DNA from: Methanocaldococcus villosus KIN24-T80
GTDB lineage: Archaea > AGJL01 > Methanococci > Methanococcales > Methanocaldococcaceae
Direction of reading: 5' to 3'
NCBI RefSeq assembly: GCF_000371805.1
Contig: NZ_AQUK01000001.1
Location: 818,268 to 882,267 of the forward strand
Length of the DNA stretch: 64,000 bases
A model generated the notes under the pieces. It saw only the letters and a program-made list of their open reading frames with translations. It searched no databases and was not told the DNA's origin. Of the stretch, positions 1-64,000 are shown in pieces; position 1 is the stretch's first letter, and each line of letters starts with the position of its first letter. Made by a program: the position numbers and the translations under genes.

Positions 1-86
1 GCTCCCAACGCATAGAGGATGATTTTTTCTTCTGGTTCTAATTCTTCAAATATTTTTTTAGATAATTTGACATTTTCATCCCTCAA
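1..86 (-). CDS. 5' end of an unidentified gene running off the left edge
   Basis: On the minus strand a frame stays open from just after the methyltransferase stop to the window edge. It reads roughly RDENVKLSKKIFEELEPEEK and continues to the edge. The only plausible start is a TTG at 86, and I see no ribosome binding site for it. The frame lies directly downstream of the methyltransferase on the same strand, so a co-transcribed partner gene is likely. About 28 residues are visible, too few for a family assignment, and the start could be wrong. Confidence 0.25.
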   Translation of the reverse strand, partial: MRDENVKLSKKIFEELEPEEKIILYALG

Positions 87-96
87 AAGTTTGAAT

Positions 97-3072
97 TTAA
101 AATGCTTTGCCTTCCAAAAATCTTACTAATCTTCTTATCAAATAAAGTTCATAAATTTTATCTTTTTTAAGTTGTTTATCAATCTCACTATCTTTTTTTC
201 CTGAATACAATTTAGCAAACACACTCGTATAGTATTTGTTTATTAGTTTGGCAATGTTTATTGCCTCTTCAGTTTCTGTTGGGTATTTATTCCTCAATTC
301 TTCAAGGTTAGATTTAAAGGTACTTATTGGATATGCAAAAGCATAATATTCAAGTAAGTGAAGGATATCTATTGATGTTTTTATTTCTGGATTTGTTGGG
401 TTTATGTTCTTCTCAATTAAAAACTGATAGAGATATTTCTCATCAAGTTCTTTTATCAAATCTGGAGAGTTTAAAACAAAACCTTTATCATCCCTTTTTA
501 TTAGTTTATATTCAACTGCATTTCTTGCATCAATTCCAGTTGAAATATTTAATAAGATTAAATCCCCACTGCCTAAGGTTTTATTACCAAATAAGATTTT
601 ATAAGTTGTATAGAAAAGACCGGGTTTTGAAAGGATTTTTAAAGTTCCTTCTTTTTCTTTTGAAATAGCATCTATAATGCTGTATATTGTTAATGGATAA
701 ATATATCTTTCAAGAATATCCTTTGTTGTTAGTTTTCCTTCTGGGCTTACAATTTCATTGTATTGGGTTACCTCTTCCAATATGCCTGCCATCACTCCAT
801 ATAGCAAATCTAAATCATGCTGTCCATGTTTTATTAATAATTCTGCTGTTTCTTTCCCTTTCTCTCTTAGTTTTGGTATTAAATTTGAAATTAGGATTTT
901 ATCTTTTAGAGTTTTCTTTTTCCAGACGGCAATTATTGAAGTATCTAAAGACAGTTTACCTCTTGATACAATACTCTGTTTTGATTCTGTTGATAGAGGG
1001 ATGGCTCTTGTTATTGTTAGTTTTGCCCTCTTCCACCCAGCCTCTAAGAGAGTTGCCCAAGATTCTGGATTTGTATGGGCATAGTAAGTGATTAATAAAC
1101 CATCATCCTTTAGATGGTTTTTCATAGATATAAATGCCTGTGAGAAGAGGTTTTCAAAATGTTTTTCTGCAACTTTATTTTTGTTATTTTCATTCATAAA
1201 TCTTCCTGAATTTTTAGAAACCTCCCTTTTAGCAAACTCTTGCCATTGGGTTTTTATTTCCTTGTATTTTTTACCAATCATCTTAAAGAATGCCTCTTTG
1301 TGGAACCTTGGAACCAACTTATTGTCTTCAACATCTGATAAAGCCCTTTTAAGCCACACATAGTAGAAGTCTGAAAGCTCAGTATATGGGACATCATCAG
1401 CATATGGTGGGTCTGTTACTATGAGGTCGAATTTTTCTCCGAGGTTCAAAGAGGTGGCGTCGCCCTGAAGGACCTTGATAGTATTCGTTTTCGTGAAGTC
1501 CGTAAGGGTCTTCTGGCTTGAGGGAGCGAGGGCGGAGGTGAGGTAATCAATCCCCCTTAGCTCTTTTTGGATAGACTTTACAAACGAACCTACGGCAAGG
1601 GCACTTGTGGGCACAACATCACACCAATTCCACATCATTGAAATTCCCCTAACTGCTATTGTTCTTTTATTCGTAAGCCAAACAACCTCCCAATATGTTT
1701 GCATTGAATTGAAATCCACATAGTTTATCAAAGCCACACTCAAGTACGTCGCTATTGCTTCAGCATACTCGAATGCCTTCTCTTTATCCCAACCTTCCTT
1801 GAGCTTTTCCTCCTCAACTCTTTTACCAACCTCTCTTATTAGCTTTACAATCTTTACCAGTGTGAGGAGCTGACGGGGGTTAAAGAGTTTATACCATTCA
1901 GTCATACCATATAGAATTGGAAACAGATACCTCACACTATAATATGAAATAGGCTCACTCGGAACATCTGGATCTCCCTTCTCAATTAGCTTTCTAACTT
2001 TCTCTTTCGCCTTCTCAAGCTTTATATTATCCTCCTCTGTTGCTGGTTCAAACTCCAAATCCCTATCTTTTATTTTCACTTTAACCAATAATCTCTGCCT
2101 TGCAAAACTCTCATCACCTTCATGATATTTTCTTAAAGCAAACTTGACATAGAAATCAACATCCTTATTTTTTGGTTTTTCAATGTAATGGTTCCCTACT
2201 TTGTCAGCAAACTTTATGATATTTCCACAATATAGACAAATAGCTTGGTTCCTTTTTGGTTCAATATTTGCATTAGGGACTACAAGCTCTAAATCACCAA
2301 TTTTTATTTTATTTTTATCAACTTTTGCCTCATTTAAGCTTAAATTATTCTCTTTAGCTATTTTATTGACATCAACAACCTCTATATCAACTTTATCCTC
2401 TTTTTTAACAGCTTTCATAAATGCTAATCTCTTATAGCCTTTTTTATTATCTTTAACCCTTGCCAGCCAATAGTTGCCTATTAAAGGTGTCCATTTTCCA
2501 CAGTGAGGGCATTTTATCTCCCAAGTTCCTATATAAACAGCAACATCCTCATCATAAAGTTCTTTAATTTCAGGATCATTTTTAAGTTGCTCAGTAATCC
2601 AATTCCCCCATTTCTCAACATCTTTAATTAAACTCTTCCCAAACTTCTTAGGATACTCTAAAACGGCTTTTAAAAATATGTATGTTGTTGGTAGTAACTC
2701 AACAGCAGTGACTTCTAACCCCAACCTCAACCCTTCTAATGGGATAGAACCAAAACCAGCAAATGGATCTAACAATTTTTTACCTTCAAAGTATTTTTTT
2801 AAATCATTAGGTATTCTTGGGTTAAATCTATGTGGGGTATTTTCATCAAGACATACTAATTTTTTAAACCTCTCTACTCCAATGTCATAAGGCAATAAAG
2901 CCCCAGCAATAACACTCCTAACGCCAATTAATGGTTTTCTTGTCCAATAAAATACCATCTCCCAATATGGAGGTCTTGCAGGCCCTTTCTCTTTTTCACT
3001 CTTTTCATTAATTTCTCTTATTGGAAACTTTGGATTTTCTATAAATCTTCTCTCAATATCTTCCATGTCCAC
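97..3072 (-). CDS. DUF1156-type adenine-specific DNA methyltransferase with zinc ribbon
   Basis: A large putative N6-adenine DNA methyltransferase of 991 residues. The N-terminus (about 46-60, TRKPLIGVRSVIAGALL) matches the DUF1156 signature. A SAM-binding DPFAGFGS motif follows at about 102. Two Cys pairs, CPHC at about 188 and CLYC at about 279, form a probable zinc ribbon, and the catalytic DPPY is at 554-557. From family knowledge, such enzymes often sit with DUF499 ATPases and helicases in modification or defence loci; here the next gene lies outside the window. Codons for residues about 500-546 are distinctly GC-richer than the rest, which hints at a mosaic origin. The ATG is preceded by a GGAGGGTGGAC-like purine-rich stretch. 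Role in defence is an inference. Confidence 0.85.
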   Translation of the reverse strand: MDMEDIERRFIENPKFPIREINEKSEKEKGPARPPYWEMVFYWTRKPLIGVRSVIAGALLPYDIGVERFKKLVCLDENTPHRFNPRIPNDLKKYFEGKKLLDPFAGFGSIPLEGLRLGLEVTAVELLPTTYIFLKAVLEYPKKFGKSLIKDVEKWGNWITEQLKNDPEIKELYDEDVAVYIGTWEIKCPHCGKWTPLIGNYWLARVKDNKKGYKRLAFMKAVKKEDKVDIEVVDVNKIAKENNLSLNEAKVDKNKIKIGDLELVVPNANIEPKRNQAICLYCGNIIKFADKVGNHYIEKPKNKDVDFYVKFALRKYHEGDESFARQRLLVKVKIKDRDLEFEPATEEDNIKLEKAKEKVRKLIEKGDPDVPSEPISYYSVRYLFPILYGMTEWYKLFNPRQLLTLVKIVKLIREVGKRVEEEKLKEGWDKEKAFEYAEAIATYLSVALINYVDFNSMQTYWEVVWLTNKRTIAVRGISMMWNWCDVVPTSALAVGSFVKSIQKELRGIDYLTSALAPSSQKTLTDFTKTNTIKVLQGDATSLNLGEKFDLIVTDPPYADDVPYTELSDFYYVWLKRALSDVEDNKLVPRFHKEAFFKMIGKKYKEIKTQWQEFAKREVSKNSGRFMNENNKNKVAEKHFENLFSQAFISMKNHLKDDGLLITYYAHTNPESWATLLEAGWKRAKLTITRAIPLSTESKQSIVSRGKLSLDTSIIAVWKKKTLKDKILISNLIPKLREKGKETAELLIKHGQHDLDLLYGVMAGILEEVTQYNEIVSPEGKLTTKDILERYIYPLTIYSIIDAISKEKEGTLKILSKPGLFYTTYKILFGNKTLGSGDLILLNISTGIDARNAVEYKLIKRDDKGFVLNSPDLIKELDEKYLYQFLIEKNINPTNPEIKTSIDILHLLEYYAFAYPISTFKSNLEELRNKYPTETEEAINIAKLINKYYTSVFAKLYSGKKDSEIDKQLKKDKIYELYLIRRLVRFLEGKAF

Positions 3073-3165
3073 CCTCCACTTTAGATAGATGTAATAGCAA
3101 TAAGGAAGGGTATTGAATAAAACATTAAAATATGTCTACTTTTAACTTTTAGAGCTCTTTACCTT

Positions 3166-3384
3166 TTATATTTCTAAGAACTCTTCCTTTGTGGAAGTAG
3201 CATATTTTCTTAAATCATAATAGAAAAATATTATATCTTTCTCAGATAATTCTTCAATAACTTTTAACATCACTGTAATTTTTCCTGACGATTTAGAGCC
3301 ATAAACAAAGAGTATAGTGTTTGGTTCTAATTGGCAATAGGTTTTTAAATAATTTACTTCTTCCTCTCTATTATAGAATTTCAA
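3166..3384 (-). pseudogene. N-terminal fragment of an archaeal P-loop ATPase
   Basis: Only the first 72 residues of an archaeal ATPase (Pfam Arch_ATPase type) remain. They include the typical start (KFYNREEEVNYL) and a Walker A-like GSKSSGKI in which the usual Thr/Ser after GK is Ile. Intact family members run to several hundred residues, so the switch and sensor parts are lost. A TTG start follows a good GGTGAT site, so the fragment may still be translated. It resembles the N-terminus of the broken ATPase gene at 27008. Most likely decay of a lineage-expanded family. Confidence 0.6.
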
Positions 3385-3424
3385 TTAAATCACCAAAAAT
3401 AATAAAATGCAAAAAATAGAAAAA

Positions 3425-3796
3425 TTATAATTTTTCAACTTCAACTAATATTAACATCCCTATTAAATCATTTTTCTTAACAACTCCATCACAACCACAG
3501 GCAAATGTTGCCATATCAGCAGATCTTTCTGCATCTAATGGTAATGGAATGTCTTCCCCAATGGCAATTACATGACCTAACCTATGTCTTGCATAGGCAC
3601 ATAAGATGGTTAGGTGATTTGGAGGGATCTTTATTTTCTTGATTTTTATTGGTTTTACCTCACCTAATTTAAACTCTTTATCTTCATCAGCTACAATAGG
3701 AACCAATTTAACATTTTCATTTTTTATTTTAAATATGCGCTCCTTAGCTTTCACCATTTTTATAGCACTTGGTAATCTACCCAACACCCTAAACAT
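3425..3796 (-). CDS. DUF22 family protein
   Basis: A conserved archaeal protein of unknown function, recognised from the segment [20 protein letters not shown] and the ACGCDG motif (both histidine/cysteine bearing, which may suggest metal binding). The frame is open to a TTG at 3823, but the ATG at 3796, preceded by GAGGGAGA and overlapping the atpD stop (AATGTTTAG), is the better start and gives about 123 residues. It lies directly downstream of atpD on the same strand with an 8-bp overlap, so the two are probably co-transcribed. Function not known. Confidence 0.75.
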
Positions 3797-4439
3797 TTTC
3801 TCCCTCTTCTTCCCTCTTTTCAATTCTTGATTTAATCAATTTTAGCCTAAAGAAGTTCTCTCTTTCCATCTCATCTAATCTCATAGATATGTATTTCTTT
3901 AAACTTTTCAATCTTGGGATTATTATGTATTCTAAAGCATTAACTCTTCTCTTAGTTTTTATTATCTCTTCAGCTAATAACCTTACAGAAGTTTCTATTT
4001 CAGCCAATTCAGTTATTAATTCTAAAGCCTCTTCAAACTTTTTAGCAGCTTCATCTAATTTAGAAGACACTCCATATGGGGAATATCCTCTTTCACCAAC
4101 CTTTCTCTTAACATTATATATTTCAAAAGTAGGAACAGTAACACCCATTATATTCTTTGTATCCACATCTATTTCTATTTTATCATTCTTAGCAGCAAAA
4201 GAGGCTTCTTTAACAGCTAAAGTACCCATAGAAACTTCAGCTAATGTTAAATCTTTATATGCTTCTTCTAATTTTTTTTCAACTTTCTCTCTTAAATCCT
4301 GAGCTAAATCAATAATCTGGAAAAATTCCATAATTAAGGCATCTCTTTTCTGCTTTAAAAGTTTATGTCCCTTTTCAGCTAATTTTATCTTATTCTTCAA
4401 CTTTAAAAGTTCCATTCTTGTAGGGTTAACTCTTTGCAT
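3789..4439 (-). CDS. atpD: A-type ATP synthase subunit D
   Basis: Subunit D of the archaeal A1Ao ATP synthase, the central-stalk rotor subunit that links the A3B3 catalytic head to the membrane ring. The start [20 protein letters not shown] and the long amphipathic helices at both termini around a short middle region are characteristic, and 216 residues is the normal family length. The ATG follows GGTGAAATAG. The gene is separate from the main ATP synthase operon here; neighbours are DUF22 downstream and purE upstream on the same strand. Confidence 0.95.
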
Positions 4440-4449
4440 CTATTTCACC

Positions 4450-4923
4450 TTATTTAAACATCTTTTTTATTTTTTCATCAGAATTATAAACTTTTTCTTT
4501 CATCTTATTCCTATATTCTAACAATTTGTTGTAAAGCTCTTTATCTTTTAGGGCTAATATTTGTAGAGCTAATATAGCAGCATTCTCCCCTCTATCCACT
4601 CCAACTGTTGCTACAGGCACACCTGGAGGCATTTGAACAGAACTAAGAAGAGCATCTAACCCACAAAGCTTGACATCAACAGGGACAGCTATTACAGGCT
4701 TTAATGTTAAACTTGCTATAACACCTGGTAAATGAGCTGCTAATCCAGCTATGGCAATAAAAACTTCTATCTCTGGGTTTTTAACAATCTCTTCTATAAG
4801 TTCTGGGGTTCTATGAGCAGAAGCTACTCTAACTTCATATTTAACATTAAATTCTTTTAAAACATTAATAGCCTTTTCTGCTATTTTTAAGTCACTCTCA
4901 CTACCCATTATTATACATATCAC
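4450..4923 (-). CDS. purE: PurE, phosphoribosylaminoimidazole carboxylase
   Basis: PurE converts aminoimidazole ribotide, directly or through the N5-carboxy form, to CAIR in purine synthesis. The signature N-terminus ([15 protein letters not shown]), SAHRTPE and [10 protein letters not shown] are all present in 157 residues. Whether it acts as a mutase with PurK or as a direct carboxylase cannot be told from this window; no purK is seen here. The start is GTG, after GGTGAAAAA, and overlaps the stop of the upstream CBS gene (AAGTGA), so the two are translationally coupled. Confidence 0.93.
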
Positions 4924-5276
4924 TTTTTCACCTTTAGGATATCAAATATACTTAGAACCCCAACTAATTTATTATTTTTAATAACAGGATATGCTATAAT
5001 TCTCTTGTTTATCATCTCATTTATAAAATTTTCATCTATTTCATCATCTTCATTTAAGACTTTTATTTCATATAGATAAAGCATAACATCCTCCACCTTA
5101 GAGTGCTTACAACTTGTAAGTATGGACAACACATCTATCCATCCCACTAATTCATCATCTTCAACAACAGGGGCATAGTAAAGCCTCTCATTGTACAATA
5201 AAGAAATAACATCACCAACTACATCATTTGGAGAAACTTTAATAAAATTCTTACTCATAACATCTTTTACTTTCAC
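4920..5276 (-). CDS. CBS-domain pair protein
   Basis: A 118-residue protein made almost entirely of two CBS motifs. The first begins [20 protein letters not shown]; the second ends with the [17 protein letters not shown] segment. Such pairs bind adenine nucleotides or SAM and act as energy-status sensors. The GTG start at 5276 has a good GGTGAGATT site and a TATA-like element about 31-39 bp upstream. The stop overlaps the purE start, which suggests co-regulation with purine synthesis, but no partner domain is fused and the ligand is unknown. Confidence 0.85.
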
Positions 5277-5306
5277 AATCTCACCTATTTATTTTCTTTA
5301 TATTGA

Positions 5307-5315
5307 TTATATAAA
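5307..5315 (-). promoter_or_regulatory. TATA element for the CBS-purE-atpD-DUF22 operon
   Basis: Read on the minus strand this is TTTATATAA, 31-39 bp upstream of the GTG start of the CBS gene. That fits an archaeal TATA box with a very short leader. It lies back to back with the element at 5340 in a divergent spacer of about 100 bp. Confidence 0.5.
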
Positions 5316-5339
5316 AACTTATTAATTTTTAATAAAAAA

Positions 5340-5347
5340 CTATATAT
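5340..5347 (+). promoter_or_regulatory. TATA element for the small ORF-IPK-operon
   Basis: CTATATAT lies about 37-44 bp upstream of the preferred ATG at 5384. It is the other half of the divergent spacer shared with the CBS-purE operon. Confidence 0.45.
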
Positions 5348-5383
5348 CTTATCATCCAACTTATTAGGTATTTGGGGATGGCT

Positions 5384-5560
5384 ATGGAAAGAGAGAAAAT
5401 AATAAAAAAATTATTACATACATTAGAACATACAGAAGAACATTTTGAGACTATAATACAACTATTAAAAGATTTAAATTTAGATTGTAAAGAGTATGAA
5501 GAGCTTTATAATAAGCTTAAAGAAGCTAATGAAAAAATTAAAAAAGTTGTGGGAGGATGA
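5384..5560 (+). CDS. Small helical protein upstream of isopentenyl phosphate kinase
   Basis: A highly charged protein of about 58 residues, predicted to be two helices (REKIIKKLLHTLEHTEEHFE, then a Lys/Glu-rich helix ending KKVVGG). It has no signal peptide and no recognisable family motif. Possible starts are TTG 5372, ATG 5378 and ATG 5384; the last has GGGGAT placed like a normal site. Its stop overlaps the next start (GGAGGATGA), so it is translationally coupled to the kinase gene. Function unknown. Confidence 0.6.
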   Translation: MEREKIIKKLLHTLEHTEEHFETIIQLLKDLNLDCKEYEELYNKLKEANEKIKKVVGG

Positions 5561-6285
5561 TACTTAAGTTAGGAGGTAGTGTATTGTCTGATAAGAAAAT
5601 ACCTTTTTCTGTTAATTGGGATAATTTAGAAAGAATAGCTATGGAAATTAAAAAAGCTTCTGTAGATGATCTTATTATTGTTCATGGTGGAGGATCTTTT
5701 GGACATCCTATTGCTAAAAAATATATGAAAAATGGGCAATTTATAAATATGCATAAGGGATTTTGGGAAATACAAAGAGCTATGAGAAGATTTAATAATA
5801 TTATTATTGATACATTACAAAGTTATGATATTCCCGCAGTTTCAATACAGCCCTCTTCTTTTGTAGTTTATAAAGGAGAAATAGTTTTTGATGTATCAGC
5901 AATAAAAGAGTTTTTAAAAAAGAAATTTGTCCCTGTCATTCATGGAGATATAATTATTGGAGAAGATTATAAAATTCTCTCTGGTGATGACATAGCCCCA
6001 TATTTAGCTAAAACATTAGGTTTGAGACTTTTATATGCTACAGATGTTGATGGTGTTTATGTTAATGGGAAGGTTATAGAGAGAATAGATAAGGAGAATG
6101 TAGAGGATGTGCTAAAACATTTATCTGGTTCTAATGGAATAGATGTTACTGGAGGAATGAGGTATAAGATAGAGATGTTAATTAAAAATAAGTTAAATGC
6201 TATTATATTTAATGGAAATAAAAGAGATAATATCTATAAAGCTTTAAAAGGAGAAAAGATAGGGACAGAGATAATATTAGAGTAA
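5557..6285 (+). CDS. Isopentenyl phosphate kinase
   Basis: Phosphorylates isopentenyl phosphate to isopentenyl diphosphate in the modified archaeal mevalonate pathway that supplies lipid isoprenoids. It is an amino-acid-kinase-fold protein of 242 residues: [13 protein letters not shown] at the N-terminus, HGGGSFGHP about residues 44-52, the family-typical [15 protein letters not shown] segment, and [10 protein letters not shown]. The sequence matches my recollection of M. jannaschii MJ0044. The last bases, including the stop codon, overlap the 3' end of the convergent secG gene by 9 bp. Confidence 0.94.
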
Positions 6286-6438
6286 TCTACCATATGTTAA
6301 TATAGTTTCAATAATAATAAATGCTACTGTAAGCCCAATAACATGTTCAGGTTTAACTTTTATTTTTGATAAACTTTCATCCATATATCTAACTAATCCT
6401 GCACTAGTTGCCAAACCTCTTTCTTCTCTTTTACTCAT
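6277..6438 (-). CDS. secG: Preprotein translocase subunit Sec61-beta (SecG)
   Basis: The small third subunit of the SecYE-beta protein-conducting channel in the cytoplasmic membrane. The translation is 53 residues. It has a soluble N-terminus ([20 protein letters not shown]) followed by the conserved KIKVKPEHV segment and a single C-terminal membrane helix ([17 protein letters not shown]). This matches archaeal Sec61-beta almost along its whole length. The start ATG follows GAGGGGGATTT. Being under 60 codons it is easily missed. Its stop codon lies inside the end of the convergent IPK gene. Confidence 0.95.
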
Positions 6439-6482
6439 AAATCCCCCTCATAAATGTTATTAAGTTATTAGATAAAGAAACA

Positions 6483-6490
6483 TTTATATA
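6483..6490 (+). promoter_or_regulatory. TATA element of the selenoprotein gene
   Basis: TTTATATA, 33-40 bp upstream of the ATG at 6523, with GGTGAT at 6514-6519 as ribosome binding site. It lies in the divergent spacer shared with secG. Confidence 0.5.
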
Positions 6491-6522
6491 TTATTTTTCT
6501 TATAATAGTTTATGGTGATGTC

Positions 6523-6804
6523 ATGAATTTGAACATAGATGAAAAAGCTATAGATTTTATAATGAAAAAATTAAAAGAAAATAAAAAAGATGCAGTAGTT
6601 ATACATTTCTCTGGTTTTAGTTGAAGAGGCCCTAAATTTGATGTGGTAATAAAAGACCCTTCCCCAAATGATGAATTAGTCTATGATAAAGAATTTAAAA
6701 TATATGTTGATCCAATAGTGAAACAGTTTTTAGATGGAGGTAAAATTAAATTAGTTTATAAAAAATCAATATTTGGGGAAGGGGTTAATGTGGTTATCTG
6801 CTAA
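6523..6804 (+). CDS. HesB-like selenoprotein (in-frame TGA = selenocysteine at residue 34)
   Basis: A 93-residue protein if the TGA at 6622-6624 is read as selenocysteine. ATG 6523 has a perfect GGTGAT site. The frame continues after the TGA without another stop to TAA 6802-6804, and the context FSGFS-U-RGPKFDVVIKD is the HesB/IscA-like selenoprotein seen in Methanocaldococcus. It ends with a Cys (VNVVIC). An archaeal SECIS hairpin directly overlaps the stop codon. HesB/IscA-fold proteins are linked to Fe-S cluster assembly; the exact role of this Sec-containing branch is not known. A standard gene finder would miss it or split it at the TGA. Confidence 0.9.
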
Positions 6805-6831
6805 CGGAACCCATTATTGGGACGTTAGCAG
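6798..6831 (+). promoter_or_regulatory. Archaeal SECIS element in the selenoprotein 3' end
   Basis: A hairpin with a 9-bp lower stem (CTGCTAACG 6798-6806 with CGTTAGCAG 6823-6831), the invariant GAA on the 5' side (6807-6809), an opposing unpaired A (6822), a 4-bp GC-rich upper stem (CCCA/TGGG) and a TTAT loop. This is the archaeal SECIS architecture that directs UGA recoding. The selenoprotein stop codon lies in the 5' arm, and the stop codon of the convergent gene (6825-6827) lies in the 3' arm. Confidence 0.93.
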
Positions 6832-7457
6832 ACTAAACTTTTAACCTCCTTATATATTTTATTCTTATCCTTTTCAAATAGATTGTCTAATATGTAAATA
6901 TTATACTCATAAAAAACTTCCTCTTTTTTTATTATATTAAACTTCTTAGAGCTTATTAAAAGGCCAAAATCAGCATTTAATGTGGTTATTAAACCAAAGA
7001 GTTTTAAAATGTCATTTGCAAATATTGCTCTATTCTTACATTCACCTACTATCCTATTTTTCCCATTTAAGAGCATATCTATCTCTGTAAAATGTCTATT
7101 GTTATAATAGACATTAAGATTTCTCATTACCTCTATATCACTAAATAGAATAAAAAATGAGTAGCAAATAAATAATTCAAAGATTATTCCTTTTGAAAGT
7201 GACATTAGATTTATTTCTTTATTTAGCTCATCCAATAATTTTAGGAAATATTCATCTATTTCATGAATTTTTTGAAGTCTGTTAATATTTTTTATCTCAC
7301 TCAATAAAAAGTTGTTAAAAATTGCTTTTCTATATCTTAATTTATTTAAAGCTAAATTAAAAAACTCATAAAGCTTATTTTCTTCTTCTAACTTAATACC
7401 CTCTAACATGTAATTTCCTATTTTAACCTTTATTTTCTTCTCTCCTTTAAATAACAT
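6825..7457 (-). CDS. PD-(D/E)XK nuclease-like protein
   Basis: A 210-residue protein of unknown role. The centre holds a probable PD-(D/E)XK nuclease core: a helix containing a Glu (KGIIFELFICYSFF), then FTEIDMLL and, after a short strand, VGECKNRA, giving the E...D...ExK arrangement. The layout resembles the nuclease half of Card1/Can2-type proteins, but there is no CARF domain here. It is the last gene of a minus-strand run with the ferredoxin and purQ genes. Its stop codon falls within the SECIS of the convergent selenoprotein gene. The substrate is unknown, so the call rests on the motif only. Confidence 0.55.
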   Translation of the reverse strand: MLFKGEKKIKVKIGNYMLEGIKLEEENKLYEFFNLALNKLRYRKAIFNNFLLSEIKNINRLQKIHEIDEYFLKLLDELNKEINLMSLSKGIIFELFICYSFFILFSDIEVMRNLNVYYNNRHFTEIDMLLNGKNRIVGECKNRAIFANDILKLFGLITTLNADFGLLISSKKFNIIKKEEVFYEYNIYILDNLFEKDKNKIYKEVKSLVC

Positions 7458-7463
7458 CTTCTA

Positions 7464-7694
7464 TCAACCAATATATAAAGCTCCATATCTACAGACTTTT
7501 ATACAGGAGTAACACATATCACAATTTTGAGGATTTGCTAAAATAACTTTTCCATCCTTAATCACAAAAACATTATTTTTACAAACTCTTACACATGCTG
7601 TACAGTTTTTACACTTATCATAATCAATCCTAATCCTCTTTTCCTCATTAGTTGTTTTCTTTTTAAATAAAAAATTAAAGATCTTTGATAGCAT
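7464..7694 (-). CDS. 2[4Fe-4S] ferredoxin
   Basis: A 76-residue polyferredoxin-type protein. A basic, hydrophobic N-terminal tail of about 20 residues precedes two clusters of cysteines, CKNCTACVRVC and CDMCYSCIKVC, each a CxxCxxCxxxC pattern expected to bind one [4Fe-4S] cluster. An intracellular electron carrier; its partner is not evident. It overlaps the 3' end of purQ by 20 bp and is 6 bp from the nuclease-like gene, so all three probably share a transcript. Confidence 0.85.
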   Translation of the reverse strand: MLSKIFNFLFKKKTTNEEKRIRIDYDKCKNCTACVRVCKNNVFVIKDGKVILANPQNCDMCYSCIKVCRYGALYIG

Positions 7695-8361
7695 GAAGCA
7701 TCCCTTTAAAAACCTTTAATCCATCATCAGATCCCAATATCTTTTCAGAAGCTCTCTCTGGATGAGGCATCATTAATAGACAGTTGTAATCTTCATTACA
7801 TACACCTGCTATATTATCAATAGAACCATTAGGGTTAGCATCCTCTGTAATCTCTCCAGTTTCATCACAGTATTTAAATACAATCATATCTTTTTTATAA
7901 AGATAGTCTAATGTTTCATCATCAGCATAATATCTACCTTCAGCATGAGCTATAGGTATTTTAAGAACTTCTCCTTTTTTATAAAACTGTGTAAAAGGAG
8001 TTTTATTATTTTCAACCCTTATATAAACCCATCTACATATAAACCTTGCATTTTTATTTAATGTGAAAACCCCTTTAGAAAATCCTGCTTCTAATCCAAT
8101 TTGAGCCCCATTACAGATCCCTAAAACAGGATATCCTTTATTAATCATTTCCCTAATCTCATTTATAATTCCTGTCCTTGCAGCAATAGCTCCTGCTCTT
8201 AAATAATCTCCATATGAAAATCCTCCTGGAAGAACAGCTGCTTTATATTTATCCAATTTTTCAGTGTAAAATACAAGATCTGCCTTACCACCAGCTAATG
8301 TTATTGCTTTACAAACATCTAAATCACAATTACTTCCAAGAAACTTTATTACAGCTATCAT
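7675..8361 (-). CDS. purQ: PurQ, FGAM synthase glutaminase subunit
   Basis: The class I glutaminase subunit of phosphoribosylformylglycinamidine synthase, which feeds ammonia to PurL in purine synthesis. It begins IAVIKFLGSNCDLD, contains LPGGFSYGDYLRAGAIAA, the nucleophile Cys83 in GICNG, and the His/Glu of the C-terminal MMPHPE motif. At 228 residues it has the usual length of separate PurQ proteins. It needs PurS and PurL, neither of which is in this window. The start follows GAGTGAAATT. Confidence 0.95.
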   Translation of the reverse strand: MIAVIKFLGSNCDLDVCKAITLAGGKADLVFYTEKLDKYKAAVLPGGFSYGDYLRAGAIAARTGIINEIREMINKGYPVLGICNGAQIGLEAGFSKGVFTLNKNARFICRWVYIRVENNKTPFTQFYKKGEVLKIPIAHAEGRYYADDETLDYLYKKDMIVFKYCDETGEITEDANPNGSIDNIAGVCNEDYNCLLMMPHPERASEKILGSDDGLKVFKGMLHAIKDL

Positions 8362-8365
8362 AATT

Positions 8366-8659
8366 TCACTCTAACTCTGATGTTATGACATTCAATATCT
8401 CCTTAATTAGTATGGGCATTTTATCAGTTCTTTTAGAGAGTTCAATAATTTTTCTTTTTAGCCTTTCATCATCACACTCTTTTATATCCCTACCTTTAAT
8501 TGTTTTTCTTCCTTCTCTCTTAGCATTTTTCTCAGCAGTTTCTGTGATGATTTTTATTATTTCTAAAAGAATATTATTAAGCTCATCAACAGCTTCACTT
8601 GAGATATTCAATTTTGTGTATTGTTTCATAATCTTTTTTATTCTTGTTTTTGGTAACAT
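8366..8659 (-). CDS. Archaeal histone with C-terminal extension (MJ1647 type)
   Basis: A DNA-binding histone-fold protein of 97 residues. The fold covers about residues 1-68, including EGRKTIKGRDIKECDDERLK. A C-terminal helical extension (LSKRTDKMPILIKEILNVIT) distinguishes it from ordinary 67-residue archaeal histones. It matches my recollection of M. jannaschii MJ1647, whose extension mediates tetramerisation and bridging of two DNA duplexes. It abuts the gfcR gene (stop and start share a base), so the two are likely co-transcribed. Confidence 0.92.
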   Translation of the reverse strand: MLPKTRIKKIMKQYTKLNISSEAVDELNNILLEIIKIITETAEKNAKREGRKTIKGRDIKECDDERLKRKIIELSKRTDKMPILIKEILNVITSELE

Positions 8660-9273
8660 TATAACCCCTCTATATTAACAGCTCCTACCCTTATAAGAGG
8701 TACTAAAGGTACTCCATCAATCTCATCCAATCCACTCTTATCTATTAAAACTACTATTAATTTTGGACTACATGAATTTTTCAGCTGTTTTACACATTCT
8801 GTTAATGTGCTGCCACTTGTTACAACATCATCAATTATAACAGCTCTTTTATAGCTTATAGTTGAAAAGTTTTGAGATATTGATCCAATAATCCTTTTTC
8901 CATCTTCTAATAATTGCTTTTTTGGTATGTATATGGCTAACTCTTTATCTAACTCCTCAGCTACTAAAGTGGCTATTGGAACACCACTGTTAGAAATGCC
9001 TACAACTGTATCAAACTCTATCTTCCTACTCTTTATAATATCAGAAATTATTGAGCTTATTTTTCTTAACCTATATGCAGAAGATCCTATATTTTTCCAA
9101 TCAATAAATATATCAACATTCTTTTTAATTTCTTCTTTTTCCAAAAGTTTTTCAGCATTTAAAACAAGATATCTTGCAGTTTCCATAGATACATTTAACT
9201 CATCAGCAATCTCACCAACAGTTAATCCAGATTTCTTCAATTCAATAACTTTTTCTAAAAGCTTTTTATCCAT
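8659..9273 (-). CDS. gfcR: GfcR/PyrE-like transcriptional regulator
   Basis: A two-domain protein of about 204 residues: an N-terminal helix-turn-helix (SGLTVGEIADELNVSMETARYL) and a phosphoribosyltransferase-fold domain with the PRPP-binding motif AVIIDDVVTSGST. Such proteins resemble orotate phosphoribosyltransferase but serve as regulators; in halophiles the homologue controls sugar catabolic genes. Its target here is unknown. The frame opens with a GTG at 9282, but ATG 9273 has the GGTGG site at proper distance and is preferred. Confidence 0.88.
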   Translation of the reverse strand: MDKKLLEKVIELKKSGLTVGEIADELNVSMETARYLVLNAEKLLEKEEIKKNVDIFIDWKNIGSSAYRLRKISSIISDIIKSRKIEFDTVVGISNSGVPIATLVAEELDKELAIYIPKKQLLEDGKRIIGSISQNFSTISYKRAVIIDDVVTSGSTLTECVKQLKNSCSPKLIVVLIDKSGLDEIDGVPLVPLIRVGAVNIEGL

Positions 9274-9291
9274 ACTTTCCACCTTATGCTA

Positions 9292-9840
9292 TTATGATCT
9301 CCATCTATTATATAACTTATTATCAACACCTAAAATATCTAAGATTCTCCCTACAACAAAATTAACTATATCATCAACTGTTTTTGGCTTGCTGTAAAAG
9401 GCTGGTATGGGAGGCATAATTATTGCCCCCAAGTTAGATAGCTTTAACATATTTCTTAAGTGTATACTATTAAGAGGCATCTCTCTTGGACAGATAATTA
9501 ATTTTCTTCTCTCTTTTAATGCTATATCAGCAACCCTAACTATTAAGCTACTTGCATATCCATTAGCTATAGCTGAAAGTGTTTTCATTGAACAAGGGAT
9601 AATTATTGCTGAATCAAATTTATTAGATCCAGAAGCATATGGAGAGAAAAAGTCATTATTGTCATAATATTCATTAGCTAAATCCTTCAATTTTTCCCAA
9701 CTCATATTCAATTCTTCTTCAATTACCCTCTTTCCCGCCTCAGAAATAACTAAAATTGTTTCATGCTTATCCAAAGCTTCTAATAATCTTTTAGCATATA
9801 TAACTCCACTAGCTCCTGTTATTCCCACTATTATTTTCAT
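9292..9840 (-). CDS. ubiX: UbiX-family flavin prenyltransferase
   Basis: Makes prenylated FMN, the cofactor of UbiD-type decarboxylases. The 182-residue protein shows IVGITGASGVIYAKRLLEAL (FMN-binding loop), ASGSNKFDSAIIIPCSMKTL, and the PREMPLNSIHLRNML segment that binds the prenyl phosphate. No ubiD is present in the window. The start follows GAGGGAAAAG and overlaps the 3' end of cas6 by 32 bp on the same strand. Confidence 0.94.
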   Translation of the reverse strand: MKIIVGITGASGVIYAKRLLEALDKHETILVISEAGKRVIEEELNMSWEKLKDLANEYYDNNDFFSPYASGSNKFDSAIIIPCSMKTLSAIANGYASSLIVRVADIALKERRKLIICPREMPLNSIHLRNMLKLSNLGAIIMPPIPAFYSKPKTVDDIVNFVVGRILDILGVDNKLYNRWRS

Positions 9841-10534
9841 CTTTTCCCTCTATAACCATTCCAAAACCCATTGAATTCCACTCCCCAAAACCACATTCAT
9901 ATCCAAATTTTATAATCTCATAATCCCCCCAGACCCTAAAAACCATTTCTGTGCACCTACAGTATGTATTCTTTACTAACATTCTCTTTGTTTTGAATTT
10001 TAATATCTCAAAGTCAAAATCAAAGTTGCATTTTTTATTGTAAAAAGCTTCATACTTCATTTTTAAATTTTTCTTTAGGTTTTCATAAAATTTAGAATGG
10101 TTTGGCAAAAGATCATATATTTTTTTCTTTCCATTCTCCTCTATTGTAGTTCTTAGATAAATTGGGGAGATTGTTTTTAATATATTAAACTGTTTTGGTA
10201 TATCTTCAAAAGTTAGTGTTATTGGCACTAATTCGATATTATCAACTTTAAATGATTCACATTCTAAAATTCCTTTAATAAAAGTCTTTAAAAATTCATT
10301 ATTTGGAGAAGCAATATGTAAAAAAATTCTACCATCTAAGGTTTTGATTCCCAATTTTGTAATTTCTCTCTTTGGAATTTGTAAAAGTGAAAATGTAAAA
10401 AATTCATATTTATCATATTTCTGTAACTTATCTATACTTTTTAAAATGTTACATATAGCTAAGGCTAAAGGATATTGGTGATTAAAAGGAATTATAGTAT
10501 TTTTTTCAGTAGCAAATTCTATTTTAGCCCTCAT
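9809..10534 (-). CDS. cas6: Cas6-family CRISPR RNA endoribonuclease
   Basis: Cas6 cleaves CRISPR precursor RNA within the repeats. This 241-residue protein has the family pattern: the N-terminal ferredoxin-like fold begins with an IIPFNHQYPLALAI segment and the C-terminus carries the glycine-rich loop GYECGFGEWNSMGFGMV. No CRISPR array or other cas gene is nearby; it sits between trpC and ubiX in a housekeeping run, so it must act on arrays elsewhere if it is active. It is translationally close to both neighbours (6 bp from trpC). Confidence 0.85.
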   Translation of the reverse strand: MRAKIEFATEKNTIIPFNHQYPLALAICNILKSIDKLQKYDKYEFFTFSLLQIPKREITKLGIKTLDGRIFLHIASPNNEFLKTFIKGILECESFKVDNIELVPITLTFEDIPKQFNILKTISPIYLRTTIEENGKKKIYDLLPNHSKFYENLKKNLKMKYEAFYNKKCNFDFDFEILKFKTKRMLVKNTYCRCTEMVFRVWGDYEIIKFGYECGFGEWNSMGFGMVIEGKDENNSGNNRS

Positions 10535-10540
10535 TTTAGA

Positions 10541-11320
10541 TCACTTCTTAGTTAACCATAACATTTTTGCTTTAATATTATCACTTTCCATAATAGATGT
10601 CCCTACCAAAGCAGCATCTGTATATTTTAACACATATAGAAGATCTTCCCTACTTTTAACTCCACTTTCACTAACCTTTATTTTACCCTTTGGTATAAAT
10701 TTAGAGAGCATTTCAGTTCTTTTTAAATCAATATTTAAAGTTCTCAAATCTCTATTATTTATTCCAATAATCTTTGCTCCAGCATCTACAGCTAAATCTA
10801 TCTCTTCTTCATTAGAAACTTCTACTAATGCCTCTAAGTTATAGTCATCAACATAGTCTAAAAACTTATATAACTCTTCACCTAAGGCAGACACAATTAA
10901 CAAAACAGCATCAGCACCTATTTCATTAGCTATCTCTATTTGATACTTGTCAATAACAAAATCTTTCATAAGTATTGGAATGTTAATATCTCTGAGTAAT
11001 ATAATATTCTTATATGAACCATTAAAATATTTTGGTTCTGTTAAGACTGATAAAGCAGTAGCATTCCCTTCAATAAGTTCTTTAGCTATATCTTTAATAT
11101 TGTTTTCATTAATTTCTTTGATTTTACCTTTTGAAGGAGAACTTGGCTTAATCTCTGCTATTATTGGATTTAAATAATTTTTATTCAATTTTATAGCTTT
11201 AGATAATTTAAATCTCTTTCTTTCATCTTCAATATATTTTTTTAATTCATCTATTAAACCCTTTTTCTCCTCCTCTACAAGTTTTTTTCTATTTGATACA
11301 ATCTCTTTCAATATATTCAT
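10541..11320 (-). CDS. trpC: Indole-3-glycerol phosphate synthase
   Basis: Catalyses ring closure of CdRP to indole-3-glycerol phosphate in tryptophan synthesis. A 259-residue TIM barrel with the catalytic Lys in IIAEIKPSSPSKG, ALSVLTEPKYFNGS, LMKDFVID, and the phosphate-binding ends IIGINNRDLRTL and KVSESGVKSREDL. Family length is normal. It is isolated from other trp genes here. Start ATG follows GGAGAGGAG. Confidence 0.95.
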   Translation of the reverse strand: MNILKEIVSNRKKLVEEEKKGLIDELKKYIEDERKRFKLSKAIKLNKNYLNPIIAEIKPSSPSKGKIKEINENNIKDIAKELIEGNATALSVLTEPKYFNGSYKNIILLRDINIPILMKDFVIDKYQIEIANEIGADAVLLIVSALGEELYKFLDYVDDYNLEALVEVSNEEEIDLAVDAGAKIIGINNRDLRTLNIDLKRTEMLSKFIPKGKIKVSESGVKSREDLLYVLKYTDAALVGTSIMESDNIKAKMLWLTKK

Positions 11321-11728
11321 CTATTTCTCCTCTCCTTTCTTTTCTCTGCTCTCTTTTATCACCTTTTCAATAATTACATTTTTTGGGGTGATTAATAAAT
11401 GTTCTTCACCTAATAGTATAAGTTTCCCCCCAAACTTAGACACTTCATCTCTAATCTTTTTTATAACTTCTATAAATTCTTCATCTACATCTTTCTCTAA
11501 GTTTGGGATTTTTGCTATAACTATATGCCCTGATTCAGCATATAATATAGCATCAACCCCATCCTTTTCATTATATATAGAGCATGCTTTTATAACTATC
11601 TTTTCTTCATCTACAACATCATGTGGTAACTCCTCTAAACTTTCAAAATATTCTTCTATTGTTATTGGCTTTGTGCTTTTTATTTTCTTTCCTTCCGGAC
11701 TAAATATCTCCTTTAATTTTTTAAACAT
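11321..11728 (-). CDS. sepF: Archaeal SepF-like cell division protein
   Basis: SepF (DUF552) anchors FtsZ to the membrane in archaea that divide by FtsZ. Visible features are an N-terminal amphipathic helix (MFKKLKEIFSPEG, the expected membrane-binding segment), the linker ITIEEYFESLEELP, and the globular core (VIKACSIYNEKDGVDAILYA, then FGGKLILLGEEHLLITP). The ORF opens with GTG at 11737, but ATG 11728 follows GGTGAAAAAG and gives the usual short helix at the very N-terminus. It lies in tandem with the GTPase gene, 5 bp after its stop. Confidence 0.85.
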   Translation of the reverse strand: MFKKLKEIFSPEGKKIKSTKPITIEEYFESLEELPHDVVDEEKIVIKACSIYNEKDGVDAILYAESGHIVIAKIPNLEKDVDEEFIEVIKKIRDEVSKFGGKLILLGEEHLLITPKNVIIEKVIKESREKKGEEK

Positions 11729-11733
11729 CTTTT

Positions 11734-12276
11734 TCACCTTTTTAGATAACTAATAATCAAATTTAATAAATCTTCAATCCCTTCACCAGTTTTAGCAGAG
11801 ATTAATAATGGTTCATTTTTTAATCTTTCTTCTATATATTTTTTTATTTTTATCTTATCATCTTCTGATAATAAGTCAGATTTGTTAATAACCACTATTA
11901 TAGGTTTTTGATATCTAAACTTTAAAAGGTGATGTAGCCTTTCAAAATTCCTTAAAAGTCCTATTTTACCATCAACAACATGAATTATCATGTCAGCATC
12001 TTCTATAACTTCAAAAGTTTTCTTTAATACACCTGGTTTTAGTGGAGATTCTTTATCCCTTTCAGTATAAAGCCCTCCAAGATCAATAAATATCAGATCA
12101 GCAAATTCTGGCTGTTTTTTTCTACCAATTTTTATTTTTCCCCAATATTTTTTTATAGGCATTTTTGTAGTTCCTCCAACTTCAGAGACAAAAGAAACAT
12201 ATTTTCCAAATAAAGCATTCATTATTGAAGATTTACCTGCATTCTCAGGTCCTATAATGGCTATCTTAAATTCCAT
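11734..12276 (-). CDS. Small Era/Obg-like GTPase
   Basis: A 180-residue single-domain GTPase. G1 is GPENAGKSS (about residues 9-17), G3 lies in DLIFIDLGGLY where the usual DxxG is DLGG, G4 is NKSD and G5 is SAKTG. There is no additional domain, so it is not Era or EngA proper. Conserved coupling with sepF upstream of trpC suggests a function in division or envelope growth, but that is only an inference from neighbourhood. Confidence 0.85.
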   Translation of the reverse strand: MEFKIAIIGPENAGKSSIMNALFGKYVSFVSEVGGTTKMPIKKYWGKIKIGRKKQPEFADLIFIDLGGLYTERDKESPLKPGVLKKTFEVIEDADMIIHVVDGKIGLLRNFERLHHLLKFRYQKPIIVVINKSDLLSEDDKIKIKKYIEERLKNEPLLISAKTGEGIEDLLNLIISYLKR

Positions 12277-12280
12277 AATA

Positions 12281-13177
12281 TCACAAATCTTCAGGAAGTT
12301 TTGGGGCTATATTATGATGCTCAGCCAGGCCAAGAGCAGCTACTGCCCCAATAATCCCTTTTTCTCCTGTTATCTCAATGACATCAACATTATTTCTCAA
12401 AGCCACAAGTTTGGCCTCTTCTAAACTAACAATTTCTTTTTTTGCTTTTAATGCAAAAAGTTTTAAACTTTTTGATGGGAAAAGACCATAGTATATAGCC
12501 ATAGCAGTATTGTCAGAAAGGGTATTCTCTTTAAGTAGCTTTTTTATAGATTTACATATTTTATATCTATATTCAGGAAAAACAGCAAAGCTTAGGGCTA
12601 TAGAAACACAGTTTTGAGTTTTTTCTGGATTTTTTGGATAGAGTTGAACTGTTGTATGATCTAAATAATAACCCAATCCCATCTTTTCTATTTCCAAACC
12701 AATCTTATGAGCTAATAGCCAAGTAGCCCCTTCATCCTTTGTATCTGTGTCATCTATTCCTACTATTACTTTATACATCTTCCTAGTTACAATCTCTCCC
12801 TTTCCTAACTTTGACCCCCCACCTTTCTCTATTATTTTAGCCTCAATAACATTTTCTGCTCCTTTTCTTAACTCAACTCCCACTCCTGCACCTGCTAAAC
12901 CTGCATGTATTATGTGAACCCTATCTCCCTCAACATACACCTCTTCTATACCAGCAGCAGCTAATGAAGGTATTAAATTTAACCTTTCTTTACCAATTTT
13001 TACTAAGAAATGATGCTTATTACCTTCCCTCCAAGCAGAGATGATTAGAGGTGATGTTCTTTTATATTGATATATCATCCATTCATTACCATTTGGGCAA
13101 GGATGTTCCTCAATTAGTTCTACTCTTTTTAATGGTTCATCTACTAAAGCTATTATTCTTTTATACAAGGCTTTCAC
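12281..13177 (-). CDS. Methanogenesis marker protein 11
   Basis: A protein found in essentially all methanogens and of uncertain function. The C-terminal half contains [17 protein letters not shown] (about residue 138 on), as in TiaS-type nucleotide-binding domains, and the protein ends with a glycine-rich [19 protein letters not shown] stretch. At 298 residues it is full length. The start is either GTG 13177, overlapping the stop of the CBS gene (AGGTGA), or TTG 13168, which has a better-spaced GGTGA. Its presence supports a methanogen host. Confidence 0.88.
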
Positions 13178-13587
13178 CTTATTATTTTTGACAGTGCTCT
13201 TATTATGTCCCCATCAGATATTATCCCAACAAGGTTATTGTCTTTATCTACAACAGGTAGTTGATTGATAATTTCATCCTTATCTCCATACTCATCCATC
13301 TTCTTTATGGCCTCTAAGATAGATGCATCTTCATTTATTGTTACAACATTCTTTGTCATAACCTCTCCAACAGTTGTTGTTAGAGTGTATTTATCCTTAA
13401 TTAAATTGTATCCTATATCTGTTGTAGTTACTATTCCAATAACCTTATTATTCTCTACAACTGGTAGAGAACTAATTTTATATTTTAACATCTTTTCAAA
13501 GGCTTCTATAACTGACTCATCTTTTTTGGCGGTTATTACATTTCTTGTCATTATATCTTTAACCTTAATATTTTTAATATTAAACAT
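13174..13587 (-). CDS. CBS-domain pair protein
   Basis: About 137 residues consisting of two CBS motifs ([20 protein letters not shown] and [20 protein letters not shown]) with an N-terminal extension of only about ten residues. Likely a nucleotide-binding regulatory module. The frame reaches an ATG at 13602, but ATG 13587 has GGTGGT correctly placed. Stop overlaps the start region of the methanogenesis marker gene, which suggests translational coupling. Ligand and partner unknown. Confidence 0.85.
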
Positions 13588-13670
13588 ATTACCACCAAAC
13601 ATTAATATAGGCTATTAACAATTAATATTAATATCAAAGGTTATTATAACATATATTAACGGGATAATTT

Positions 13671-14534
13671 ATGAATGTTATTAGGTATATTAGAAAAGAT
13701 AAATTCTTGTTTTTAATGCTCTTTATTTGGGTATTGATAAACATATTTTTCTTTCTGCCCTTTTTTAAATATGTATCTAATTTAAAATTTTCTATTAATA
13801 ATGGATTATCTGCTTTTTCAGGGATATTTTTAGGGCCAATATATGGATCTTTAGCAATTTTAATAATACTTTTTATCTACATGATTACAAATTTATTTCA
13901 GATTGAGCCATTTATGTTAGTTCCTCCAGTAATATCTACTTTAGTTGTAGGTTGGTTATGTGAAAAGAGGTGGAGGTTATCTTTACATATAATAGCTTTT
14001 GGAACATTGATATTATACTATCTCATTATTTTTTTAAAAATGGATAATTATTTGCACATCCCTTATGCTGTTATAGTTTCAATAGCTATCATTTATATTA
14101 TAAAAGATAAATTTGATGATTATTTATTTAGCAGTAATATATTTAAAGTACTTCTATCCTCAACTTCTCTTTCATTCATATCTATTGTTACAGGACACAT
14201 ATATGAAAAGATTGTAAGGATTATTACTGGGCATAAACTACCAAAGATTTGTAATGTTTTTATAAACTTACCTATAATTATTTTATTAAGCCTATTCTGT
14301 GGGATATTTGTTACTGTCACATTAATAGCTTTAAAATTTTTAATTATCAGATCTCCTGATTTGAGGGATAAGATATTAACAACAGTTCTTAGAGAAGAGG
14401 TTAAACCCATAAAACATAGTGTTGATGAAGAGCTTTTAAAAAAGTATGGTGTAAAAATACCTGATGAAAATGAACAATTAGAAGTTTTAAAAACTTTAGC
14501 TATTTTTTTATCTGAAAATAAAAAATTAAAATAG
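13671..14534 (+). CDS. Multi-pass membrane protein, unidentified
   Basis: 287 residues with about seven hydrophobic segments in the first 230 (for instance FLFLMLFIWVLINIFFFLPF and LPIIILLSLFCGIFVTVTLI) and a charged cytosolic tail of about 55 residues. The stretch LSAFSGIFLGPIYGSLAILI resembles the substrate-binding (S) subunits of ECF vitamin transporters, but I cannot assign a ligand or confirm the family. It is a lone plus-strand gene whose last 9 bp overlap the convergent ATPase gene. Confidence 0.6.
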   Translation: MNVIRYIRKDKFLFLMLFIWVLINIFFFLPFFKYVSNLKFSINNGLSAFSGIFLGPIYGSLAILIILFIYMITNLFQIEPFMLVPPVISTLVVGWLCEKRWRLSLHIIAFGTLILYYLIIFLKMDNYLHIPYAVIVSIAIIYIIKDKFDDYLFSSNIFKVLLSSTSLSFISIVTGHIYEKIVRIITGHKLPKICNVFINLPIIILLSLFCGIFVTVTLIALKFLIIRSPDLRDKILTTVLREEVKPIKHSVDEELLKKYGVKIPDENEQLEVLKTLAIFLSENKKLK

Positions 14535-15293
14535 GGTGGCCTTTTTTATCTTAGCTATAACACTTGGGATATTTATCTCACTCTTATCTTCAAGCTCTTC
14601 TAAGAAATTGACAATATTATCTATTATCTTATTAAACCTTTCATCCTCTCCAGTCAAGTATAGGATCTTTTTCTTTTCATATGAATCTTCAATAAATGAA
14701 TTTTTATTTATTATGGCTATACATTTAACTCCTAAAATCTTTTCAAGATCTTTTTTTACACTTTCTGGAACTTCTTCAGCTTTATTTATTATAAATCCTA
14801 CAGGTTCACTTTCTAAATAATTTTTTCCTATAACCAATGTATTTATAGCCCCTTGTAGGCTTGGAGCTAGAGAGGTGTAGTCTATAACAGGGATAAAGTA
14901 GTTAGAGAAACCTAATGATATGTATGTTTCTACACCTGTAGATGTTGCAGGTGAGTCTATGAATATATAATCATAGTCTTTTATCTCATTAAACTTATTT
15001 AAATCTTCAATATCTAATTTTAAGTAATCCATTAAATTCTTTCCCATAGGTAAGATATCTATATTCTCCACATCAGTTTTTATTATTGCATCTTTTATAG
15101 ATTTTTTATTTATAATATCTATGAGATATCTCTCTGGAGAGATGTTGAATAAATAACTTAAAGATCTTGAGCCTATATCATTGTCTATTATTAAAACTCT
15201 TTTTCCTTTCTTACCTAATGCAGCTGAAACATTTGCAGTAATTATAGTCTTCCCAGTACCACCCTTAGCAATAGCAAAAGTAACAACTTTCAT
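14526..15293 (-). CDS. MinD/ParA-family ATPase
   Basis: A 255-residue deviant Walker A ATPase: FAIAKGGTGKTIITANV (P-loop 10-16), LIIDNDIG for the A-prime motif, and YDYIFIDSPATSTG for Walker B. Unlike cell-division MinD, no clear C-terminal membrane-targeting helix is visible (it ends AKIKKATLF). It is preceded closely (6 bp) by a winged-helix regulator, so the two likely form an operon; a role in positioning or metal/cofactor delivery cannot be chosen. Confidence 0.82.
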   Translation of the reverse strand: MKVVTFAIAKGGTGKTIITANVSAALGKKGKRVLIIDNDIGSRSLSYLFNISPERYLIDIINKKSIKDAIIKTDVENIDILPMGKNLMDYLKLDIEDLNKFNEIKDYDYIFIDSPATSTGVETYISLGFSNYFIPVIDYTSLAPSLQGAINTLVIGKNYLESEPVGFIINKAEEVPESVKKDLEKILGVKCIAIINKNSFIEDSYEKKKILYLTGEDERFNKIIDNIVNFLEELEDKSEINIPSVIAKIKKATLF

Positions 15294-15299
15294 TATTTT

Positions 15300-15611
15300 T
15301 CACCCTTTTAACATATTTATAACAATCTTTGGAATCTTTGACTCTTCCCACTTGTTTTCCCACTCTTTTACTTGCTCTATAATCTCAATGAGCTCATAAC
15401 CCTTTTTTGTTAAATAGTATTTACTACCTTCTTTTTGAATAATGTTCTCCTGCTCTAACTCATTTAATCTCTCTGCCAAAGTTCTTGTACTTACCCCACA
15501 CCCATCCATATCCAAGCTGTTTTTAAGCTTTGTAAATGTATTAATTCCATCTTTAATTTTATATATTATCTCAATTGTTCCTTTTTTTCCAAGAACATGA
15601 AAAATGGGCAT
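15300..15611 (-). CDS. HxlR-type winged-helix regulator
   Basis: A DNA-binding regulator of about 103 residues. FHVLGKKGTIEIIYKI and CGVSTRTLAERLNELEQENII form the winged-helix core, followed by the wing (KEGSKYYLTKKGYEL) and a C-terminal helix for dimerisation. This matches the HxlR/MarR-like arrangement. Three in-frame ATGs exist (15641, 15617, 15611); GGTGA is best spaced for 15611. It probably controls its own operon with the MinD-like ATPase. Confidence 0.72.
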   Translation of the reverse strand: MPIFHVLGKKGTIEIIYKIKDGINTFTKLKNSLDMDGCGVSTRTLAERLNELEQENIIQKEGSKYYLTKKGYELIEIIEQVKEWENKWEESKIPKIVINMLKG

Positions 15612-15662
15612 AGACATTTCACCTTTAATAGAGTGTTTCATATTTTTAATTTGTTTTTAATA

Positions 15663-15670
15663 TTTATAAA
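15663..15670 (+). promoter_or_regulatory. TATA element for the DUF371 gene
   Basis: TTTATAAA, 34-41 bp upstream of the preferred ATG at 15704, in the short divergent spacer with the HxlR-type gene. Confidence 0.45.
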
Positions 15671-15703
15671 ATTAATGTTATGTATCATATTAAAGGTGGT
15701 TAT

Positions 15704-16111
15704 ATGGAGTTTATTATAAAAGCTTATGGGCATAAGAATGTATCAGCTAAGCATAAGACAACATTAGAAATTACTAAAGAAGATTATTTAACAAAAAGAG
15801 GGGATTGTATTATTGGAATTAAAGCTAACAAATCTATGTTAGATTTTCCAGATGAGCTGAAAAACAAAATAAGAGAAGGGGGAAAGTTTAGAATTGAGAT
15901 AGAGGTAGATGGATTAAAAGAGATTATAGAAGGTTATGGACATAGGGATCTGTTAATGACTCATCCTACGGATATTGTTATAAGAAAGAGTTCCTACATA
16001 TGCCCAAGAACATTAATGATTAAGGCAAATAAAGGGGCTAGGGATATAAATAGGGAGATTGTAAAAAAACTTCAAGAAGGTAAAGAGCTAATATTTAAGA
16101 TAATTGTCTAA
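15704..16111 (+). CDS. DUF371 family protein
   Basis: A conserved archaeal protein of 135 residues with unknown function. It shows an internal repeat-like pattern, [18 protein letters not shown] near the start and [20 protein letters not shown] in the middle, followed by similar [14 protein letters not shown] and [11 protein letters not shown] segments. The frame reaches an upstream start at 15680, but ATG 15704 follows GGTGGTTAT. The last 17 bp overlap the 3' end of the convergent purD gene. Confidence 0.78.
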
Positions 16112-17429
16112 GTTTTCTCATTTTTTCTATTCTCTTTTTTATCAGTTCTTTTTTACCTACATCACTCCTATGATAAACCTCTCCTCTTACATACTTTGTA
16201 GCTTCTTCAGCTATCCTTTCAGCCTCTTCTATTGTATCAGCCACACCTACAACTGCCAAAGCTCTTGAACCTGTCATATATAACTTTCCGTCTCTTTCAT
16301 CAACTGAAGCATAATGTAAAATAGCCCCAACTTCTTTTATCTTTCCTTCATCAACTTCTATAAATCCTTTAACAGGATCATCTGGATAACCTTTTGGGGC
16401 AATGTATTTACAAACTGTTGCTTTATTCTCAAACTCAACATTCATCTTATTTAAACTTCTATTAACTATTCCTTCACAAACATCTATGAAATTATTTTTT
16501 AAGATAGCTAATATATTCATAGCCTCAGGATCTCCAAATCTTGCATTATACTCTATAATTTTTGGTCCTTCCTTTGTTAGCATGAATTGACCATATAATA
16601 TTCCCTTATACCCACCTACTTCCTCCTTCAAAGCTTTAACTGTTTCAGACATTATTTCTTTAGCTTCTTCAACATCCTCATCTGTTAAGAATGGTAATTT
16701 ATGGTCTGGACATGAGTATGAACCCATCCCTCCTGTTATGCTCCCCTTATCACCCTCTAAAGCATGAGGATGATCTTGAACAAATGGAGTGAAAGCTATA
16801 TTGTCACTATCAACAAACCCATGTAATGTAAATTCTACCCCTTCTAATTTTTCTTCTATAATTACCCTCCCACCACCTATGCTCTTTTCAAATATTTCTT
16901 TAGCATATTTTTTAGCTTCTTCATTATCTTTTAACTGCTCACCAACTACTTTAACACCTTTTCCACCTGTTAATCCAACAGGTTTGACAACCGCTTTTAT
17001 ACCCTTTTCAGTAAGTTCATCTATAAAAGAGATTAAATCCTCTCCATAACTGTCAAATGTTTTATAAAGTAGAGAACCTTTTATACCATATTTTTTCATT
17101 AAGTTTCTCATAAAGCTTTTGTCAGTTTCTATTTTAGCAGCCTCTTTACTAGGACCTACTGTAGGAATTGAAAGAGATTCTAAGAGATCAACAGCTCCTT
17201 TCTCTAATGGAGCTTCTGGGCCTATAATAGCAAGATCAGGATTTGTCTTTTTAGCAAACTCTTCTATAGCATTTAAATCAGTTTCTTTAGCTATTTTTAT
17301 TTCCTCTGATAACTTAGCAATTCCAGGATTTTTATTTTTCATAAGGGTATATAACTCCACATCACCCCTCTTTAAAGCATGAGCTATAGCACTTTCTCTA
17401 GCCCCTCCACCTATTAACAAGACCTTCAT
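16095..17429 (-). CDS. purD: PurD, phosphoribosylamine-glycine ligase
   Basis: GAR synthetase, the ATP-grasp enzyme that joins glycine to phosphoribosylamine in purine synthesis. Marks include [19 protein letters not shown] at the N-terminus, [14 protein letters not shown] (ATP-grasp loop), [26 protein letters not shown] and the metal site [11 protein letters not shown]. About 444 residues, full length. GTG 17438 also opens the frame, but ATG 17429 with AGGTGGG upstream is preferred. Confidence 0.95.
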
Positions 17430-17438
17430 CTTTCCCAC

Positions 17439-17936
17439 CTACAAAAATATTTCTTTATATTCTCTCTTTTCTGTATCTAAAATTCCTATAGTTGCTTCTC
17501 CTGTAAGATAACCACAGCACTCTCCAGGATTTATTATTAATGTGTTATCAATATTCTCAAAAACTCTTTCATGTGTGTGTCCATAAATAATAACATCATA
17601 AAGTTTTGAGGCTATAGCAAGATCTAAAATCTCTTGATAATGCCCATGGGTTATGAAAAACTTTAAACCATCAATTTCAACAGATTGAAAGTCTGCTATT
17701 GTATTATTTTTATTAATGTTCTTTAACATCTCTTTTAACTTCTCTCTTTCACCATCATTATTTCCATAAACAGCTATAATGTCACAGTTTATATTATAAA
17801 ATTCTTTTATAACAAATAAACTTACAAAGTCCCCACAGTGAATAAGCAAATCTATGCCCTCTTTTTTAAACTCTTCTATAGCTTTTCTTATATTCACTAA
17901 GTTATCATGTGTGTCACTGATAATTCCAATTTTCAC
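17439..17936 (-). CDS. YfcE/MJ0936-type metallophosphoesterase
   Basis: A calcineurin-like phosphodiesterase of about 165 residues. The metal-binding blocks are visible in order: ISDTHDN, HCGDF, YGNND, THGH and GHTH. It matches the type of M. jannaschii MJ0936, for which phosphodiesterase activity is known; the natural substrate is not. Starts upstream at 18002 give an unrelated 22-residue tail; the GTG at 17936 directly after GGTGGTAAA and overlapping the cbiD stop (AAGTGA) is the right start. Confidence 0.9.
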   Translation of the reverse strand: MKIGIISDTHDNLVNIRKAIEEFKKEGIDLLIHCGDFVSLFVIKEFYNINCDIIAVYGNNDGEREKLKEMLKNINKNNTIADFQSVEIDGLKFFITHGHYQEILDLAIASKLYDVIIYGHTHERVFENIDNTLIINPGECCGYLTGEATIGILDTEKREYKEIFL

Positions 17937-19003
17937 TTTACCACCTTTCCCAATATATTCCCTTTCATATCTATAATAATACAATTGAATTTTATATTCC
18001 ACCTCTCTTCAGCCCTCTCTATAACTCTCTTAGCTATTAGATTAAAAACATCATTAACAATATTATACTTTTTCAAAATATTAATAACTTCTTCTGTAGT
18101 ATTGGCATAGAGTATTTTTTTAATATCATCTTTATTGTTTATAAAAAGAGATGAATATGCTGCCAATATCTCATTTCTTGCATCAGCTACTTTTGAATGA
18201 GTGTTATAAATTCCTGCAGCAAGTTTTATTATCTTCCCAGCATGCCCAAATATTGTTATTTTTTCTACTTTATTGTTTGCATAATCTAACAACTCTTTCC
18301 AAAAATTAGAAACTTCTACTATCCTATCCTCTTCAACATTAAGTATTCTTTTAGCATAAACTCTCCCAATATTTCCAGGAACAAAAACAAGATCCTTATA
18401 ATTATTAGCTAAAGCTACATCTATTTGTAGTTTTAATGATTCTATATATGCTTCATTTGACATAGGTTTTACAATGCCTGTTGTTCCAAGTATAGATAAA
18501 CCTCCTACAATGCCAAGCTTTGGATTTAATGTTTTTTTAGCTAATTCTTCTCCTTTAGGGATGGAAATTATTACTGTAGCCCCTTCACCTTTATCTAAAA
18601 GTCTTAAAATATTTTTTATTATCATCTCTTTTGGTTTTGGATTTATTGCATATTCTCCCTTCTTAATTTGTAAGCCATCTTTTGTAACTATCCCAATACC
18701 TTTTCCACCCTTTATCTCTATCTCACCATCATTTCTTAGAAAAACTTCAACCTCCACTTCTATACCATCTGTTATATCTATATCTTCACCTGCATATTTC
18801 CTCACAACAGCTTTAGCTCTATTTTTATCTTTTTCTAATTTTTCTATTGGAATTATTAATTTATCTCCACTACTATTCTCTATTAATACATAATCCAGCT
18901 TTTTATTATATTTTAAAAAATATAAGGCAGCAAAAGCTCCAGCAGCAGCACATGAGCCTGTTGTGTAGCCATATTTTAGCTTCTTTCTAAAGTCATAAAT
19001 CAT
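17933..19003 (-). CDS. cbiD: CbiD, cobalt-precorrin-5B C1-methyltransferase
   Basis: Methylates C1 of cobalt-precorrin-5B in the anaerobic cobamide pathway. The N-terminal signature KLKYGYTTGSCAAAGAFAAL, GIGIVTKDGLQIKKGEYAIN and the SAM-associated GGLSILGTTGIVKPMSNEAY are clear, and 356 residues is normal. The pathway supplies the cobamides needed by methyl-H4MPT:CoM methyltransferase; cbiH lies 39 kb away in the same window. The stop overlaps the start of the phosphoesterase gene. Confidence 0.95.
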   Translation of the reverse strand: MIYDFRKKLKYGYTTGSCAAAGAFAALYFLKYNKKLDYVLIENSSGDKLIIPIEKLEKDKNRAKAVVRKYAGEDIDITDGIEVEVEVFLRNDGEIEIKGGKGIGIVTKDGLQIKKGEYAINPKPKEMIIKNILRLLDKGEGATVIISIPKGEELAKKTLNPKLGIVGGLSILGTTGIVKPMSNEAYIESLKLQIDVALANNYKDLVFVPGNIGRVYAKRILNVEEDRIVEVSNFWKELLDYANNKVEKITIFGHAGKIIKLAAGIYNTHSKVADARNEILAAYSSLFINNKDDIKKILYANTTEEVINILKKYNIVNDVFNLIAKRVIERAEERWNIKFNCIIIDMKGNILGKVVK

Positions 19004-19010
19004 ATTATCA

Positions 19011-20051
19011 TCATAAGATAATAATGTTGTCCTTATATTCTATAACACTCTTTCCATTAATTGTTTTATTATTAATTTTAAACTCCTTTAAAACTTCTCC
19101 AATAATTTGTGCATCTATACCATATCTCTTAGATATCTTTATAACATCCTTGGCATTATCTTCAGAGGTAATAACACAAAATCCTATACCCATATTAAAT
19201 GTTTTAAACATCTCCCCTATCTCTATATCTCCCAACCTCTGAATCTCTTTAAATATAGGTTGTGGTTCAGGAAGGTTGTTAATATAATAAACAACATCAC
19301 TATTCAACCTTCTAAGCTTTCTATAAGTTCCTCCTGTTATATGAGCTAACCCATGGATATCTAAGCTATTAACCATCTCTAAAACAGGTTTAACATATAT
19401 CCTTGTAGGGGTTAATAACTCTTCAGCTACAGTTTTTCCATAGGATAGTTTATCAAAAACCTGCAACTTGGCTATATCAAATAATACTTTTCTTGCTAAT
19501 GTTAAACCATTACTATGTATCCCAGAACTTCTAAGTCCTATTATAACATCTCCCTCTTTTACCTTTTCTCCAGTTATTATCTTATCCTTTTTAACTATAG
19601 CCAAAACAGTTCCTGCTAAATCTATACCATTAACCATCTCAGGAAGTGTAGCAGTTTCTCCACCAATTATATTGATATTTGCCTCTTCAGCCCCTCTATT
19701 TAACCCTTCCCCTATCTGCTCAGCAATCTCTTCTGTTATCCTACCACATGCAATATAATCTACTAAAGCAATAGGTTCTGCCCCAATACAAATAGCATCA
19801 TTAACATTCATAGCTATCATATCTATAGCCACAGTATCAAACTTGTTAGCCATCTCAGCAACAATCATCTTGCTACCTACTCCATCAGTTGTTAAAACTA
19901 AATAATAATCTCCAAACTCTACTGCCCCAGCATAATGGTATTTTAATACTGGCTTGAAATCATTTCTTTTAAACTTTATTTTTGATGTTAAAGCTTTTAT
20001 TACTTTATCTTCAAACTCAATATCTACCCCAGCATCTTTATAAGTTATCAT
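19011..20051 (-). CDS. purM: PurM, AIR synthetase
   Basis: Phosphoribosylformylglycinamidine cyclo-ligase, the ATP-dependent ring-closing step to AIR in purine synthesis. It shows ITYKDAGVDIEFEDKVIKAL, VLTTDGVGSKMIVA, the adenine site around DMIAMNVNDAICIGAEPIAL and GGETATLPEM, and GLAHITGGTYRKLRRL. At 346 residues it is complete. Its ATG overlaps the stop of the methylthiotransferase gene (GAATGA), and cbiD follows 8 bp later. Confidence 0.95.
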   Translation of the reverse strand: MITYKDAGVDIEFEDKVIKALTSKIKFKRNDFKPVLKYHYAGAVEFGDYYLVLTTDGVGSKMIVAEMANKFDTVAIDMIAMNVNDAICIGAEPIALVDYIACGRITEEIAEQIGEGLNRGAEEANINIIGGETATLPEMVNGIDLAGTVLAIVKKDKIITGEKVKEGDVIIGLRSSGIHSNGLTLARKVLFDIAKLQVFDKLSYGKTVAEELLTPTRIYVKPVLEMVNSLDIHGLAHITGGTYRKLRRLNSDVVYYINNLPEPQPIFKEIQRLGDIEIGEMFKTFNMGIGFCVITSEDNAKDVIKISKRYGIDAQIIGEVLKEFKINNKTINGKSVIEYKDNIIIL

Positions 20052-21286
20052 TCTATCTCCCCTATTAAGCAGAATGTTTTAGCATCCTTTATTTTAACTT
20101 TCTTAAATTCTCCAACTTCTTCACATTTAAGCTTTACAGTTTTAAAATTTTCTGTATATCCCTTATCTTTATCTACTACAATTGCCCTTAAACTTTTTCC
20201 AATATATTTTTTATTGTTTATATAACTTAGCTCCCTTCTAAGCTTATCTAAAATCTCACTTCTTCTTTTTCTAATCTTTGTATCAACCTGTTTCATCTTG
20301 CTTGCTAATGTCCCTTTTCTCTGGCTGTATTTTGCCCCATGTATATAATCAGGTTTAACCTCTTTTAGAAATTCTAAAGTATTCATAAAATGTTCATCAC
20401 TCTCTCCAGGAAATCCTACAATAATATCTGTGACAAAACATAGATTTTTGATCTTTTTTCTAAATTCATTTACTAATGATTTAAACTCATCTACAGTATA
20501 TCCCCTATTCATTAATTTTAATATTTCATCATCTCCACTCTGTGCTGGAAGATGTAAAAATTTGCCTATCTTATCATTCTTATAAACTTCTATTAAATCA
20601 TCAACAATCCTCTCTAAATTTTTTGGATGCATCATTCCCACTCTTATTATAAACTCCCCCTCTATTGAACAGATATCATTTAGTAAATTGGCTAAGTTCT
20701 CTCCAATATCAAGACCATAACAAGCAGTATCTTGAGCTGTTATAAATAAGCATTTTGTCCCTCCTTTAATTAACTCTTCAGCTTTTTTAACTATCTTTTC
20801 TTTAGGATAGGAAATAAGATTTCCCCTAGCTATTTTAACTATACAGTATGAACAATTTCCTAAGCAACCTTCACATATAGGGAGAGGGGTTATTAGCTTT
20901 GGAGAAATATATTTTAGCTTTTCATAAAGTGTTTTATGATCCTCCTTATTCTCTCTCTTTCTTTTATGCAAATATTCTTTTAGTATTTCTCCAGCTCTAT
21001 GAGCTTCTCTTGGGTATATATAGGGTAGGTCTCCTATTTTTTCTTTTAAAGCTTTTGGTAAACATCCAGCCACAACCAAGAATTTATTTAATTTCTTTAA
21101 TTCATTTATTCTATAAATCATTCTATTTTCTGTTTCTAATCTAACCACACAAGTGTTTATTATTATAATATCAGCTTCATTAATATCTTCTGTTATTTCA
21201 AATCCCTCTTTTTTTATAGAATTTCTAATAATATCAGTATCAGCCTGATTTAAGACACAACCATAACCTTCTACATAAACCTTCAT
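20048..21286 (-). CDS. tRNA N6-threonylcarbamoyladenosine methylthiotransferase
   Basis: A radical SAM MiaB-family enzyme of the archaeal/eukaryotic CDKAL1-like branch, which converts t6A37 to ms2t6A37 in ANN-decoding tRNAs. It has the N-terminal UPF0004 domain (VYVEGYGCVLNQADTDII, NTCVVR, AGCLPK), the radical SAM motif in CLGNCSYC, LPAQSGDDEILKLMNRGY, and a C-terminal TRAM-like domain from about residue 350. 412 residues. The start follows GGTGAAAGTTT. Confidence 0.92.
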   Translation of the reverse strand: MKVYVEGYGCVLNQADTDIIRNSIKKEGFEITEDINEADIIIINTCVVRLETENRMIYRINELKKLNKFLVVAGCLPKALKEKIGDLPYIYPREAHRAGEILKEYLHKRKRENKEDHKTLYEKLKYISPKLITPLPICEGCLGNCSYCIVKIARGNLISYPKEKIVKKAEELIKGGTKCLFITAQDTACYGLDIGENLANLLNDICSIEGEFIIRVGMMHPKNLERIVDDLIEVYKNDKIGKFLHLPAQSGDDEILKLMNRGYTVDEFKSLVNEFRKKIKNLCFVTDIIVGFPGESDEHFMNTLEFLKEVKPDYIHGAKYSQRKGTLASKMKQVDTKIRKRRSEILDKLRRELSYINNKKYIGKSLRAIVVDKDKGYTENFKTVKLKCEEVGEFKKVKIKDAKTFCLIGEIE

Positions 21287-21384
21287 AAACTTTCACCAAC
21301 AAGTTTTATATATTATTTCTAATATATTTTGTAATAACTCTCTTTTTTTCATTTTTTAACAAATAATTCACAAATGGTGAAATT

Positions 21385-23148
21385 ATGTTTTCAATATTAC
21401 CAGAGCTAAAAGAAATTTTCAGCAAAGATGATATTGAGGAGATAAGAGAAAGTTTATTTAAATATTTAAATGAATTTGAATATAAGGTAAGGAATGAAGG
21501 AATTATTAAGAATGAGATAGATAGGTGGTTAAGTTTAAAAGCCATACAGGTATTTAAAAATTTCATTTCAAAAGAGTATGAAAAAATAGCAGGATTTTCT
21601 ACTCTAGAATTAATGATAAAAGCATATAAAGGAGAGATAAAAAATGAAGCTTTCTTAGAAGAAATCAAGCATTTATTATTAGCTATATCTGGAAAAGCTA
21701 AATACTCAGAAGGATTTTTAGGGGAGAAATTAAAAGATAAAATTATAGATTTTTCAAAACTCAGTGGTAGAGAAGCTGGAAAGAAAAGATCTGAATTTTT
21801 AGATGAAGTTTATAGAGTAATGAAAGATTATATTAAAAAGTATCCCTGTGGTCTTGATAAGGAAGTTATTGAGAGAAGAAGGGAAAATAAAAGATTACTT
21901 ATGGAATTTTTTGGAATAGATGAGGAGGATTGGAATGATTATAAATGGCAATTTAAAAATATAATAAAAGGTAAAAAAGGTCTAGAGATTTTAAAGGAAA
22001 TGAAGTTTATAGATTTTCCAAAGGAAGATTTTGAAGTCATAGAAATGGCTATAGAAAAAGGAATTCCTTTTGGAATAACTCCATATTATTTACATTTGTT
22101 TGACTTTGATAAAGCATATAAGTATGATCTTCCCATTAGAAGGCAAGTGATTCCTACAAGACATTATGTTGAAGTTATGGCTTCTAAGGAAAAGGAAGAA
22201 TTTGATTTCATGGGAGAGTTAGATACAACACCAATAGATCTTGTAACAAGAAGATATGTAACTATAGCCATAATAAAACCATTTGAATCTTGCCCACAAA
22301 TATGTGTTTATTGCCAAAGAAACTGGATGGTAAAGAATTTTGATGAAAAAGCATTTTCTGGGTGGGATAAAGTTGAAAAAGCATTAGAGTGGTTTGCTGA
22401 ACATGATTCAATGATAGAGATTTTAATAACTGGAGGAGATCCATTTAGTTTAAGTGATAAAGCAATTGAGAGAATATTAAATAGGATAGAAGATATGGAT
22501 CATGTTGTTGGTGTTAGATTTGGGACAAGAACATTATTAACAGTTCCAATGAGAATAACAGAGAATTTGTTAGATATTTTGGAGAATTTTAATGATAATA
22601 AGAGAGTTTTAATTGTCACTCATGCAGAATCAGCTTATGAAATTACCCCAGAAGTTAAAGAAACTGTTAAAAAGATAAATAAAAGAGGTATTAATGTTTA
22701 TAATCAGCATGTTTTTCATAAGTTTGTTAGTAGAAGGTTTGAAAATGTTGCTCTGAGAATAGCATTAAAAAGAGCAGGGATTATTCCATATTACACTTTT
22801 TATCCTAAAGGTAAATATGAACATAAGGAGTATTTAATACCTATAGCAAGATTGTGTCAAGAAATTAAGGAAGAAGCTAGGTTATTACCTGGAACATTTA
22901 GAACAGATGAAGCTATTTTTAATGTACCAAGAATGGGAAAATTACACATGAGATCTTTCCAAGATAGGGAGTTAATAGCTTTAAAAGAAGATGGAAGTAG
23001 GGTTTATTTAATGCATCCATGGGAGAAAGGAATATATAAGACTAAGCTATATACTTATGAAGATTACCCAATTAAAGATTATTTAGATAGTTTAAAGAAA
23101 ATTGGAGAAAATATAGAAGATTATTGGACAATTTGGTATTATTACTAA
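21385..23148 (+). CDS. KamA-family radical SAM protein
   Basis: A 587-residue protein of the lysine 2,3-aminomutase superfamily. The radical SAM Cys are at 303, 307 and 310 (CPQICVYC), followed by QRNWMVKNF, ILITGGDPFSLSD and IARLCQEIKEEARLLPGTFRTDEAIF. An N-terminal helical domain of about 220 residues is not found in bacterial LAM. Methanogens make N-epsilon-acetyl-beta-lysine with a different, shorter AblA, so the substrate here is unknown. The ATG follows GGTGAAATT. It stands at the left border of the glycan island, 11 bp before the flippase start. Confidence 0.85.
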   Translation: MFSILPELKEIFSKDDIEEIRESLFKYLNEFEYKVRNEGIIKNEIDRWLSLKAIQVFKNFISKEYEKIAGFSTLELMIKAYKGEIKNEAFLEEIKHLLLAISGKAKYSEGFLGEKLKDKIIDFSKLSGREAGKKRSEFLDEVYRVMKDYIKKYPCGLDKEVIERRRENKRLLMEFFGIDEEDWNDYKWQFKNIIKGKKGLEILKEMKFIDFPKEDFEVIEMAIEKGIPFGITPYYLHLFDFDKAYKYDLPIRRQVIPTRHYVEVMASKEKEEFDFMGELDTTPIDLVTRRYVTIAIIKPFESCPQICVYCQRNWMVKNFDEKAFSGWDKVEKALEWFAEHDSMIEILITGGDPFSLSDKAIERILNRIEDMDHVVGVRFGTRTLLTVPMRITENLLDILENFNDNKRVLIVTHAESAYEITPEVKETVKKINKRGINVYNQHVFHKFVSRRFENVALRIALKRAGIIPYYTFYPKGKYEHKEYLIPIARLCQEIKEEARLLPGTFRTDEAIFNVPRMGKLHMRSFQDRELIALKEDGSRVYLMHPWEKGIYKTKLYTYEDYPIKDYLDSLKKIGENIEDYWTIWYYY

Positions 23149-23159
23149 GGTGGATAAAT

Positions 23160-23494
23160 TTGAGTTATAAGGAGAGAGTTATAAAAGGTGTTACTTGGAA
23201 TTTTTTACTCTTAATTTTATCAGCTCCAATTGGATATTTGGTTAGAATGCTTTATGCAAATGAAATTCCTAAGTTAGAGGTTGGTTTATTTTATGCTGTT
23301 TTAGACTTTTGTTGTATGATGGCTATTTTTAAGGATCTAGGATTAAGTTCAGCATTAGTAAAATTTATTCCAAAATTTTTACATGAGAAAAGGAAAGATT
23401 TGGTTAAGTCAGCAATAATTAGTGTTGGAGTTTTACAAAGTTCAGTTTCTTTAATTATAACAATTTTAATAATTTTATTATCTCCACTTATAGC
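23160..23494 (+). repeat. 335-bp direct repeat, copy 1 (flippase 5' end)
   Basis: The segment from the TTG start through TATAGC at 23494 recurs at 28329-28663 at a constant offset of 5169 bp. Reading both copies side by side I find no mismatch or gap. The repeat begins at the start codon, and the upstream regions share only ACTAAGGTG. Confidence 0.93.
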
Positions 23495-24680
23495 TGAATA
23501 TTACATAAATAATCAAGGTCAATTTACAGGGCATTTAGATTTAGTTATTAATGTTTTGATTATTTTAAGTGTAGGGTTTTGGTTTCAGAGTATCATGGAT
23601 GTTATTTCTAGTTCTATTCAAGGATTTCAAAATCAAAAATATCGTGGAACAATAAGTTTTGTTAGAATATCTTTAATTTTGATTTTATCTGCAATATTTA
23701 TTTATTTTTTTGGATTTCATAATGTTTTTGTCCCAACTTATGCTTATACATTAACCCCAGTTTTAATGATTTTGATTTATGCTTACATATTTTTTAAAAA
23801 GATTTTTCCAGAGTTCTTTGAAGTGAAATTTTTACTTTCAAAAAAATTAATTAAAGATTTATTTTCTTATGGAATTTATATAATGATAGGTAGTGCTGGA
23901 AGTCTTGTTTTGGGTTATATTGATGGAATTTGTTTAACTTATTTTATTGGTTTAAATGCAGTTGCTGATTATAGAAATGTAGCTGTGCCTACTGTTTCTG
24001 TATTAAGCTATTTTGCCTCTTCTGTTACTACTGTCCTCTTTCCTTTAAGCTCTGAGCTATGGGTAAAAGGTTATAAGAAGGCTTTAGGATATGGAGTAGA
24101 GAAGATCTGTTTATATTCTTTTATTTTAGTTTTACCTATGGCAATATTAATGACCTATTTTCCAAAGGTTATTATAAACTTATTTTTTAATCCTCAATAT
24201 TTATCAGCAGCAGATGCTATAAGAATTTTAAGCCTAGGGATGATTTTTATGACATTAAATAATATAGGGTTTACAGTTTTAAATGGCATTGGGAAGCCAC
24301 ATTTATCAACTAAGATTTTATATGTTGGAGCTATTTTTAATTTAATTTTTAATATTTTGCTGATTCCAAAGTTTGGAATTGTTGGAGCTTCTTTAACAAC
24401 AGTTTTTGGTTATTTATTAATGTGGATTTTACAAGTGAAATATTTAAATAAATTTTTAAATTATTCATTTTTGATTAAAAAGTGGATTTTAGTAACTTTA
24501 ATAGGAATTTTTAGTTTGATTCCTTTAATAATAATAACAAAAATTATAAATAATATTATTTTACAGTTAATTTTAGGAGGAATAGTTTATTTTGGTATCT
24601 ATTTAATCGGAATTTTTGGTTTAAGAATTATAGATGTAAAAGAGATTTATGATATGTTAAATAAAATAAGAGGGATTTAA
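23160..24680 (+). CDS. Wzx-like polysaccharide flippase
   Basis: A multi-pass membrane protein of about 506 residues in the MATE/PST flippase superfamily. It should move lipid-linked glycan units across the membrane. About 12-14 hydrophobic segments are seen, and the opening YKERVIKGVTWNFLLLIL and the central FSYGIYIMIGSAGSLVLGYI are typical. The start is TTG 23160 after GGTGGATAAA; upstream codons belong to the KamA 3' end. The first 335 bp recur at 28329 with no difference I could see. It is the first gene of the plus-strand glycan cluster. Confidence 0.9.
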   Translation: MSYKERVIKGVTWNFLLLILSAPIGYLVRMLYANEIPKLEVGLFYAVLDFCCMMAIFKDLGLSSALVKFIPKFLHEKRKDLVKSAIISVGVLQSSVSLIITILIILLSPLIAEYYINNQGQFTGHLDLVINVLIILSVGFWFQSIMDVISSSIQGFQNQKYRGTISFVRISLILILSAIFIYFFGFHNVFVPTYAYTLTPVLMILIYAYIFFKKIFPEFFEVKFLLSKKLIKDLFSYGIYIMIGSAGSLVLGYIDGICLTYFIGLNAVADYRNVAVPTVSVLSYFASSVTTVLFPLSSELWVKGYKKALGYGVEKICLYSFILVLPMAILMTYFPKVIINLFFNPQYLSAADAIRILSLGMIFMTLNNIGFTVLNGIGKPHLSTKILYVGAIFNLIFNILLIPKFGIVGASLTTVFGYLLMWILQVKYLNKFLNYSFLIKKWILVTLIGIFSLIPLIIITKIINNIILQLILGGIVYFGIYLIGIFGLRIIDVKEIYDMLNKIRGI

Positions 24681-26006
24681 ATGAAAATTTCAGTTGTAGG
24701 GACTGGTTACGTTGGTTTAATTCAGGCAGTAGGTTTGGCAGAGCTTGGTTTTGAAGTTGTAGGAATAGATATAGATGAAATGAAGATAAAGCAATTAAAT
24801 AAAGGAAAATCTCCTTTGTATGAAGAAGATTTAGAAGAGCTTTTAAAAAAGCATATAAATAAAAATTTAACTTTTACTACATCTTATGAACCAATAAAAG
24901 ATTCAGACGTTGTTTTTTTATGTGTTGGAACTCCACAAGATGCAGAAGGAAATGCAGATTTGAGATTTCTGTTTTCTGCTGTTGAAAAAATGAAAGATTA
25001 TTTGGATGAAAAATATAGGGTTATTGTTATAAAGTCTACTGTTCCTGTAGGAACTAATAGAAAGGTTAAAGAGATTTTGAAGGGTTATAATGTTGATGTT
25101 GTATCAAACCCTGAGTTTTTGAGGGAGGGAATTGCAGTTTATGACTTCTTCAATCCAGAGAGAATAGTTTTAGGGTTTGAAGATCTAAGTAATAAAAAGC
25201 CAATTGAAATTATGGAAACTATTTATGGGTATTTTAAAGAGAAAAATATTCCTTTTATAATAACCAATTGGGAAACATCAGAATTGATAAAGTATGCTTC
25301 AAATGCCTTCTTAGCAACAAAAATATCTTTTATAAATGAGTTGGCAAAGTTATCTGATAAAGTAGGGGCTGACATAAAAACAATAAGCTATGCCATGGGT
25401 TTGGATAAGAGGATAGGAGATAAATTTTTAAATGCGGGAATAGGCTATGGTGGAAGCTGTTTTCCCAAAGACGTTAAAGCTTTAATAAAACAGTTTGAAA
25501 ACAACAATATAGAGCCAATATTAATAAAAGCTACTGATAAGGTTAATGAGGAGCAAATAAAATGGTTCTTTGAGAAGATTAAAGGTTATTATGGAAATTT
25601 AAATGGAAAGACCTTTGCAGTTTTAGGATTGGCATTTAAACCAAATACTGATGATTTGAGGGAGAGTAGAGCTATAAAATTGATAGATATGCTTTTAGAT
25701 AGTGGAGCAATTGTAAAAGGGTTTGACTATGTGGAGAAGGCAAGAGAAAATACCATCAACATGTATAAGTTAAACAAATCCAAAATAGTTTATGGATATA
25801 ACCTATATGTATTAGATGATATATATGAGGCAGTTAAAGATGTTGATGGAATAATAATAGCAACAGAATATGACTATAATAAAGAAGACTGGAAAAAAAT
25901 AGGAAAATTAGTTAAAGAAAAAGTTATCTTTGATGGGAGAAATGTTTTAGATGTTAAAAAGGTTAAAAAATTGGGCTTTAAATACTATGGGGTTGGTAGG
26001 AGATGA
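24681..26006 (+). CDS. ugd: UDP-glucose 6-dehydrogenase
   Basis: Oxidises UDP-glucose to UDP-glucuronate with two NAD. The N-terminal Rossmann motif VVGTGYVGLIQAVGLAELG, LCVGTPQDAEGNADL, SNPEFLREG, and the catalytic Cys near residue 260 in GIGYGGSCFPKD are all present. The C-terminal domain carries LGLAFKPNTDDLRESRA. 441 residues, full length. The choice of UDP-glucose over GDP-mannose or UDP-HexNAc is an inference strengthened by the following UDP-glucuronate epimerase gene, which overlaps by ATGA. Confidence 0.87.
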   Translation: MKISVVGTGYVGLIQAVGLAELGFEVVGIDIDEMKIKQLNKGKSPLYEEDLEELLKKHINKNLTFTTSYEPIKDSDVVFLCVGTPQDAEGNADLRFLFSAVEKMKDYLDEKYRVIVIKSTVPVGTNRKVKEILKGYNVDVVSNPEFLREGIAVYDFFNPERIVLGFEDLSNKKPIEIMETIYGYFKEKNIPFIITNWETSELIKYASNAFLATKISFINELAKLSDKVGADIKTISYAMGLDKRIGDKFLNAGIGYGGSCFPKDVKALIKQFENNNIEPILIKATDKVNEEQIKWFFEKIKGYYGNLNGKTFAVLGLAFKPNTDDLRESRAIKLIDMLLDSGAIVKGFDYVEKARENTINMYKLNKSKIVYGYNLYVLDDIYEAVKDVDGIIIATEYDYNKEDWKKIGKLVKEKVIFDGRNVLDVKKVKKLGFKYYGVGRR

Positions 26007-26983
26007 AGTATAAGAATATATTAGTTACTGGAAGTGCAGGCTTTATAGGATTTCATTTAAGTAAATACTTATTAGAAAATTATGATGATGTAAATGTTAT
26101 AGGAATAGATAATTTAAACAACTACTATAAGCCTATATTAAAAGAGAAAAGAAATGAAATTTTAAAAAATTATGAAAATTATCACTTTATAAAATTAGAT
26201 TTTTCTGATTGGAATAGTTTATTTGAAAATTTAAAAAATATGGAGATTGATTTAATTGTTCATTTGGGAGCTCAGGCTGGTGTTAGATATTCTTTAGAAA
26301 ATCCTTGGGCTTATATAAAGAGTAATGATATGGGAACTTTAAACATCTTTGAGCTTGCAAGGAAGTTAGATATTGAGAAAGTTGTTTATGCTTCATCTTC
26401 CTCTGTTTATGGAGGGAATAAAAAAATTCCTTTTTCTGAGGATGATAGGGTCGATAAACCTATCTCATTATATGCTGCAACAAAAAGAAGTAATGAGTTA
26501 ATGGCTTATACATATCATCATTTATATGGTATTAAGATGATTGGTTTGAGGTTCTTTACTGTTTATGGCGAATATGGAAGGCCAGATATGGCATTTTGGA
26601 AATTTACAAAAAATATTCTCTTAGGAAAGCCTATTGAAGTTTATAATTATGGAAAGATGGAGAGAGATTTCACCTATATATCTGATATAGTTGATGGGAT
26701 AATAAAAAGTATAGATAAAAATTTTGACTATGAAATATTCAACTTAGGAAATGATAATCCTACAAATTTAGAATATGCTATTTCTTTAATAGAGAAATAT
26801 TTAGGGAAGAAAGCTATCAAAGATTATAAACCTATTCAGCCAGGAGATGTTGAGAGAACTTGGGCTGATTTAACAAAAAGTAGAAAGCTCTTAGGATATG
26901 ATCCAAAGGTTAGGATAGAAGAAGGTTTAAAAAGATTTTGTGAGTGGTTTTTGAAAAATAAAGATTGGACTTTAAAAATTTAG
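26003..26983 (+). CDS. UDP-glucuronate 4-epimerase-like SDR
   Basis: An extended short-chain dehydrogenase of 326 residues, predicted to interconvert UDP-glucuronate and UDP-galacturonate. TGSAGFIGFHLSKYLL binds NAD, the catalytic tyrosine/lysine pair is in YAATKRSNE, and the context DNLNNYYKPILKEKR plus RFFTVYGEYGRPDMAFWKFT is the pattern of UDP-glucuronate epimerases. It overlaps the ugd stop by 4 bp, so product and substrate are made together. Confidence 0.85.
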   Translation: MKYKNILVTGSAGFIGFHLSKYLLENYDDVNVIGIDNLNNYYKPILKEKRNEILKNYENYHFIKLDFSDWNSLFENLKNMEIDLIVHLGAQAGVRYSLENPWAYIKSNDMGTLNIFELARKLDIEKVVYASSSSVYGGNKKIPFSEDDRVDKPISLYAATKRSNELMAYTYHHLYGIKMIGLRFFTVYGEYGRPDMAFWKFTKNILLGKPIEVYNYGKMERDFTYISDIVDGIIKSIDKNFDYEIFNLGNDNPTNLEYAISLIEKYLGKKAIKDYKPIQPGDVERTWADLTKSRKLLGYDPKVRIEEGLKRFCEWFLKNKDWTLKI

Positions 26984-27007
26984 ATTTAAAAAATACTTGG
27001 TGATTCT

Positions 27008-27969
27008 ATGGAATTTTTTAACAGAGAAAAAGAAATAAATGAGATTCTATCAATTATTGAATTTGAGCCAAATTTTATTTATTTTGTTTATGGCCCTATA
27101 AACTCTGGTAAGACAGCTTTAATTAATGAGATAATTAATAATAGATTAGATAAAGATAAGTATGTAGTGTTTTATTTTGATTTGAGAGAGATTTTTATCT
27201 CTAAATATGATGATTTTATTGAAGTTTTGTTTGAGGAATATAACGAAAATAAAAAGCCAGTTGAAATAATAAAAGGTCTAATTAAAGATACTCCATTGTT
27301 ATTTGGTATTCCAGTTCCAAAGAATACTTTGGAAGAGTTATTAAATAAAAAAACCACCAAAAATGTTTTTAGATATATAACTAACATACTATTAGAAATT
27401 AAAAAATCTGGAAAGATACCGATAATTATTTTAGATGAACTTCAAAAGATTGGAGATCTAAAGATTAACGGCTTTCTTATCTATGAGTTATTTAACTATT
27501 TTATCAGCTTAACCAATTTTCAGCTTAACCAAATAACTGCATTTATGTCACGTATTCTGCCTAAGTTCAGATAGTTTATCCATTGAGAAGGTTTATAGCG
27601 AAGCAATATTAAATGGAAGGGCTAAGTACCTCTTAGTCGATGACTTTGATAAAGAGACAGCAATAAAGTTTACGGATTTTTTATCAGAGAATATTTTAAA
27701 TAAAAAACTCACTAATGAAGAAAAAGAGCTAATCTACTCCTACGTTGGAGGAAAGCCAGTTGATATAATATGTGATTCAAAAGCTTAAGAATAAAAATCT
27801 AAAAGAGGTTTTAAACTACCTCTTAAATGATGCCAAACAAAAATTAAAATACTTCTTAGAGGACGTTAAGGAGGAAAATGAAGAACTTTATAAAAAAGTA
27901 GTCTATGCTTTAAAAATATTTAAAGAAAACTATAATGTTGAGGATGTAACAATAGATAACAAAAGTTAG
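27008..27969 (+). pseudogene. Frameshifted archaeal P-loop ATPase
   Basis: An Arch_ATPase-type gene with at least two frameshifts. Residues 1-170 read normally (FFNREKEINEILSII, Walker A GPINSGKT, Walker B IPIIILDELQKIG). The frame then shifts near 27540: the downstream frame gives [20 protein letters not shown] and [20 protein letters not shown]. It shifts again near 27770, where [15 protein letters not shown] continues to 27969. The pieces in order reconstruct one family member of normal domain order. It appears non-functional and has the same N-terminal type as the fragment at 3166. Confidence 0.8.
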
Positions 27970-28112
27970 AAAGTTTTTAGTTAAAAGGAACATTTTATTT
28001 TTAGATACAATAAAAGGGGTTATAAAACCATAGAGTTTTTTTAATCTGGAATGGGATAAAAGAATTGATAGATTAATGGAGAGTTTAAAAAGGAAAATTT
28101 TATAGGGAAATA

Positions 28113-28243
28113 TATAGTTGTGTGCGTTAGAATCTGGAAATATGCTGCTGATGAATTTTTAATGGTTGTAGGTTATTTCAAAAAATCAACGGCAAAATCT
28201 CTCGGGATTTTGCCGTATAATACTAATTCTGCACACAACTATA
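28113..28243. mobile_element. 131-bp MITE-like element with inverted ends
   Basis: Terminal inverted repeats TATAGTTGTGTGC (28113-28125) and GCACACAACTATA (28231-28243) enclose 105 bp. Inside is a strong hairpin, CGGCAAAATC (28190-28199) pairing with GATTTTGCCG (28206-28215) over a 6-nt loop. The outer TATA could be target duplication or part of the ends. No intact ORF is present, so it would depend on a transposase in trans. It sits between the ATPase pseudogene and a dehydrogenase fragment. Confidence 0.7.
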
Positions 28244-28312
28244 AAATTTACCTATGATGAGAAGAAAATAAAAGAAGCTGATATAGTTATAATAACTGTT
28301 CCACACCAATAA
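28244..28312 (+). pseudogene. Fragment of a nucleotide-sugar dehydrogenase-like gene
   Basis: A 22-codon frame ending in TAA reads KFTYDEKKIKEADIVIITVPHQ. The EADIVIITVP segment resembles the middle of the NAD-binding domain of nucleotide-sugar dehydrogenases. There is no start codon of its own, and it follows the MITE-like element directly. It suggests that an additional dehydrogenase gene was deleted when the element inserted or recombined. Confidence 0.4.
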
Positions 28313-28328
28313 CTAAGGTGAAGAATTC

Positions 28329-28663
28329 TTGAGTTATAAGGAGAGAGTTATAAAAGGTGTTACTTGGAATTTTTTACTCTTAATTTTATCAGCTCCAATT
28401 GGATATTTGGTTAGAATGCTTTATGCAAATGAAATTCCTAAGTTAGAGGTTGGTTTATTTTATGCTGTTTTAGACTTTTGTTGTATGATGGCTATTTTTA
28501 AGGATCTAGGATTAAGTTCAGCATTAGTAAAATTTATTCCAAAATTTTTACATGAGAAAAGGAAAGATTTGGTTAAGTCAGCAATAATTAGTGTTGGAGT
28601 TTTACAAAGTTCAGTTTCTTTAATTATAACAATTTTAATAATTTTATTATCTCCACTTATAGC
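28329..28663 (+). pseudogene. Truncated second copy of the flippase 5' end (335-bp repeat, copy 2)
   Basis: Starts with the same TTG and 111 codons as the flippase gene at 23160 and appears identical at the nucleotide level. It is cut by the left end of the IS481-like relic two bases further on; the frame then runs 12 codons into the IS and stops at 28700. The TTG has its own GGTGAAGAATTC site, so a truncated membrane peptide of about 123 residues could be made. Its likely role, if any, is as a recombination substrate. Confidence 0.85.
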
Positions 28664-28665
28664 GT

Positions 28666-29385
28666 GTGGTATCCTGAAATTATTTCGTATCAGTAGGTAA
28701 TAAAAAGAGGAATGTTAATAATAAGAATAATGGAAAGAATATAGAGAGACCGGAGAAATTCCAAAGATAAAGCGTAGGGGTAGAAAGCCAAAGAAAATAT
28801 CGAAGGGAGAGATTGATTTAGTTCTTAAAGCAGTTGAGGAGTATAAAGGAACCAGTGCAGTGCATTTAGAGAAATACATAGAGAATAAGCACAATATATA
28901 TTCCACACAATCGTATATATACTATACTGAAGAAGTTCGACCTTATCCAGAAGGGAAAGAAGAAAAGAAAGAATTAGACGAAAACCTTCGGTTTTCGTTG
29001 CTCGCTTGCTACGCAAGCGAAAAGCCAAAGCGATTCAGCACTTCAAAACCTAACGAAATGTGGCAGATAGATTTTAAAATCGTAGATGTGGATGGAGTTA
29101 GATATAATCTCCTGTTAATAATTGATGATCACAGTAGATTCATCCTACATGCTGGAATTTACAAAGAAGCTACAACCGACGTTGTTATCTCGGCTTTAGA
29201 AGAATACTTTGAAAAGCATGGAACGTCGAAAAAGATATTAACTGATAATGGAACCCAATTCATCCCTGCAAAGAGTGGAATCTCGAGATTTCAGAAGTTT
29301 CTAATGGAAAGAAAAATTTTACATATAAAAACCTCAATCAGACACCCTCAAACGATAGGAAAAGTTGAAAGAATATCTCCCTAAC
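28666..29385 (+). mobile_element. Relic of an IS481-like insertion sequence (copy A)
   Basis: The left inverted repeat (28666-28688) contains TATCCTGAAATTATTTCGT, whose complement ends copy B at 45293. The transposase is decayed: an N-terminal helix-turn-helix end (WKEYRETGEIPKIKRRGRKPKK) lies out of frame with the start. The DDE core follows, with Asp in MWQIDFK, Asp in LTDNGTQF and Glu in GKVERI, and then the sequence stops. The right end is missing and replaced by a different transposase fragment. It inserted into the duplicated flippase. Confidence 0.8.
28978..29020. repeat. Tandem GC-rich hairpins inside the IS481-like transposase (copy A)
   Basis: Two perfect short hairpins stand almost back to back: ACGAAAACC/GGTTTTCGT with a TTC loop (28978-28998) and TCGCTTGC/GCAAGCGA with a TAC loop (29002-29020). 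They fall between the N-terminal and catalytic parts of the transposase and encode an atypical ENLRFSLLACYAS stretch. The same pair recurs in copy B at 45099-45141 with one mismatch in the second stem. Confidence 0.7.
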
Positions 29386-29405
29386 TCCACCGATATTTGT
29401 TTAAT

Positions 29406-29696
29406 TTATGAATTTTTCAGATTTTTAATAATGTAAAACATTTCTCCTAAAGACATTCGCTTTTTAGCGAATATTGTCCCAGTTAAATCGTTAAAATTCT
29501 TTCCACACGAATTGCACTTATACCTCTTAATATGAGGCCTACCTTTCTTCTTACCCTTTAAAATAACATCTCTTGAACCACAGAACGGACAAATATATCC
29601 TTTATCCCACCTAATCCGCATTATAACTTCAATACGCTCTTCATCTTTCGGTGAGAATAATTTATATATTCCCGCACTAATAAAAACTACCCACAC
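29406..29696 (-). pseudogene. N-terminal fragment of an IS1595-like transposase
   Basis: 96 codons remain. A transposase-type zinc ribbon is clear, CPFCGSRDVI ... KRYKCNSCGKNF, followed by NDLTGTIFAKKRMSLGEMFYIIKNL, which is the typical lead-in to an ISXO2/IS1595 catalytic domain. The catalytic part is absent: the frame ends at 29406 and abuts the broken end of the IS481-like relic. The start of the frame is uncertain (first codons have no site). Confidence 0.7.
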
Positions 29697-29973
29697 AGTT
29701 CATTGCATATATAAGTTACTCTAAATGAACATGAGCGAAGAAGATCAAATTAAATTTCTACCGCTTAGCAATAAAATCTTTCCTTGAAGAGGTTAATTTA
29801 AACTTAATCTAAGTATTTAAATTTACTTGCGAAAGTTCTAAATATAATGAAGATAAAAAAATAGATAAAAAGTTCTAAAAATTGCAATGGTGAATATTAT
29901 AGACCTGTTAATAATTATAACGTAATAAATAAATGCCTTACTGATAAAATCGATATAAAAGATGGTGATTTTA
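29697..29973. other. Spacer between IS relics and the rfb cluster
   Basis: About 277 bp with no intact gene. At 29725-29812 a plus-strand remnant starts MNMSEEDQIK and, after a single-base shift near 29755, continues RLAIKSFLEEVNLNLI to a stop; I cannot identify it. The last 100 bp are AT-rich and must hold the promoter of the rfb operon, but I cannot single out one TATA box. GGTGAT at 29964 is the ribosome binding site of the next gene. Confidence 0.4.
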
Positions 29974-30747
29974 ATGAAAGTTGTCATCTTAGCCGGGGGA
30001 TTTGGAACAAGATTATCAGAAGAAACTCATAGAATACCAAAACCAATGGTAGAAATTGGAGGAAAACCAATTCTCTGGCACATCATGAAGATATACTCTA
30101 CTTATGGATATAATGACTTTATAATATGTCTCGGATATAAAGGATATATTATAAAAGAATATTTTGCAAACTATTTCTTACACAATAGTGATGTTACAAT
30201 TGACTTAAAAACTAATGAGATTGAGGTCCATAACAACTATTCAGAACCTTGGAGAGTTACTCTCGTAGATACTGGGTTGCATACTCAAACTGGAGGTAGG
30301 ATAAAGAGGGTTGCTAAATATATAGGTGATGAGACGTTCATGATGACATATGGGGATGGAGTAGGGAATATAAATATAAGAGAACTTGTTGAATTCCATA
30401 AAAAGCATGGAAAATTAGCAACTGTTACTGCTGTTCAGCCTGAGGGTAGATTTGGAGTGTTGAAATTAAATGGCAATCAAGTTATAAAATTTGCCGAAAA
30501 GATGGACAATAAAGATAGTTGGATAAATGCTGGATTCTTTGTTTTAGAGCCGGAGGTTATTGACTACATAAAAGGTGATGATACAATTTGGGAAAAAGAA
30601 CCCTTAGAACGCCTTGCAGAAGATGGACAATTAATGGCGTATTTCCACAGAGGATTTTGGAAGCCCATGGATAAATTAAAAGATAAAATGGAGTTGGAAA
30701 AATTATGGAATTCTGGAAATGCTCCTTGGAAAATTTGGAAAGATTAG
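29974..30747 (+). CDS. rfbF: Glucose-1-phosphate cytidylyltransferase
   Basis: Makes CDP-glucose from glucose 1-phosphate and CTP, the first step to CDP-3,6-dideoxyhexoses. About 257 residues: VVILAGGFGTRLSEETHRIP, KPMVEIGGKPILWHIMKIYS, TYGDGVGNINIRELVEFH and ERLAEDGQLMAYFHRGFWKP are characteristic of RfbF rather than of dTDP-glucose enzymes. An upstream ATG at 29962 exists, but ATG 29974 with GGTGATTTTA is the start. It begins a five-gene operon in pathway-related order. Confidence 0.95.
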   Translation: MKVVILAGGFGTRLSEETHRIPKPMVEIGGKPILWHIMKIYSTYGYNDFIICLGYKGYIIKEYFANYFLHNSDVTIDLKTNEIEVHNNYSEPWRVTLVDTGLHTQTGGRIKRVAKYIGDETFMMTYGDGVGNINIRELVEFHKKHGKLATVTAVQPEGRFGVLKLNGNQVIKFAEKMDNKDSWINAGFFVLEPEVIDYIKGDDTIWEKEPLERLAEDGQLMAYFHRGFWKPMDKLKDKMELEKLWNSGNAPWKIWKD

Positions 30748-30757
30748 GTGAATATCT

Positions 30758-31657
30758 ATGTCAAAAACTATATTGCTAACTGGAGCTACAGGGTTTTTAG
30801 GAAGTCATTTGTTGGAATCATTATTAAAAGAGAATTATAATGTTATTATTTTAAAAAGAAGTTTTTCTAATACTTGGAGGATTCAACATCTTTTGGATAA
30901 TGTGATATACTATGATATCGATAAAGTTGAATTAGAAAAACCATTTAAGGAAAACCAAATAGATGTAGTTATACATACTGCTACATCTTACGGCAGAAAA
31001 AATGAAAAAATCAGCGAAATAGTAGACACTAATTTAATGTTTCCGTTGAAGTTATTAGAGTTATGTACATTCTTTAATATTGATACATTCTTTAATACTG
31101 ATACAATTTTACCTAAAAACTTAAATTACTATGTGTTATCAAAAAAGCAATTTTTAGAATATGGGAAAAGAATGTGTGATGAATATAACTTAAGATTCAT
31201 AAATATAAAGTTAGAACACATGTATGGTCCAAAAGATGATAATACAAAATTTATCCCATATATAATTGAAAAAATACTAAAAAATGAGAAGGAGATTGAT
31301 TTAACAAAAGGAGAACAGGAGAGAGATTTTATTTATATTAGCGATGTGGTTAGTGCATACATAACGGTTCTAAATAAGTTAGATAATTTTGAAAAAAAGT
31401 TTTATAATATTGAAGTAGGAGTTGGGAATCCTATTAAGATTAGAGATTTGGTAATTTTAATAAAAAAGCTATGTAACTCTAACATAAAATTAAACTTTGG
31501 AGCAATACCTTACAGAAAAAATGAGATTATGAAGTCTTATGCCAACATTGATTTTTTAAAAAGTTTAGGATGGGAACCAAAAATATCTATAGAAGAAGGA
31601 TTAAAGAAGACTATAGATTATTACAAAAAACTTATGGTGGAAAAAAATGGAAAATAA
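30758..31657 (+). CDS. rfbS: CDP-paratose/abequose synthase-like SDR
   Basis: An extended SDR of 299 residues, the length of RfbJ/RfbS reductases that reduce the 4-keto group of CDP-4-keto-3,6-dideoxyglucose. TGATGFLGSHLLESLL binds NAD(P), the active site is YVLSKKQ, and the C-terminal part has GEQERDFIYISDVV. Because an RfbE-type 2-epimerase follows, the product is more likely CDP-paratose than CDP-abequose; this is inference. Start follows GGTGAATATCT and the 3' end overlaps rfbG by 11 bp. Confidence 0.7.
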   Translation: MSKTILLTGATGFLGSHLLESLLKENYNVIILKRSFSNTWRIQHLLDNVIYYDIDKVELEKPFKENQIDVVIHTATSYGRKNEKISEIVDTNLMFPLKLLELCTFFNIDTFFNTDTILPKNLNYYVLSKKQFLEYGKRMCDEYNLRFINIKLEHMYGPKDDNTKFIPYIIEKILKNEKEIDLTKGEQERDFIYISDVVSAYITVLNKLDNFEKKFYNIEVGVGNPIKIRDLVILIKKLCNSNIKLNFGAIPYRKNEIMKSYANIDFLKSLGWEPKISIEEGLKKTIDYYKKLMVEKNGK

Positions 31658-32747
31658 ATTATCAGAATTTTTCAAAGGTAAAAAAATTCTCATAACTGGA
31701 CATACGGGGTTTAAGGGGAGTTGGCTTACTCAAATACTGCTAAATTTTGGGGCTGATGTTGTTGGTTATTCTCTGAAACCAAACACTAGCCCAAATTTAT
31801 TTAAAATTTTGAAATTAGATAAAAAAATAAAAAACTACTATGCTGATATCAGAGATTTTGATAAAATTAAATCTATTATGGAAAAAGAAAAGCCAGAAAT
31901 CGTTTTTCACTTAGCAGCTCAGCCGTTAGTTAGGGATAGTTACGATGACCCATTGTATACCTATGAAACAAATATCATTGGAACGGCAAACATACTGCAA
32001 GCAGTTAAAGATGTGGGAGGTGTAAAGGCTGCAATAATGATAACTACTGATAAAGTTTATGAAAATAAAGAATGGATCTGGGCTTATAGAGAAAACGATG
32101 AACTTGGAGGCTATGACCCATACAGCACATCAAAGGCTTGTGCTGAATTGATAATTAGGTCATACATAAGGTCGTTTTTTAATGTTAAGGATTATGGAAA
32201 AAAGCACAACACATTAATAGCATCTGTTAGAGCTGGAAATGTTGTTGGAGGTGGGGATTGGTCTAAAGATAGATTAGTTCCAGACATCATAAGGGCGATA
32301 TTTGAAGGTGATGGGACTGTAGTTTTAAGAAATCCCGAAAGCATAAGACCTTGGCAACATGTTTTAGAGCCTCTATTGGGTTATTTATTATTGGCTGAAA
32401 GGCTGTATAATGGAGAGATAGATTTTATTGGAGCTTGGAATCTTGCCCCTAATGAAGAAAACTTTATTACTGTTGAGGAATTGGTTAAAAAAGGAACTGA
32501 GATATTAGGAAAAGGAAGATACATAATTAAGAAGGATGAGGAAAAACATGAGTCAAAGATATTGAAGTTAGATGCTACAAAGGCAAAGGTTTATTTGGGT
32601 TGGAGACCTCTGCTGAGTATTGACGAGACACTAAAATGGACATTTGAATGGTATAGAAGATATTACAATGGAGAAGATATGATAACATTCACAAATAGGC
32701 AAATAAATACCTTCTTTGAAAGGTGGGAGCGTGCCAGAAGGCATTAA
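31647..32747 (+). CDS. rfbG: CDP-glucose 4,6-dehydratase
   Basis: Converts CDP-glucose to CDP-4-keto-6-deoxyglucose. An extended SDR of 366 residues with ILITGHTGFKGSWLTQILL, the family-specific LAAQPLVRDSYDDPLYTYETN, the catalytic YSTSKACAE and SVRAGNVVGGGDWSKDRLVPD, which together separate it from dTDP- and GDP-sugar dehydratases. Start ATG follows GGTGGAAAAA. Its 3' end overlaps the rfbH start by 17 bp. Confidence 0.95.
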   Translation: MENKLSEFFKGKKILITGHTGFKGSWLTQILLNFGADVVGYSLKPNTSPNLFKILKLDKKIKNYYADIRDFDKIKSIMEKEKPEIVFHLAAQPLVRDSYDDPLYTYETNIIGTANILQAVKDVGGVKAAIMITTDKVYENKEWIWAYRENDELGGYDPYSTSKACAELIIRSYIRSFFNVKDYGKKHNTLIASVRAGNVVGGGDWSKDRLVPDIIRAIFEGDGTVVLRNPESIRPWQHVLEPLLGYLLLAERLYNGEIDFIGAWNLAPNEENFITVEELVKKGTEILGKGRYIIKKDEEKHESKILKLDATKAKVYLGWRPLLSIDETLKWTFEWYRRYYNGEDMITFTNRQINTFFERWERARRH

Positions 32748-34035
32748 AAATAAGATTTTAGAGTTAGTGAAGGAATACTACTATAAAACCTATAAAAAAT
32801 TACCCTATAACAAAGTTCCAGTTTCTGGAAAGGTTTATGATGAGAAAGAACTACAAAATATCGTTGAAGCAGCATTAGAAGGATGGTGGACAGAGGGGAA
32901 GTGGTGTTCTATCTTTGAAGAGAAGTTAAAAAACTTTTTAAATATTGACTTTGCCCTCTTGGTTAATTCTGGATCATCTGCAAATTTTATTGCAATTAAG
33001 ACATTAACATCAATAAAATTGGGAGATAGGAAAATTAAGCCTGGTGATGAGGTAATTACGGTAGCTGCAGGTTTTCCTACGACAGTTAATCCTATCATTG
33101 AAGTTGGAGCAATCCCTGTTTTTGTAGATGTTGAACTGGGAACTTACAATGCCATAGTTGAACAAATACAAGAGGCAGTATCGCCAAAAACAAAAGCAAT
33201 ATTCTTAGCACATACTTTGGGAAATCCATTTGATGTTAAGGCGATTAAAGAGATTTGTGAAGATTATAATTTATGGCTTATAGAAGATAATTGCGATGCT
33301 CTTGGTTCAAAATATGATGGAAGGTATACTGGAACATTTGGAGATTTAGCAACATTGAGTTTTTATCCCGCACACCATATAACAACTGCAGAAGGAGGAG
33401 CTGTTCTAACTAATGATCCACAACTGTATCGAATAGCTCGTTCAATAAGAGATTGGGGAAGAGATTGTTGGTGTCCAACAGGGAAGGACAATACCTGTGG
33501 AAGGAGATTTAGCTGGCAGTTAGGAAAATTGCCTTATGGTTATGATCATAAGTATATTTATTCTGAAATAGGATATAATTTGAAAATGACTGATTTGCAG
33601 GCGGCAATTGGTGTAGCACAGATGGACAAGTTGGGGTATTTCATCAAAAAAAGAAAAGAAAACTTTGAGTATTTATATAATAAATTAAAAGAATTTGAAG
33701 ATTATTTCATTCTTCCAAAGGCAACTGAAAATTCAGAACCATCATGGTTTGGGTTTTTACTAACTATAAAAGATAGTAGTAATATAAATAGAACCAAATT
33801 TATGCAGTATCTGAACGATAATGGCATTGGAACAAGGTTACTATTTGGTGGGAACTTAATAAAACAGCCGTATTTTGTTGATTACGGTATTAAATATAAA
33901 CAGATTAGAAATTTAGAGAATACCGACATCGTAATGAATAATACATTTTGGATTGGAGTATATCCTGCATTGGAAAAAGGACATTTGGATTATGTTTATG
34001 AAGTGTTTAAGAAGTATTTAGACGGGGTGGAATAA
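32731..34035 (+). CDS. rfbH: CDP-4-keto-6-deoxyglucose 3-dehydrase
   Basis: A PMP-dependent 3-dehydrase (E1/AscC/RfbH) that removes the 3-OH during 3,6-dideoxyhexose synthesis. It has the aminotransferase fold, but the PLP lysine is replaced by His: SFYPAHHITTAEGGAV (His 215/216 from the GTG start), the hallmark of this family. Cysteines for a [2Fe-2S] site appear in CWCPTGKDNTC; only three are seen in that stretch. The GTG at 32731 has GGTGGGAGC before it and is preferred over TTG 32716. The matching reductase (RfbI) is not in the window. Confidence 0.94.
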   Translation: MPEGIKNKILELVKEYYYKTYKKLPYNKVPVSGKVYDEKELQNIVEAALEGWWTEGKWCSIFEEKLKNFLNIDFALLVNSGSSANFIAIKTLTSIKLGDRKIKPGDEVITVAAGFPTTVNPIIEVGAIPVFVDVELGTYNAIVEQIQEAVSPKTKAIFLAHTLGNPFDVKAIKEICEDYNLWLIEDNCDALGSKYDGRYTGTFGDLATLSFYPAHHITTAEGGAVLTNDPQLYRIARSIRDWGRDCWCPTGKDNTCGRRFSWQLGKLPYGYDHKYIYSEIGYNLKMTDLQAAIGVAQMDKLGYFIKKRKENFEYLYNKLKEFEDYFILPKATENSEPSWFGFLLTIKDSSNINRTKFMQYLNDNGIGTRLLFGGNLIKQPYFVDYGIKYKQIRNLENTDIVMNNTFWIGVYPALEKGHLDYVYEVFKKYLDGVE

Positions 34036-35073
34036 ATGAAAATCCTTATTACTGGGGGTTTAGGGTTTTTAGGGAGCAATCTCGCTAGTGAAAGCATAAA
34101 TAGAGAATATGAAACAATAATAATGGACAATTTTTTTAGGGAAGGGACTACATTAAACTATAATTGGCTAAAGGAGCAAGGTGAGTTTATCTTTGAAAAT
34201 AAAGATATAAGAATATGGTATGACGTTGAAGAAATGATAAAAAAGTATAAACCAGATGTTGTTTTCCATACTGCCGGACAGGTGGCGATGACTACCTCAT
34301 TAAAAAACCCAAGATTGGATTTTGAGGTTAATGCATTAGGAACATTTAATTTACTTGAAGCTATCAGAAAATACAGCCCAGAAACTATCGTATTATATTC
34401 TTCAACAAATAAAGTTTATGGAGATTTGGAATATATCAAATATATAGAAACAGAGACAAGATATATTGCCCCAGATTATCCAAATGGGTTTGATGAGAGC
34501 TTAAAATTAGATTTCCATACTCCTTATGGATGTTCAAAAGGAACAGCAGATCAATATTTATTAGATTACCACAGAATATTTGGTATAAAAACTGTTGTTT
34601 TTAGACACTCTTCAATGTATGGGGGAAGGCAGTTTGCCACCTACGACCAAGGATGGATTGGATGGTTTATTAGAGAGGCATTGAGAATTAAGAGAGAGGA
34701 GATTGAAGAAGTTAAAATTCATGGAAATGGTAAACAAGTTAGGGATGTGTTACATGCTGATGATGTGATAAACCTATATTTTAAAACTGTTGATAACATT
34801 GAAAAATGTGCTGGTGAGGCGTTTAACATTGGGGGGGGGATGGAAAACAGCTTATCATTGTTAGAGTTGTTTAGATTTTTAGAAGATGAACTTGACATTG
34901 AAATAAAAATAAATAAAAAACCTTGGAGGATTAGCGATCAAAAAATATTCGTTGCAGATATTACTAAGATAAATAAATACACTGGCTGGAAACCAAAAAT
35001 ATCCAAAGAAGAAGGATTAAAGAGAATGATTAAATGGTGTGAAGAAATTTTAGGTGAGCGACGTGTCAAGTAA
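34036..35073 (+). CDS. rfbE: CDP-paratose 2-epimerase
   Basis: Predicted to convert CDP-paratose to CDP-tyvelose by NAD-dependent C2 epimerisation. A 345-residue extended SDR with TGGLGFLGSNLASESI, SSTNKVYGDLEY, the active site YGCSKGTADQYLLDYHRIFG and the RfbE-diagnostic HSSMYGGRQFATYDQGWIGW. Start follows GGTGGAATAA directly after rfbH. It completes the set of sugar-specific steps here except the 3-dehydrase reductase. Confidence 0.92.
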   Translation: MKILITGGLGFLGSNLASESINREYETIIMDNFFREGTTLNYNWLKEQGEFIFENKDIRIWYDVEEMIKKYKPDVVFHTAGQVAMTTSLKNPRLDFEVNALGTFNLLEAIRKYSPETIVLYSSTNKVYGDLEYIKYIETETRYIAPDYPNGFDESLKLDFHTPYGCSKGTADQYLLDYHRIFGIKTVVFRHSSMYGGRQFATYDQGWIGWFIREALRIKREEIEEVKIHGNGKQVRDVLHADDVINLYFKTVDNIEKCAGEAFNIGGGMENSLSLLELFRFLEDELDIEIKINKKPWRISDQKIFVADITKINKYTGWKPKISKEEGLKRMIKWCEEILGERRVK

Positions 35074-36070
35074 GCCATTACTATCCATCTGTATTCCTAC
35101 ATACAATAGGGCGAGATATCTCAAGGATGCATTAGATTCTATAATAAAACAAATAAATGAAAATAATAAAGATAAAGTTGAAATATGTATTTCAGATAAT
35201 GCATCTGAAGATAATACTGAAGAGTTAATTAAAGAATATCAAAAAAAATCCCCAATACCAATAATATACCATAGGAATAAAAAAAATATGGGCGCTGATT
35301 ATAATTATTTAAAAGTCGTTGAAATTGCCAATGGTGAGTATTGTTGGTTATTGGGGAGTGATGATATTATTGAAGATGGTGGAATAGATACTGTTTTAAG
35401 TGAGATTGAAAAAAATAAAGATGTGGATATTTTTACTTTCGATAGATATATTTATTCTAAAAATTTAAATAATAAACATACAAAAGAAGTTGATGAGCCA
35501 AAAACCAGGAAATTAGGAAAAGATTATATATTTAATAATAAAATTGAATGTCTTAAATACTCTTCTGGAAATTGGGGATACATTTCAGTAATTGTTGTGA
35601 ATAGGAAGAAATGGCTTTCTGTAAAAGGATATGAAAAATGGATAGGAAGTGCTTATGTTCATGTTTATATAATATATTCTTTAATCAAACAAGGTTCAAA
35701 AGTTAAATTCATTAATAAACACTTAGTAGGCTGGAGAAGTGATAATGACAGCTTTTTACATGAATTAGGGGAATACAGAAGATTTAAAATTGACATAAAT
35801 TATGTTTATATTGCAGAAGATGTTTTTGGAAAAGATTCTGAAGAATATAAAATAGTCAAAGATATGTTAATTAATAGATCTGGCTTTTGGGGTAGAATCA
35901 CTGGTGCGAAATTTAAAGGGTTGTCCTATAAATTTTATGTTAACGCATTTAAAGATTTATTTCCAATATATAAAGATCATCCAAAGTTCTGGTTATGGTA
36001 TGTACCTTTAATGATTATTCCTTCCTTTGTATATAGATTTATTAGATTTATAATAAAAGGTAAATGGTAG
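35063..36070 (+). CDS. GT2-family glycosyltransferase (tandem copy 1)
   Basis: An inverting GT-A glycosyltransferase of about 335 residues. The nucleotide-sugar fold is clear: SICIPTYNRARYLKDALDSI, ICISDNASEDNTEEL, and the metal-binding region CWLLGSDDIIEDGG. A C-terminal domain of about 200 residues follows, ending with hydrophobic and basic helices that may touch the membrane. The start is GTG 35063 (GGTGAGCGAC upstream) or GTG 35054, both overlapping the rfbE 3' end. The 361 bp at 35074-35434 recur in the next gene. Donor and acceptor unknown; a dideoxyhexose transferase is possible from position. Confidence 0.85.
   Translation: MSSKPLLSICIPTYNRARYLKDALDSIIKQINENNKDKVEICISDNASEDNTEELIKEYQKKSPIPIIYHRNKKNMGADYNYLKVVEIANGEYCWLLGSDDIIEDGGIDTVLSEIEKNKDVDIFTFDRYIYSKNLNNKHTKEVDEPKTRKLGKDYIFNNKIECLKYSSGNWGYISVIVVNRKKWLSVKGYEKWIGSAYVHVYIIYSLIKQGSKVKFINKHLVGWRSDNDSFLHELGEYRRFKIDINYVYIAEDVFGKDSEEYKIVKDMLINRSGFWGRITGAKFKGLSYKFYVNAFKDLFPIYKDHPKFWLWYVPLMIIPSFVYRFIRFIIKGKW
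35074..35434 (+). repeat. 361-bp direct repeat, copy 1 (GT2 catalytic domain)
   Basis: Recurs at 36088-36448 at a constant offset of 1014 bp with no difference seen by eye, including silent positions. It covers the N-terminal catalytic half of both GT2 genes and ends abruptly at codons for DVDIF, after which the two proteins are unrelated except for weak similarity. Copies are tandem and in the same orientation. Confidence 0.93.
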
Positions 36071-36076
36071 GTATTC

Positions 36077-37095
36077 ATGAGGATTAGGCCATTACTATCC
36101 ATCTGTATTCCTACATACAATAGGGCGAGATATCTCAAGGATGCATTAGATTCTATAATAAAACAAATAAATGAAAATAATAAAGATAAAGTTGAAATAT
36201 GTATTTCAGATAATGCATCTGAAGATAATACTGAAGAGTTAATTAAAGAATATCAAAAAAAATCCCCAATACCAATAATATACCATAGGAATAAAAAAAA
36301 TATGGGCGCTGATTATAATTATTTAAAAGTCGTTGAAATTGCCAATGGTGAGTATTGTTGGTTATTGGGGAGTGATGATATTATTGAAGATGGTGGAATA
36401 GATACTGTTTTAAGTGAGATTGAAAAAAATAAAGATGTGGATATTTTTTATACTAATGTTCAAAAGTATGATATCACCTTAAGAAAAAAGGTAAAAGATA
36501 AGTTGGCAGATAGATTAACAATATTAGAAGATACTACTGCGAAGGGATTTTTAGAATATTCAAAAAAATTACCACCTGCTGGAGGATATATATCAAACTT
36601 AATATTTAAGAGAAAAGCATGGAACTCTGTGCCAAATAAGAATAAATACATAGGAACTGCTTATGTTCATTTCTACATATTTATTACCTTACTTAATAGA
36701 GGTTCCAAGATTAAATTTATCCCGTATAAATTAGTGGGACAAAGATTAGAAAATGATTCATTTATAAGAGAAGTGGGAGGTAAATATAATAGACTTATAT
36801 TAGATTTTAACACATTAGATATTTTCAAAGAGGTTTTTGGGAACACTCTAGGGAATATGAGATCTTCAAAAAAGAATTATTAAATTTTTTTGTTAAAAGT
36901 TTAATTTCTTTAAAATTGTCAAAAGATTACAAAGTTAAATATAATTTTAAAGTTTTCCTTAAATTTGTTAATTATTATAAAGAAAATTTAGATTTCTATT
37001 TCAAAATAATACCGATACTTTTAACACCTTCACTTATGTTTAGAATAGCAAGAAAGGTATATACAAAATTAGGTTTAAAATATTATAGGGATTAA
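36077..37095 (+). pseudogene. GT2-family glycosyltransferase (tandem copy 2) with a single-base frameshift
   Basis: Same N-terminal 120 residues as the previous gene, then its own C-terminal domain. The ATG frame stops at 36883 (268 residues). The adjacent frame then continues in register with the family: EHSREYEIFKKELLNFFVKS, running to TAA 37093-37095. One missing G in the GGG at 36839-36841 would restore a protein of about 339 residues, similar in length to copy 1. It could be a true mutation, a phase-variable tract or a sequencing error. The next gene starts 2 bp after the restored stop, which supports the longer frame. Confidence 0.8.
36088..36448 (+). repeat. 361-bp direct repeat, copy 2 (GT2 catalytic domain)
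   Basis: Second copy of the segment at 35074-35434. Identity begins at GCCATTACTATCC, a few codons after each start, and ends within a T run, where this copy has six T against five. Confidence 0.93.
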
Positions 37096-37096
37096 A

Positions 37097-38152
37097 ATGA
37101 AAATCTTAATAATTGCACTTTCAGGAATTGGAAATTTAATTATGGCTTTTCCAATGATAAATATACTAAAAAAAAATTATCCTAACTCAAAAATTGATTT
37201 TTTAGTAGCGCTAAGAGGTACAAGAGAAGTATTAGAAAATCAGCCATTTGTAAATAAAATTTTTGTTCTAAAAAATCAATCTATAAGAAGTTTATTGTTA
37301 GATAATTATACAAAGGCTATAATAAAACTATTAAAAACAAATAATTATGACATAGCAATAACTATATATCCGTCTCAAGGAATTTTTTCCGCATTACTAA
37401 TGAAGTTGATTAAAGCAAAAATTAGAATTCAACATAAATATAACTTTAAAATCTTTGAAAATATAGATTGGTTTTTAACATATTCACCAAAAATAGAAAA
37501 CAAACATAGTGTGTATATAAATTTGGATCTAATAAAATACTTAAATGTAAAATATAAAGATGAAGATATTCGATATTCATATTATTTAACACAAAAAGAA
37601 ATCAAATTTGCTAATAAGTTTTTAGATAAACAAAATCTAAAAGACGAGTTCATTATAGGCATTCATCCTGGTGGAAAAAGTGATATGGTTTGGAAAAGAT
37701 GGGGTATTAAAAAATGGAAAAAATTAATTGACCTATTAAATAGTGAATATAAAAATAAAATTAAATTTTTAATATTTTTGGGTCCTGATGAAATTATATA
37801 TGAAAAGTATTTTCGAAATCATGATAATGTAATTATAATAAAAAACATTCCATTAAAATATGTAATTTCATTAATAAGTAAATGTAATTACTTTATAAGC
37901 AATGATAGTGGACTATCCCATTGTGCATCTCTATTTAATATTCCACAAAGTGTAATTTTTGGAGGAACAAGTTACATACATACAGCACCTTTCTCAAACA
38001 AAGTTAATATTATAACTCCCCCAAACTACGAAATATATTATATACCTTATTATGGTTTTATTAAAAAACCAAAAAATTTGCTAATGAATTTAGAACCTGA
38101 AGATGCTTTTGAATCAATAAAAACACATATAAAAACCTTAAATCTGATCTAA
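37097..38152 (+). CDS. GT9-family glycosyltransferase (heptosyltransferase-like)
   Basis: A 351-residue GT-B enzyme of the ADP-heptose:glycan transferase family. N-terminal ILIIALSGIGNLIMAFPMINIL, the donor-side GIHPGGKSDMVWKRWGIKKW and the C-terminal ISNDSGLSHCASLFNIPQSVIFGGTS are typical of RfaF/WaaC-like proteins. It is the last gene of the plus-strand glycan cluster and one of three GT9 genes in the island, which also encodes ADP-heptose synthesis. Use of ADP-heptose is a reasonable inference but unproven. Confidence 0.85.
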   Translation: MKILIIALSGIGNLIMAFPMINILKKNYPNSKIDFLVALRGTREVLENQPFVNKIFVLKNQSIRSLLLDNYTKAIIKLLKTNNYDIAITIYPSQGIFSALLMKLIKAKIRIQHKYNFKIFENIDWFLTYSPKIENKHSVYINLDLIKYLNVKYKDEDIRYSYYLTQKEIKFANKFLDKQNLKDEFIIGIHPGGKSDMVWKRWGIKKWKKLIDLLNSEYKNKIKFLIFLGPDEIIYEKYFRNHDNVIIIKNIPLKYVISLISKCNYFISNDSGLSHCASLFNIPQSVIFGGTSYIHTAPFSNKVNIITPPNYEIYYIPYYGFIKKPKNLLMNLEPEDAFESIKTHIKTLNLI

Positions 38153-38266
38153 TAATTTTATAATACCTTTATAAATGGCCTGTAATTATTCAGTAGCTTA
38201 TATTTTTTTGTTTTTGTTCTTTCATTTGCCCCCATCAAATTTTTTAATCGTCTTTTATAAAAAGAT

Positions 38267-38998
38267 TCAATTATGTTTGTAAGAATTGTTCTTTTTTATT
38301 GCATAAATGAATTCAGCAAATCCAAACAGATCCCAAAAAATACTCGCTTTTGAATAGTTATAAAAAATAGATTCAATTAATCTAAAAGGGATTAATGATA
38401 TCATTAATGGATTCCGTACAACACCTGCTTTAATAATTCTAAAATTATTTTTTAATAATACGTTTCCGATTTCTTGTATTGAGTATATCCTTTTATGTGT
38501 TGGATCATCACAAAAATTCAAGGTTCCCTTCATAGATGGTAAACTTAAGCTTCGAACACCAGGATATTCTATATAAAAACCACCTCCTTCTTTTAATTTC
38601 TTACATAAAACACTTACTACCTCCAACCCATTCTCCAAGTGTTCAATCACATGATTCATCATTATAAAATCAAAAAAATTATTTTTTAATTTTTTATCCA
38701 ATATTTCTAATTCTTTTTCTAAATCTATCTTAATAAAACGCATCCGACTATATTTTTTATCTAGAGAATCTTTAATATCTATTTTATCAATACCATAATA
38801 TTCAACTTTTGTTGAAAATAGTGCTTCTATTACTTTAGGACTATGTACACCGCAACCAACATCCAAGAGTCTTATTTTACTTTTTTTGTTTGATTTAATA
38901 TATTTTCTTAAATAAATATATCTATTGCTAGCATACAATCTAAGAAAATTTTTAATATGCGATAGTTCTTTTTGAAATATAAAGGTCATATGTATCAC
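38267..38998 (-). CDS. Class I SAM-dependent methyltransferase
   Basis: 243 residues with a standard Rossmann methyltransferase core: motif I LLDVGCGVHSPKVIEAL, FIKIDLEKELEIL, and post-I/IV block FDFIMMNHVIEHLENGLEV, then LKEGGGFYIEYPG. Probably methylates a sugar or lipid-linked glycan. The 3' end may be frameshifted: deleting one A from the A run near 38301-38306 would extend the protein by about 35 residues into the spacer. It ends the minus-strand glycan operon. Confidence 0.8.
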   Translation of the reverse strand: MIHMTFIFQKELSHIKNFLRLYASNRYIYLRKYIKSNKKSKIRLLDVGCGVHSPKVIEALFSTKVEYYGIDKIDIKDSLDKKYSRMRFIKIDLEKELEILDKKLKNNFFDFIMMNHVIEHLENGLEVVSVLCKKLKEGGGFYIEYPGVRSLSLPSMKGTLNFCDDPTHKRIYSIQEIGNVLLKNNFRIIKAGVVRNPLMISLIPFRLIESIFYNYSKASIFWDLFGFAEFIYAIKKNNSYKHN

Positions 38999-39026
38999 CT
39001 CTTTTTATGTTTTTTTATAAATACCA

Positions 39027-40271
39027 TTATAATATTTTTTTAATCGACGCCATAAACATTCCATAATAATCGTATCTTCCTAATTTAAACTCCTTTATTT
39101 TATTTTTATTTTCTTCAAATTTTTCAATCTCTTTTATAAAATTTTCGATTTTTGGTTCAACATAAACTCCACATTTTAACCAATCTATAACTTCAGGAAT
39201 TCCTCCTCTATTACTTCCAATAACATAACATCCATTATACGCTCCTTCCATAACAACCCTGCCAAATGGTTCATGCCAAAGGGAAGGCACTAATAAGATA
39301 TCAGATGCTCGATAAAAATGTTTAATTTTTGAAATTGGCAAATATCCACAGTAAATGATGTTATCTTTACTATTTTTTAAAAACAGTTCTTTTAAGATTC
39401 CATCTCCTATAACTACAAACAAATAATCTTCCAGTTTTTCAGCAATTTTAGGGATTAAGTGTGCTCCTTTTTTCTCTATTAAACTTCCTACAAATAAAAT
39501 AATTTTTTTATTTTTTGGTAGATTTAATAATTTTCTTGTTTCTTCTTTAGAAAGATTAGAAACAATATCATAAGATATTGGGTTATATATGACTTCTATT
39601 TTATTCTCATCAACCCCTAAAATATTGACATACTGTTGCTTAACAAATTTACTTATTGCAATCAATAAATCAAAGGAGGATAATTTAGATAGAATTTTGA
39701 TTCTTTTTTTCATTTCTAATAATAAAAGTTTATTAATAATTCCTTTAGTATACATACAGCTACTCAAATTATTTGTAGAACAGCCACTACAAAGATTACC
39801 ATTATTTTCTAAACCTCTATTATAACAAAATAAGCCGAAATCTCTTAAATGAGCTATTTTTTTAGCAGATGTTTTTATACAATTCAAAGCCAGAATTGAT
39901 TCTAAATTGTTAGCATGAATTATGTCAAAATTATCTTTTTTCAAAATTTTTTCAACATTTTTTCTGATCTCATAAGATGAATAATTGATATATTGATTCA
40001 AAAATAAATAAAAAAATGGTTTTGTTTTTTTATAAATTTTATGAGAAGTTTTTTCCTTTTTTTTAAATAGGAAGCTTCTAAAAGATTTAAATCTTATAAT
40101 TTTTAAATTATCATTTTCTTCAATTTCAGTTTTAAATGAATTATAATTTGGTGTTAAAACTGTAACCTCATGATCATGTTTTACAAGTTCATCAACTAAA
40201 ATTTTTAGACTAATTTCAGCTCCACCCATAACAAAAGGTGGAAAATACTCAGCTACAAAGAGGAATTTCAT
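39027..40271 (-). CDS. GT4-family glycosyltransferase
   Basis: A retaining GT-B enzyme of 414 residues. Acceptor-side start FVAEYFPPFVMGGAEISLKIL, donor-side KIILFVGSLIEKKGAHLIPKI, and the LLVPSLWHEPFGRVVMEGAYNGC motif carrying the family's EX7E. An insertion with CSGCSTNNLSSCMYTKG in the middle is cysteine-rich and may bind metal. The start follows GTGATATA. Its first 55 codons are duplicated at 41786. Donor unknown. Confidence 0.87.
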   Translation of the reverse strand: MKFLFVAEYFPPFVMGGAEISLKILVDELVKHDHEVTVLTPNYNSFKTEIEENDNLKIIRFKSFRSFLFKKKEKTSHKIYKKTKPFFYLFLNQYINYSSYEIRKNVEKILKKDNFDIIHANNLESILALNCIKTSAKKIAHLRDFGLFCYNRGLENNGNLCSGCSTNNLSSCMYTKGIINKLLLLEMKKRIKILSKLSSFDLLIAISKFVKQQYVNILGVDENKIEVIYNPISYDIVSNLSKEETRKLLNLPKNKKIILFVGSLIEKKGAHLIPKIAEKLEDYLFVVIGDGILKELFLKNSKDNIIYCGYLPISKIKHFYRASDILLVPSLWHEPFGRVVMEGAYNGCYVIGSNRGGIPEVIDWLKCGVYVEPKIENFIKEIEKFEENKNKIKEFKLGRYDYYGMFMASIKKIL

Positions 40272-40280
40272 TATATCACT
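40108..40280. repeat. 173-bp direct repeat, copy 1 (GT4 5' end)
   Basis: The start region of the GT4 gene recurs at 41623-41795 at an offset of 1515 bp with no difference noticed. It includes the start codon, about 8 bp of leader and the first 54 codons. Confidence 0.9.
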
Positions 40281-41202
40281 TTAAGACGGTTATATAATTA
40301 TTTTTCTTTAGCCATTTGACATAATCTTTAACAGCGTCTTCAAAAGTCCATTTTGGTTTATATCCAAGATATTTTTTAGCCTTAGTTAGATCAGCTTCTG
40401 TATGGTTTTGGTAAAACTCCCCATATGGATTATCAATATATTCAGGTTCATATTCAAATCCTAAAATACTATTTAAAACTTCAATAATATGGTTAAAACT
40501 TACAGCTCTTCCAGTGCCAGCATTTACTATGCAACTTTCTTTAGCTTTCATAGCAAGTAAGTTTATATTTACAATATCCTTTACGTAAACTTGATCTCTT
40601 TTTTGTTCCCCCCACTTAAAAATTCTTGGTCTTTTTCCTTCTAACATCTGTTTCATCAATTGCCAAACCATAGAAGCCATTTTACCTTTAAATTGCTCTC
40701 TTGGTCCAAATACGTTAAAATACCTTAAACCTACTATATGAGCATCAGGATATTTTTCCATATACCTCTTTGCTATACAATCACATATCCACTTTGAAAA
40801 ACCATAAATATTATTTGGCTTTCCAGCATCTTCCTCTTTTTGAGGTGCTGGAGCATTTCCATAAGTAGCAGCTGAAGAAGCGTAGATAAATATTATATTG
40901 TTTTCAATAGCAAAATTTAAGAATCTTTTAAACCCTTCTGTATTTATTTTCATCATAAGTCTTTGATCAGATACAGTTGTGTCTGTTATCGCAGCTTGAT
41001 GGAATATTATATCAACATCTTTAAATTGATTTAAATCTACATCTAAAATACTTTCAGAAATTATATCCCCTTCAAAACCTATAAGATTCTTAAAATGTCC
41101 CGAAGAGAAATCATCTAAAACTACTACTTCATAATTTTTTTGCAATGTTAGAGCAAGATTTGAACCTATAAAACCAGCCCCTCCAGTTATTAAAACTTTC
41201 AT
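40276..41202 (-). CDS. hldD: ADP-glyceromanno-heptose 6-epimerase (HldD-like)
   Basis: Predicted to epimerise ADP-D-glycero-D-manno-heptose to the L-glycero form. An extended SDR of about 308 residues: ITGGAGFIGSNLALTL, the HldD-like FHQAAITDTTVSDQRLMMKI, ASSAATYGNAP, the catalytic YGFSKWICD and YFNVFGPREQFKGKMASMVW, the last of which is diagnostic of HldD among epimerases. TTG 41217 opens the frame, but ATG 41202 after GGAGGGGGATAAA is the start. It completes the heptose pathway with the genes at 45.3-47.9 kb. Confidence 0.88.
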   Translation of the reverse strand: MKVLITGGAGFIGSNLALTLQKNYEVVVLDDFSSGHFKNLIGFEGDIISESILDVDLNQFKDVDIIFHQAAITDTTVSDQRLMMKINTEGFKRFLNFAIENNIIFIYASSAATYGNAPAPQKEEDAGKPNNIYGFSKWICDCIAKRYMEKYPDAHIVGLRYFNVFGPREQFKGKMASMVWQLMKQMLEGKRPRIFKWGEQKRDQVYVKDIVNINLLAMKAKESCIVNAGTGRAVSFNHIIEVLNSILGFEYEPEYIDNPYGEFYQNHTEADLTKAKKYLGYKPKWTFEDAVKDYVKWLKKNNYITVLK

Positions 41203-41261
41203 TTTATCCCCCTCCAATCTATATAATTTTTATAGTTTTTATTAATCACTTTTAAAATTTA

Positions 41262-41786
41262 TTATATTAACAAGCTTTTATAAACCTCTTCAATTTTATC
41301 AACCAATTTTTCCCATGTAAACATTTTTTCAACTTTTTCCTTCCATTTTTTCCCATTCTTTTTGCAACATCTTTATTTTTTAAAAGATATGTTATTTTTT
41401 CACTTAATTCATATATGCCTCTTTATTTTACTAAAAATCCATTAAAGCCATTATCAACAACTTCAACAACTCCTCCTGATTTATATGCAATTACTGGTTT
41501 ATAGCAAGCATTTGCTTCTATTAACAATATTCCAAACCCCTCTCTTGTAGATTGGAGAACTAAAAATTCTGATTCTTTTATTTTTTAATAACATCTCTAT
41601 ATTCATCTAATTTTCCAAAAATTTATCATTTTCTTCAATTTCAGTTTTAAATGAATTATAATTTGGTGTTAAAACTGTAACCTCATGATCATGTTTTACA
41701 AGTTCATCAACTAAAATTTTTAGACTAATTTCAGCTCCACCCATAACAAAAGGTGGAAAATACTCAGCTACAAAGAGGAATTTCAT
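41262..41786 (-). pseudogene. Chimeric, frameshifted GT4 glycosyltransferase remnant
   Basis: Begins with the same start and about 54 codons as the GT4 gene at 40271. It then jumps to unrelated sequence that in shifting frames gives the donor-side half of another GT4: EFLVLQSTREGFGILLIEAN, PVIAYKSGGVVEVVDNGFNG and a normal C-terminus WEKLVDKIEEVYKSLLI before TAA at 41262. The middle (about 200 residues) is deleted. It is therefore a fusion of two different GT4 genes and is not translatable. It occupies the whole 600-bp gap between hldD and the next GT9 gene. Confidence 0.85.
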
Positions 41787-41795
41787 TATATCACC
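41623..41795. repeat. 173-bp direct repeat, copy 2 (GT4 5' end)
   Basis: Second copy of the 40108-40280 segment, at the head of the chimeric GT4 pseudogene. Confidence 0.9.
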
Positions 41796-41824
41796 TATTT
41801 ATATAACTCAAAATTAAATTAAAT

Positions 41825-42862
41825 TTAATTTGTCATTTTGAAAATAAAATCCAGAACTTCTTCAACTTTTATTTCTCTCATACATTTCTTTTTGTAAGGA
41901 CACGGATTTGGATGTCTACCATATAAATCATAACATGGATTACAACCAACTTGTTTCCATAAATAAATGCTTTCTTTATGTAATGGTGCTTTTTCAGAAG
42001 GATGAGTAGGTCCAAATATACTAATAATTTTTTCATTTACTGCTGCTGCTAAATGCATAGGTCCGCTATCATTACAAACTACAACATCACATTTTTTTAA
42101 TAATGATGCACTTTCTTTTAATGTTGTTTTTCCAACTGTGGAGAAACATCTGACTTCTTTTAATATTTTTTCTTCAATGCTTCTATCAGTTTTACCACCA
42201 ATTAACAAAACTTCATATTCATTTTCTTTTAATTTTTTTATTAATTCTATATATTTTATAATATCCCACCTTCTTAAATCGTCATTGCCAATACCTGGAT
42301 TATTAGCTCCACCAGGGCAAACACCAATAACTGTTTTATTGTTTAAATTATTAACTCTCCAAAATTTCTCGGCAAATTCCATTTCTTTTTCACTTAAAAA
42401 TATATCCATTTTCCAATCATCATAATTTGGTTCAATTTCTAACCCATTCAATAGATCTAAATAATAAAAAATTTCATGTTTTCTTCCAAAATAAGGAACT
42501 TTATGTGTTAAAAATCTTCCTTCACCAAACCTATCAAATCCTACTCTCTTTTTAATACCACTCAGAAAAGCAGTTAAATTAAAAATCCAATGTTTATCTA
42601 ACACTATAACTATATCATAATCTCTTTTTCTAATCTTAAATATTAATCTCAACCATTTATTAATATCTTTTTTGATGAATATATATTCATCAAAATTATA
42701 CAAATTATTTAAATAAATATTTCCTTCTAAAACTGCATGTGCATGTTTTCCAATTAAATAATCAATCTGTGCATTTGGGAAATTTTTTCTAAGTTGTCTA
42801 ATTAAAGGAGTGGTCATTAAAGCATCTCCTATAGCTCCAATTTTAAACAATAAAATTTTCAT
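41825..42862 (-). CDS. GT9-family glycosyltransferase (heptosyltransferase-like)
   Basis: 345 residues in the ADP-heptose transferase family: ILLFKIGAIGDALMTTPLIRQLRKNFP at the N-terminus, IGVCPGGANNPGIGNDDLRRW around the donor loop, VVVCNDSGPMHLAAAVNEKI, and a C-terminal CNPCYDLYGRHPNPCPYKKKCM segment. The N-terminal IGDA motif is close to bacterial WaaC/WaaF. The Cys-rich tail also occurs in the GT9 at 43541. Start after GGTGAAAAA. Part of the minus-strand operon with the heptose genes. Confidence 0.9.
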   Translation of the reverse strand: MKILLFKIGAIGDALMTTPLIRQLRKNFPNAQIDYLIGKHAHAVLEGNIYLNNLYNFDEYIFIKKDINKWLRLIFKIRKRDYDIVIVLDKHWIFNLTAFLSGIKKRVGFDRFGEGRFLTHKVPYFGRKHEIFYYLDLLNGLEIEPNYDDWKMDIFLSEKEMEFAEKFWRVNNLNNKTVIGVCPGGANNPGIGNDDLRRWDIIKYIELIKKLKENEYEVLLIGGKTDRSIEEKILKEVRCFSTVGKTTLKESASLLKKCDVVVCNDSGPMHLAAAVNEKIISIFGPTHPSEKAPLHKESIYLWKQVGCNPCYDLYGRHPNPCPYKKKCMREIKVEEVLDFIFKMTN

Positions 42863-43539
42863 TTTTTCACCTTACAAATCCAACATTGAGTTAATGCCAG
42901 GCTAGGAAATATCTTCTCTAAAAAAGGAATATATAGATCATCTTTAATAAAAACCTTCCCTACAAAAAGTTTCACTGGTTTGAAGCCATAATACTCCAAT
43001 AAATATTTTAGTCCTTTAATTGTAAAGCCATTTACATGTTCTCTATTATTAGTTGGTTCTCCTCTTCTCAATCCTATCTGAATCTTCGCAGTATGCCAAG
43101 TCGAGGGATTATAACCCAATAGTAGAGATATTCTTTCATGTAATGCAGCTAAGTTTGGAGTACTTACAACAAAATACCCATTAGGAGACAAGATTCTTTT
43201 AATCTCAATCAACAGATCATCAATTTCAAAAATATGTTCTAATACTTGATTAGCAGTAATTAAATCAACACTATTATCTTCAAATGGAATTTTATCTTTA
43301 TTTAAATCTAATAAAAAGCATTTAATCCCCTTCTCTTTACATGATATAACTAAATTTTTGTCATATTCTATTCCATAAACATTATTTATCGGAATATTAA
43401 AAACTTTTTTTATTTTTAATGTTAAATGTCCATCTCCACATCCTATATCTACCATATTTTTAGGATTAAATCCTTTATTTTTTAGAAAATAAAGAGCTTT
43501 TAAAAACAATATTTTATCTATCTCTCTATAATGCTTCAT
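42859..43539 (-). CDS. Class I SAM-dependent methyltransferase
   Basis: 226 residues with MVDIGCGDGHLTLKIKKVF (motif I), NKDKIPFEDNSVDLITANQVLEHI and LSPNGYFVVSTPNLAALHERISLLLGYNPS, the pattern of glycan-tailoring or ubiE-like methyltransferases. It lies between two GT9 genes; its stop overlaps the next start by 4 bp (ATGA) and it follows the upstream gene by 1 bp, so all three are coupled. Likely acts on the same glycan. Confidence 0.85.
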   Translation of the reverse strand: MKHYREIDKILFLKALYFLKNKGFNPKNMVDIGCGDGHLTLKIKKVFNIPINNVYGIEYDKNLVISCKEKGIKCFLLDLNKDKIPFEDNSVDLITANQVLEHIFEIDDLLIEIKRILSPNGYFVVSTPNLAALHERISLLLGYNPSTWHTAKIQIGLRRGEPTNNREHVNGFTIKGLKYLLEYYGFKPVKLFVGKVFIKDDLYIPFLEKIFPSLALTQCWICKVKK

Positions 43540-43540
43540 T

Positions 43541-44650
43541 TTATCCCCTTCTTATTTCATCCAAAACATCTTTAACCTCTATCATATCCATACATTTCCC
43601 ATTTAACTTACATTTTTTAAATTCTCCTTTATGAACATTTATGCATGGAGAACAATCTAAATCTTTAGCTTTATAGATTGCTATATTTTTCTCTCCAAAA
43701 GGTGCAAATCTTTCTGGTAAGTTAGGGCCAAATAAACCTATAGTTTTAGTCCCCATTGCAGCACTTAGATGCATAGGTCCTGTATCATTGGAAATAAAAA
43801 TTTCAAACTTCTTTAATAAGTAGGCAAATTCTCCTAAGTTAGTTTTTCCTGCAAAATTTAAGACTTTATTTTTATATTTTTTATCTATCAAGCTTAGTAT
43901 TTCTTCATTTATGCCATAGTCATTTTTACTTCCAGTTAAAATAATATAAAAACCATTTTCAACTAATTTTTCAATTAATTTTGCAAATTTTTCCTTTTTC
44001 CAACTTCTCCAAGGAGCAGTTTCAGCAGTCCCACAATGAATGCCAATTAATTTTTTATTATTTAAATTATATTTTTTTAATAAATTTTCTACTTTGTCAA
44101 TATCTTTTTTATTATACTTTAAAGGAACTAATCTTTTTGGTTTATACTCTATACCTAATGGTTTTAATAAATTACAAAAATTGTAAACAGCATGTATTTT
44201 ATCATTATATTTGATCTTAAAATCGTAAATCTTACTCCTAAAAAGTCCGTCGAACCCAATAACATACTTACCTAAAAACCAACCCAATATAGCTGAAATG
44301 TTAAGATAGGGTTCTGTATCAATAACTACATCATATTTTTTAAAATTCTTTAAAATCTTCCAAAAATTTTTTAAATCAATTATCTCATCAACAAAATCAA
44401 TATTTTCAAAAACACCCTTACTTCTCTTTGTTACTAAAATAGAAATGTTATAACCTTCTTCTTTTAACCTTTTTATCATTGGAAGAGTTAATAGACTCTC
44501 TCCTAAAGTCCATAATCTAATAATTAAAATACTTTTTGGATTTACATTTACTAAATTTTTATGTATTCTGGTTTTAAAAATTGATAAAAATAATATTATT
44601 AAATTTCCAATATATCTATCAATACTTCTTAATATTGAAATTATATTCAT
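43541..44650 (-). CDS. GT9-family glycosyltransferase (heptosyltransferase-like)
   Basis: About 369 residues: a hydrophobic N-terminal stretch (IISILRSIDRYIGNLIILFL) that may anchor it, then SILIIRLWTLGESLLTLPMIKRL, IGIHCGTAETAPWRSWKKEKFAKL, ISNDTGPMHLSAAMGTKTIGLFG and a C-terminal CSPCINVHKGEFKKCKLNGKC segment like that of the GT9 at 41825. The frame is open up to 44986, but that part derives partly from an IS relic; ATG 44650 after GTGAAAAT is the probable start. Confidence 0.85.
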   Translation of the reverse strand: MNIISILRSIDRYIGNLIILFLSIFKTRIHKNLVNVNPKSILIIRLWTLGESLLTLPMIKRLKEEGYNISILVTKRSKGVFENIDFVDEIIDLKNFWKILKNFKKYDVVIDTEPYLNISAILGWFLGKYVIGFDGLFRSKIYDFKIKYNDKIHAVYNFCNLLKPLGIEYKPKRLVPLKYNKKDIDKVENLLKKYNLNNKKLIGIHCGTAETAPWRSWKKEKFAKLIEKLVENGFYIILTGSKNDYGINEEILSLIDKKYKNKVLNFAGKTNLGEFAYLLKKFEIFISNDTGPMHLSAAMGTKTIGLFGPNLPERFAPFGEKNIAIYKAKDLDCSPCINVHKGEFKKCKLNGKCMDMIEVKDVLDEIRRG

Positions 44651-44930
44651 ATTTTCACATTTTAGGACTTTCTTTATCCTTTTTATCATCAAATACTCTA
44701 TAAACGTAATCTTTTCTTGCCAACATCTTAAGTATATAATTAGGTTTTTATATTCACTATAAAGGGATAGAAACTCTTTCATGTGTCTGATAACGCCTAA
44801 GTTCAATATTGGGTATTTACTCTTCAATACCCATATTGAACAAACCGATATGAAAACATTAACACTTTTAGAAACACTTTCTTTCCACAAATTCTTTAAA
44901 TACTTTACTACTCTTTTTATCGAAGGAAGA
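44651..44930. other. Spacer of mixed origin upstream of the GT9 gene
   Basis: About 280 bp with no convincing gene. The minus strand is open in the GT9 frame (KNLWKESVSKSVNVFISVCS and onward) but lacks a ribosome binding site and known motifs. Another minus frame gives short blocks such as FHIGLFNMGIEE and MLARKDYVYRVFDDKKDKE, broken by stops. It is probably decayed mobile DNA adjoining IS copy B. Confidence 0.35.
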
Positions 44931-45293
44931 CATTGATTTAGTTCCTTAAAGCAGTTGAGGAGTATAAAGGAACCAGTGCAGTGCATTTAGAGAAATACAT
45001 AGAGAATAAGCACAATATATATTCCACACAATCGTATATATACTATACTGAAGAAGTTCGACCTTATCCAGAAGGGAAAGAAGAAAAGAAAGAATTAGAC
45101 GAAAACCTTCGGTTTTCGTTGCTCGCCTGCTACGCAAGCGACAACCTGAAAAAATTCGTTGAATGGCACAACCAAATAAAACCACACCGTTTATTAAGTT
45201 TTAAAACCCATACGAAGTATACTTCGAAAATACCAAATGTAATAAAGAGGTGATAACATGAACATGAACAACGAAATAATTTCAGGATACAAC
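44931..45293 (+). mobile_element. Internally deleted IS481-like relic (copy B)
   Basis: Contains the part of the transposase from EIDLVLKAVEEYKG through the hairpin pair, nearly identical to copy A at 28800-29015. It then jumps to the C-terminal end (NLKKFVEWHNQIKPHRLLSF) that copy A lacks, and finishes with a right inverted repeat ACGAAATAATTTCAGGATAC (45271-45290) complementary to the left end of copy A. The catalytic DDE region is deleted and a one-base insertion breaks the frame. It separates gmhB from the GT9 gene in the minus-strand operon. Confidence 0.8.
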
Positions 45294-45320
45294 AATTTTT
45301 CCTTTAGGAGTATGTCATTA

Positions 45321-45833
45321 CTATTTTGTTTTTTCATTCTTTATAATCTTAACACAGTCATATAAATCTTTTGCAATAAAATCAGCCTCAGTTTTTTCAT
45401 TATCATATAAAATCCTTATTGTTTTACATCCAACACTCTTTCCACAAATTATGTCACTCTCACTATCTCCAATCATCCAACTTCTACTAAAGTCAATATT
45501 CCATTTTTCCTTGGCTTTTAAAAGCATGCCATTCTTTGGTTTTCTGCAATTACAAGTCCCATCCAAATGAGGACAATAAAAGATATCATCAATTTCAGGC
45601 AATAACTTAAGCATATAATTATGAACAACTTTTAAATCTTCCTCTGTCATAATGCCCTTAGCAATCCCTTGCTGATTGGTTACAACTATTAACAAATAAC
45701 CCATATTTTTAAATTCAATTAACGCTTCTCTAACTTTTGGTAGTAATTCAAACTCCTCTATTTTTTTAACATAATCTCCAATTAATCTTTTATTAATAAC
45801 CCCATCTCTATCAAGAAATATTGCCCTATTCAA
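45321..45833 (-). CDS. gmhB: D-glycero-D-manno-heptose 1,7-bisphosphate phosphatase-like (GmhB)
   Basis: A HAD-superfamily phosphatase of about 170 residues predicted to remove the 7-phosphate from heptose bisphosphate. FLDRDGVINKR carries the nucleophile and general acid Asp residues (about residues 8 and 10). VVTNQQGIAKG, the zinc-binding CPHLDGTCNCRKP loop typical of GmhB/HisB-N, and MIGDSESDI follow. TTG 45833 with GGTGATAAAG upstream is the best start; earlier starts at 45872 and 45860 lie inside the kinase gene. Confidence 0.9.
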   Translation of the reverse strand: MNRAIFLDRDGVINKRLIGDYVKKIEEFELLPKVREALIEFKNMGYLLIVVTNQQGIAKGIMTEEDLKVVHNYMLKLLPEIDDIFYCPHLDGTCNCRKPKNGMLLKAKEKWNIDFSRSWMIGDSESDIICGKSVGCKTIRILYDNEKTEADFIAKDLYDCVKIIKNEKTK

Positions 45834-45849
45834 CTTTATCACCAAAAAT

Positions 45850-46764
45850 TTACTTATCATTAAACAACTCATCTAAGCTAATTGTTGCAGTTCCAACCTT
45901 TCCAACAACAATTGAACTTGCTTTATTTGCCAATTTAACCGCATCAACTAAATCATAACCTTTGTCTAAAGCATAAGCCAAAACAGCAATAAATGTATCC
46001 CCTGCTCCCGAAACATCATGAACTTCTTTAACCTTTGTAGAGATGTGGTAGACTTCTCCATTAAGAGTTACCAATGTAGAACCCTTTTCACTTCTTGTGA
46101 TGACGAAATTTGAGTTAAATTCCTCAACCAACTCCAAACCTATCTTTTCTATGATATTATCTTTGTTTTCTATCTCTCTTCCAATAATTTGGGAAGTCTC
46201 TTTTAGATTTGGTTTTATTAAATAAACGTCCTTATAAAATTCTATGTTTTTTGGTTTAGGATCTACTAGAATTTTCCCTTTAAATTCTTTTTTAATTTTT
46301 TCCATAAGTTCTTTTGTTATGAGGCCTTTTGCATAATCGGAAATTATCAATATATTTGATTTACTGTTGAGTCTTTTAATTTTATCTAAAATTTTGTTTG
46401 AAATTTCTTCATTTATTGGATATATTTTTTCATAATCCACCCTAAGAAGTTGTTGATTGTACCCGATAGCTACAAATCTATGCTTCACTATTGTAGGCCT
46501 CCCATCTGATATAAAATAATATTTGATGCCATTTTCATTACACAGTTTTTCAATACACTTCCCAAATTCATCTCTATTAATGATGCTTATTAAAAATACA
46601 TCATGCTTTAAAGAGGCAATATTATTTGCAACGTTTCCTGCTCCTCCAAGTGTATATTTTTCTTCAATCGCATTTAATACTGGAACTGGTGCTTCAGGGC
46701 TTATTCTTTCAACATTTCCATATGTGTATTTATCGAGCATCACCTCTCCTAAAACCACTATCAT
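45850..46764 (-). CDS. hldA: D-glycero-beta-D-manno-heptose 7-phosphate kinase (HldE N-domain homologue)
   Basis: A PfkB-family sugar kinase of 304 residues that should phosphorylate heptose 7-phosphate at C1. The family-specific N-terminus VLGEVMLDKYTYGNVERISPEAPVPVL, LGGAGNVANNIASL and the catalytic HDVSGAGDTFIAVLAYAL are present. In many bacteria this is the N-terminal half of bifunctional HldE; here it is a separate gene 4 bp after the nucleotidyltransferase gene. Start follows GGTGAAAGG. Confidence 0.92.
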   Translation of the reverse strand: MIVVLGEVMLDKYTYGNVERISPEAPVPVLNAIEEKYTLGGAGNVANNIASLKHDVFLISIINRDEFGKCIEKLCNENGIKYYFISDGRPTIVKHRFVAIGYNQQLLRVDYEKIYPINEEISNKILDKIKRLNSKSNILIISDYAKGLITKELMEKIKKEFKGKILVDPKPKNIEFYKDVYLIKPNLKETSQIIGREIENKDNIIEKIGLELVEEFNSNFVITRSEKGSTLVTLNGEVYHISTKVKEVHDVSGAGDTFIAVLAYALDKGYDLVDAVKLANKASSIVVGKVGTATISLDELFNDK

Positions 46765-46768
46765 CCTT

Positions 46769-47242
46769 TCACCTATATCTTTCTAAGATCCATTCTATTA
46801 TATTTGTTGTTGAAAAACCCTCAATTAGTGGGATTATTTTTACTTCCCCACCGTAACTTTTAACAACCTCTGCCTCTGGTAAATCTTCCTCTTTGTAATC
46901 CCCACCTTTTACATGGATGTGGGGTTTTATTATTTTTATCAATTCAATTGGGCTGTCTTCATCAAAAGGGACTACAAAATCTACTGGTTTTAGATTATCC
47001 AAAACATAAGCCCTTGAGTATAGTGGGATTATAGGGCGTTTTTCTCCTTTTATTTTTTTAATAGATTCATCTGAATTTATTCCTACTATCAAAACATCTC
47101 CTAATTTTTTTGCTTTATTTAAATACTCTACATGCCCCCTATGAATTATATCAAAACATCCATTTGTAAAGACTATTTTTAAATTTTGGCTTTTTAACTC
47201 TCTAATTATGTCTTTTAACAATGTTCTATTTTTAATTATCAT
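46769..47242 (-). CDS. hldC: D-glycero-beta-D-manno-heptose 1-phosphate adenylyltransferase (HldE C-domain homologue)
   Basis: A 157-residue nucleotidyltransferase that should form ADP-heptose from heptose 1-phosphate and ATP. VFTNGCFDIIHRGHVEYL has the HxGH motif (34-37), followed by VGINSDESIKKIKGEKRPI, the HldE-typical VPFDEDSPIELIKIIKPHIHVKGGDY, and the C-terminal EGFSTTNII. ADP specificity is inferred from the HldE-like sequence and from HldD in the same cluster. Confidence 0.92.
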   Translation of the reverse strand: MIIKNRTLLKDIIRELKSQNLKIVFTNGCFDIIHRGHVEYLNKAKKLGDVLIVGINSDESIKKIKGEKRPIIPLYSRAYVLDNLKPVDFVVPFDEDSPIELIKIIKPHIHVKGGDYKEEDLPEAEVVKSYGGEVKIIPLIEGFSTTNIIEWILERYR

Positions 47243-47295
47243 ATTATCCCTTATCTTTAAAAATTTTACAATGTTAAATTTTAAAATAATTTAAT

Positions 47296-47853
47296 CTACA
47301 TGAACAATCTTTTCTCAACTTCTTCACAAATCACATGGTATATTGTTAAATGGCATTCTTGTATCCTTGCTGTATCATTAGATGGAACTACCAATGCCAA
47401 ATCAACAATATCTTTTAACTTACCCCCTCCTTTTCCCAACAAACCAATTGTATAAATGCCCATTTCTTTGGCTTTATTGACCGCTCTTATAACATTCTTT
47501 GAATTCCCACTTGTAGATATTCCAACTAAAACATCACCCTTTTTACCCAATGCCTCAACTTGTCTCTCAAAAATCATCTCAAACCCATAATCATTTCCAA
47601 TTGCTGTTAAAATAGATGTGTCTGTTGTTAATGCAATTGCAGGCAATCCTTTTCTTTCTAACTTGAACCTTCCAACAATCTCGGCAGCAAAGTGCTGAGC
47701 ATCTGCTGCACTACCTCCATTTCCACAAATTAAGATTTTATTACCATTTTTTAATACTCTTACTATTATTTCAATGGATTTTTTTAAATTTTCTTCATTT
47801 TCTTCAATAAATTTTAACTTAACCTTTGCACTTTCTTCAAAATACTCTTTCAT
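47296..47853 (-). CDS. gmhA: Sedoheptulose 7-phosphate isomerase
   Basis: Converts sedoheptulose 7-phosphate to D-glycero-D-manno-heptose 7-phosphate, the first committed heptose step. A 185-residue SIS-domain protein with [19 protein letters not shown] (active-site His54 and Glu58), [17 protein letters not shown] and [15 protein letters not shown], ending with the [13 protein letters not shown] helix. Full length. Start after GGTGATCTT. It heads the minus-strand heptose operon. Confidence 0.95.
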
Positions 47854-48118
47854 AAGATCACCTAACTTAAATTTAAATTTATATCTATCTTTTCCAACTT
47901 TGAAGTATATATATTTTAATTCTTCTACTCATTTTTTGATTGTTAGAACTTCAAGTTCATCTTCATACGAATTATAAATGGTTTTGAATTTATTTTATTC
48001 ACTATTTCTTAGGCTTATCCATCCCGCATGTACTGAAAAATTTATCCAAAGTCATATGCTTGGTGTAAGCTTTTTCAATTCTTAATTGAATTATTTCAAA
48101 ATATTTTTCCAGCATTAT
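47854..48118 (-). promoter_or_regulatory. Spacer with the heptose-operon promoter and gene remnants
   Basis: 265 bp. A minus-strand TATA-like AATATATATA (47906-47915) lies about 53-62 bp before the gmhA start. A 37-codon frame (48002-48115, MLEKYFEIIQLRIEKAYTKH...) begins 3 bp after the CARF-gene stop and has no good ribosome site. Between them a frame reading YNSYEDELEVLTIKK, a TGA, then [18 protein letters not shown] looks like an unidentified decayed gene. Confidence 0.4.
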
Positions 48119-49093
48119 TTAAATATAATTTAGCAACATTTTCCCTTTCTCATTTACTTTAATATATCTTGACCTTCCTATTTTCTCATCCACTATTAAC
48201 TCAAATTCCTTAAGTTTTTCTATAACATTCTTATTAACCCAGACAAGATCACTTTGTGGAGTTTTATTTTCTGAGAATTTTGTTCTATTTCTCCAATTGA
48301 CAATCTTATTTAGCTCCTCTTTATCATCCTCAACTATCTCTAATAATTTTTGAATAGTTCTTCTATATCTCTTAATTCTAATTCTTGATGGATCTGAGTC
48401 TATATGTTCAACAGCTTTAATTAATCTCATTATACTCTCTTCATTATTTAAATTTACATCTAAAAACTCTTCCCTTGTTAAGATGCTTAACTCCTTTATA
48501 GTTAATCCCCTATCTCCTGCCCTATTAATGAATTTTAAAAATATCAACAACTCTTCCTTTGGGAGGCTTATATTAAATGGGTAAATTAACACTACATCTT
48601 TAACTCCAAAACTTCTTGGGAGATATTTATACTCTTCCCTCAACTTTTCACATTCTTCATCACTCAAACTATCTAATAGTTTTTTTGGAATTACATAATA
48701 TGGAATTATTTTTGAGTTTTCTCTATTTAAAATCATTGCACATGTTATTCCAGCAATGCATCCAATTGTAGAGCCAGAGGAGACATTTATATAAAATTTA
48801 ACCTCTTCAAATTCCTTTCTTTCTTTATTTATTGCATATTTTATTTTCTTAACAATTTCATCTAAATTAAATATATTAGCCTCAAGGATTTCATAATCAA
48901 TTTTATTTTTCTCAAATCTCTCTTTAATCATATTTTTAAATGCTTTTCCCCTTTCTGAATCTTCTTCATCTGGCATACAAATTAAATAAACTTTTTCAGC
49001 CCTTCTTTTAATTGGAACTTCAGTGATTCTATCAACTTCATATCCTTGAACTGCTATATGAACTCCTCCTCTGATTTTATTTAACTTATTCAT
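48119..49093 (-). CDS. CARF-domain winged-helix regulator (DUF6293/HFX_2341-like)
   Basis: About 324 residues. The N-terminal half resembles the CARF/Csa3-type sensor fold: GGVHIAVQGYEVDRITEVPI, AEKVYLICMPDEE and FYINVSSGSTIGCIAGITCAM, the last being the likely cyclic-nucleotide pocket. The C-terminal half has a winged-helix region (LTIKELSILTREEFLDV; later VIEKLKEFELIVDEKIGRSR). Family knowledge suggests control by cyclic oligoadenylate or another dinucleotide; no CRISPR genes are adjacent. ATG 49093 with GGTGAAACA is the start. Confidence 0.8.
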   Translation of the reverse strand: MNKLNKIRGGVHIAVQGYEVDRITEVPIKRRAEKVYLICMPDEEDSERGKAFKNMIKERFEKNKIDYEILEANIFNLDEIVKKIKYAINKERKEFEEVKFYINVSSGSTIGCIAGITCAMILNRENSKIIPYYVIPKKLLDSLSDEECEKLREEYKYLPRSFGVKDVVLIYPFNISLPKEELLIFLKFINRAGDRGLTIKELSILTREEFLDVNLNNEESIMRLIKAVEHIDSDPSRIRIKRYRRTIQKLLEIVEDDKEELNKIVNWRNRTKFSENKTPQSDLVWVNKNVIEKLKEFELIVDEKIGRSRYIKVNEKGKMLLNYI

Positions 49094-49119
49094 TGTTTCA
49101 CCACAGAAATAATTAAGAA

Positions 49120-49142
49120 TAGTAAGTATGGTAAGCTTACTA
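49120..49142. promoter_or_regulatory. Inverted-repeat operator candidate
   Basis: TAGTAAG (49120-49126) and CTTACTA (49136-49142) form a 7-bp inverted repeat, and the overlapping GTAAGCTTAC (49131-49140) is a perfect 10-bp palindrome. They lie in the 114-bp divergent spacer between the CARF regulator and the GGCT-like gene, where an autoregulatory binding site would be expected. Confidence 0.4.
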
Positions 49143-49207
49143 ATATAGTGAATATTATATTTTATATATTTCACCATATATTTTTTGACATTTAAAATGG
49201 TGAAATT

Positions 49208-49570
49208 ATGCAATATATCTTCGTCTATGGAACTTTAAGGAGAGGTTTTTGGAATAATAAGTTATTAAAAAACTCAAAATTCATTGGAAAAGGTAGAACT
49301 AAAGAAAAATATGCTATGTATGCTGATATAATCCCCTATGTTGTGGAAGATGAGAAGGTGTCTCATATAGTTGGGGAGGTTTATGAGGTTGATGAAGAGA
49401 TCTTAAAAAAGATAGATGCTCTTGAAGATCATCCTCATTGCTATAGAAGAAAGAAAGTCCCAATAATCTTAGAAAATGGGGAAGAGATAGAGGCTTGGCT
49501 ATACTTCTATCCTGAACCTTATGGAATTTTAGTAAAATCTGGGGATTATAAAGATTACTATGAGGGGTAA
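49208..49570 (+). CDS. Gamma-glutamylcyclotransferase-fold (AIG2-like) protein
   Basis: 120 residues with the fold's signature N-terminus IFVYGTLRRGFWNNKLL, then VVGEVYEVDEEILKKIDALE (here with IVGEV) carrying the catalytic Glu position, and DHPHCYRRKKVPI. Could act on gamma-glutamyl amines or peptides; the natural substrate is unknown. Start after GGTGAAATT. It is followed 2 bp later by a class II amidotransferase gene, so they may process the same gamma-glutamyl compound. Confidence 0.87.
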   Translation: MQYIFVYGTLRRGFWNNKLLKNSKFIGKGRTKEKYAMYADIIPYVVEDEKVSHIVGEVYEVDEEILKKIDALEDHPHCYRRKKVPIILENGEEIEAWLYFYPEPYGILVKSGDYKDYYEG

Positions 49571-49572
49571 AT

Positions 49573-50616
49573 ATGTGTGAATTATTGGGAATTTGTTTTA
49601 ATAAGAAAGTTAATGTTAGATTATCTCTGAATAGCTTTAAGCAGAGAAGTGATATGCACCCAAATGGTTGGGGGATTGCATTCTATCCAGATGAGTTTGT
49701 TAGAGTAATAAAAGAGCCAATTAAAATGAATGATGCTTTATTGGCTAATTGTATTAGATGGATTAATATAAAATCAAAGATATTCATTGCCCATATAAGG
49801 AAAGCTAGTGCTGGAAAAGTGTCTTATGTCAATACACATCCATTTGTTAGAAAACTAGATGATAAAGAAATAGTTTTTGCCCATAATGGCACTTTATATG
49901 ATTATTGGGATTTAGAACTTGATGAATTCTACCCAATCGGAGAAACAGATTCAGAATATGCATTCTGCTATTTGTTGTCCCAAATTAAAAATAATAAAAT
50001 TAATTATGGAGAAGGATTTGACGCTCTATTAGATATACTTTATGAGATTAACTCTTGTGGTCCATTTAATTGCCTGTTTTCTGATGGGGAATATTTGTTT
50101 GCTTATAAAGATTATGAAGGAAAAAGAGATTTATATTTCTTAAAGAGAACACCACCATATAAACCAATTAAATTAATAGATGAAGATTATACTGTAAATT
50201 TAGGGGATATAAAAAATCCAAAAGAAGAAGGATTCATAATAGCAACAAATCCACTAACTAATGAAAATTGGCAACATTTTAAGAATGGGGAGCTTATAGT
50301 GTTTAAAAATTGGGAAATGATTTATTCCAATAAGAGATTGAGTGATTTGGAATTGAAAATATTAAAGATTCTTAGAGAAAGTCCACACAGGGTTAGTTTA
50401 AGAGATATTATTAAAAATCTTAATGATTTACCTAAAAATATTGAGTATGATGAGTCTGTTGTAAAAATTGGGATTAGAAGTTTGTTAGATAAAGAGTATA
50501 TTAAGCAAGATGGTAGAGATACTGTTAATTGGGATGATTTGGAGGCAACATTTTATACTAAACCAAAGAGGAGGGCAGAGATTGATAAAAAACTTAAGGA
50601 GTTGAGATGGTTATAA
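49573..50616 (+). CDS. Class II glutamine amidotransferase with C-terminal winged helix
   Basis: 347 residues. After Met removal Cys2 would be the N-terminal nucleophile (MCELLGICFNKKVN), with RSDMHPNGWGIAFY, FIAHIRKASAG, THPFVRKL and FAHNGTLYDYW as in YafJ/EgtC-type amidohydrolases. From about residue 255 a helix-turn-helix-like domain is added (LSDLELKILKILRESPHRVSL), which is unusual and hints at a DNA-binding or regulatory role. Likely co-transcribed with the GGCT-fold gene and upstream of mcrB. Confidence 0.8.
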   Translation: MCELLGICFNKKVNVRLSLNSFKQRSDMHPNGWGIAFYPDEFVRVIKEPIKMNDALLANCIRWINIKSKIFIAHIRKASAGKVSYVNTHPFVRKLDDKEIVFAHNGTLYDYWDLELDEFYPIGETDSEYAFCYLLSQIKNNKINYGEGFDALLDILYEINSCGPFNCLFSDGEYLFAYKDYEGKRDLYFLKRTPPYKPIKLIDEDYTVNLGDIKNPKEEGFIIATNPLTNENWQHFKNGELIVFKNWEMIYSNKRLSDLELKILKILRESPHRVSLRDIIKNLNDLPKNIEYDESVVKIGIRSLLDKEYIKQDGRDTVNWDDLEATFYTKPKRRAEIDKKLKELRWL

Positions 50617-50654
50617 TTTATCTATATAAATTAAAATCTACTAAAGGTGATGTT

Positions 50655-50843
50655 ATGATAAATGAAGAAAAATTCAAAGAAATTATAAAGAAAATGAGAG
50701 ATAAATATGTAAATATGTGGGAAAAAGAGAAAGATGAAATTATTAAAAATATTGAGGATGCTAAGAAAATACTTTTAGATTCTTTAGAGTTTAATACTAT
50801 TTTAACTGATGAAGAAATTGAAAAAAATCAAAAAATCAGTTAA
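50655..50843 (+). CDS. Probable N-terminal part of the McrB-like protein, out of frame
   Basis: A 62-residue helical, Lys/Glu-rich frame starting at ATG 50655, which has a perfect GGTGATGTT site. It ends just after an A7 run (50821-50827). The downstream McrB frame begins here without any ribosome site of its own. Removing one A would read ...TDEEIEK-IKKSVKSIDLF and fuse the two frames. So this is likely the true start of the mcrB gene, split by a single-base indel or joined by frameshifting. Confidence 0.6.
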   Translation: MINEEKFKEIIKKMRDKYVNMWEKEKDEIIKNIEDAKKILLDSLEFNTILTDEEIEKNQKIS

Positions 50844-53826
50844 AAGTATAGATTTATTTAAAAGTCCAATACTAAAATCGTATTTAAATTCTGAGTCTGT
50901 CAATAATGAATTAATCAGAAAATTACTAAAAGAAATTGTTCTTAAGACAAATAATGATAATTTCAATAATATGATAGATAATTTTGGAAATAAAATTAAA
51001 GAAATACTTAATAATAGTGAAATTAAAGAAGTTGGAACTACCATATTATCAATTTTAGCAACAATTTTGAATTATAAGTGTTATATGCCCATCCATAAAA
51101 AAACTGTTTCAGAAGCTCTTAGAAAAGATATTAACATAAATATATTTTGGGGAATACATTGTAAAAATATAGAAGATTTTAAGCAATTTATGAAAACTAC
51201 TAATAAAATTAGAGAAGAGCTTGGAATTGATTCAATGCTTGAAGTTGCTTATTATTTATCAAAATTTGAGGGAGGTGAGAACATGACAGTTAAAGTTATA
51301 GAAAATAAAATACCAGAATTAGAAAAAAGGTTAAGACTTTGGAAAAACTTTGTTAATTTTGTAGGTAAAAGGTATCTACCACATTATGACTTAACTTCTG
51401 AATCTAATTGGTTAAAGATTATAGAAAAAATCAAAAACATTGTTGAAAAACTGGAAGTTGGTGAGGAAAATACAGAGGAACTTATTAAAAAATTGTTCAT
51501 TTACCAAGATAAAGATTGTGGATGGAAATTAATATTTGCGGGCGGAAATGTTGGAGTATTTAAGGGGTTTATAAGCAACGCACCCGAAGAACAACTTAAA
51601 AAATTTGTAGATATTATTATTGAAGTAAAAAACTCTAATGAATTCAAAGATGAATGGATAAATAAAACATACAATTTAATTTGCGAATTTAATAGACAAG
51701 GGGTTGAAAATTATGGGGAGTCAAAATTAAAAAAACAATTATACAATATCTTTGGTGAATTATACGGAAAATTGCATATTGAAAGAGAACCAATTATGAA
51801 TACTTGTTCTCGAAACATTTTAAAAGAGTTTTATGACTTTGGGGAATATAATTACAATGAATTTAAAGAAGCATTTGAAATGTTAAAGCAAAAATATAAA
51901 GAAATTGTAGGAAAATTATCAGAATTTTCAAATGGGTTTATAAATTTAGAAATCGACATAATGTTTAACTTCTTTGATAAAACAAAAGTTTGGCTATTGG
52001 CTCCTGGAAAAAATGCAAAATACTTAGAGGAATTTTATAAAAATAATAAAATATTCATTGGTTGGGGAGATATTGGAAATTTATCCAAGCAAGATTTAAA
52101 TAACCCAGACGATATTAAAAAACTTATAATGGAAAAATATAGTGAAGAATATAACAAAGAACCAAGAGCAGCACATAAGATGTTATTTGACTTTTACAAA
52201 AATATGAATATAGGAGATATTGTTGTCTTAAGACGAGGTTTAAAGGAAGTTGTTGGGATTTGTAAAATAACTGGAGATTATAAATATTTAACTACTGATG
52301 TGCCCTCAGACTATAATCATTCAAGAAATGTAGAATTCATTTGGTTTAGTAAAAAAGGAGTTAAATTAGATTTTTCATTTACTCAAAGTGATACTCTACA
52401 AAAAATTGATAATTGGGATACATTTATAAAGATTTTTGAGAAAATATTAAATGAAGATAGTGATAAGGTCAAAAATAGTGAAGAAAATATTATTTCAAAA
52501 GAACTAAAAGAAAAAATAGACAAAATCTTAGAGAAAAAGGGGCAAATAATATTATATGGAGTTCCAGGGACAGGGAAAACATATTCAGCTTTAAAATATG
52601 TAGAGGGTAAAGGATATTATAAATTTATAACTTTCCATCAATCTTACTCCTATGAAGATTTTATAGAAGGATTTAAGCCAAAAACAACTGAAGATGGAAA
52701 TATAACTTATGAAGTAGAGGATGGAATATTTAAAAGATTATGTATTTTAGCAATTTGGGAAGTTTTGAAAGATAAAGAAGATATTAAAAAGGAAATAGAT
52801 TTAGATAGGTTGTTAGATAAAGCTTTAAAGGAATTTGAGGACAGATATCCTGTTGGTAGTGTATTAAAAACTAAAATGGGTAAAGAATTTGAGATAATAG
52901 ACTATAAGTATGAAGAAGACAGAATAAAAAGTATAAAAATAAAAATAGAAAGTAAAAACGAAAAATCTTTGGATAAATCAGATTTGGAGGAGATATTTAA
53001 AAAGGCCTTAATTGAAGGTTATGAAATTAAAGGACCGGGAGATATTAAAAAAATTAAAGATACTGGATTAAATTCTTACTACTTTGCTATGTATAGTGAA
53101 CTAAAAGAAATAATTAATAATATTGGCTATATTCAAGATGAAAACTCTCAATACAAATTAAGCTATGATGAAATAAAAGAAAAAGTCATTAAAAAACTTA
53201 AAGAGCATGAAGAAACAAAAAATGTCTTTAAAAAAGAAGATTTCCAAAATGCTAAAAAATACTACCTAATAATAGATGAAATAAACAGAGGGAATATCTC
53301 TAATATCTTAGGGGAGTTAATAACTCTCTTAGAGAAAGATAAGAGACTAAGTGAAGACAATGAAATTATTGTTGAGCTACCTTATTCAAAAGAGCTTTTT
53401 GCAGTCCCTCCAAATCTCTATATAATTGGGACTATGAACACTGCAGATAGGAGTATAGCATTATTAGATATTGCTTTGAGGAGAAGGTTTGGATTTTTGG
53501 AAATTGAGCCAAATTATGATTTAATAAATAAAGAAATTGAAGGAATTAATTTAAAAAAGTTATTAGAATCTCTAAATGAAAAACTCATGAAATTAAAAGA
53601 TAGAGATCATAGAATAGGGCATTCATATTTTTTAAATATTAAAGATCTTGAAGACTTAGAGTTTGTTTGGTATCATGAAATTATCCCACTATTGGAGGAG
53701 TATTTCTATGGAGATGTTGATGGATTAAAAGAAGTTCTTAAAGATTTTATTGAGAAAAAGGAAAACTCTTATGAAATAAAAAGGTTAACTGGAGAAGAGT
53801 TTAAAAATGCTATCAATAAGATATAA
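50809..53826 (+). CDS. mcrB: McrB-like AAA+ GTPase with PUA-like specificity domain
   Basis: The motor subunit of an McrBC-type, modification-dependent restriction system; 1005 residues. The N-terminal 390 residues are helical and unassigned. Residues about 394-540 (VWLLAPGKNAKYLEEFY, IGWGDIGNLSKQDL, GDIVVLRRGLKEVVGICKI) look like an EVE/PUA-type reader of modified bases. The AAA+ part follows: Walker A GVPGTGKT (about 584-591), FITFHQSYSYEDFIEGF, Walker B YYLIIDEINRGNISNILGEL (about 820), GTMNTADRSIALLDIALRRRF. The ATG at 50809 lacks a ribosome site; see the upstream frame. Confidence 0.88.
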   Translation: MKKLKKIKKSVKSIDLFKSPILKSYLNSESVNNELIRKLLKEIVLKTNNDNFNNMIDNFGNKIKEILNNSEIKEVGTTILSILATILNYKCYMPIHKKTVSEALRKDININIFWGIHCKNIEDFKQFMKTTNKIREELGIDSMLEVAYYLSKFEGGENMTVKVIENKIPELEKRLRLWKNFVNFVGKRYLPHYDLTSESNWLKIIEKIKNIVEKLEVGEENTEELIKKLFIYQDKDCGWKLIFAGGNVGVFKGFISNAPEEQLKKFVDIIIEVKNSNEFKDEWINKTYNLICEFNRQGVENYGESKLKKQLYNIFGELYGKLHIEREPIMNTCSRNILKEFYDFGEYNYNEFKEAFEMLKQKYKEIVGKLSEFSNGFINLEIDIMFNFFDKTKVWLLAPGKNAKYLEEFYKNNKIFIGWGDIGNLSKQDLNNPDDIKKLIMEKYSEEYNKEPRAAHKMLFDFYKNMNIGDIVVLRRGLKEVVGICKITGDYKYLTTDVPSDYNHSRNVEFIWFSKKGVKLDFSFTQSDTLQKIDNWDTFIKIFEKILNEDSDKVKNSEENIISKELKEKIDKILEKKGQIILYGVPGTGKTYSALKYVEGKGYYKFITFHQSYSYEDFIEGFKPKTTEDGNITYEVEDGIFKRLCILAIWEVLKDKEDIKKEIDLDRLLDKALKEFEDRYPVGSVLKTKMGKEFEIIDYKYEEDRIKSIKIKIESKNEKSLDKSDLEEIFKKALIEGYEIKGPGDIKKIKDTGLNSYYFAMYSELKEIINNIGYIQDENSQYKLSYDEIKEKVIKKLKEHEETKNVFKKEDFQNAKKYYLIIDEINRGNISNILGELITLLEKDKRLSEDNEIIVELPYSKELFAVPPNLYIIGTMNTADRSIALLDIALRRRFGFLEIEPNYDLINKEIEGINLKKLLESLNEKLMKLKDRDHRIGHSYFLNIKDLEDLEFVWYHEIIPLLEEYFYGDVDGLKEVLKDFIEKKENSYEIKRLTGEEFKNAINKI

Positions 53827-53836
53827 GTGATTATCT

Positions 53837-55054
53837 ATGTTAATTACTTTTTATGAATATCAGGAGAAAGATGTAGAAGAGCTAAAGAATGAACTAAACC
53901 TAAATGAAAAGGAGATTTTTAATTTATTTAAAAAAATAAATGGTGGATCTGAAGATAAGATATTCACCCTTTACTATAACAAAATAAAAGCCAACAATTA
54001 TGTTGGATTTGCTTCTATAAAAGATGTTTCTATTCAAATTTTACCAAAAATCTTTAAAAATAGTGAAGAAAAAGAATATCTCTTCCTAAACATGCTTAAC
54101 TTTGCCTTTGATTTAAAATTAGAAGAGAAAGAAGTTAAAGCAATAAACAGTCTATCAAAAGCCTTTTATGAAATTTTCATTTATCTATTTGCAAAATCTC
54201 TATTGGAAGAAATAAAAAGAGGAATTTATAAGGATTATATTAAAATTAGAGGGGAAGAAAAATTTCTAAAAGGAAAGTTGTTGATTGAGAAGGAGATAAG
54301 AAAACTTCCTCATCAAAGAGATAGATTTTTTGTTGAATATTTCTTATTTGATGAAAATAATTTATTGAATCAGATATTTTATTATACTGTTATAACTTCT
54401 TTAAGGAAAACAAAAATAAGGATCAATAAAAAATATCTAAGTGAGCTAATGTTAATATTTGATGGCATTGAACTAAAAAAGATAAATGTTGAAGATTTTA
54501 AAAAGGTTAAATTCACAAGATTAAACAATAGATTCAAAAAATCCTTTAATTTAGCTAAGATATTATTAACTTCCTTAGGAGAACTTAGAGGAGAAGATGC
54601 TGTTGGTTTCTTCATAGATATGAATGAATTGTTTGAGAGGTTTATATGCAACATACTAAAAAGAAAATTTTCCATTGGCTATCAGGAAGAATTTAATTTA
54701 CTTAAAGAAACAAAATATTTAGATAAAATAAAACAAAAACCTGACTTTATAGTATATAAAAATGGAGAAGTAAAGTTTGTATTAGATGCAAAATACAAAG
54801 AAATTGAAAAAAACCCTTCTCCAGACATCCTTAGGCAGATCTACACTTATGCTAAAAAATATAAAGTTCCTTCAGCTTTGATATTCCCAAAGTTTAAAAA
54901 TTATAACAATTTCAAAACAATTGTTGATCACTGTAAATTTTTTGATGGAACAGAGATTTATCTCTTAGTATATAACCTTGAAACATTAAAAAATAATGAG
55001 ATAGATAAGGAATTTTTAAATGCCATTAATAAATTGCTAAATAAATTTTGGTGA
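53837..55054 (+). CDS. mcrC: McrC-like nuclease subunit
   Basis: 405 residues. McrC recruits to and is driven by McrB and provides the nuclease. The N-terminal region (NNYVGFASIKDVSIQILPKIF) is the typical McrB-binding part, and the PD-(D/E)XK core is near residues 300-326: KPDFIVYKNGEVKFVLDAKYK, with D, D and K in place. Starts 10 bp after mcrB with GTGATTATCT upstream. Expected to cut DNA with modified bases recognised by the McrB reader domain. Confidence 0.9.
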   Translation: MLITFYEYQEKDVEELKNELNLNEKEIFNLFKKINGGSEDKIFTLYYNKIKANNYVGFASIKDVSIQILPKIFKNSEEKEYLFLNMLNFAFDLKLEEKEVKAINSLSKAFYEIFIYLFAKSLLEEIKRGIYKDYIKIRGEEKFLKGKLLIEKEIRKLPHQRDRFFVEYFLFDENNLLNQIFYYTVITSLRKTKIRINKKYLSELMLIFDGIELKKINVEDFKKVKFTRLNNRFKKSFNLAKILLTSLGELRGEDAVGFFIDMNELFERFICNILKRKFSIGYQEEFNLLKETKYLDKIKQKPDFIVYKNGEVKFVLDAKYKEIEKNPSPDILRQIYTYAKKYKVPSALIFPKFKNYNNFKTIVDHCKFFDGTEIYLLVYNLETLKNNEIDKEFLNAINKLLNKFW

Positions 55055-55069
55055 AACTAAAGGGATTTT

Positions 55070-55349
55070 AAAAACTTTTATTTAAATTTTTTAGTTTTAG
55101 TGTTTGTAGGGTTTATTTTTACACTTATTGGGGGTTGGGCTTAAAGGAATCCTTGGTTTAATATGTTATACAATTTCCTTTATTATCTTCTTAGTGGCTT
55201 ATGCATACTTATTCTTTAAGATTGTCCTTGGAAGTACTTTTGATATATTGCCTTTTCAGTTCTTATAATCATCTTAATTCTTGCTCCAATTAATGGAATT
55301 ATATTAACAAAGAAATTCATTAATAAAGTTAAAAAATGTCTTTGAGGGG
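55070..55349 (+). pseudogene. Decayed small membrane-protein gene
   Basis: The spacer after mcrC holds three hydrophobic blocks in successive frames: LVLVFVGFIFTLIGG, ICYTISFIIFLVAYAYLFFKI and FSVLIIILILAPINGIILTKK, ending FINKVKKCL at a TGA. Together they look like a small protein with three membrane helices whose gene has acquired two or three indels. I cannot identify the family. No start codon with a ribosome site is evident. Confidence 0.5.
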
Positions 55350-55353
55350 GAGG

Positions 55354-56889
55354 ATGAAAATAACCATCTATGATGGAGCAAATACAATAGGTGGAAATAA
55401 AATTTATATAAAAGAGGGATATAATGGGATATTTTTAGATTTTGGAATGAATTTTGCCAATTACTCAAAATATTATGAGGAATATTTAAGTGAGAGATCT
55501 GCAAGAGGTATTTATGATTTGTGGCATCTCAATTTAATACCAAAACTAAATATTTACAGAAGTGATTTAATTCCCAAAGATTTAGGTATTTATAGGTATC
55601 CAAAAATTCCTATTAATGCTGTTTTAATAAGCCATGCTCATCTTGACCATGTTGGAAATGTTGCTATTCTCAATGAAGAAATTCCTATGGTTGGATCTTC
55701 AATAACAATGACAATTCTAAAGGCATTAAGAGATACTTCAACTGGCAAACACTTAGGGATAGATTTGCCTTACTATAGTATAAAAAAACCAAAAGATGAA
55801 AAGGGATATGTTCTTGAATCAGATAGAAAATCCCCCTACTGTTCAAGAAAAATTATTCTTACAGATGACAATAAAAATATTGAAGAATTTATCTTTTATA
55901 GACCTGGGCAGAACTCATCTAATAAAGTGAAGAAAATTAACCAAAATGAAGTTAAAATGCTATATGAAGAAGATTTTGGATTTGAAATTAAAGCATTTGA
56001 GGTGGATCATTCAATCTATGGGGCTGTTGGTTATATTGTTGAAGGTGATGTAAGTGTAGCATATACAGGGGATTTTAGGGAACATGGGAAAAATAAGGAT
56101 AAAACAAAAAAATTTATTAAAGAGGCTAAAAATGCAAGTGTTTTAATTACTGAGGGAACGAGGGTTAATAGGGATAATGATGTCAATGTCAGTGAGGAGG
56201 ATGTTTATAACAACTCTTTAAAAATCATTGAAAATGCTAAAGGGTTAGTTATTGCTGATTTTTCACCAAGAAATTTTGAAAGATTAGAAATTTTTAAAGA
56301 AATTGCTAAAAAAACTGGTAGGGAATTGGTTATAACTACAAAAGATGCATATTTCTTATGGGCTTTAAAAGAAGTGGATAAGATTGATATAATTGATGAT
56401 GATGTAAAAATTTATGAAAATCTTAAAGCCACTCAATATAAGTGGGAAGAGGAGATTTTAGACATATATTGTAATTATATCATCTCTCCATTTGAAATTA
56501 GGAAAAATTGTGAGAACTATATTTTATGCTTCTCATTCTATGATATGCCACACCTATTGGATGTTAATCCAGATGGGGGGATTTATATCTACTCTTCAAG
56601 TGAGGCATTTGGGGAAGAGCAGGAGTTTAGCTTTTTAAGATTGTGGAATTGGCTTAAACACTTTAACTTTGAAATTTATGGTTTTAAAGTTGATGAAAAT
56701 GGGAAACCAATATTTGAAAAAGGATTTCATACATCAGGGCATATTTCAAAAGAAGGGCTGAGGAGGGTTATTGAAAAGATAGATCCTGACTACATAATTC
56801 CAGTGCATACTGAAAATCCTGAATTATTCAGATGGGCTTTTGGAGAGAGAGTTGTTTTATTAAACAATGGAGAAAGTTTGGAGATTTAA
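55354..56889 (+). CDS. Metallo-beta-lactamase-fold (RNase J-like) protein
   Basis: About 511 residues. The beta-lactamase core has the metal motif SHAHLDHVG (about residues 93-101), AYTGDFREHG and the late HTSGHISKEGL plus IIPVHTENPELF of the beta-CASP group, with an insert that carries FSFYDMPHLLDVNPDGG. Probably a nuclease acting on RNA or DNA. It sits immediately downstream of mcrBC, in the same direction, so it may be an accessory component. ATG 55336 also opens the frame; ATG 55354 after GGGGGAGG is closer to family starts. Confidence 0.8.
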   Translation: MKITIYDGANTIGGNKIYIKEGYNGIFLDFGMNFANYSKYYEEYLSERSARGIYDLWHLNLIPKLNIYRSDLIPKDLGIYRYPKIPINAVLISHAHLDHVGNVAILNEEIPMVGSSITMTILKALRDTSTGKHLGIDLPYYSIKKPKDEKGYVLESDRKSPYCSRKIILTDDNKNIEEFIFYRPGQNSSNKVKKINQNEVKMLYEEDFGFEIKAFEVDHSIYGAVGYIVEGDVSVAYTGDFREHGKNKDKTKKFIKEAKNASVLITEGTRVNRDNDVNVSEEDVYNNSLKIIENAKGLVIADFSPRNFERLEIFKEIAKKTGRELVITTKDAYFLWALKEVDKIDIIDDDVKIYENLKATQYKWEEEILDIYCNYIISPFEIRKNCENYILCFSFYDMPHLLDVNPDGGIYIYSSSEAFGEEQEFSFLRLWNWLKHFNFEIYGFKVDENGKPIFEKGFHTSGHISKEGLRRVIEKIDPDYIIPVHTENPELFRWAFGERVVLLNNGESLEI

Positions 56890-56905
56890 AGTTAATGGCT
56901 AAAAT

Positions 56906-57073
56906 TTAACTATATATTCCATAATACTCAATTACCTTATCCAAATATTTACTTGATTTATTAAATTTTCCTTCATAAAGATACTTTAATCCATTTTTAT
57001 AACATTTTTTACATCCATAATCTCCTATTAAATTTTTTTGATTTATTAGCTCTACTACTTGTTGAATTATTCA
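56906..57073 (-). pseudogene. C-terminal fragment of an unidentified gene
   Basis: A minus-strand frame without start codon reads IIQQVVELINQKNLIGDYGC, then KKCYKNGLKYLYEGKF and ends YYGIYS. The CKKC pair hints at a metal site. It lies in the 282-bp spacer between convergent genes and is probably the tail of a lost gene. The rest of the spacer (57074-57171) shows nothing I can name. Confidence 0.35.
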
Positions 57074-57171
57074 CTAACTGAGTACTACTCTAAACTCCCT
57101 AAAATTTAATAAACTGTGAAATTCCCAGTAGTTTGGGCTTCTATTATATAACCAACCACAATACCTATAAC

Positions 57172-57873
57172 TTAACTTATAGTTTTTACAATATCTTTTA
57201 TTTCCTCTATACTATCTAAACTTTCCCCTAAAAGACCTTTTTCTAATATCTCCCTTTTATTTGGAATAATTGCTATAACTCTATCTTTATTTATTTTATC
57301 CATTATCATATCTTTAATATTATCATCAACTTTATTTATTATGAAATAAACTTTCTTTCCCATATTTTTAGCCATCCTTTCAATCTCATTAGCTAATCTT
57401 ATAGACTCATATGTTGGATCTATTACAACTAAAATTACATCAACATTCTCTTCTACCCCTCTCCCAAAATGTTCTATACCTGCTTCAGTATCTATTAAGA
57501 CATAATCATAATCTAAATTTTTAATAAGCTCTTTTAGTAGAACCCCCATAGGACAAGCACAACCTTCCCCAAAATCTCTGATTTTTCCTACAGATATTAA
57601 CATTAAATTTCCATCCTTTGAAGCAATACTATCAACATCTATATCTTTTAATATTTCACTAATATTATTCATATTCTTTTTTAAAACCTTTCTACCTCCT
57701 ATAATATCAATTATATCTTTTGGCTTTTCCAAACCTAAGAGTCTGTGTAAGCTTATATTTGATTCATCCCCATCAATGACCAAAACTTTTTTATTCTTAG
57801 ATAACTCTTTAGCTAATAAAGCTGTTACTGTTGATTTTCCACAACCTCCTTTTCCACATATTGAAATTTTCAT
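57172..57873 (-). CDS. CooC-like nickel-insertion/MinD-type ATPase
   Basis: 233 residues with the P-loop ISICGKGGCGKSTVTALLA (7-14), LVIDGDESN, GKIRDFGEGCACPMGVLLKEL and YDYVLIDTEAGIEHFGRGVEE. The Cys-Ala-Cys segment and overall length are those of CooC/AcsF-type accessory ATPases that load nickel into CO dehydrogenase or similar enzymes. No target enzyme gene is nearby. It is divergent from cbiH with only 26 bp between the starts; start follows GGTGAAATA. Confidence 0.85.
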   Translation of the reverse strand: MKISICGKGGCGKSTVTALLAKELSKNKKVLVIDGDESNISLHRLLGLEKPKDIIDIIGGRKVLKKNMNNISEILKDIDVDSIASKDGNLMLISVGKIRDFGEGCACPMGVLLKELIKNLDYDYVLIDTEAGIEHFGRGVEENVDVILVVIDPTYESIRLANEIERMAKNMGKKVYFIINKVDDNIKDMIMDKINKDRVIAIIPNKREILEKGLLGESLDSIEEIKDIVKTIS

Positions 57874-57899
57874 TATTTCACCTTAAGAGGATGAGATCT

Positions 57900-58655
57900 A
57901 TGTTATATATTGTTGGTTTAGGTAGTGGGGAGAGGTATCTAACTAAAGAAGCTGAAGAAATATTAAATAATGTAGATTTAATAGTTTGTTATAAGGGGTA
58001 TAAAAAATATATTGAAAAATTTAATAAGCCAACTTACACTTCAGGAATGACTAAAGAGATAGATAGAGTGGAAAAAGCATTAAGTGAGGCTAAAAATAAA
58101 GATGTGGCTTTAGTTTCTACAGGAGATCCAAATGTTTACGGATTAGCTAGTTTAGCCTATGAATTAAATTATATAAAAAACTATAATGTTAAAATAAAAG
58201 TTATTCCTGGTATCACAGCTTGTTTATTAGCAGCTTCTATTTTAGGGTCTCCTTTGCATGATTTTGTTGTAATAAGTTTTAGTGATCTCTTAACACCTTT
58301 GGATAAAATATTAAAAAGATTTAAATTAGCATTAGAAGGAGATTATGTTATCTGTATATATAACCCATTAAGTAAGAGAAGGAAAGAACCTTTTTTAAAA
58401 GCAGTAGAAATCATGAGAGAGTTTAATAAAAATTATATTATTGGTATAGTAAAAAATGCTGGTAGAGAAAATGAGGAGAAGAGAATTACTGATTTTAAAG
58501 ATCTCTATAAAAATTTAAATGAATATTTAGAATATATAGATATGAACACAATTATAATTATTGGGAACAGTGAAACTTATGTAATAGATAATAAAATGAT
58601 CACTCCAAGGGGTTATTTAAATAAATATAAAGTGATACCATGTTACAAAAAATAA
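57900..58655 (+). CDS. cbiH: CbiH, cobalt-factor III C17-methyltransferase
   Basis: The ring-contracting methyltransferase of anaerobic cobamide synthesis, about 251 residues. LYIVGLGSGERYLTKEAEEIL at the N-terminus, VALVSTGDPNVYGLASLAYEL, VIPGITACLLAASILGSPLHDF and ICIYNPLSKRRKEP are typical of CobJ/CbiH. The ORF extends upstream to 57831 but that part overlaps the divergent ATPase gene; ATG 57900 after GAGGATGAG is the start. The 3' end overlaps the RavA-like gene by 16 bp. Confidence 0.93.
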   Translation: MLYIVGLGSGERYLTKEAEEILNNVDLIVCYKGYKKYIEKFNKPTYTSGMTKEIDRVEKALSEAKNKDVALVSTGDPNVYGLASLAYELNYIKNYNVKIKVIPGITACLLAASILGSPLHDFVVISFSDLLTPLDKILKRFKLALEGDYVICIYNPLSKRRKEPFLKAVEIMREFNKNYIIGIVKNAGRENEEKRITDFKDLYKNLNEYLEYIDMNTIIIIGNSETYVIDNKMITPRGYLNKYKVIPCYKK

Positions 58656-59755
58656 GGGAAGAGTTGAACAGTTATTTCTTAGAAAGAAGGGAAGAGATAG
58701 ATATAGCATTAACATCTATATTAGCTGGAGAACACACACTTTTCCTAGGACCTCCAGGGACTGCTAAATCACAGTTAATAAGGGCAATAGCTGAGCACAT
58801 AAATGCTAATTATTTTGAGAAACTAATAACAAGATTTACTACAGAAGATGAGATATTTGGCCCTTTAAGTATAAAAGAGTTAAAAGAAAATGATAGATAT
58901 GTAAGAAAAACAGAGGGATATTTGCCAAAGGCTGAGGTAGCATTTTTAGATGAGATATTTAAAGCTAACAGCTCAATTTTAAATTCACTTTTATCTATAA
59001 TTAATGAAAGAATTTATCATAATGGGGATAAAATAGAGAAAGTTCCTTTAATAAGCCTTTTCTCTGCATCTAATGAGCTCCCTGAAGAGTCAGAGTTATT
59101 AGCTTTTTATGATAGATTTTTATTCAGAAAAATTGTTAGGGGGATTAGAGGATATAATAATTTGATAAGACTCTTAGATTTAGAGGATTATAAGGCAAAA
59201 ACTAAAATTGAAATAGATGAGCTAAAAGAATTGCAAAAAGAAGCTATGGATGTGAAGATAGACAATATAAAAGAAGATATTATAAAAATAAAATTATCTT
59301 TGGAAGGAGAAGGGATAAATATATCAGATAGAAGATTAAAAAAAGCTGTTAAAGCTATAAAATGTTATTCTTACTTAAATGGGAAGGAAAAAGCTGAAAT
59401 AGAAGATTTAGAAATTTTAAGATTTATATTTTGGAATGAACCAGAAGAATTTTATAAAACATCTATAGAAATTTTTAAAATATCTAATCATTTTTCTGGA
59501 TATGCATTTGAACAGAGAGAGATATTAAATAGCTTAGTAAATGAATTAAAAAATATTGACAAAGAGAGAATAAAGTTAGGGGGAGTAGAGTATAGAAAAT
59601 GCTTGGAGATACTTGGAAAGTTAAATAGTATGGTTTTAACATTAAAAGAAGTTAGGGCTAAGGCTATTGATGAGAATAAGCCACATCAATACATAGATGA
59701 TACAATAGAGGAAATATACAGTTTTAAGAAATATGTTGAAGAGCTTTTAAAGTGA
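58640..59755 (+). CDS. MoxR/RavA-family AAA+ ATPase
   Basis: 371 residues. The AAA+ module has Walker A FLGPPGTAKSQL (about 37-45), RFTTEDEIFGPLSIKEL, Walker B AEVAFLDEIFKANSSILNSLL and SASNELPEESELLAFYDRFLFR, which identify the RavA subgroup. A helical C-terminus follows. RavA proteins work with a VWA partner (ViaA) as chaperones for metal-enzyme or respiratory complexes; the next gene encodes such a partner. Start after GTGATACC. Confidence 0.88.
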   Translation: MLQKIREELNSYFLERREEIDIALTSILAGEHTLFLGPPGTAKSQLIRAIAEHINANYFEKLITRFTTEDEIFGPLSIKELKENDRYVRKTEGYLPKAEVAFLDEIFKANSSILNSLLSIINERIYHNGDKIEKVPLISLFSASNELPEESELLAFYDRFLFRKIVRGIRGYNNLIRLLDLEDYKAKTKIEIDELKELQKEAMDVKIDNIKEDIIKIKLSLEGEGINISDRRLKKAVKAIKCYSYLNGKEKAEIEDLEILRFIFWNEPEEFYKTSIEIFKISNHFSGYAFEQREILNSLVNELKNIDKERIKLGGVEYRKCLEILGKLNSMVLTLKEVRAKAIDENKPHQYIDDTIEEIYSFKKYVEELLK

Positions 59756-59761
59756 TAAAAA

Positions 59762-61006
59762 ATGAAAAATGTTATAAAACATGATGCATTTGATAAAAAA
59801 GCATTTGAAAGGTTTTTAAATAGTAACAAATATTTTCAAAAACTTTTAAGTTATTATTCTCATTTGCACCCTATACATGAGAAGCTATCAGAGGATATTT
59901 TTTATGCATTTTTTAAATATGTTGTAGAGTTTAATGAGGCTGTTGAAGAGAAATTTAGGATAAATAAAGCTATATTAAAAGGATTAATAAAGAATATAGA
60001 GTATGAAAAAATAAGGCTCTTAACTGAGCTGGATGAAACTAATGCTGGAATAGCTACTGTTATACTCTGTGAAGAAATATTTAAGAATTTTAAAAAATTT
60101 AATGGTAGTGCATCTGATTTGGTTAGGGAAATTTTAAAGCAAAATTCAAAGAACATTTTAGAAATTATTGAGGGGATAAATTCATTTGGATTTGGAAAAG
60201 GGGAAAAAAATTATAATGATCCAGAAGATAAGCTAAAACTGGCAAATAGAATATTACAAGATAAAAAATTATTAAAGATTATAAAAAAGCTTGGAAAATT
60301 AAAACTATTGGCTATAAATACATATAAAAATAATGTAAAACAGCAGTTATCTGAAGTATATTCAGTAAGCTTAGGAAATGAGATAAAATACCTCCTACCA
60401 AAAGAAATTGCTTATCTTTCAGATGAAATTTTATATTATGAATTTATTAGAAGATTTATAGAAAAAAAGCTATTAAACTATTCTTTAATAAGCTATAAAG
60501 ACAGTGAGGGGGCTATAATAGTTTGTTTAGATCATAGTGGATCAATGTTTGGAGAGAAAGAGATATGGGCTAAAGCAGTGGTTTTATCATTAATAGAGAT
60601 AGCTAAAAGAAAAAAGAGAAAGATTTATTATATAGCTTTTGATGATGATGTTAGGTTTGAGAAAGAAATAGATCCTAAGAATATAAAATATGAAGATGTT
60701 ATTGAAATAGCTTCTGTGTTTTATGGTGGAGGAACAAACTTTGAAAAGCCAATATCAAGAGCTATGGATGTTATTAAAGAAAAATATATGGATGCTGATA
60801 TCCTATTAATAACTGATGGATTTGCTGAAGTTAGTGATGAGTTTGTAGAAAAACTTAAAGAGTTTAAAGAAAATTATAAAGTAAAGTTGATGTCTGTTTT
60901 TATTGAAATCTTTCCTACTGAAACATTGAAGAGAATATCTGATAAGAATGTTAAAGTTTATGAATTAGTTGATGATGAAGCTAAGAAAATATATAAGCTT
61001 TTATAG
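59762..61006 (+). CDS. VWA-domain protein (ViaA-like)
   Basis: 414 residues: a helical N-terminal part of about 240 residues and a von Willebrand A domain with the MIDAS motif VCLDHSGSMFGEKEIWAKA (about 258), FYGGGTNFEKPI and LITDGFAEV. The pairing with a RavA-type ATPase 6 bp upstream defines a RavA-ViaA-like module. A short ferredoxin gene follows 3 bp later, suggesting a redox or Fe-S client. Confidence 0.87.
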   Translation: MKNVIKHDAFDKKAFERFLNSNKYFQKLLSYYSHLHPIHEKLSEDIFYAFFKYVVEFNEAVEEKFRINKAILKGLIKNIEYEKIRLLTELDETNAGIATVILCEEIFKNFKKFNGSASDLVREILKQNSKNILEIIEGINSFGFGKGEKNYNDPEDKLKLANRILQDKKLLKIIKKLGKLKLLAINTYKNNVKQQLSEVYSVSLGNEIKYLLPKEIAYLSDEILYYEFIRRFIEKKLLNYSLISYKDSEGAIIVCLDHSGSMFGEKEIWAKAVVLSLIEIAKRKKRKIYYIAFDDDVRFEKEIDPKNIKYEDVIEIASVFYGGGTNFEKPISRAMDVIKEKYMDADILLITDGFAEVSDEFVEKLKEFKENYKVKLMSVFIEIFPTETLKRISDKNVKVYELVDDEAKKIYKLL

Positions 61007-61018
61007 GAGGTGATGGGT

Positions 61019-61213
61019 TTGATAGAAATAAATGAAAGATTCTGTAAAGGATGTTACATATGTATCTTTGTATGTCCAAAAAAAGTTTTTGAAAAATCAG
61101 ATAAGTTAAATAAAAAGGGTATTTACCCACCTATAGCAAAGTATCCTGAGAAGTGTAGTAGATGTAACCTCTGTGTTTTACAATGCCCAGATCAGGCAAT
61201 ATCAATAGAGTGA
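61019..61213 (+). CDS. 2[4Fe-4S] ferredoxin
   Basis: About 64 residues with two cluster motifs, CKGCYICIFVCPKKVF and CSRCNLCVLQCPDQAI. The layout resembles delta subunits of 2-oxoacid:ferredoxin oxidoreductases, but no other subunit genes are near. The frame opens with GTG 61010; TTG 61019 has GGTGAT at the right distance and is preferred. It joins the RavA-ViaA pair to the tRNA-thiolation gene in one run. Confidence 0.82.
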   Translation: MIEINERFCKGCYICIFVCPKKVFEKSDKLNKKGIYPPIAKYPEKCSRCNLCVLQCPDQAISIE

Positions 61214-61217
61214 TCTT

Positions 61218-62120
61218 ATGTTATGTTCATGTGGAAAAGTGGCAGTTTATTATCAGAGATATGCTAATAAATATTTGTGTGAAGAGTGTTTTAAAAAATC
61301 AGTTGAAAAGAGGGTGAAGAAGACTATAAAAGATGTTATAAGAAATAATGTAAAGATAGCTATAGCCATTAGTGGAGGAAAAGATAGCTTAGTTATGGCA
61401 AAATTATTAAAAAACTTATTTAAAAACATTCCAAACTGTAAATTAACATGCTTTTTTGTTAATGAAGGTATAAGAGGATTTAGAGATAAGGCTATTAAAT
61501 ATGTTAAAGAGTTCTGCAAAAGAGAAGAGCTAGATTTGAAAATTATATCTTTTAAAGAGGAAATTGGTTATAACTTAGATGAAATTTTGGAGCATAAGGA
61601 TAAGTTAAATATTGGAAAACCCTGCTCTTTTTGTGGGGTTTTAAGGAGGTATATATTAAATAAATATGCTTTAGGTTATGATTACTTAGCCATTGGACAT
61701 AATTTAGATGACATGGCGCAAACAATACTTATGAACTATGTAGAGGGAAATATAAAAAATATTGTTCACTTTGGTAAGGATATAGAAGATAAAAAATTTG
61801 TTAAAAGAATTAGACCATTAAAATACATTCCTGAAGAGGAAGTTAAACTGTATGCTGACATTGAAGGGATAGTATACCAATCTGAACCTTGCCCATATTC
61901 ATCTTTATCTTACAGACACAGAATGAAGGAAGTTATTAAAACATTAGAAAATATTGATCCAAAGGTTAAGTTTAGTATAGTTAAAGGATATGAGCGGTTA
62001 TTAAATTATATCTGTTATAAAGAGGAAATTAAAAGATGTAAAATATGTGGATTTCCATCAAATAATGAAATATGTAAAGTCTGTTCTTGGCTTAAGGTGA
62101 TTGAAAATGGATTTAGATGA
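61218..62120 (+). CDS. TtcA/Ncs6-type tRNA 2-thiolation enzyme
   Basis: 300 residues. N-terminal zinc finger (CSCGKVAVYY ... CEEC), PP-loop IAISGGKDSLVMAKLL (52-57 for SGGKDS), central CSFCGVLRRYILNKYA, IGHNLDDMAQTILMNYVEGN and a C-terminal zinc finger CKICGFPSNNEICKVC. This is the TtuA/Ncs6/CTU1 arrangement that thiolates uridine in tRNA, probably position 34 or 54, with an Fe-S cluster held by the central cysteines. Its 3' end overlaps the RPA gene. Confidence 0.9.
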   Translation: MLCSCGKVAVYYQRYANKYLCEECFKKSVEKRVKKTIKDVIRNNVKIAIAISGGKDSLVMAKLLKNLFKNIPNCKLTCFFVNEGIRGFRDKAIKYVKEFCKREELDLKIISFKEEIGYNLDEILEHKDKLNIGKPCSFCGVLRRYILNKYALGYDYLAIGHNLDDMAQTILMNYVEGNIKNIVHFGKDIEDKKFVKRIRPLKYIPEEEVKLYADIEGIVYQSEPCPYSSLSYRHRMKEVIKTLENIDPKVKFSIVKGYERLLNYICYKEEIKRCKICGFPSNNEICKVCSWLKVIENGFR

Positions 62121-63921
62121 GTATAAGAAACTAAAGAAAAAGGTTATGGAAAAATTGAAAATTGATGAACAAACATTGGATAAGATGATTGATGAAAAAT
62201 ACAATGAATATGGAGGAATATTATTAAAAACTGGAATACTATATTTAATAGCAAAAGAGCATGGAATTGATTTAAAAGAGGAAGAATTTTTAATAAAAGA
62301 TATAAAAGAAGGGATGATTGTTGATATTATTGGTGTTGTTAGAAAAGTTTATGATGTGAAGGAGTATGATGGTAAAAAAGTAAGAAAAATAATAATAGCT
62401 GATAAATCTGGATCAATAACTGTAAGTTTATGGAATGAATTGGCAGACATTGAAATAAAGGAGGGAGATGTAATAAGATTAAAAAGGGTTAAAGCAAGGA
62501 AATGGAATAAAAGATTAGAACTTACATCTTTACCAGAGACAGAGATAGAGATTTTAGAAGATTATAAAATAGAATTACCTGAATATAAAATCTCTGATCT
62601 CATCCCAGGAATGGTTGTTGAGTTAGAGGGGGAAGTAGTTTTAGCCTTCCCTGTAAAGGAGTTTGAAAAGGATAATAAAAAGTTAAAATTAAAGTCTTTT
62701 AATTTAAGAGATGAGACTGGAGTAATAAGAGTTGTTTTATGGAATGAACTAACTGAAATAGATGTTAGGAGAGGAGATTTTGTTAAAGTAAAAGGAGTGG
62801 TAAAAGAGGGTTACTATGGAGGTTTAGAGATAGTAGCTGATGAGGTAGAAATTATTGAAAGAGGAGAGAAAATTGAAAGTGAAGTGGTAAATATAAAGGA
62901 TCTTCATAACTATGAAAATGAAATTGTCTCAGTTAGAGGAAAAGTTTTAGCTTTAGGGAATAAAAAGATTGTTAATATTGATGGGAAAAGAAATAAGGTT
63001 CAAGAGATACTGTTAGATGATGGTAGTGGAAAAGTTAAGATAACTTTTTGGAAAGGATTGATAAATCTTTTAGAAAATATAAAAGAAGGAGATATAATAA
63101 AGGTTACTAATTGTAAAGTTAAATCTTACATTGATAGAGAGGGAAATATAAGATATGACCTTATAGCCACAATAGATTCAGAAGTTATAAAAGAAGGAGA
63201 AAGTGAATATAAAATAAAATTCGTTAAAATAAAAGATATTGTAAATAAAGAAGTAGATTGGGAAGATATAAACTTAATAGCAATAGTTGTTGACATAACT
63301 GAGCATGAGTTTGATGGGAGAAAGGTTAAAAATATTTTATTAGAGGATGACACAGGGAGAATAAGGTTATCTATTTGGGAGGATTTAGATATAGATATAG
63401 AAGAAGGAGATTTTATAAAAGTGTATCATGCATATGCAAAAGAGAGGGATGATTATATAGACCTCTATTTGGGAAGATTTGGAAGGATAGAGAAGAGTGA
63501 TGAAAGAGTAATAAAAAGAAAGTTTATAGCTGATCTCCTACCTGGAGATAAAGTTGAGATAAGGGGAACAATAGTTGAGGTTTTAAATGAAGAACCATTT
63601 ATTTACATGTGTCCAAACTGTAGGAAGATTATAACAGAGGAGGTATGTGAAGACTGTAAAGTAGAGGCTGAAAAGGTTTTAAGGTTAAATGTTATTTTAG
63701 ATGATGGTACAGGGGTTATTACATGCAGACTGTATAATAAAAAGGTTGAAAGGCTATTAAAAATCTTTAATGTTTTAATAGAAAACTTCAAAGAGAAATT
63801 ATTAGGAGAGGAGATTATATTTTATGGTAATGTTAAAGATCAATTTATTGTTAGGGCATTAAAACCTGTTAATGTTGATGAAGAAATTAAAATTTTGAGT
63901 GGGATAAAAGATGAAAGTTGA
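62107..63921 (+). CDS. rpa: Replication protein A, single-stranded DNA-binding
   Basis: About 604 residues. It binds single-stranded DNA in replication and repair. Four similar OB folds are seen as repeats of the pattern VRGK/IIGVVRKVYDV...RKIIIADKSGSITVSLWNEL, GVIRVVLWNEL, GKVKITFWKGL and GRIRLSIWEDL. A C-terminal zinc finger domain has CPNCRKIITEEVCEDC (about residue 501). This resembles the large M. jannaschii RPA (MJ1159). ATG 62107 with GGTGAT upstream is preferred over TTG 62101. Confidence 0.93.
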   Translation: MDLDEYKKLKKKVMEKLKIDEQTLDKMIDEKYNEYGGILLKTGILYLIAKEHGIDLKEEEFLIKDIKEGMIVDIIGVVRKVYDVKEYDGKKVRKIIIADKSGSITVSLWNELADIEIKEGDVIRLKRVKARKWNKRLELTSLPETEIEILEDYKIELPEYKISDLIPGMVVELEGEVVLAFPVKEFEKDNKKLKLKSFNLRDETGVIRVVLWNELTEIDVRRGDFVKVKGVVKEGYYGGLEIVADEVEIIERGEKIESEVVNIKDLHNYENEIVSVRGKVLALGNKKIVNIDGKRNKVQEILLDDGSGKVKITFWKGLINLLENIKEGDIIKVTNCKVKSYIDREGNIRYDLIATIDSEVIKEGESEYKIKFVKIKDIVNKEVDWEDINLIAIVVDITEHEFDGRKVKNILLEDDTGRIRLSIWEDLDIDIEEGDFIKVYHAYAKERDDYIDLYLGRFGRIEKSDERVIKRKFIADLLPGDKVEIRGTIVEVLNEEPFIYMCPNCRKIITEEVCEDCKVEAEKVLRLNVILDDGTGVITCRLYNKKVERLLKIFNVLIENFKEKLLGEEIIFYGNVKDQFIVRALKPVNVDEEIKILSGIKDES

Positions 63922-64000
63922 TATTCATGTTCATTCAATTAATAGTAAATGTTCTTTAAATCCAAAATCATTATTAAGAAAGATGTGTAAGAAATATAAC
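63911..64000 (+). CDS. PHP-domain protein, 5' end only
   Basis: The first 30 codons of a gene running off the right edge: KVDIHVHSINSKCSLNPKSL. The HxH at residues 6 and 8 is the first metal-binding motif of PHP-type phosphoesterases. The ATG overlaps the RPA stop by 11 bp, so it is coupled to RPA. Substrate cannot be told from the fragment. Confidence 0.75.
   Translation, partial: MKVDIHVHSINSKCSLNPKSLLRKMCKKYN

What the first reader, a model, noticed from the sequence alone, without database searches (positions are those of the whole stretch)
6523..6831. Selenoprotein whose SECIS contains the stop codons of two convergent genes
The in-frame TGA at 6622 plus a textbook archaeal SECIS (GAA/A bulge, GC stem) show UGA recoding. 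Unusually, the SECIS 5' arm holds the selenoprotein's own TAA, and its 3' arm holds the stop of the opposing nuclease-like gene. The hairpin is thus constrained by two coding ends, and ribosomes terminating on the selenoprotein must sit on the SECIS itself.
Basis: partly seen in the sequence, partly recalled or inferred. Interest (0 to 1): 0.62.

Follow-up and report, generated by a model that had tools for sequence, protein, structure and literature searches.

The report
HesB selenoprotein ending inside its SECIS
A small, already known selenium-containing protein gene of Methanocaldococcus ends inside the RNA hairpin that tells the ribosome to insert selenocysteine; related genera share that layout, while the neighbouring gene ending in the same hairpin is a local result of tight gene packing.

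Summary
Window 6523-6804 (+) encodes a 93-aa HesB/IscA-like protein (NCBIfam TIGR01911) with an in-frame UGA at 6622-6624. A canonical archaeal SECIS (6797-6832: 10-bp stem, GAA/A, CCCA/TGGG) contains its own UAA (6802-6804). The stop of the opposing 210-aa gene (6825-6827) is the same three base pairs read on the other strand. tRNA-Sec, PSTK, SepSecS and SelB are all in the genome.

The family is known, and its M. maripaludis member is reported as identified by 75Se labelling, so the selenoprotein is not new. The stop-in-SECIS layout is old: 11 of 14 Methanocaldococcus genomes share it, as do examined genomes of three of the four other genera in the order. The stem base also encodes the near-invariant C-terminal Cys. 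The convergent overlap is recent and recurrent: three unrelated genes end inside this hairpin in three genomes, two of them at the mirrored TAA. Such packing is ordinary here.

The 'ribosome sits on the SECIS' idea is plausible but untested. FruA and VhuU SECIS also abut their stops.

Side result of more interest: three relatives keep the UGA and purifying selection on the protein but have lost the SECIS.

The parts
6523..6804 (+). hesB-like selenoprotein gene, 93 aa, stop TAA 6802-6804
   Evidence: translation with TGA=U; TIGR01911 HesB_rel_seleno 77.9 bits vs cut-off 66.35; Pfam PF01521
6622..6624 (+). in-frame UGA, predicted selenocysteine 34 (motif FSURGP)
   Evidence: exactly one in-frame TGA in all 33 matching Methanococcales genomes
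6797..6832 (+). archaeal SECIS: outer stem 6797-6806/6823-6832, GAA 6807-6809 opposite A 6822, inner stem 6810-6813/6818-6821
   Evidence: fold z -5.5; model R2 hit E 0.0085 genome-wide; pairs listed
6799..6801 (+). C-terminal Cys codon (TGC) in the base of the SECIS 5' arm
   Evidence: C-terminal Cys ends nearly all homologues inspected
6802..6804 (+). selenoprotein stop codon TAA inside SECIS 5' arm
6825..7457 (-). convergent nuclease-like gene, 210 aa (weak, sub-threshold Pfam similarity only); its stop TAA 6825-6827 lies in the SECIS 3' arm
6480..6518 (+). probable promoter (TATA-like AAACATTTATATATT) and ribosome binding site (GGTGAT) of the selenoprotein gene
   Evidence: sequence inspection only

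Best explanation
This is the HesB-like selenoprotein of the Methanococcales. Its mRNA carries a canonical archaeal SECIS starting about 173 nt after the UGA, which with SelB and Sec-tRNA lets the ribosome read UGA as Sec34. The SECIS sits so close to the end of the gene that its 5' arm encodes the C-terminal Cys and the UAA. The ribosome must therefore melt the base of the hairpin each time it terminates, and the hairpin refolds afterwards (inferred). UAA in a perfect stem is mirrored as TAA on the other strand, so the hairpin offers a ready stop to any gene arriving in that frame from the other side. In this genome a nuclease-like gene ends there. The overlap is most likely tolerated compaction of an old layout, not a dedicated regulatory device.
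For: Family membership: TIGR01911 in 12 of 12 aligned members. One in-frame TGA in 33 of 36 order genomes searched, the other 3 having no match. tRNA-Sec and SepSecS in 14 of 14 genomes; PSTK over cut-off and an intact 462-aa SelB in this genome. SECIS helix kept in 99% of cells with three pairs changed on both sides; 0 of 500 shuffles reach the covariation score. Stop inside the SECIS arm in 11 of 14 Methanocaldococcus genomes and in examined genomes of genera g2, g4 and g5. Mirrored TAA used as the stop of an unrelated convergent gene (TruB/Cbf5-like, L013); AMMECR1 ends in the apical loop in L014. Literature: the M. maripaludis HesB-like selenoprotein was identified by mutagenesis and 75Se labelling (cited in PMC11097638); GAA/A is the core determinant (PMC11881835); a SECIS directly after the coding region works (PMC9622424).
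Against: No expression, labelling or structure data for this organism. Three genomes keep the UGA without a recognisable SECIS, so the SECIS may not be strictly needed everywhere. That melting by terminating ribosomes matters is untested.
Confidence: 0.9

Rival explanations
1. The overlap is a functional gate: a ribosome terminating on the UAA holds the SECIS open, so trailing ribosomes at the UGA cannot use it. Sec insertion would then fall as ribosome load rises, a built-in limit on HesB output.
For: The layout is kept in most of the order although sequence and stem length vary. The UGA-to-stem distance of about 173 nt leaves room for several ribosomes.
Against: Genus g3 has moved the stop 2-17 nt upstream of the stem with no sign of harm. 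Other SECIS in this genome abut stops too (FruA, VhuU). A SECIS placed directly after a coding region works well (PMC9622424).
Confidence: 0.12
2. The convergent overlap is a selected device: the two 3' ends form a sense-antisense pair that silences the SECIS or links the two genes.
For: Three different convergent genes end inside this hairpin in three genomes.
Against: The neighbour differs between lineages and in most genomes ends outside the hairpin. Two of the five convergent pairs in this window overlap outright, so tight packing is ordinary here.
Confidence: 0.04
3. The UGA is a true stop (decayed or split gene) and the hairpin is incidental.
For: No protein data for this organism; three relatives lack the SECIS.
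Against: Reading frame and sequence after the UGA are conserved throughout the order. dN/dS is about 0.05-0.1 in the full-length comparisons and about 0-0.1 after the UGA. A canonical SECIS lies exactly at the gene end, and the Sec machinery is complete.
Confidence: 0.02

Closest known systems
HesB-like selenoprotein of Methanococcales (TIGR01911 HesB_rel_seleno; MMJJ_08070 in M. maripaludis)
   Same: Same family, UxGP motif, one UGA, C-terminal Cys, SECIS at the gene end.
   Different: This copy is the most diverged in its genus (45-53% identity) and its SECIS stem is 2 bp shorter inside and extended at the base; the convergent neighbour is unique to this genome among those searched.
Canonical euryarchaeal SECIS (kink-turn-like GAA/A element; fruA, vhuU, vhuD, fwdB, fdhA)
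   Same: GAA/A internal loop, GC-rich inner stem, stable outer stem.
   Different: Usually described as lying in the untranslated region; here the stem holds the last codon and the stop. FruA and VhuU elements directly abut their stops, close to the same layout.
Bacterial SECIS
   Same: Overlaps coding sequence and must be unfolded by translating ribosomes.
   Different: Bacterial SECIS directly follows the UGA and binds the SelB C-terminal domain; this one is about 173 nt away at the stop codon and is of the archaeal type.

Membership tests
HesB-like selenoprotein (TIGR01911) | Profile score over the curated cut-off | tested here: met
   77.9 bits vs 66.35 for the window protein; 12 of 12 members match
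HesB-like selenoprotein (TIGR01911) | In-frame UGA at the U-x-G-P position | tested here: met
   FSURGP, TGA 6622; one TGA in all 33 matching order members
HesB-like selenoprotein (TIGR01911) | Selenium actually incorporated | not testable with these tools
   Shown for M. maripaludis by 75Se labelling according to PMC11097638; not for this organism
Archaeal SECIS | GAA opposite A between two helices | tested here: met
   GAA 6807-6809, A 6822
Archaeal SECIS | Three consecutive G-C pairs in the upper stem | tested here: met
   CCC/GGG
Archaeal SECIS | Covariation support for the stem | tested here: met
   3 pairs with both-side changes, 0 of 500 shuffles reach the covariation score; only 9 sequences
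Archaeal SECIS | Location in an untranslated region (usual description, not essential to identity) | tested here: not met
   5' arm contains the last sense codon and UAA; the layout recurs across the order with a conserved GAA/A core
Sec-decoding organism | tRNA-Sec, PSTK, SepSecS, SelB present | tested here: met

The most novel reading that the evidence does not exclude
In some Methanocaldococcus the hesB UGA is decoded without any canonical SECIS in its mRNA. Sister genomes G013 and G008 lost everything after the UAA, and G007 lost 16 nt including the GAA/A core. All keep the UGA and the reading frame, and selection still acts against amino-acid change after the UGA. If the UGA is read there, Sec insertion in these cells works with a cryptic or distant element, or with none.
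Probability: 0.2. Interest if true: 0.75.

Novelty: new member of a known kind. Interest (0 to 1): 0.36.

Why it matters
Archaeal SECIS elements are described as untranslated-region elements. Here one is also coding sequence throughout most of an order, so C-terminal Cys, stop codon and recoding signal share the same bases. That is a compact natural test of whether a terminating ribosome interferes with an archaeal SECIS. The relatives that lost the SECIS but kept the UGA make the open question of what archaeal Sec insertion really requires directly testable.

Tried and rejected
Rfam scan of the window found nothing at gathering scores. The first genome-contig scan returned no relative and a second returned one MAG locus of Methanocaldococcus. 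No solved structure matched the protein profile at E <= 0.01; the best weak matches are A-type Fe-S carriers. A MAFFT alignment of mixed SECIS lengths (A4) misaligned the 3' arms and was replaced by A5. A search for a hidden SECIS near hesB in G013, G008 and G007 used a motif scan, model R2 without filters, whole-genome model searches and local folding; nothing credible was found. The idea that the opposing gene is a conserved partner was rejected because its homologues lie elsewhere. Papers reporting the stop-in-SECIS overlap were looked for and not found in the held library; the original 2004 description of archaeal HesB-like selenoproteins (known to me from memory) was not among the papers found.

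Full report
Observation. The window holds a 93-codon frame, 6523-6804 (+), interrupted by one TGA at 6622-6624. At its end lies TCTGCTAACG-GAA-CCCA-TTAT-TGGG-A-CGTTAGCAGA (6797-6832). It folds at -22.4 kcal/mol against -8.65 +/- 2.49 for shuffles (z -5.5, 0 of 200), and the core hairpin is still predicted to form at 85 C. The gene's TAA (6802-6804) lies in the 5' arm. The opposing 210-codon frame (6825-7457, -) ends with TAA at 6825-6827 in the 3' arm. Positions 6802, 6803 and 6804 pair with 6827, 6826 and 6825, so the two stop codons are the same three base pairs read from the two strands, and both proteins end in Cys-stop.

Identity. The protein scores over the curated cut-off of TIGR01911 (HesB_rel_seleno) and over the Pfam cut-off of PF01521. 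All 33 Methanococcales genomes with a match, out of 36 searched, carry exactly one in-frame TGA at this gene. tRNA-Sec and SepSecS are in all 14 Methanocaldococcus genomes. PSTK and an intact 462-aa SelB are in this genome; the stops reported inside the SelB match are not borne out by the open frame. The HesB-like protein of M. maripaludis was identified by mutagenesis and 75Se labelling, and its function is unclear (PMC11097638). The selenoprotein itself is therefore known.

The hairpin is a SECIS. GAA opposite A, three G-C pairs above it and a long outer stem match the methanogen SECIS, in which the two A of GAA are invariant and the kink-turn-like motif is essential (PMC11881835). Across nine Methanocaldococcus sequences 99% of cells pair and three pairs change on both sides; no slid version comes close. 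A model built from other SECIS (R2, without this sequence) finds it at E = 0.0085 for the whole genome. Other SECIS in this genome belong to FdhA (5' side), FwdB, FruA, VhuD and VhuU; the gene names rest on my reading of the translations.

The stop-in-SECIS layout is old. In 11 of 14 Methanocaldococcus genomes the UAA lies one to six bases into the outer stem. In genera g4 and g5 the stem reaches further into the coding end, and in g2 the outer helix also begins before the stop. In g3 the stop sits 2-17 nt before the stem in the cases the scan could score. The stem base encodes the C-terminal Cys, present in nearly every homologue seen (one genome has Tyr and a shorter stem). By comparison with A-type Fe-S carriers this may be the equivalent of a conserved C-terminal ligand Cys, but the profile comparison does not reach that far, so this is inference. 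In the same genome the FruA and VhuU elements begin directly at their stops, so closeness of SECIS and stop is a trend and HesB is its extreme.

The opposing stop is local. The nuclease-like gene occurs in 7 other genomes but elsewhere in them, and its homologues diverge over the last two or three residues. Its frame gives only weak sub-threshold Pfam similarity, so 'nuclease-like' is tentative. Two other genomes have unrelated genes ending inside the hairpin: a TruB/Cbf5-like gene at the same mirrored TAA (L013) and AMMECR1 in the apical loop (L014); in four more an acyl-CoA synthetase-like gene ends just outside. A UAA in a perfect stem always places TAA on the other strand, so about one in three incoming frames would meet it; this needs no selection. 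Two of five convergent pairs in this window overlap outright.

Mechanism. Shown: sequence, predicted structure, conservation, machinery. Inferred: Sec34 insertion here; melting of the stem base by each terminating ribosome and refolding afterwards. Whether this affects decoding is unknown. A SECIS placed directly after a reporter coding region worked without apparent impairment (PMC9622424), and g3 has separated the two, so I judge a dedicated gate unlikely (0.12).

Unexpected side result. G013 and G008, which share a different convergent neighbour starting right after the UAA, have no SECIS at hesB; G007 has GCTAACTGGAAAGTTAGC, a 16-nt deletion of the functional core. Motif scan, two covariance models and local folding found no substitute nearby. 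Yet between G013 and G008 the post-UGA part has 0 amino-acid changes and 7 silent ones (144 and 36 sites; chance about 1e-5 without selection, if the loss predates their split, as the shared breakpoint suggests), and G007 shows 9 silent and 2 conservative changes of its own. Full-length HesB seems still to be made. This needs experiment; a recent loss or a non-canonical element are the cautious readings.

Species names were not given by the tools for G handles.

Noticed in passing
L009 (G013) 1492-1779; L010 (G008) 1492-1779; L011 (G007) reverse strand: hesB keeps the in-frame UGA and purifying selection but has lost the SECIS (all sequence after the UAA replaced in G013/G008; 16-nt core deletion in G007). 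No substitute SECIS found nearby.
   Followed up: partly
G000:C1:230312-230343 (L045) and window 6807-6822: The FdhA 5'-side SECIS and the HesB SECIS of this genome share an identical 16-nt core, GAACCCATTATTGGGA.
   Followed up: no
L013 (G009) after 1780; L014 (G003) reverse strand: Unrelated convergent genes (TruB/Cbf5-like; AMMECR1) also end inside the hesB SECIS, the first at the same mirrored TAA.
   Followed up: yes
G004:C1:638020-638049 (-), G000:C1:683635-683664 (+) and equivalents: A conserved SECIS-like hairpin beside tRNA genes scores up to E 9e-4 with the general SECIS model; no selenoprotein was looked for there.
   Followed up: no
L006 (G010): The C-terminal Cys codon TGC is TAC (Tyr) in this one genome, which also breaks the basal SECIS pair; possibly a sequencing error in a draft assembly.
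   Followed up: no
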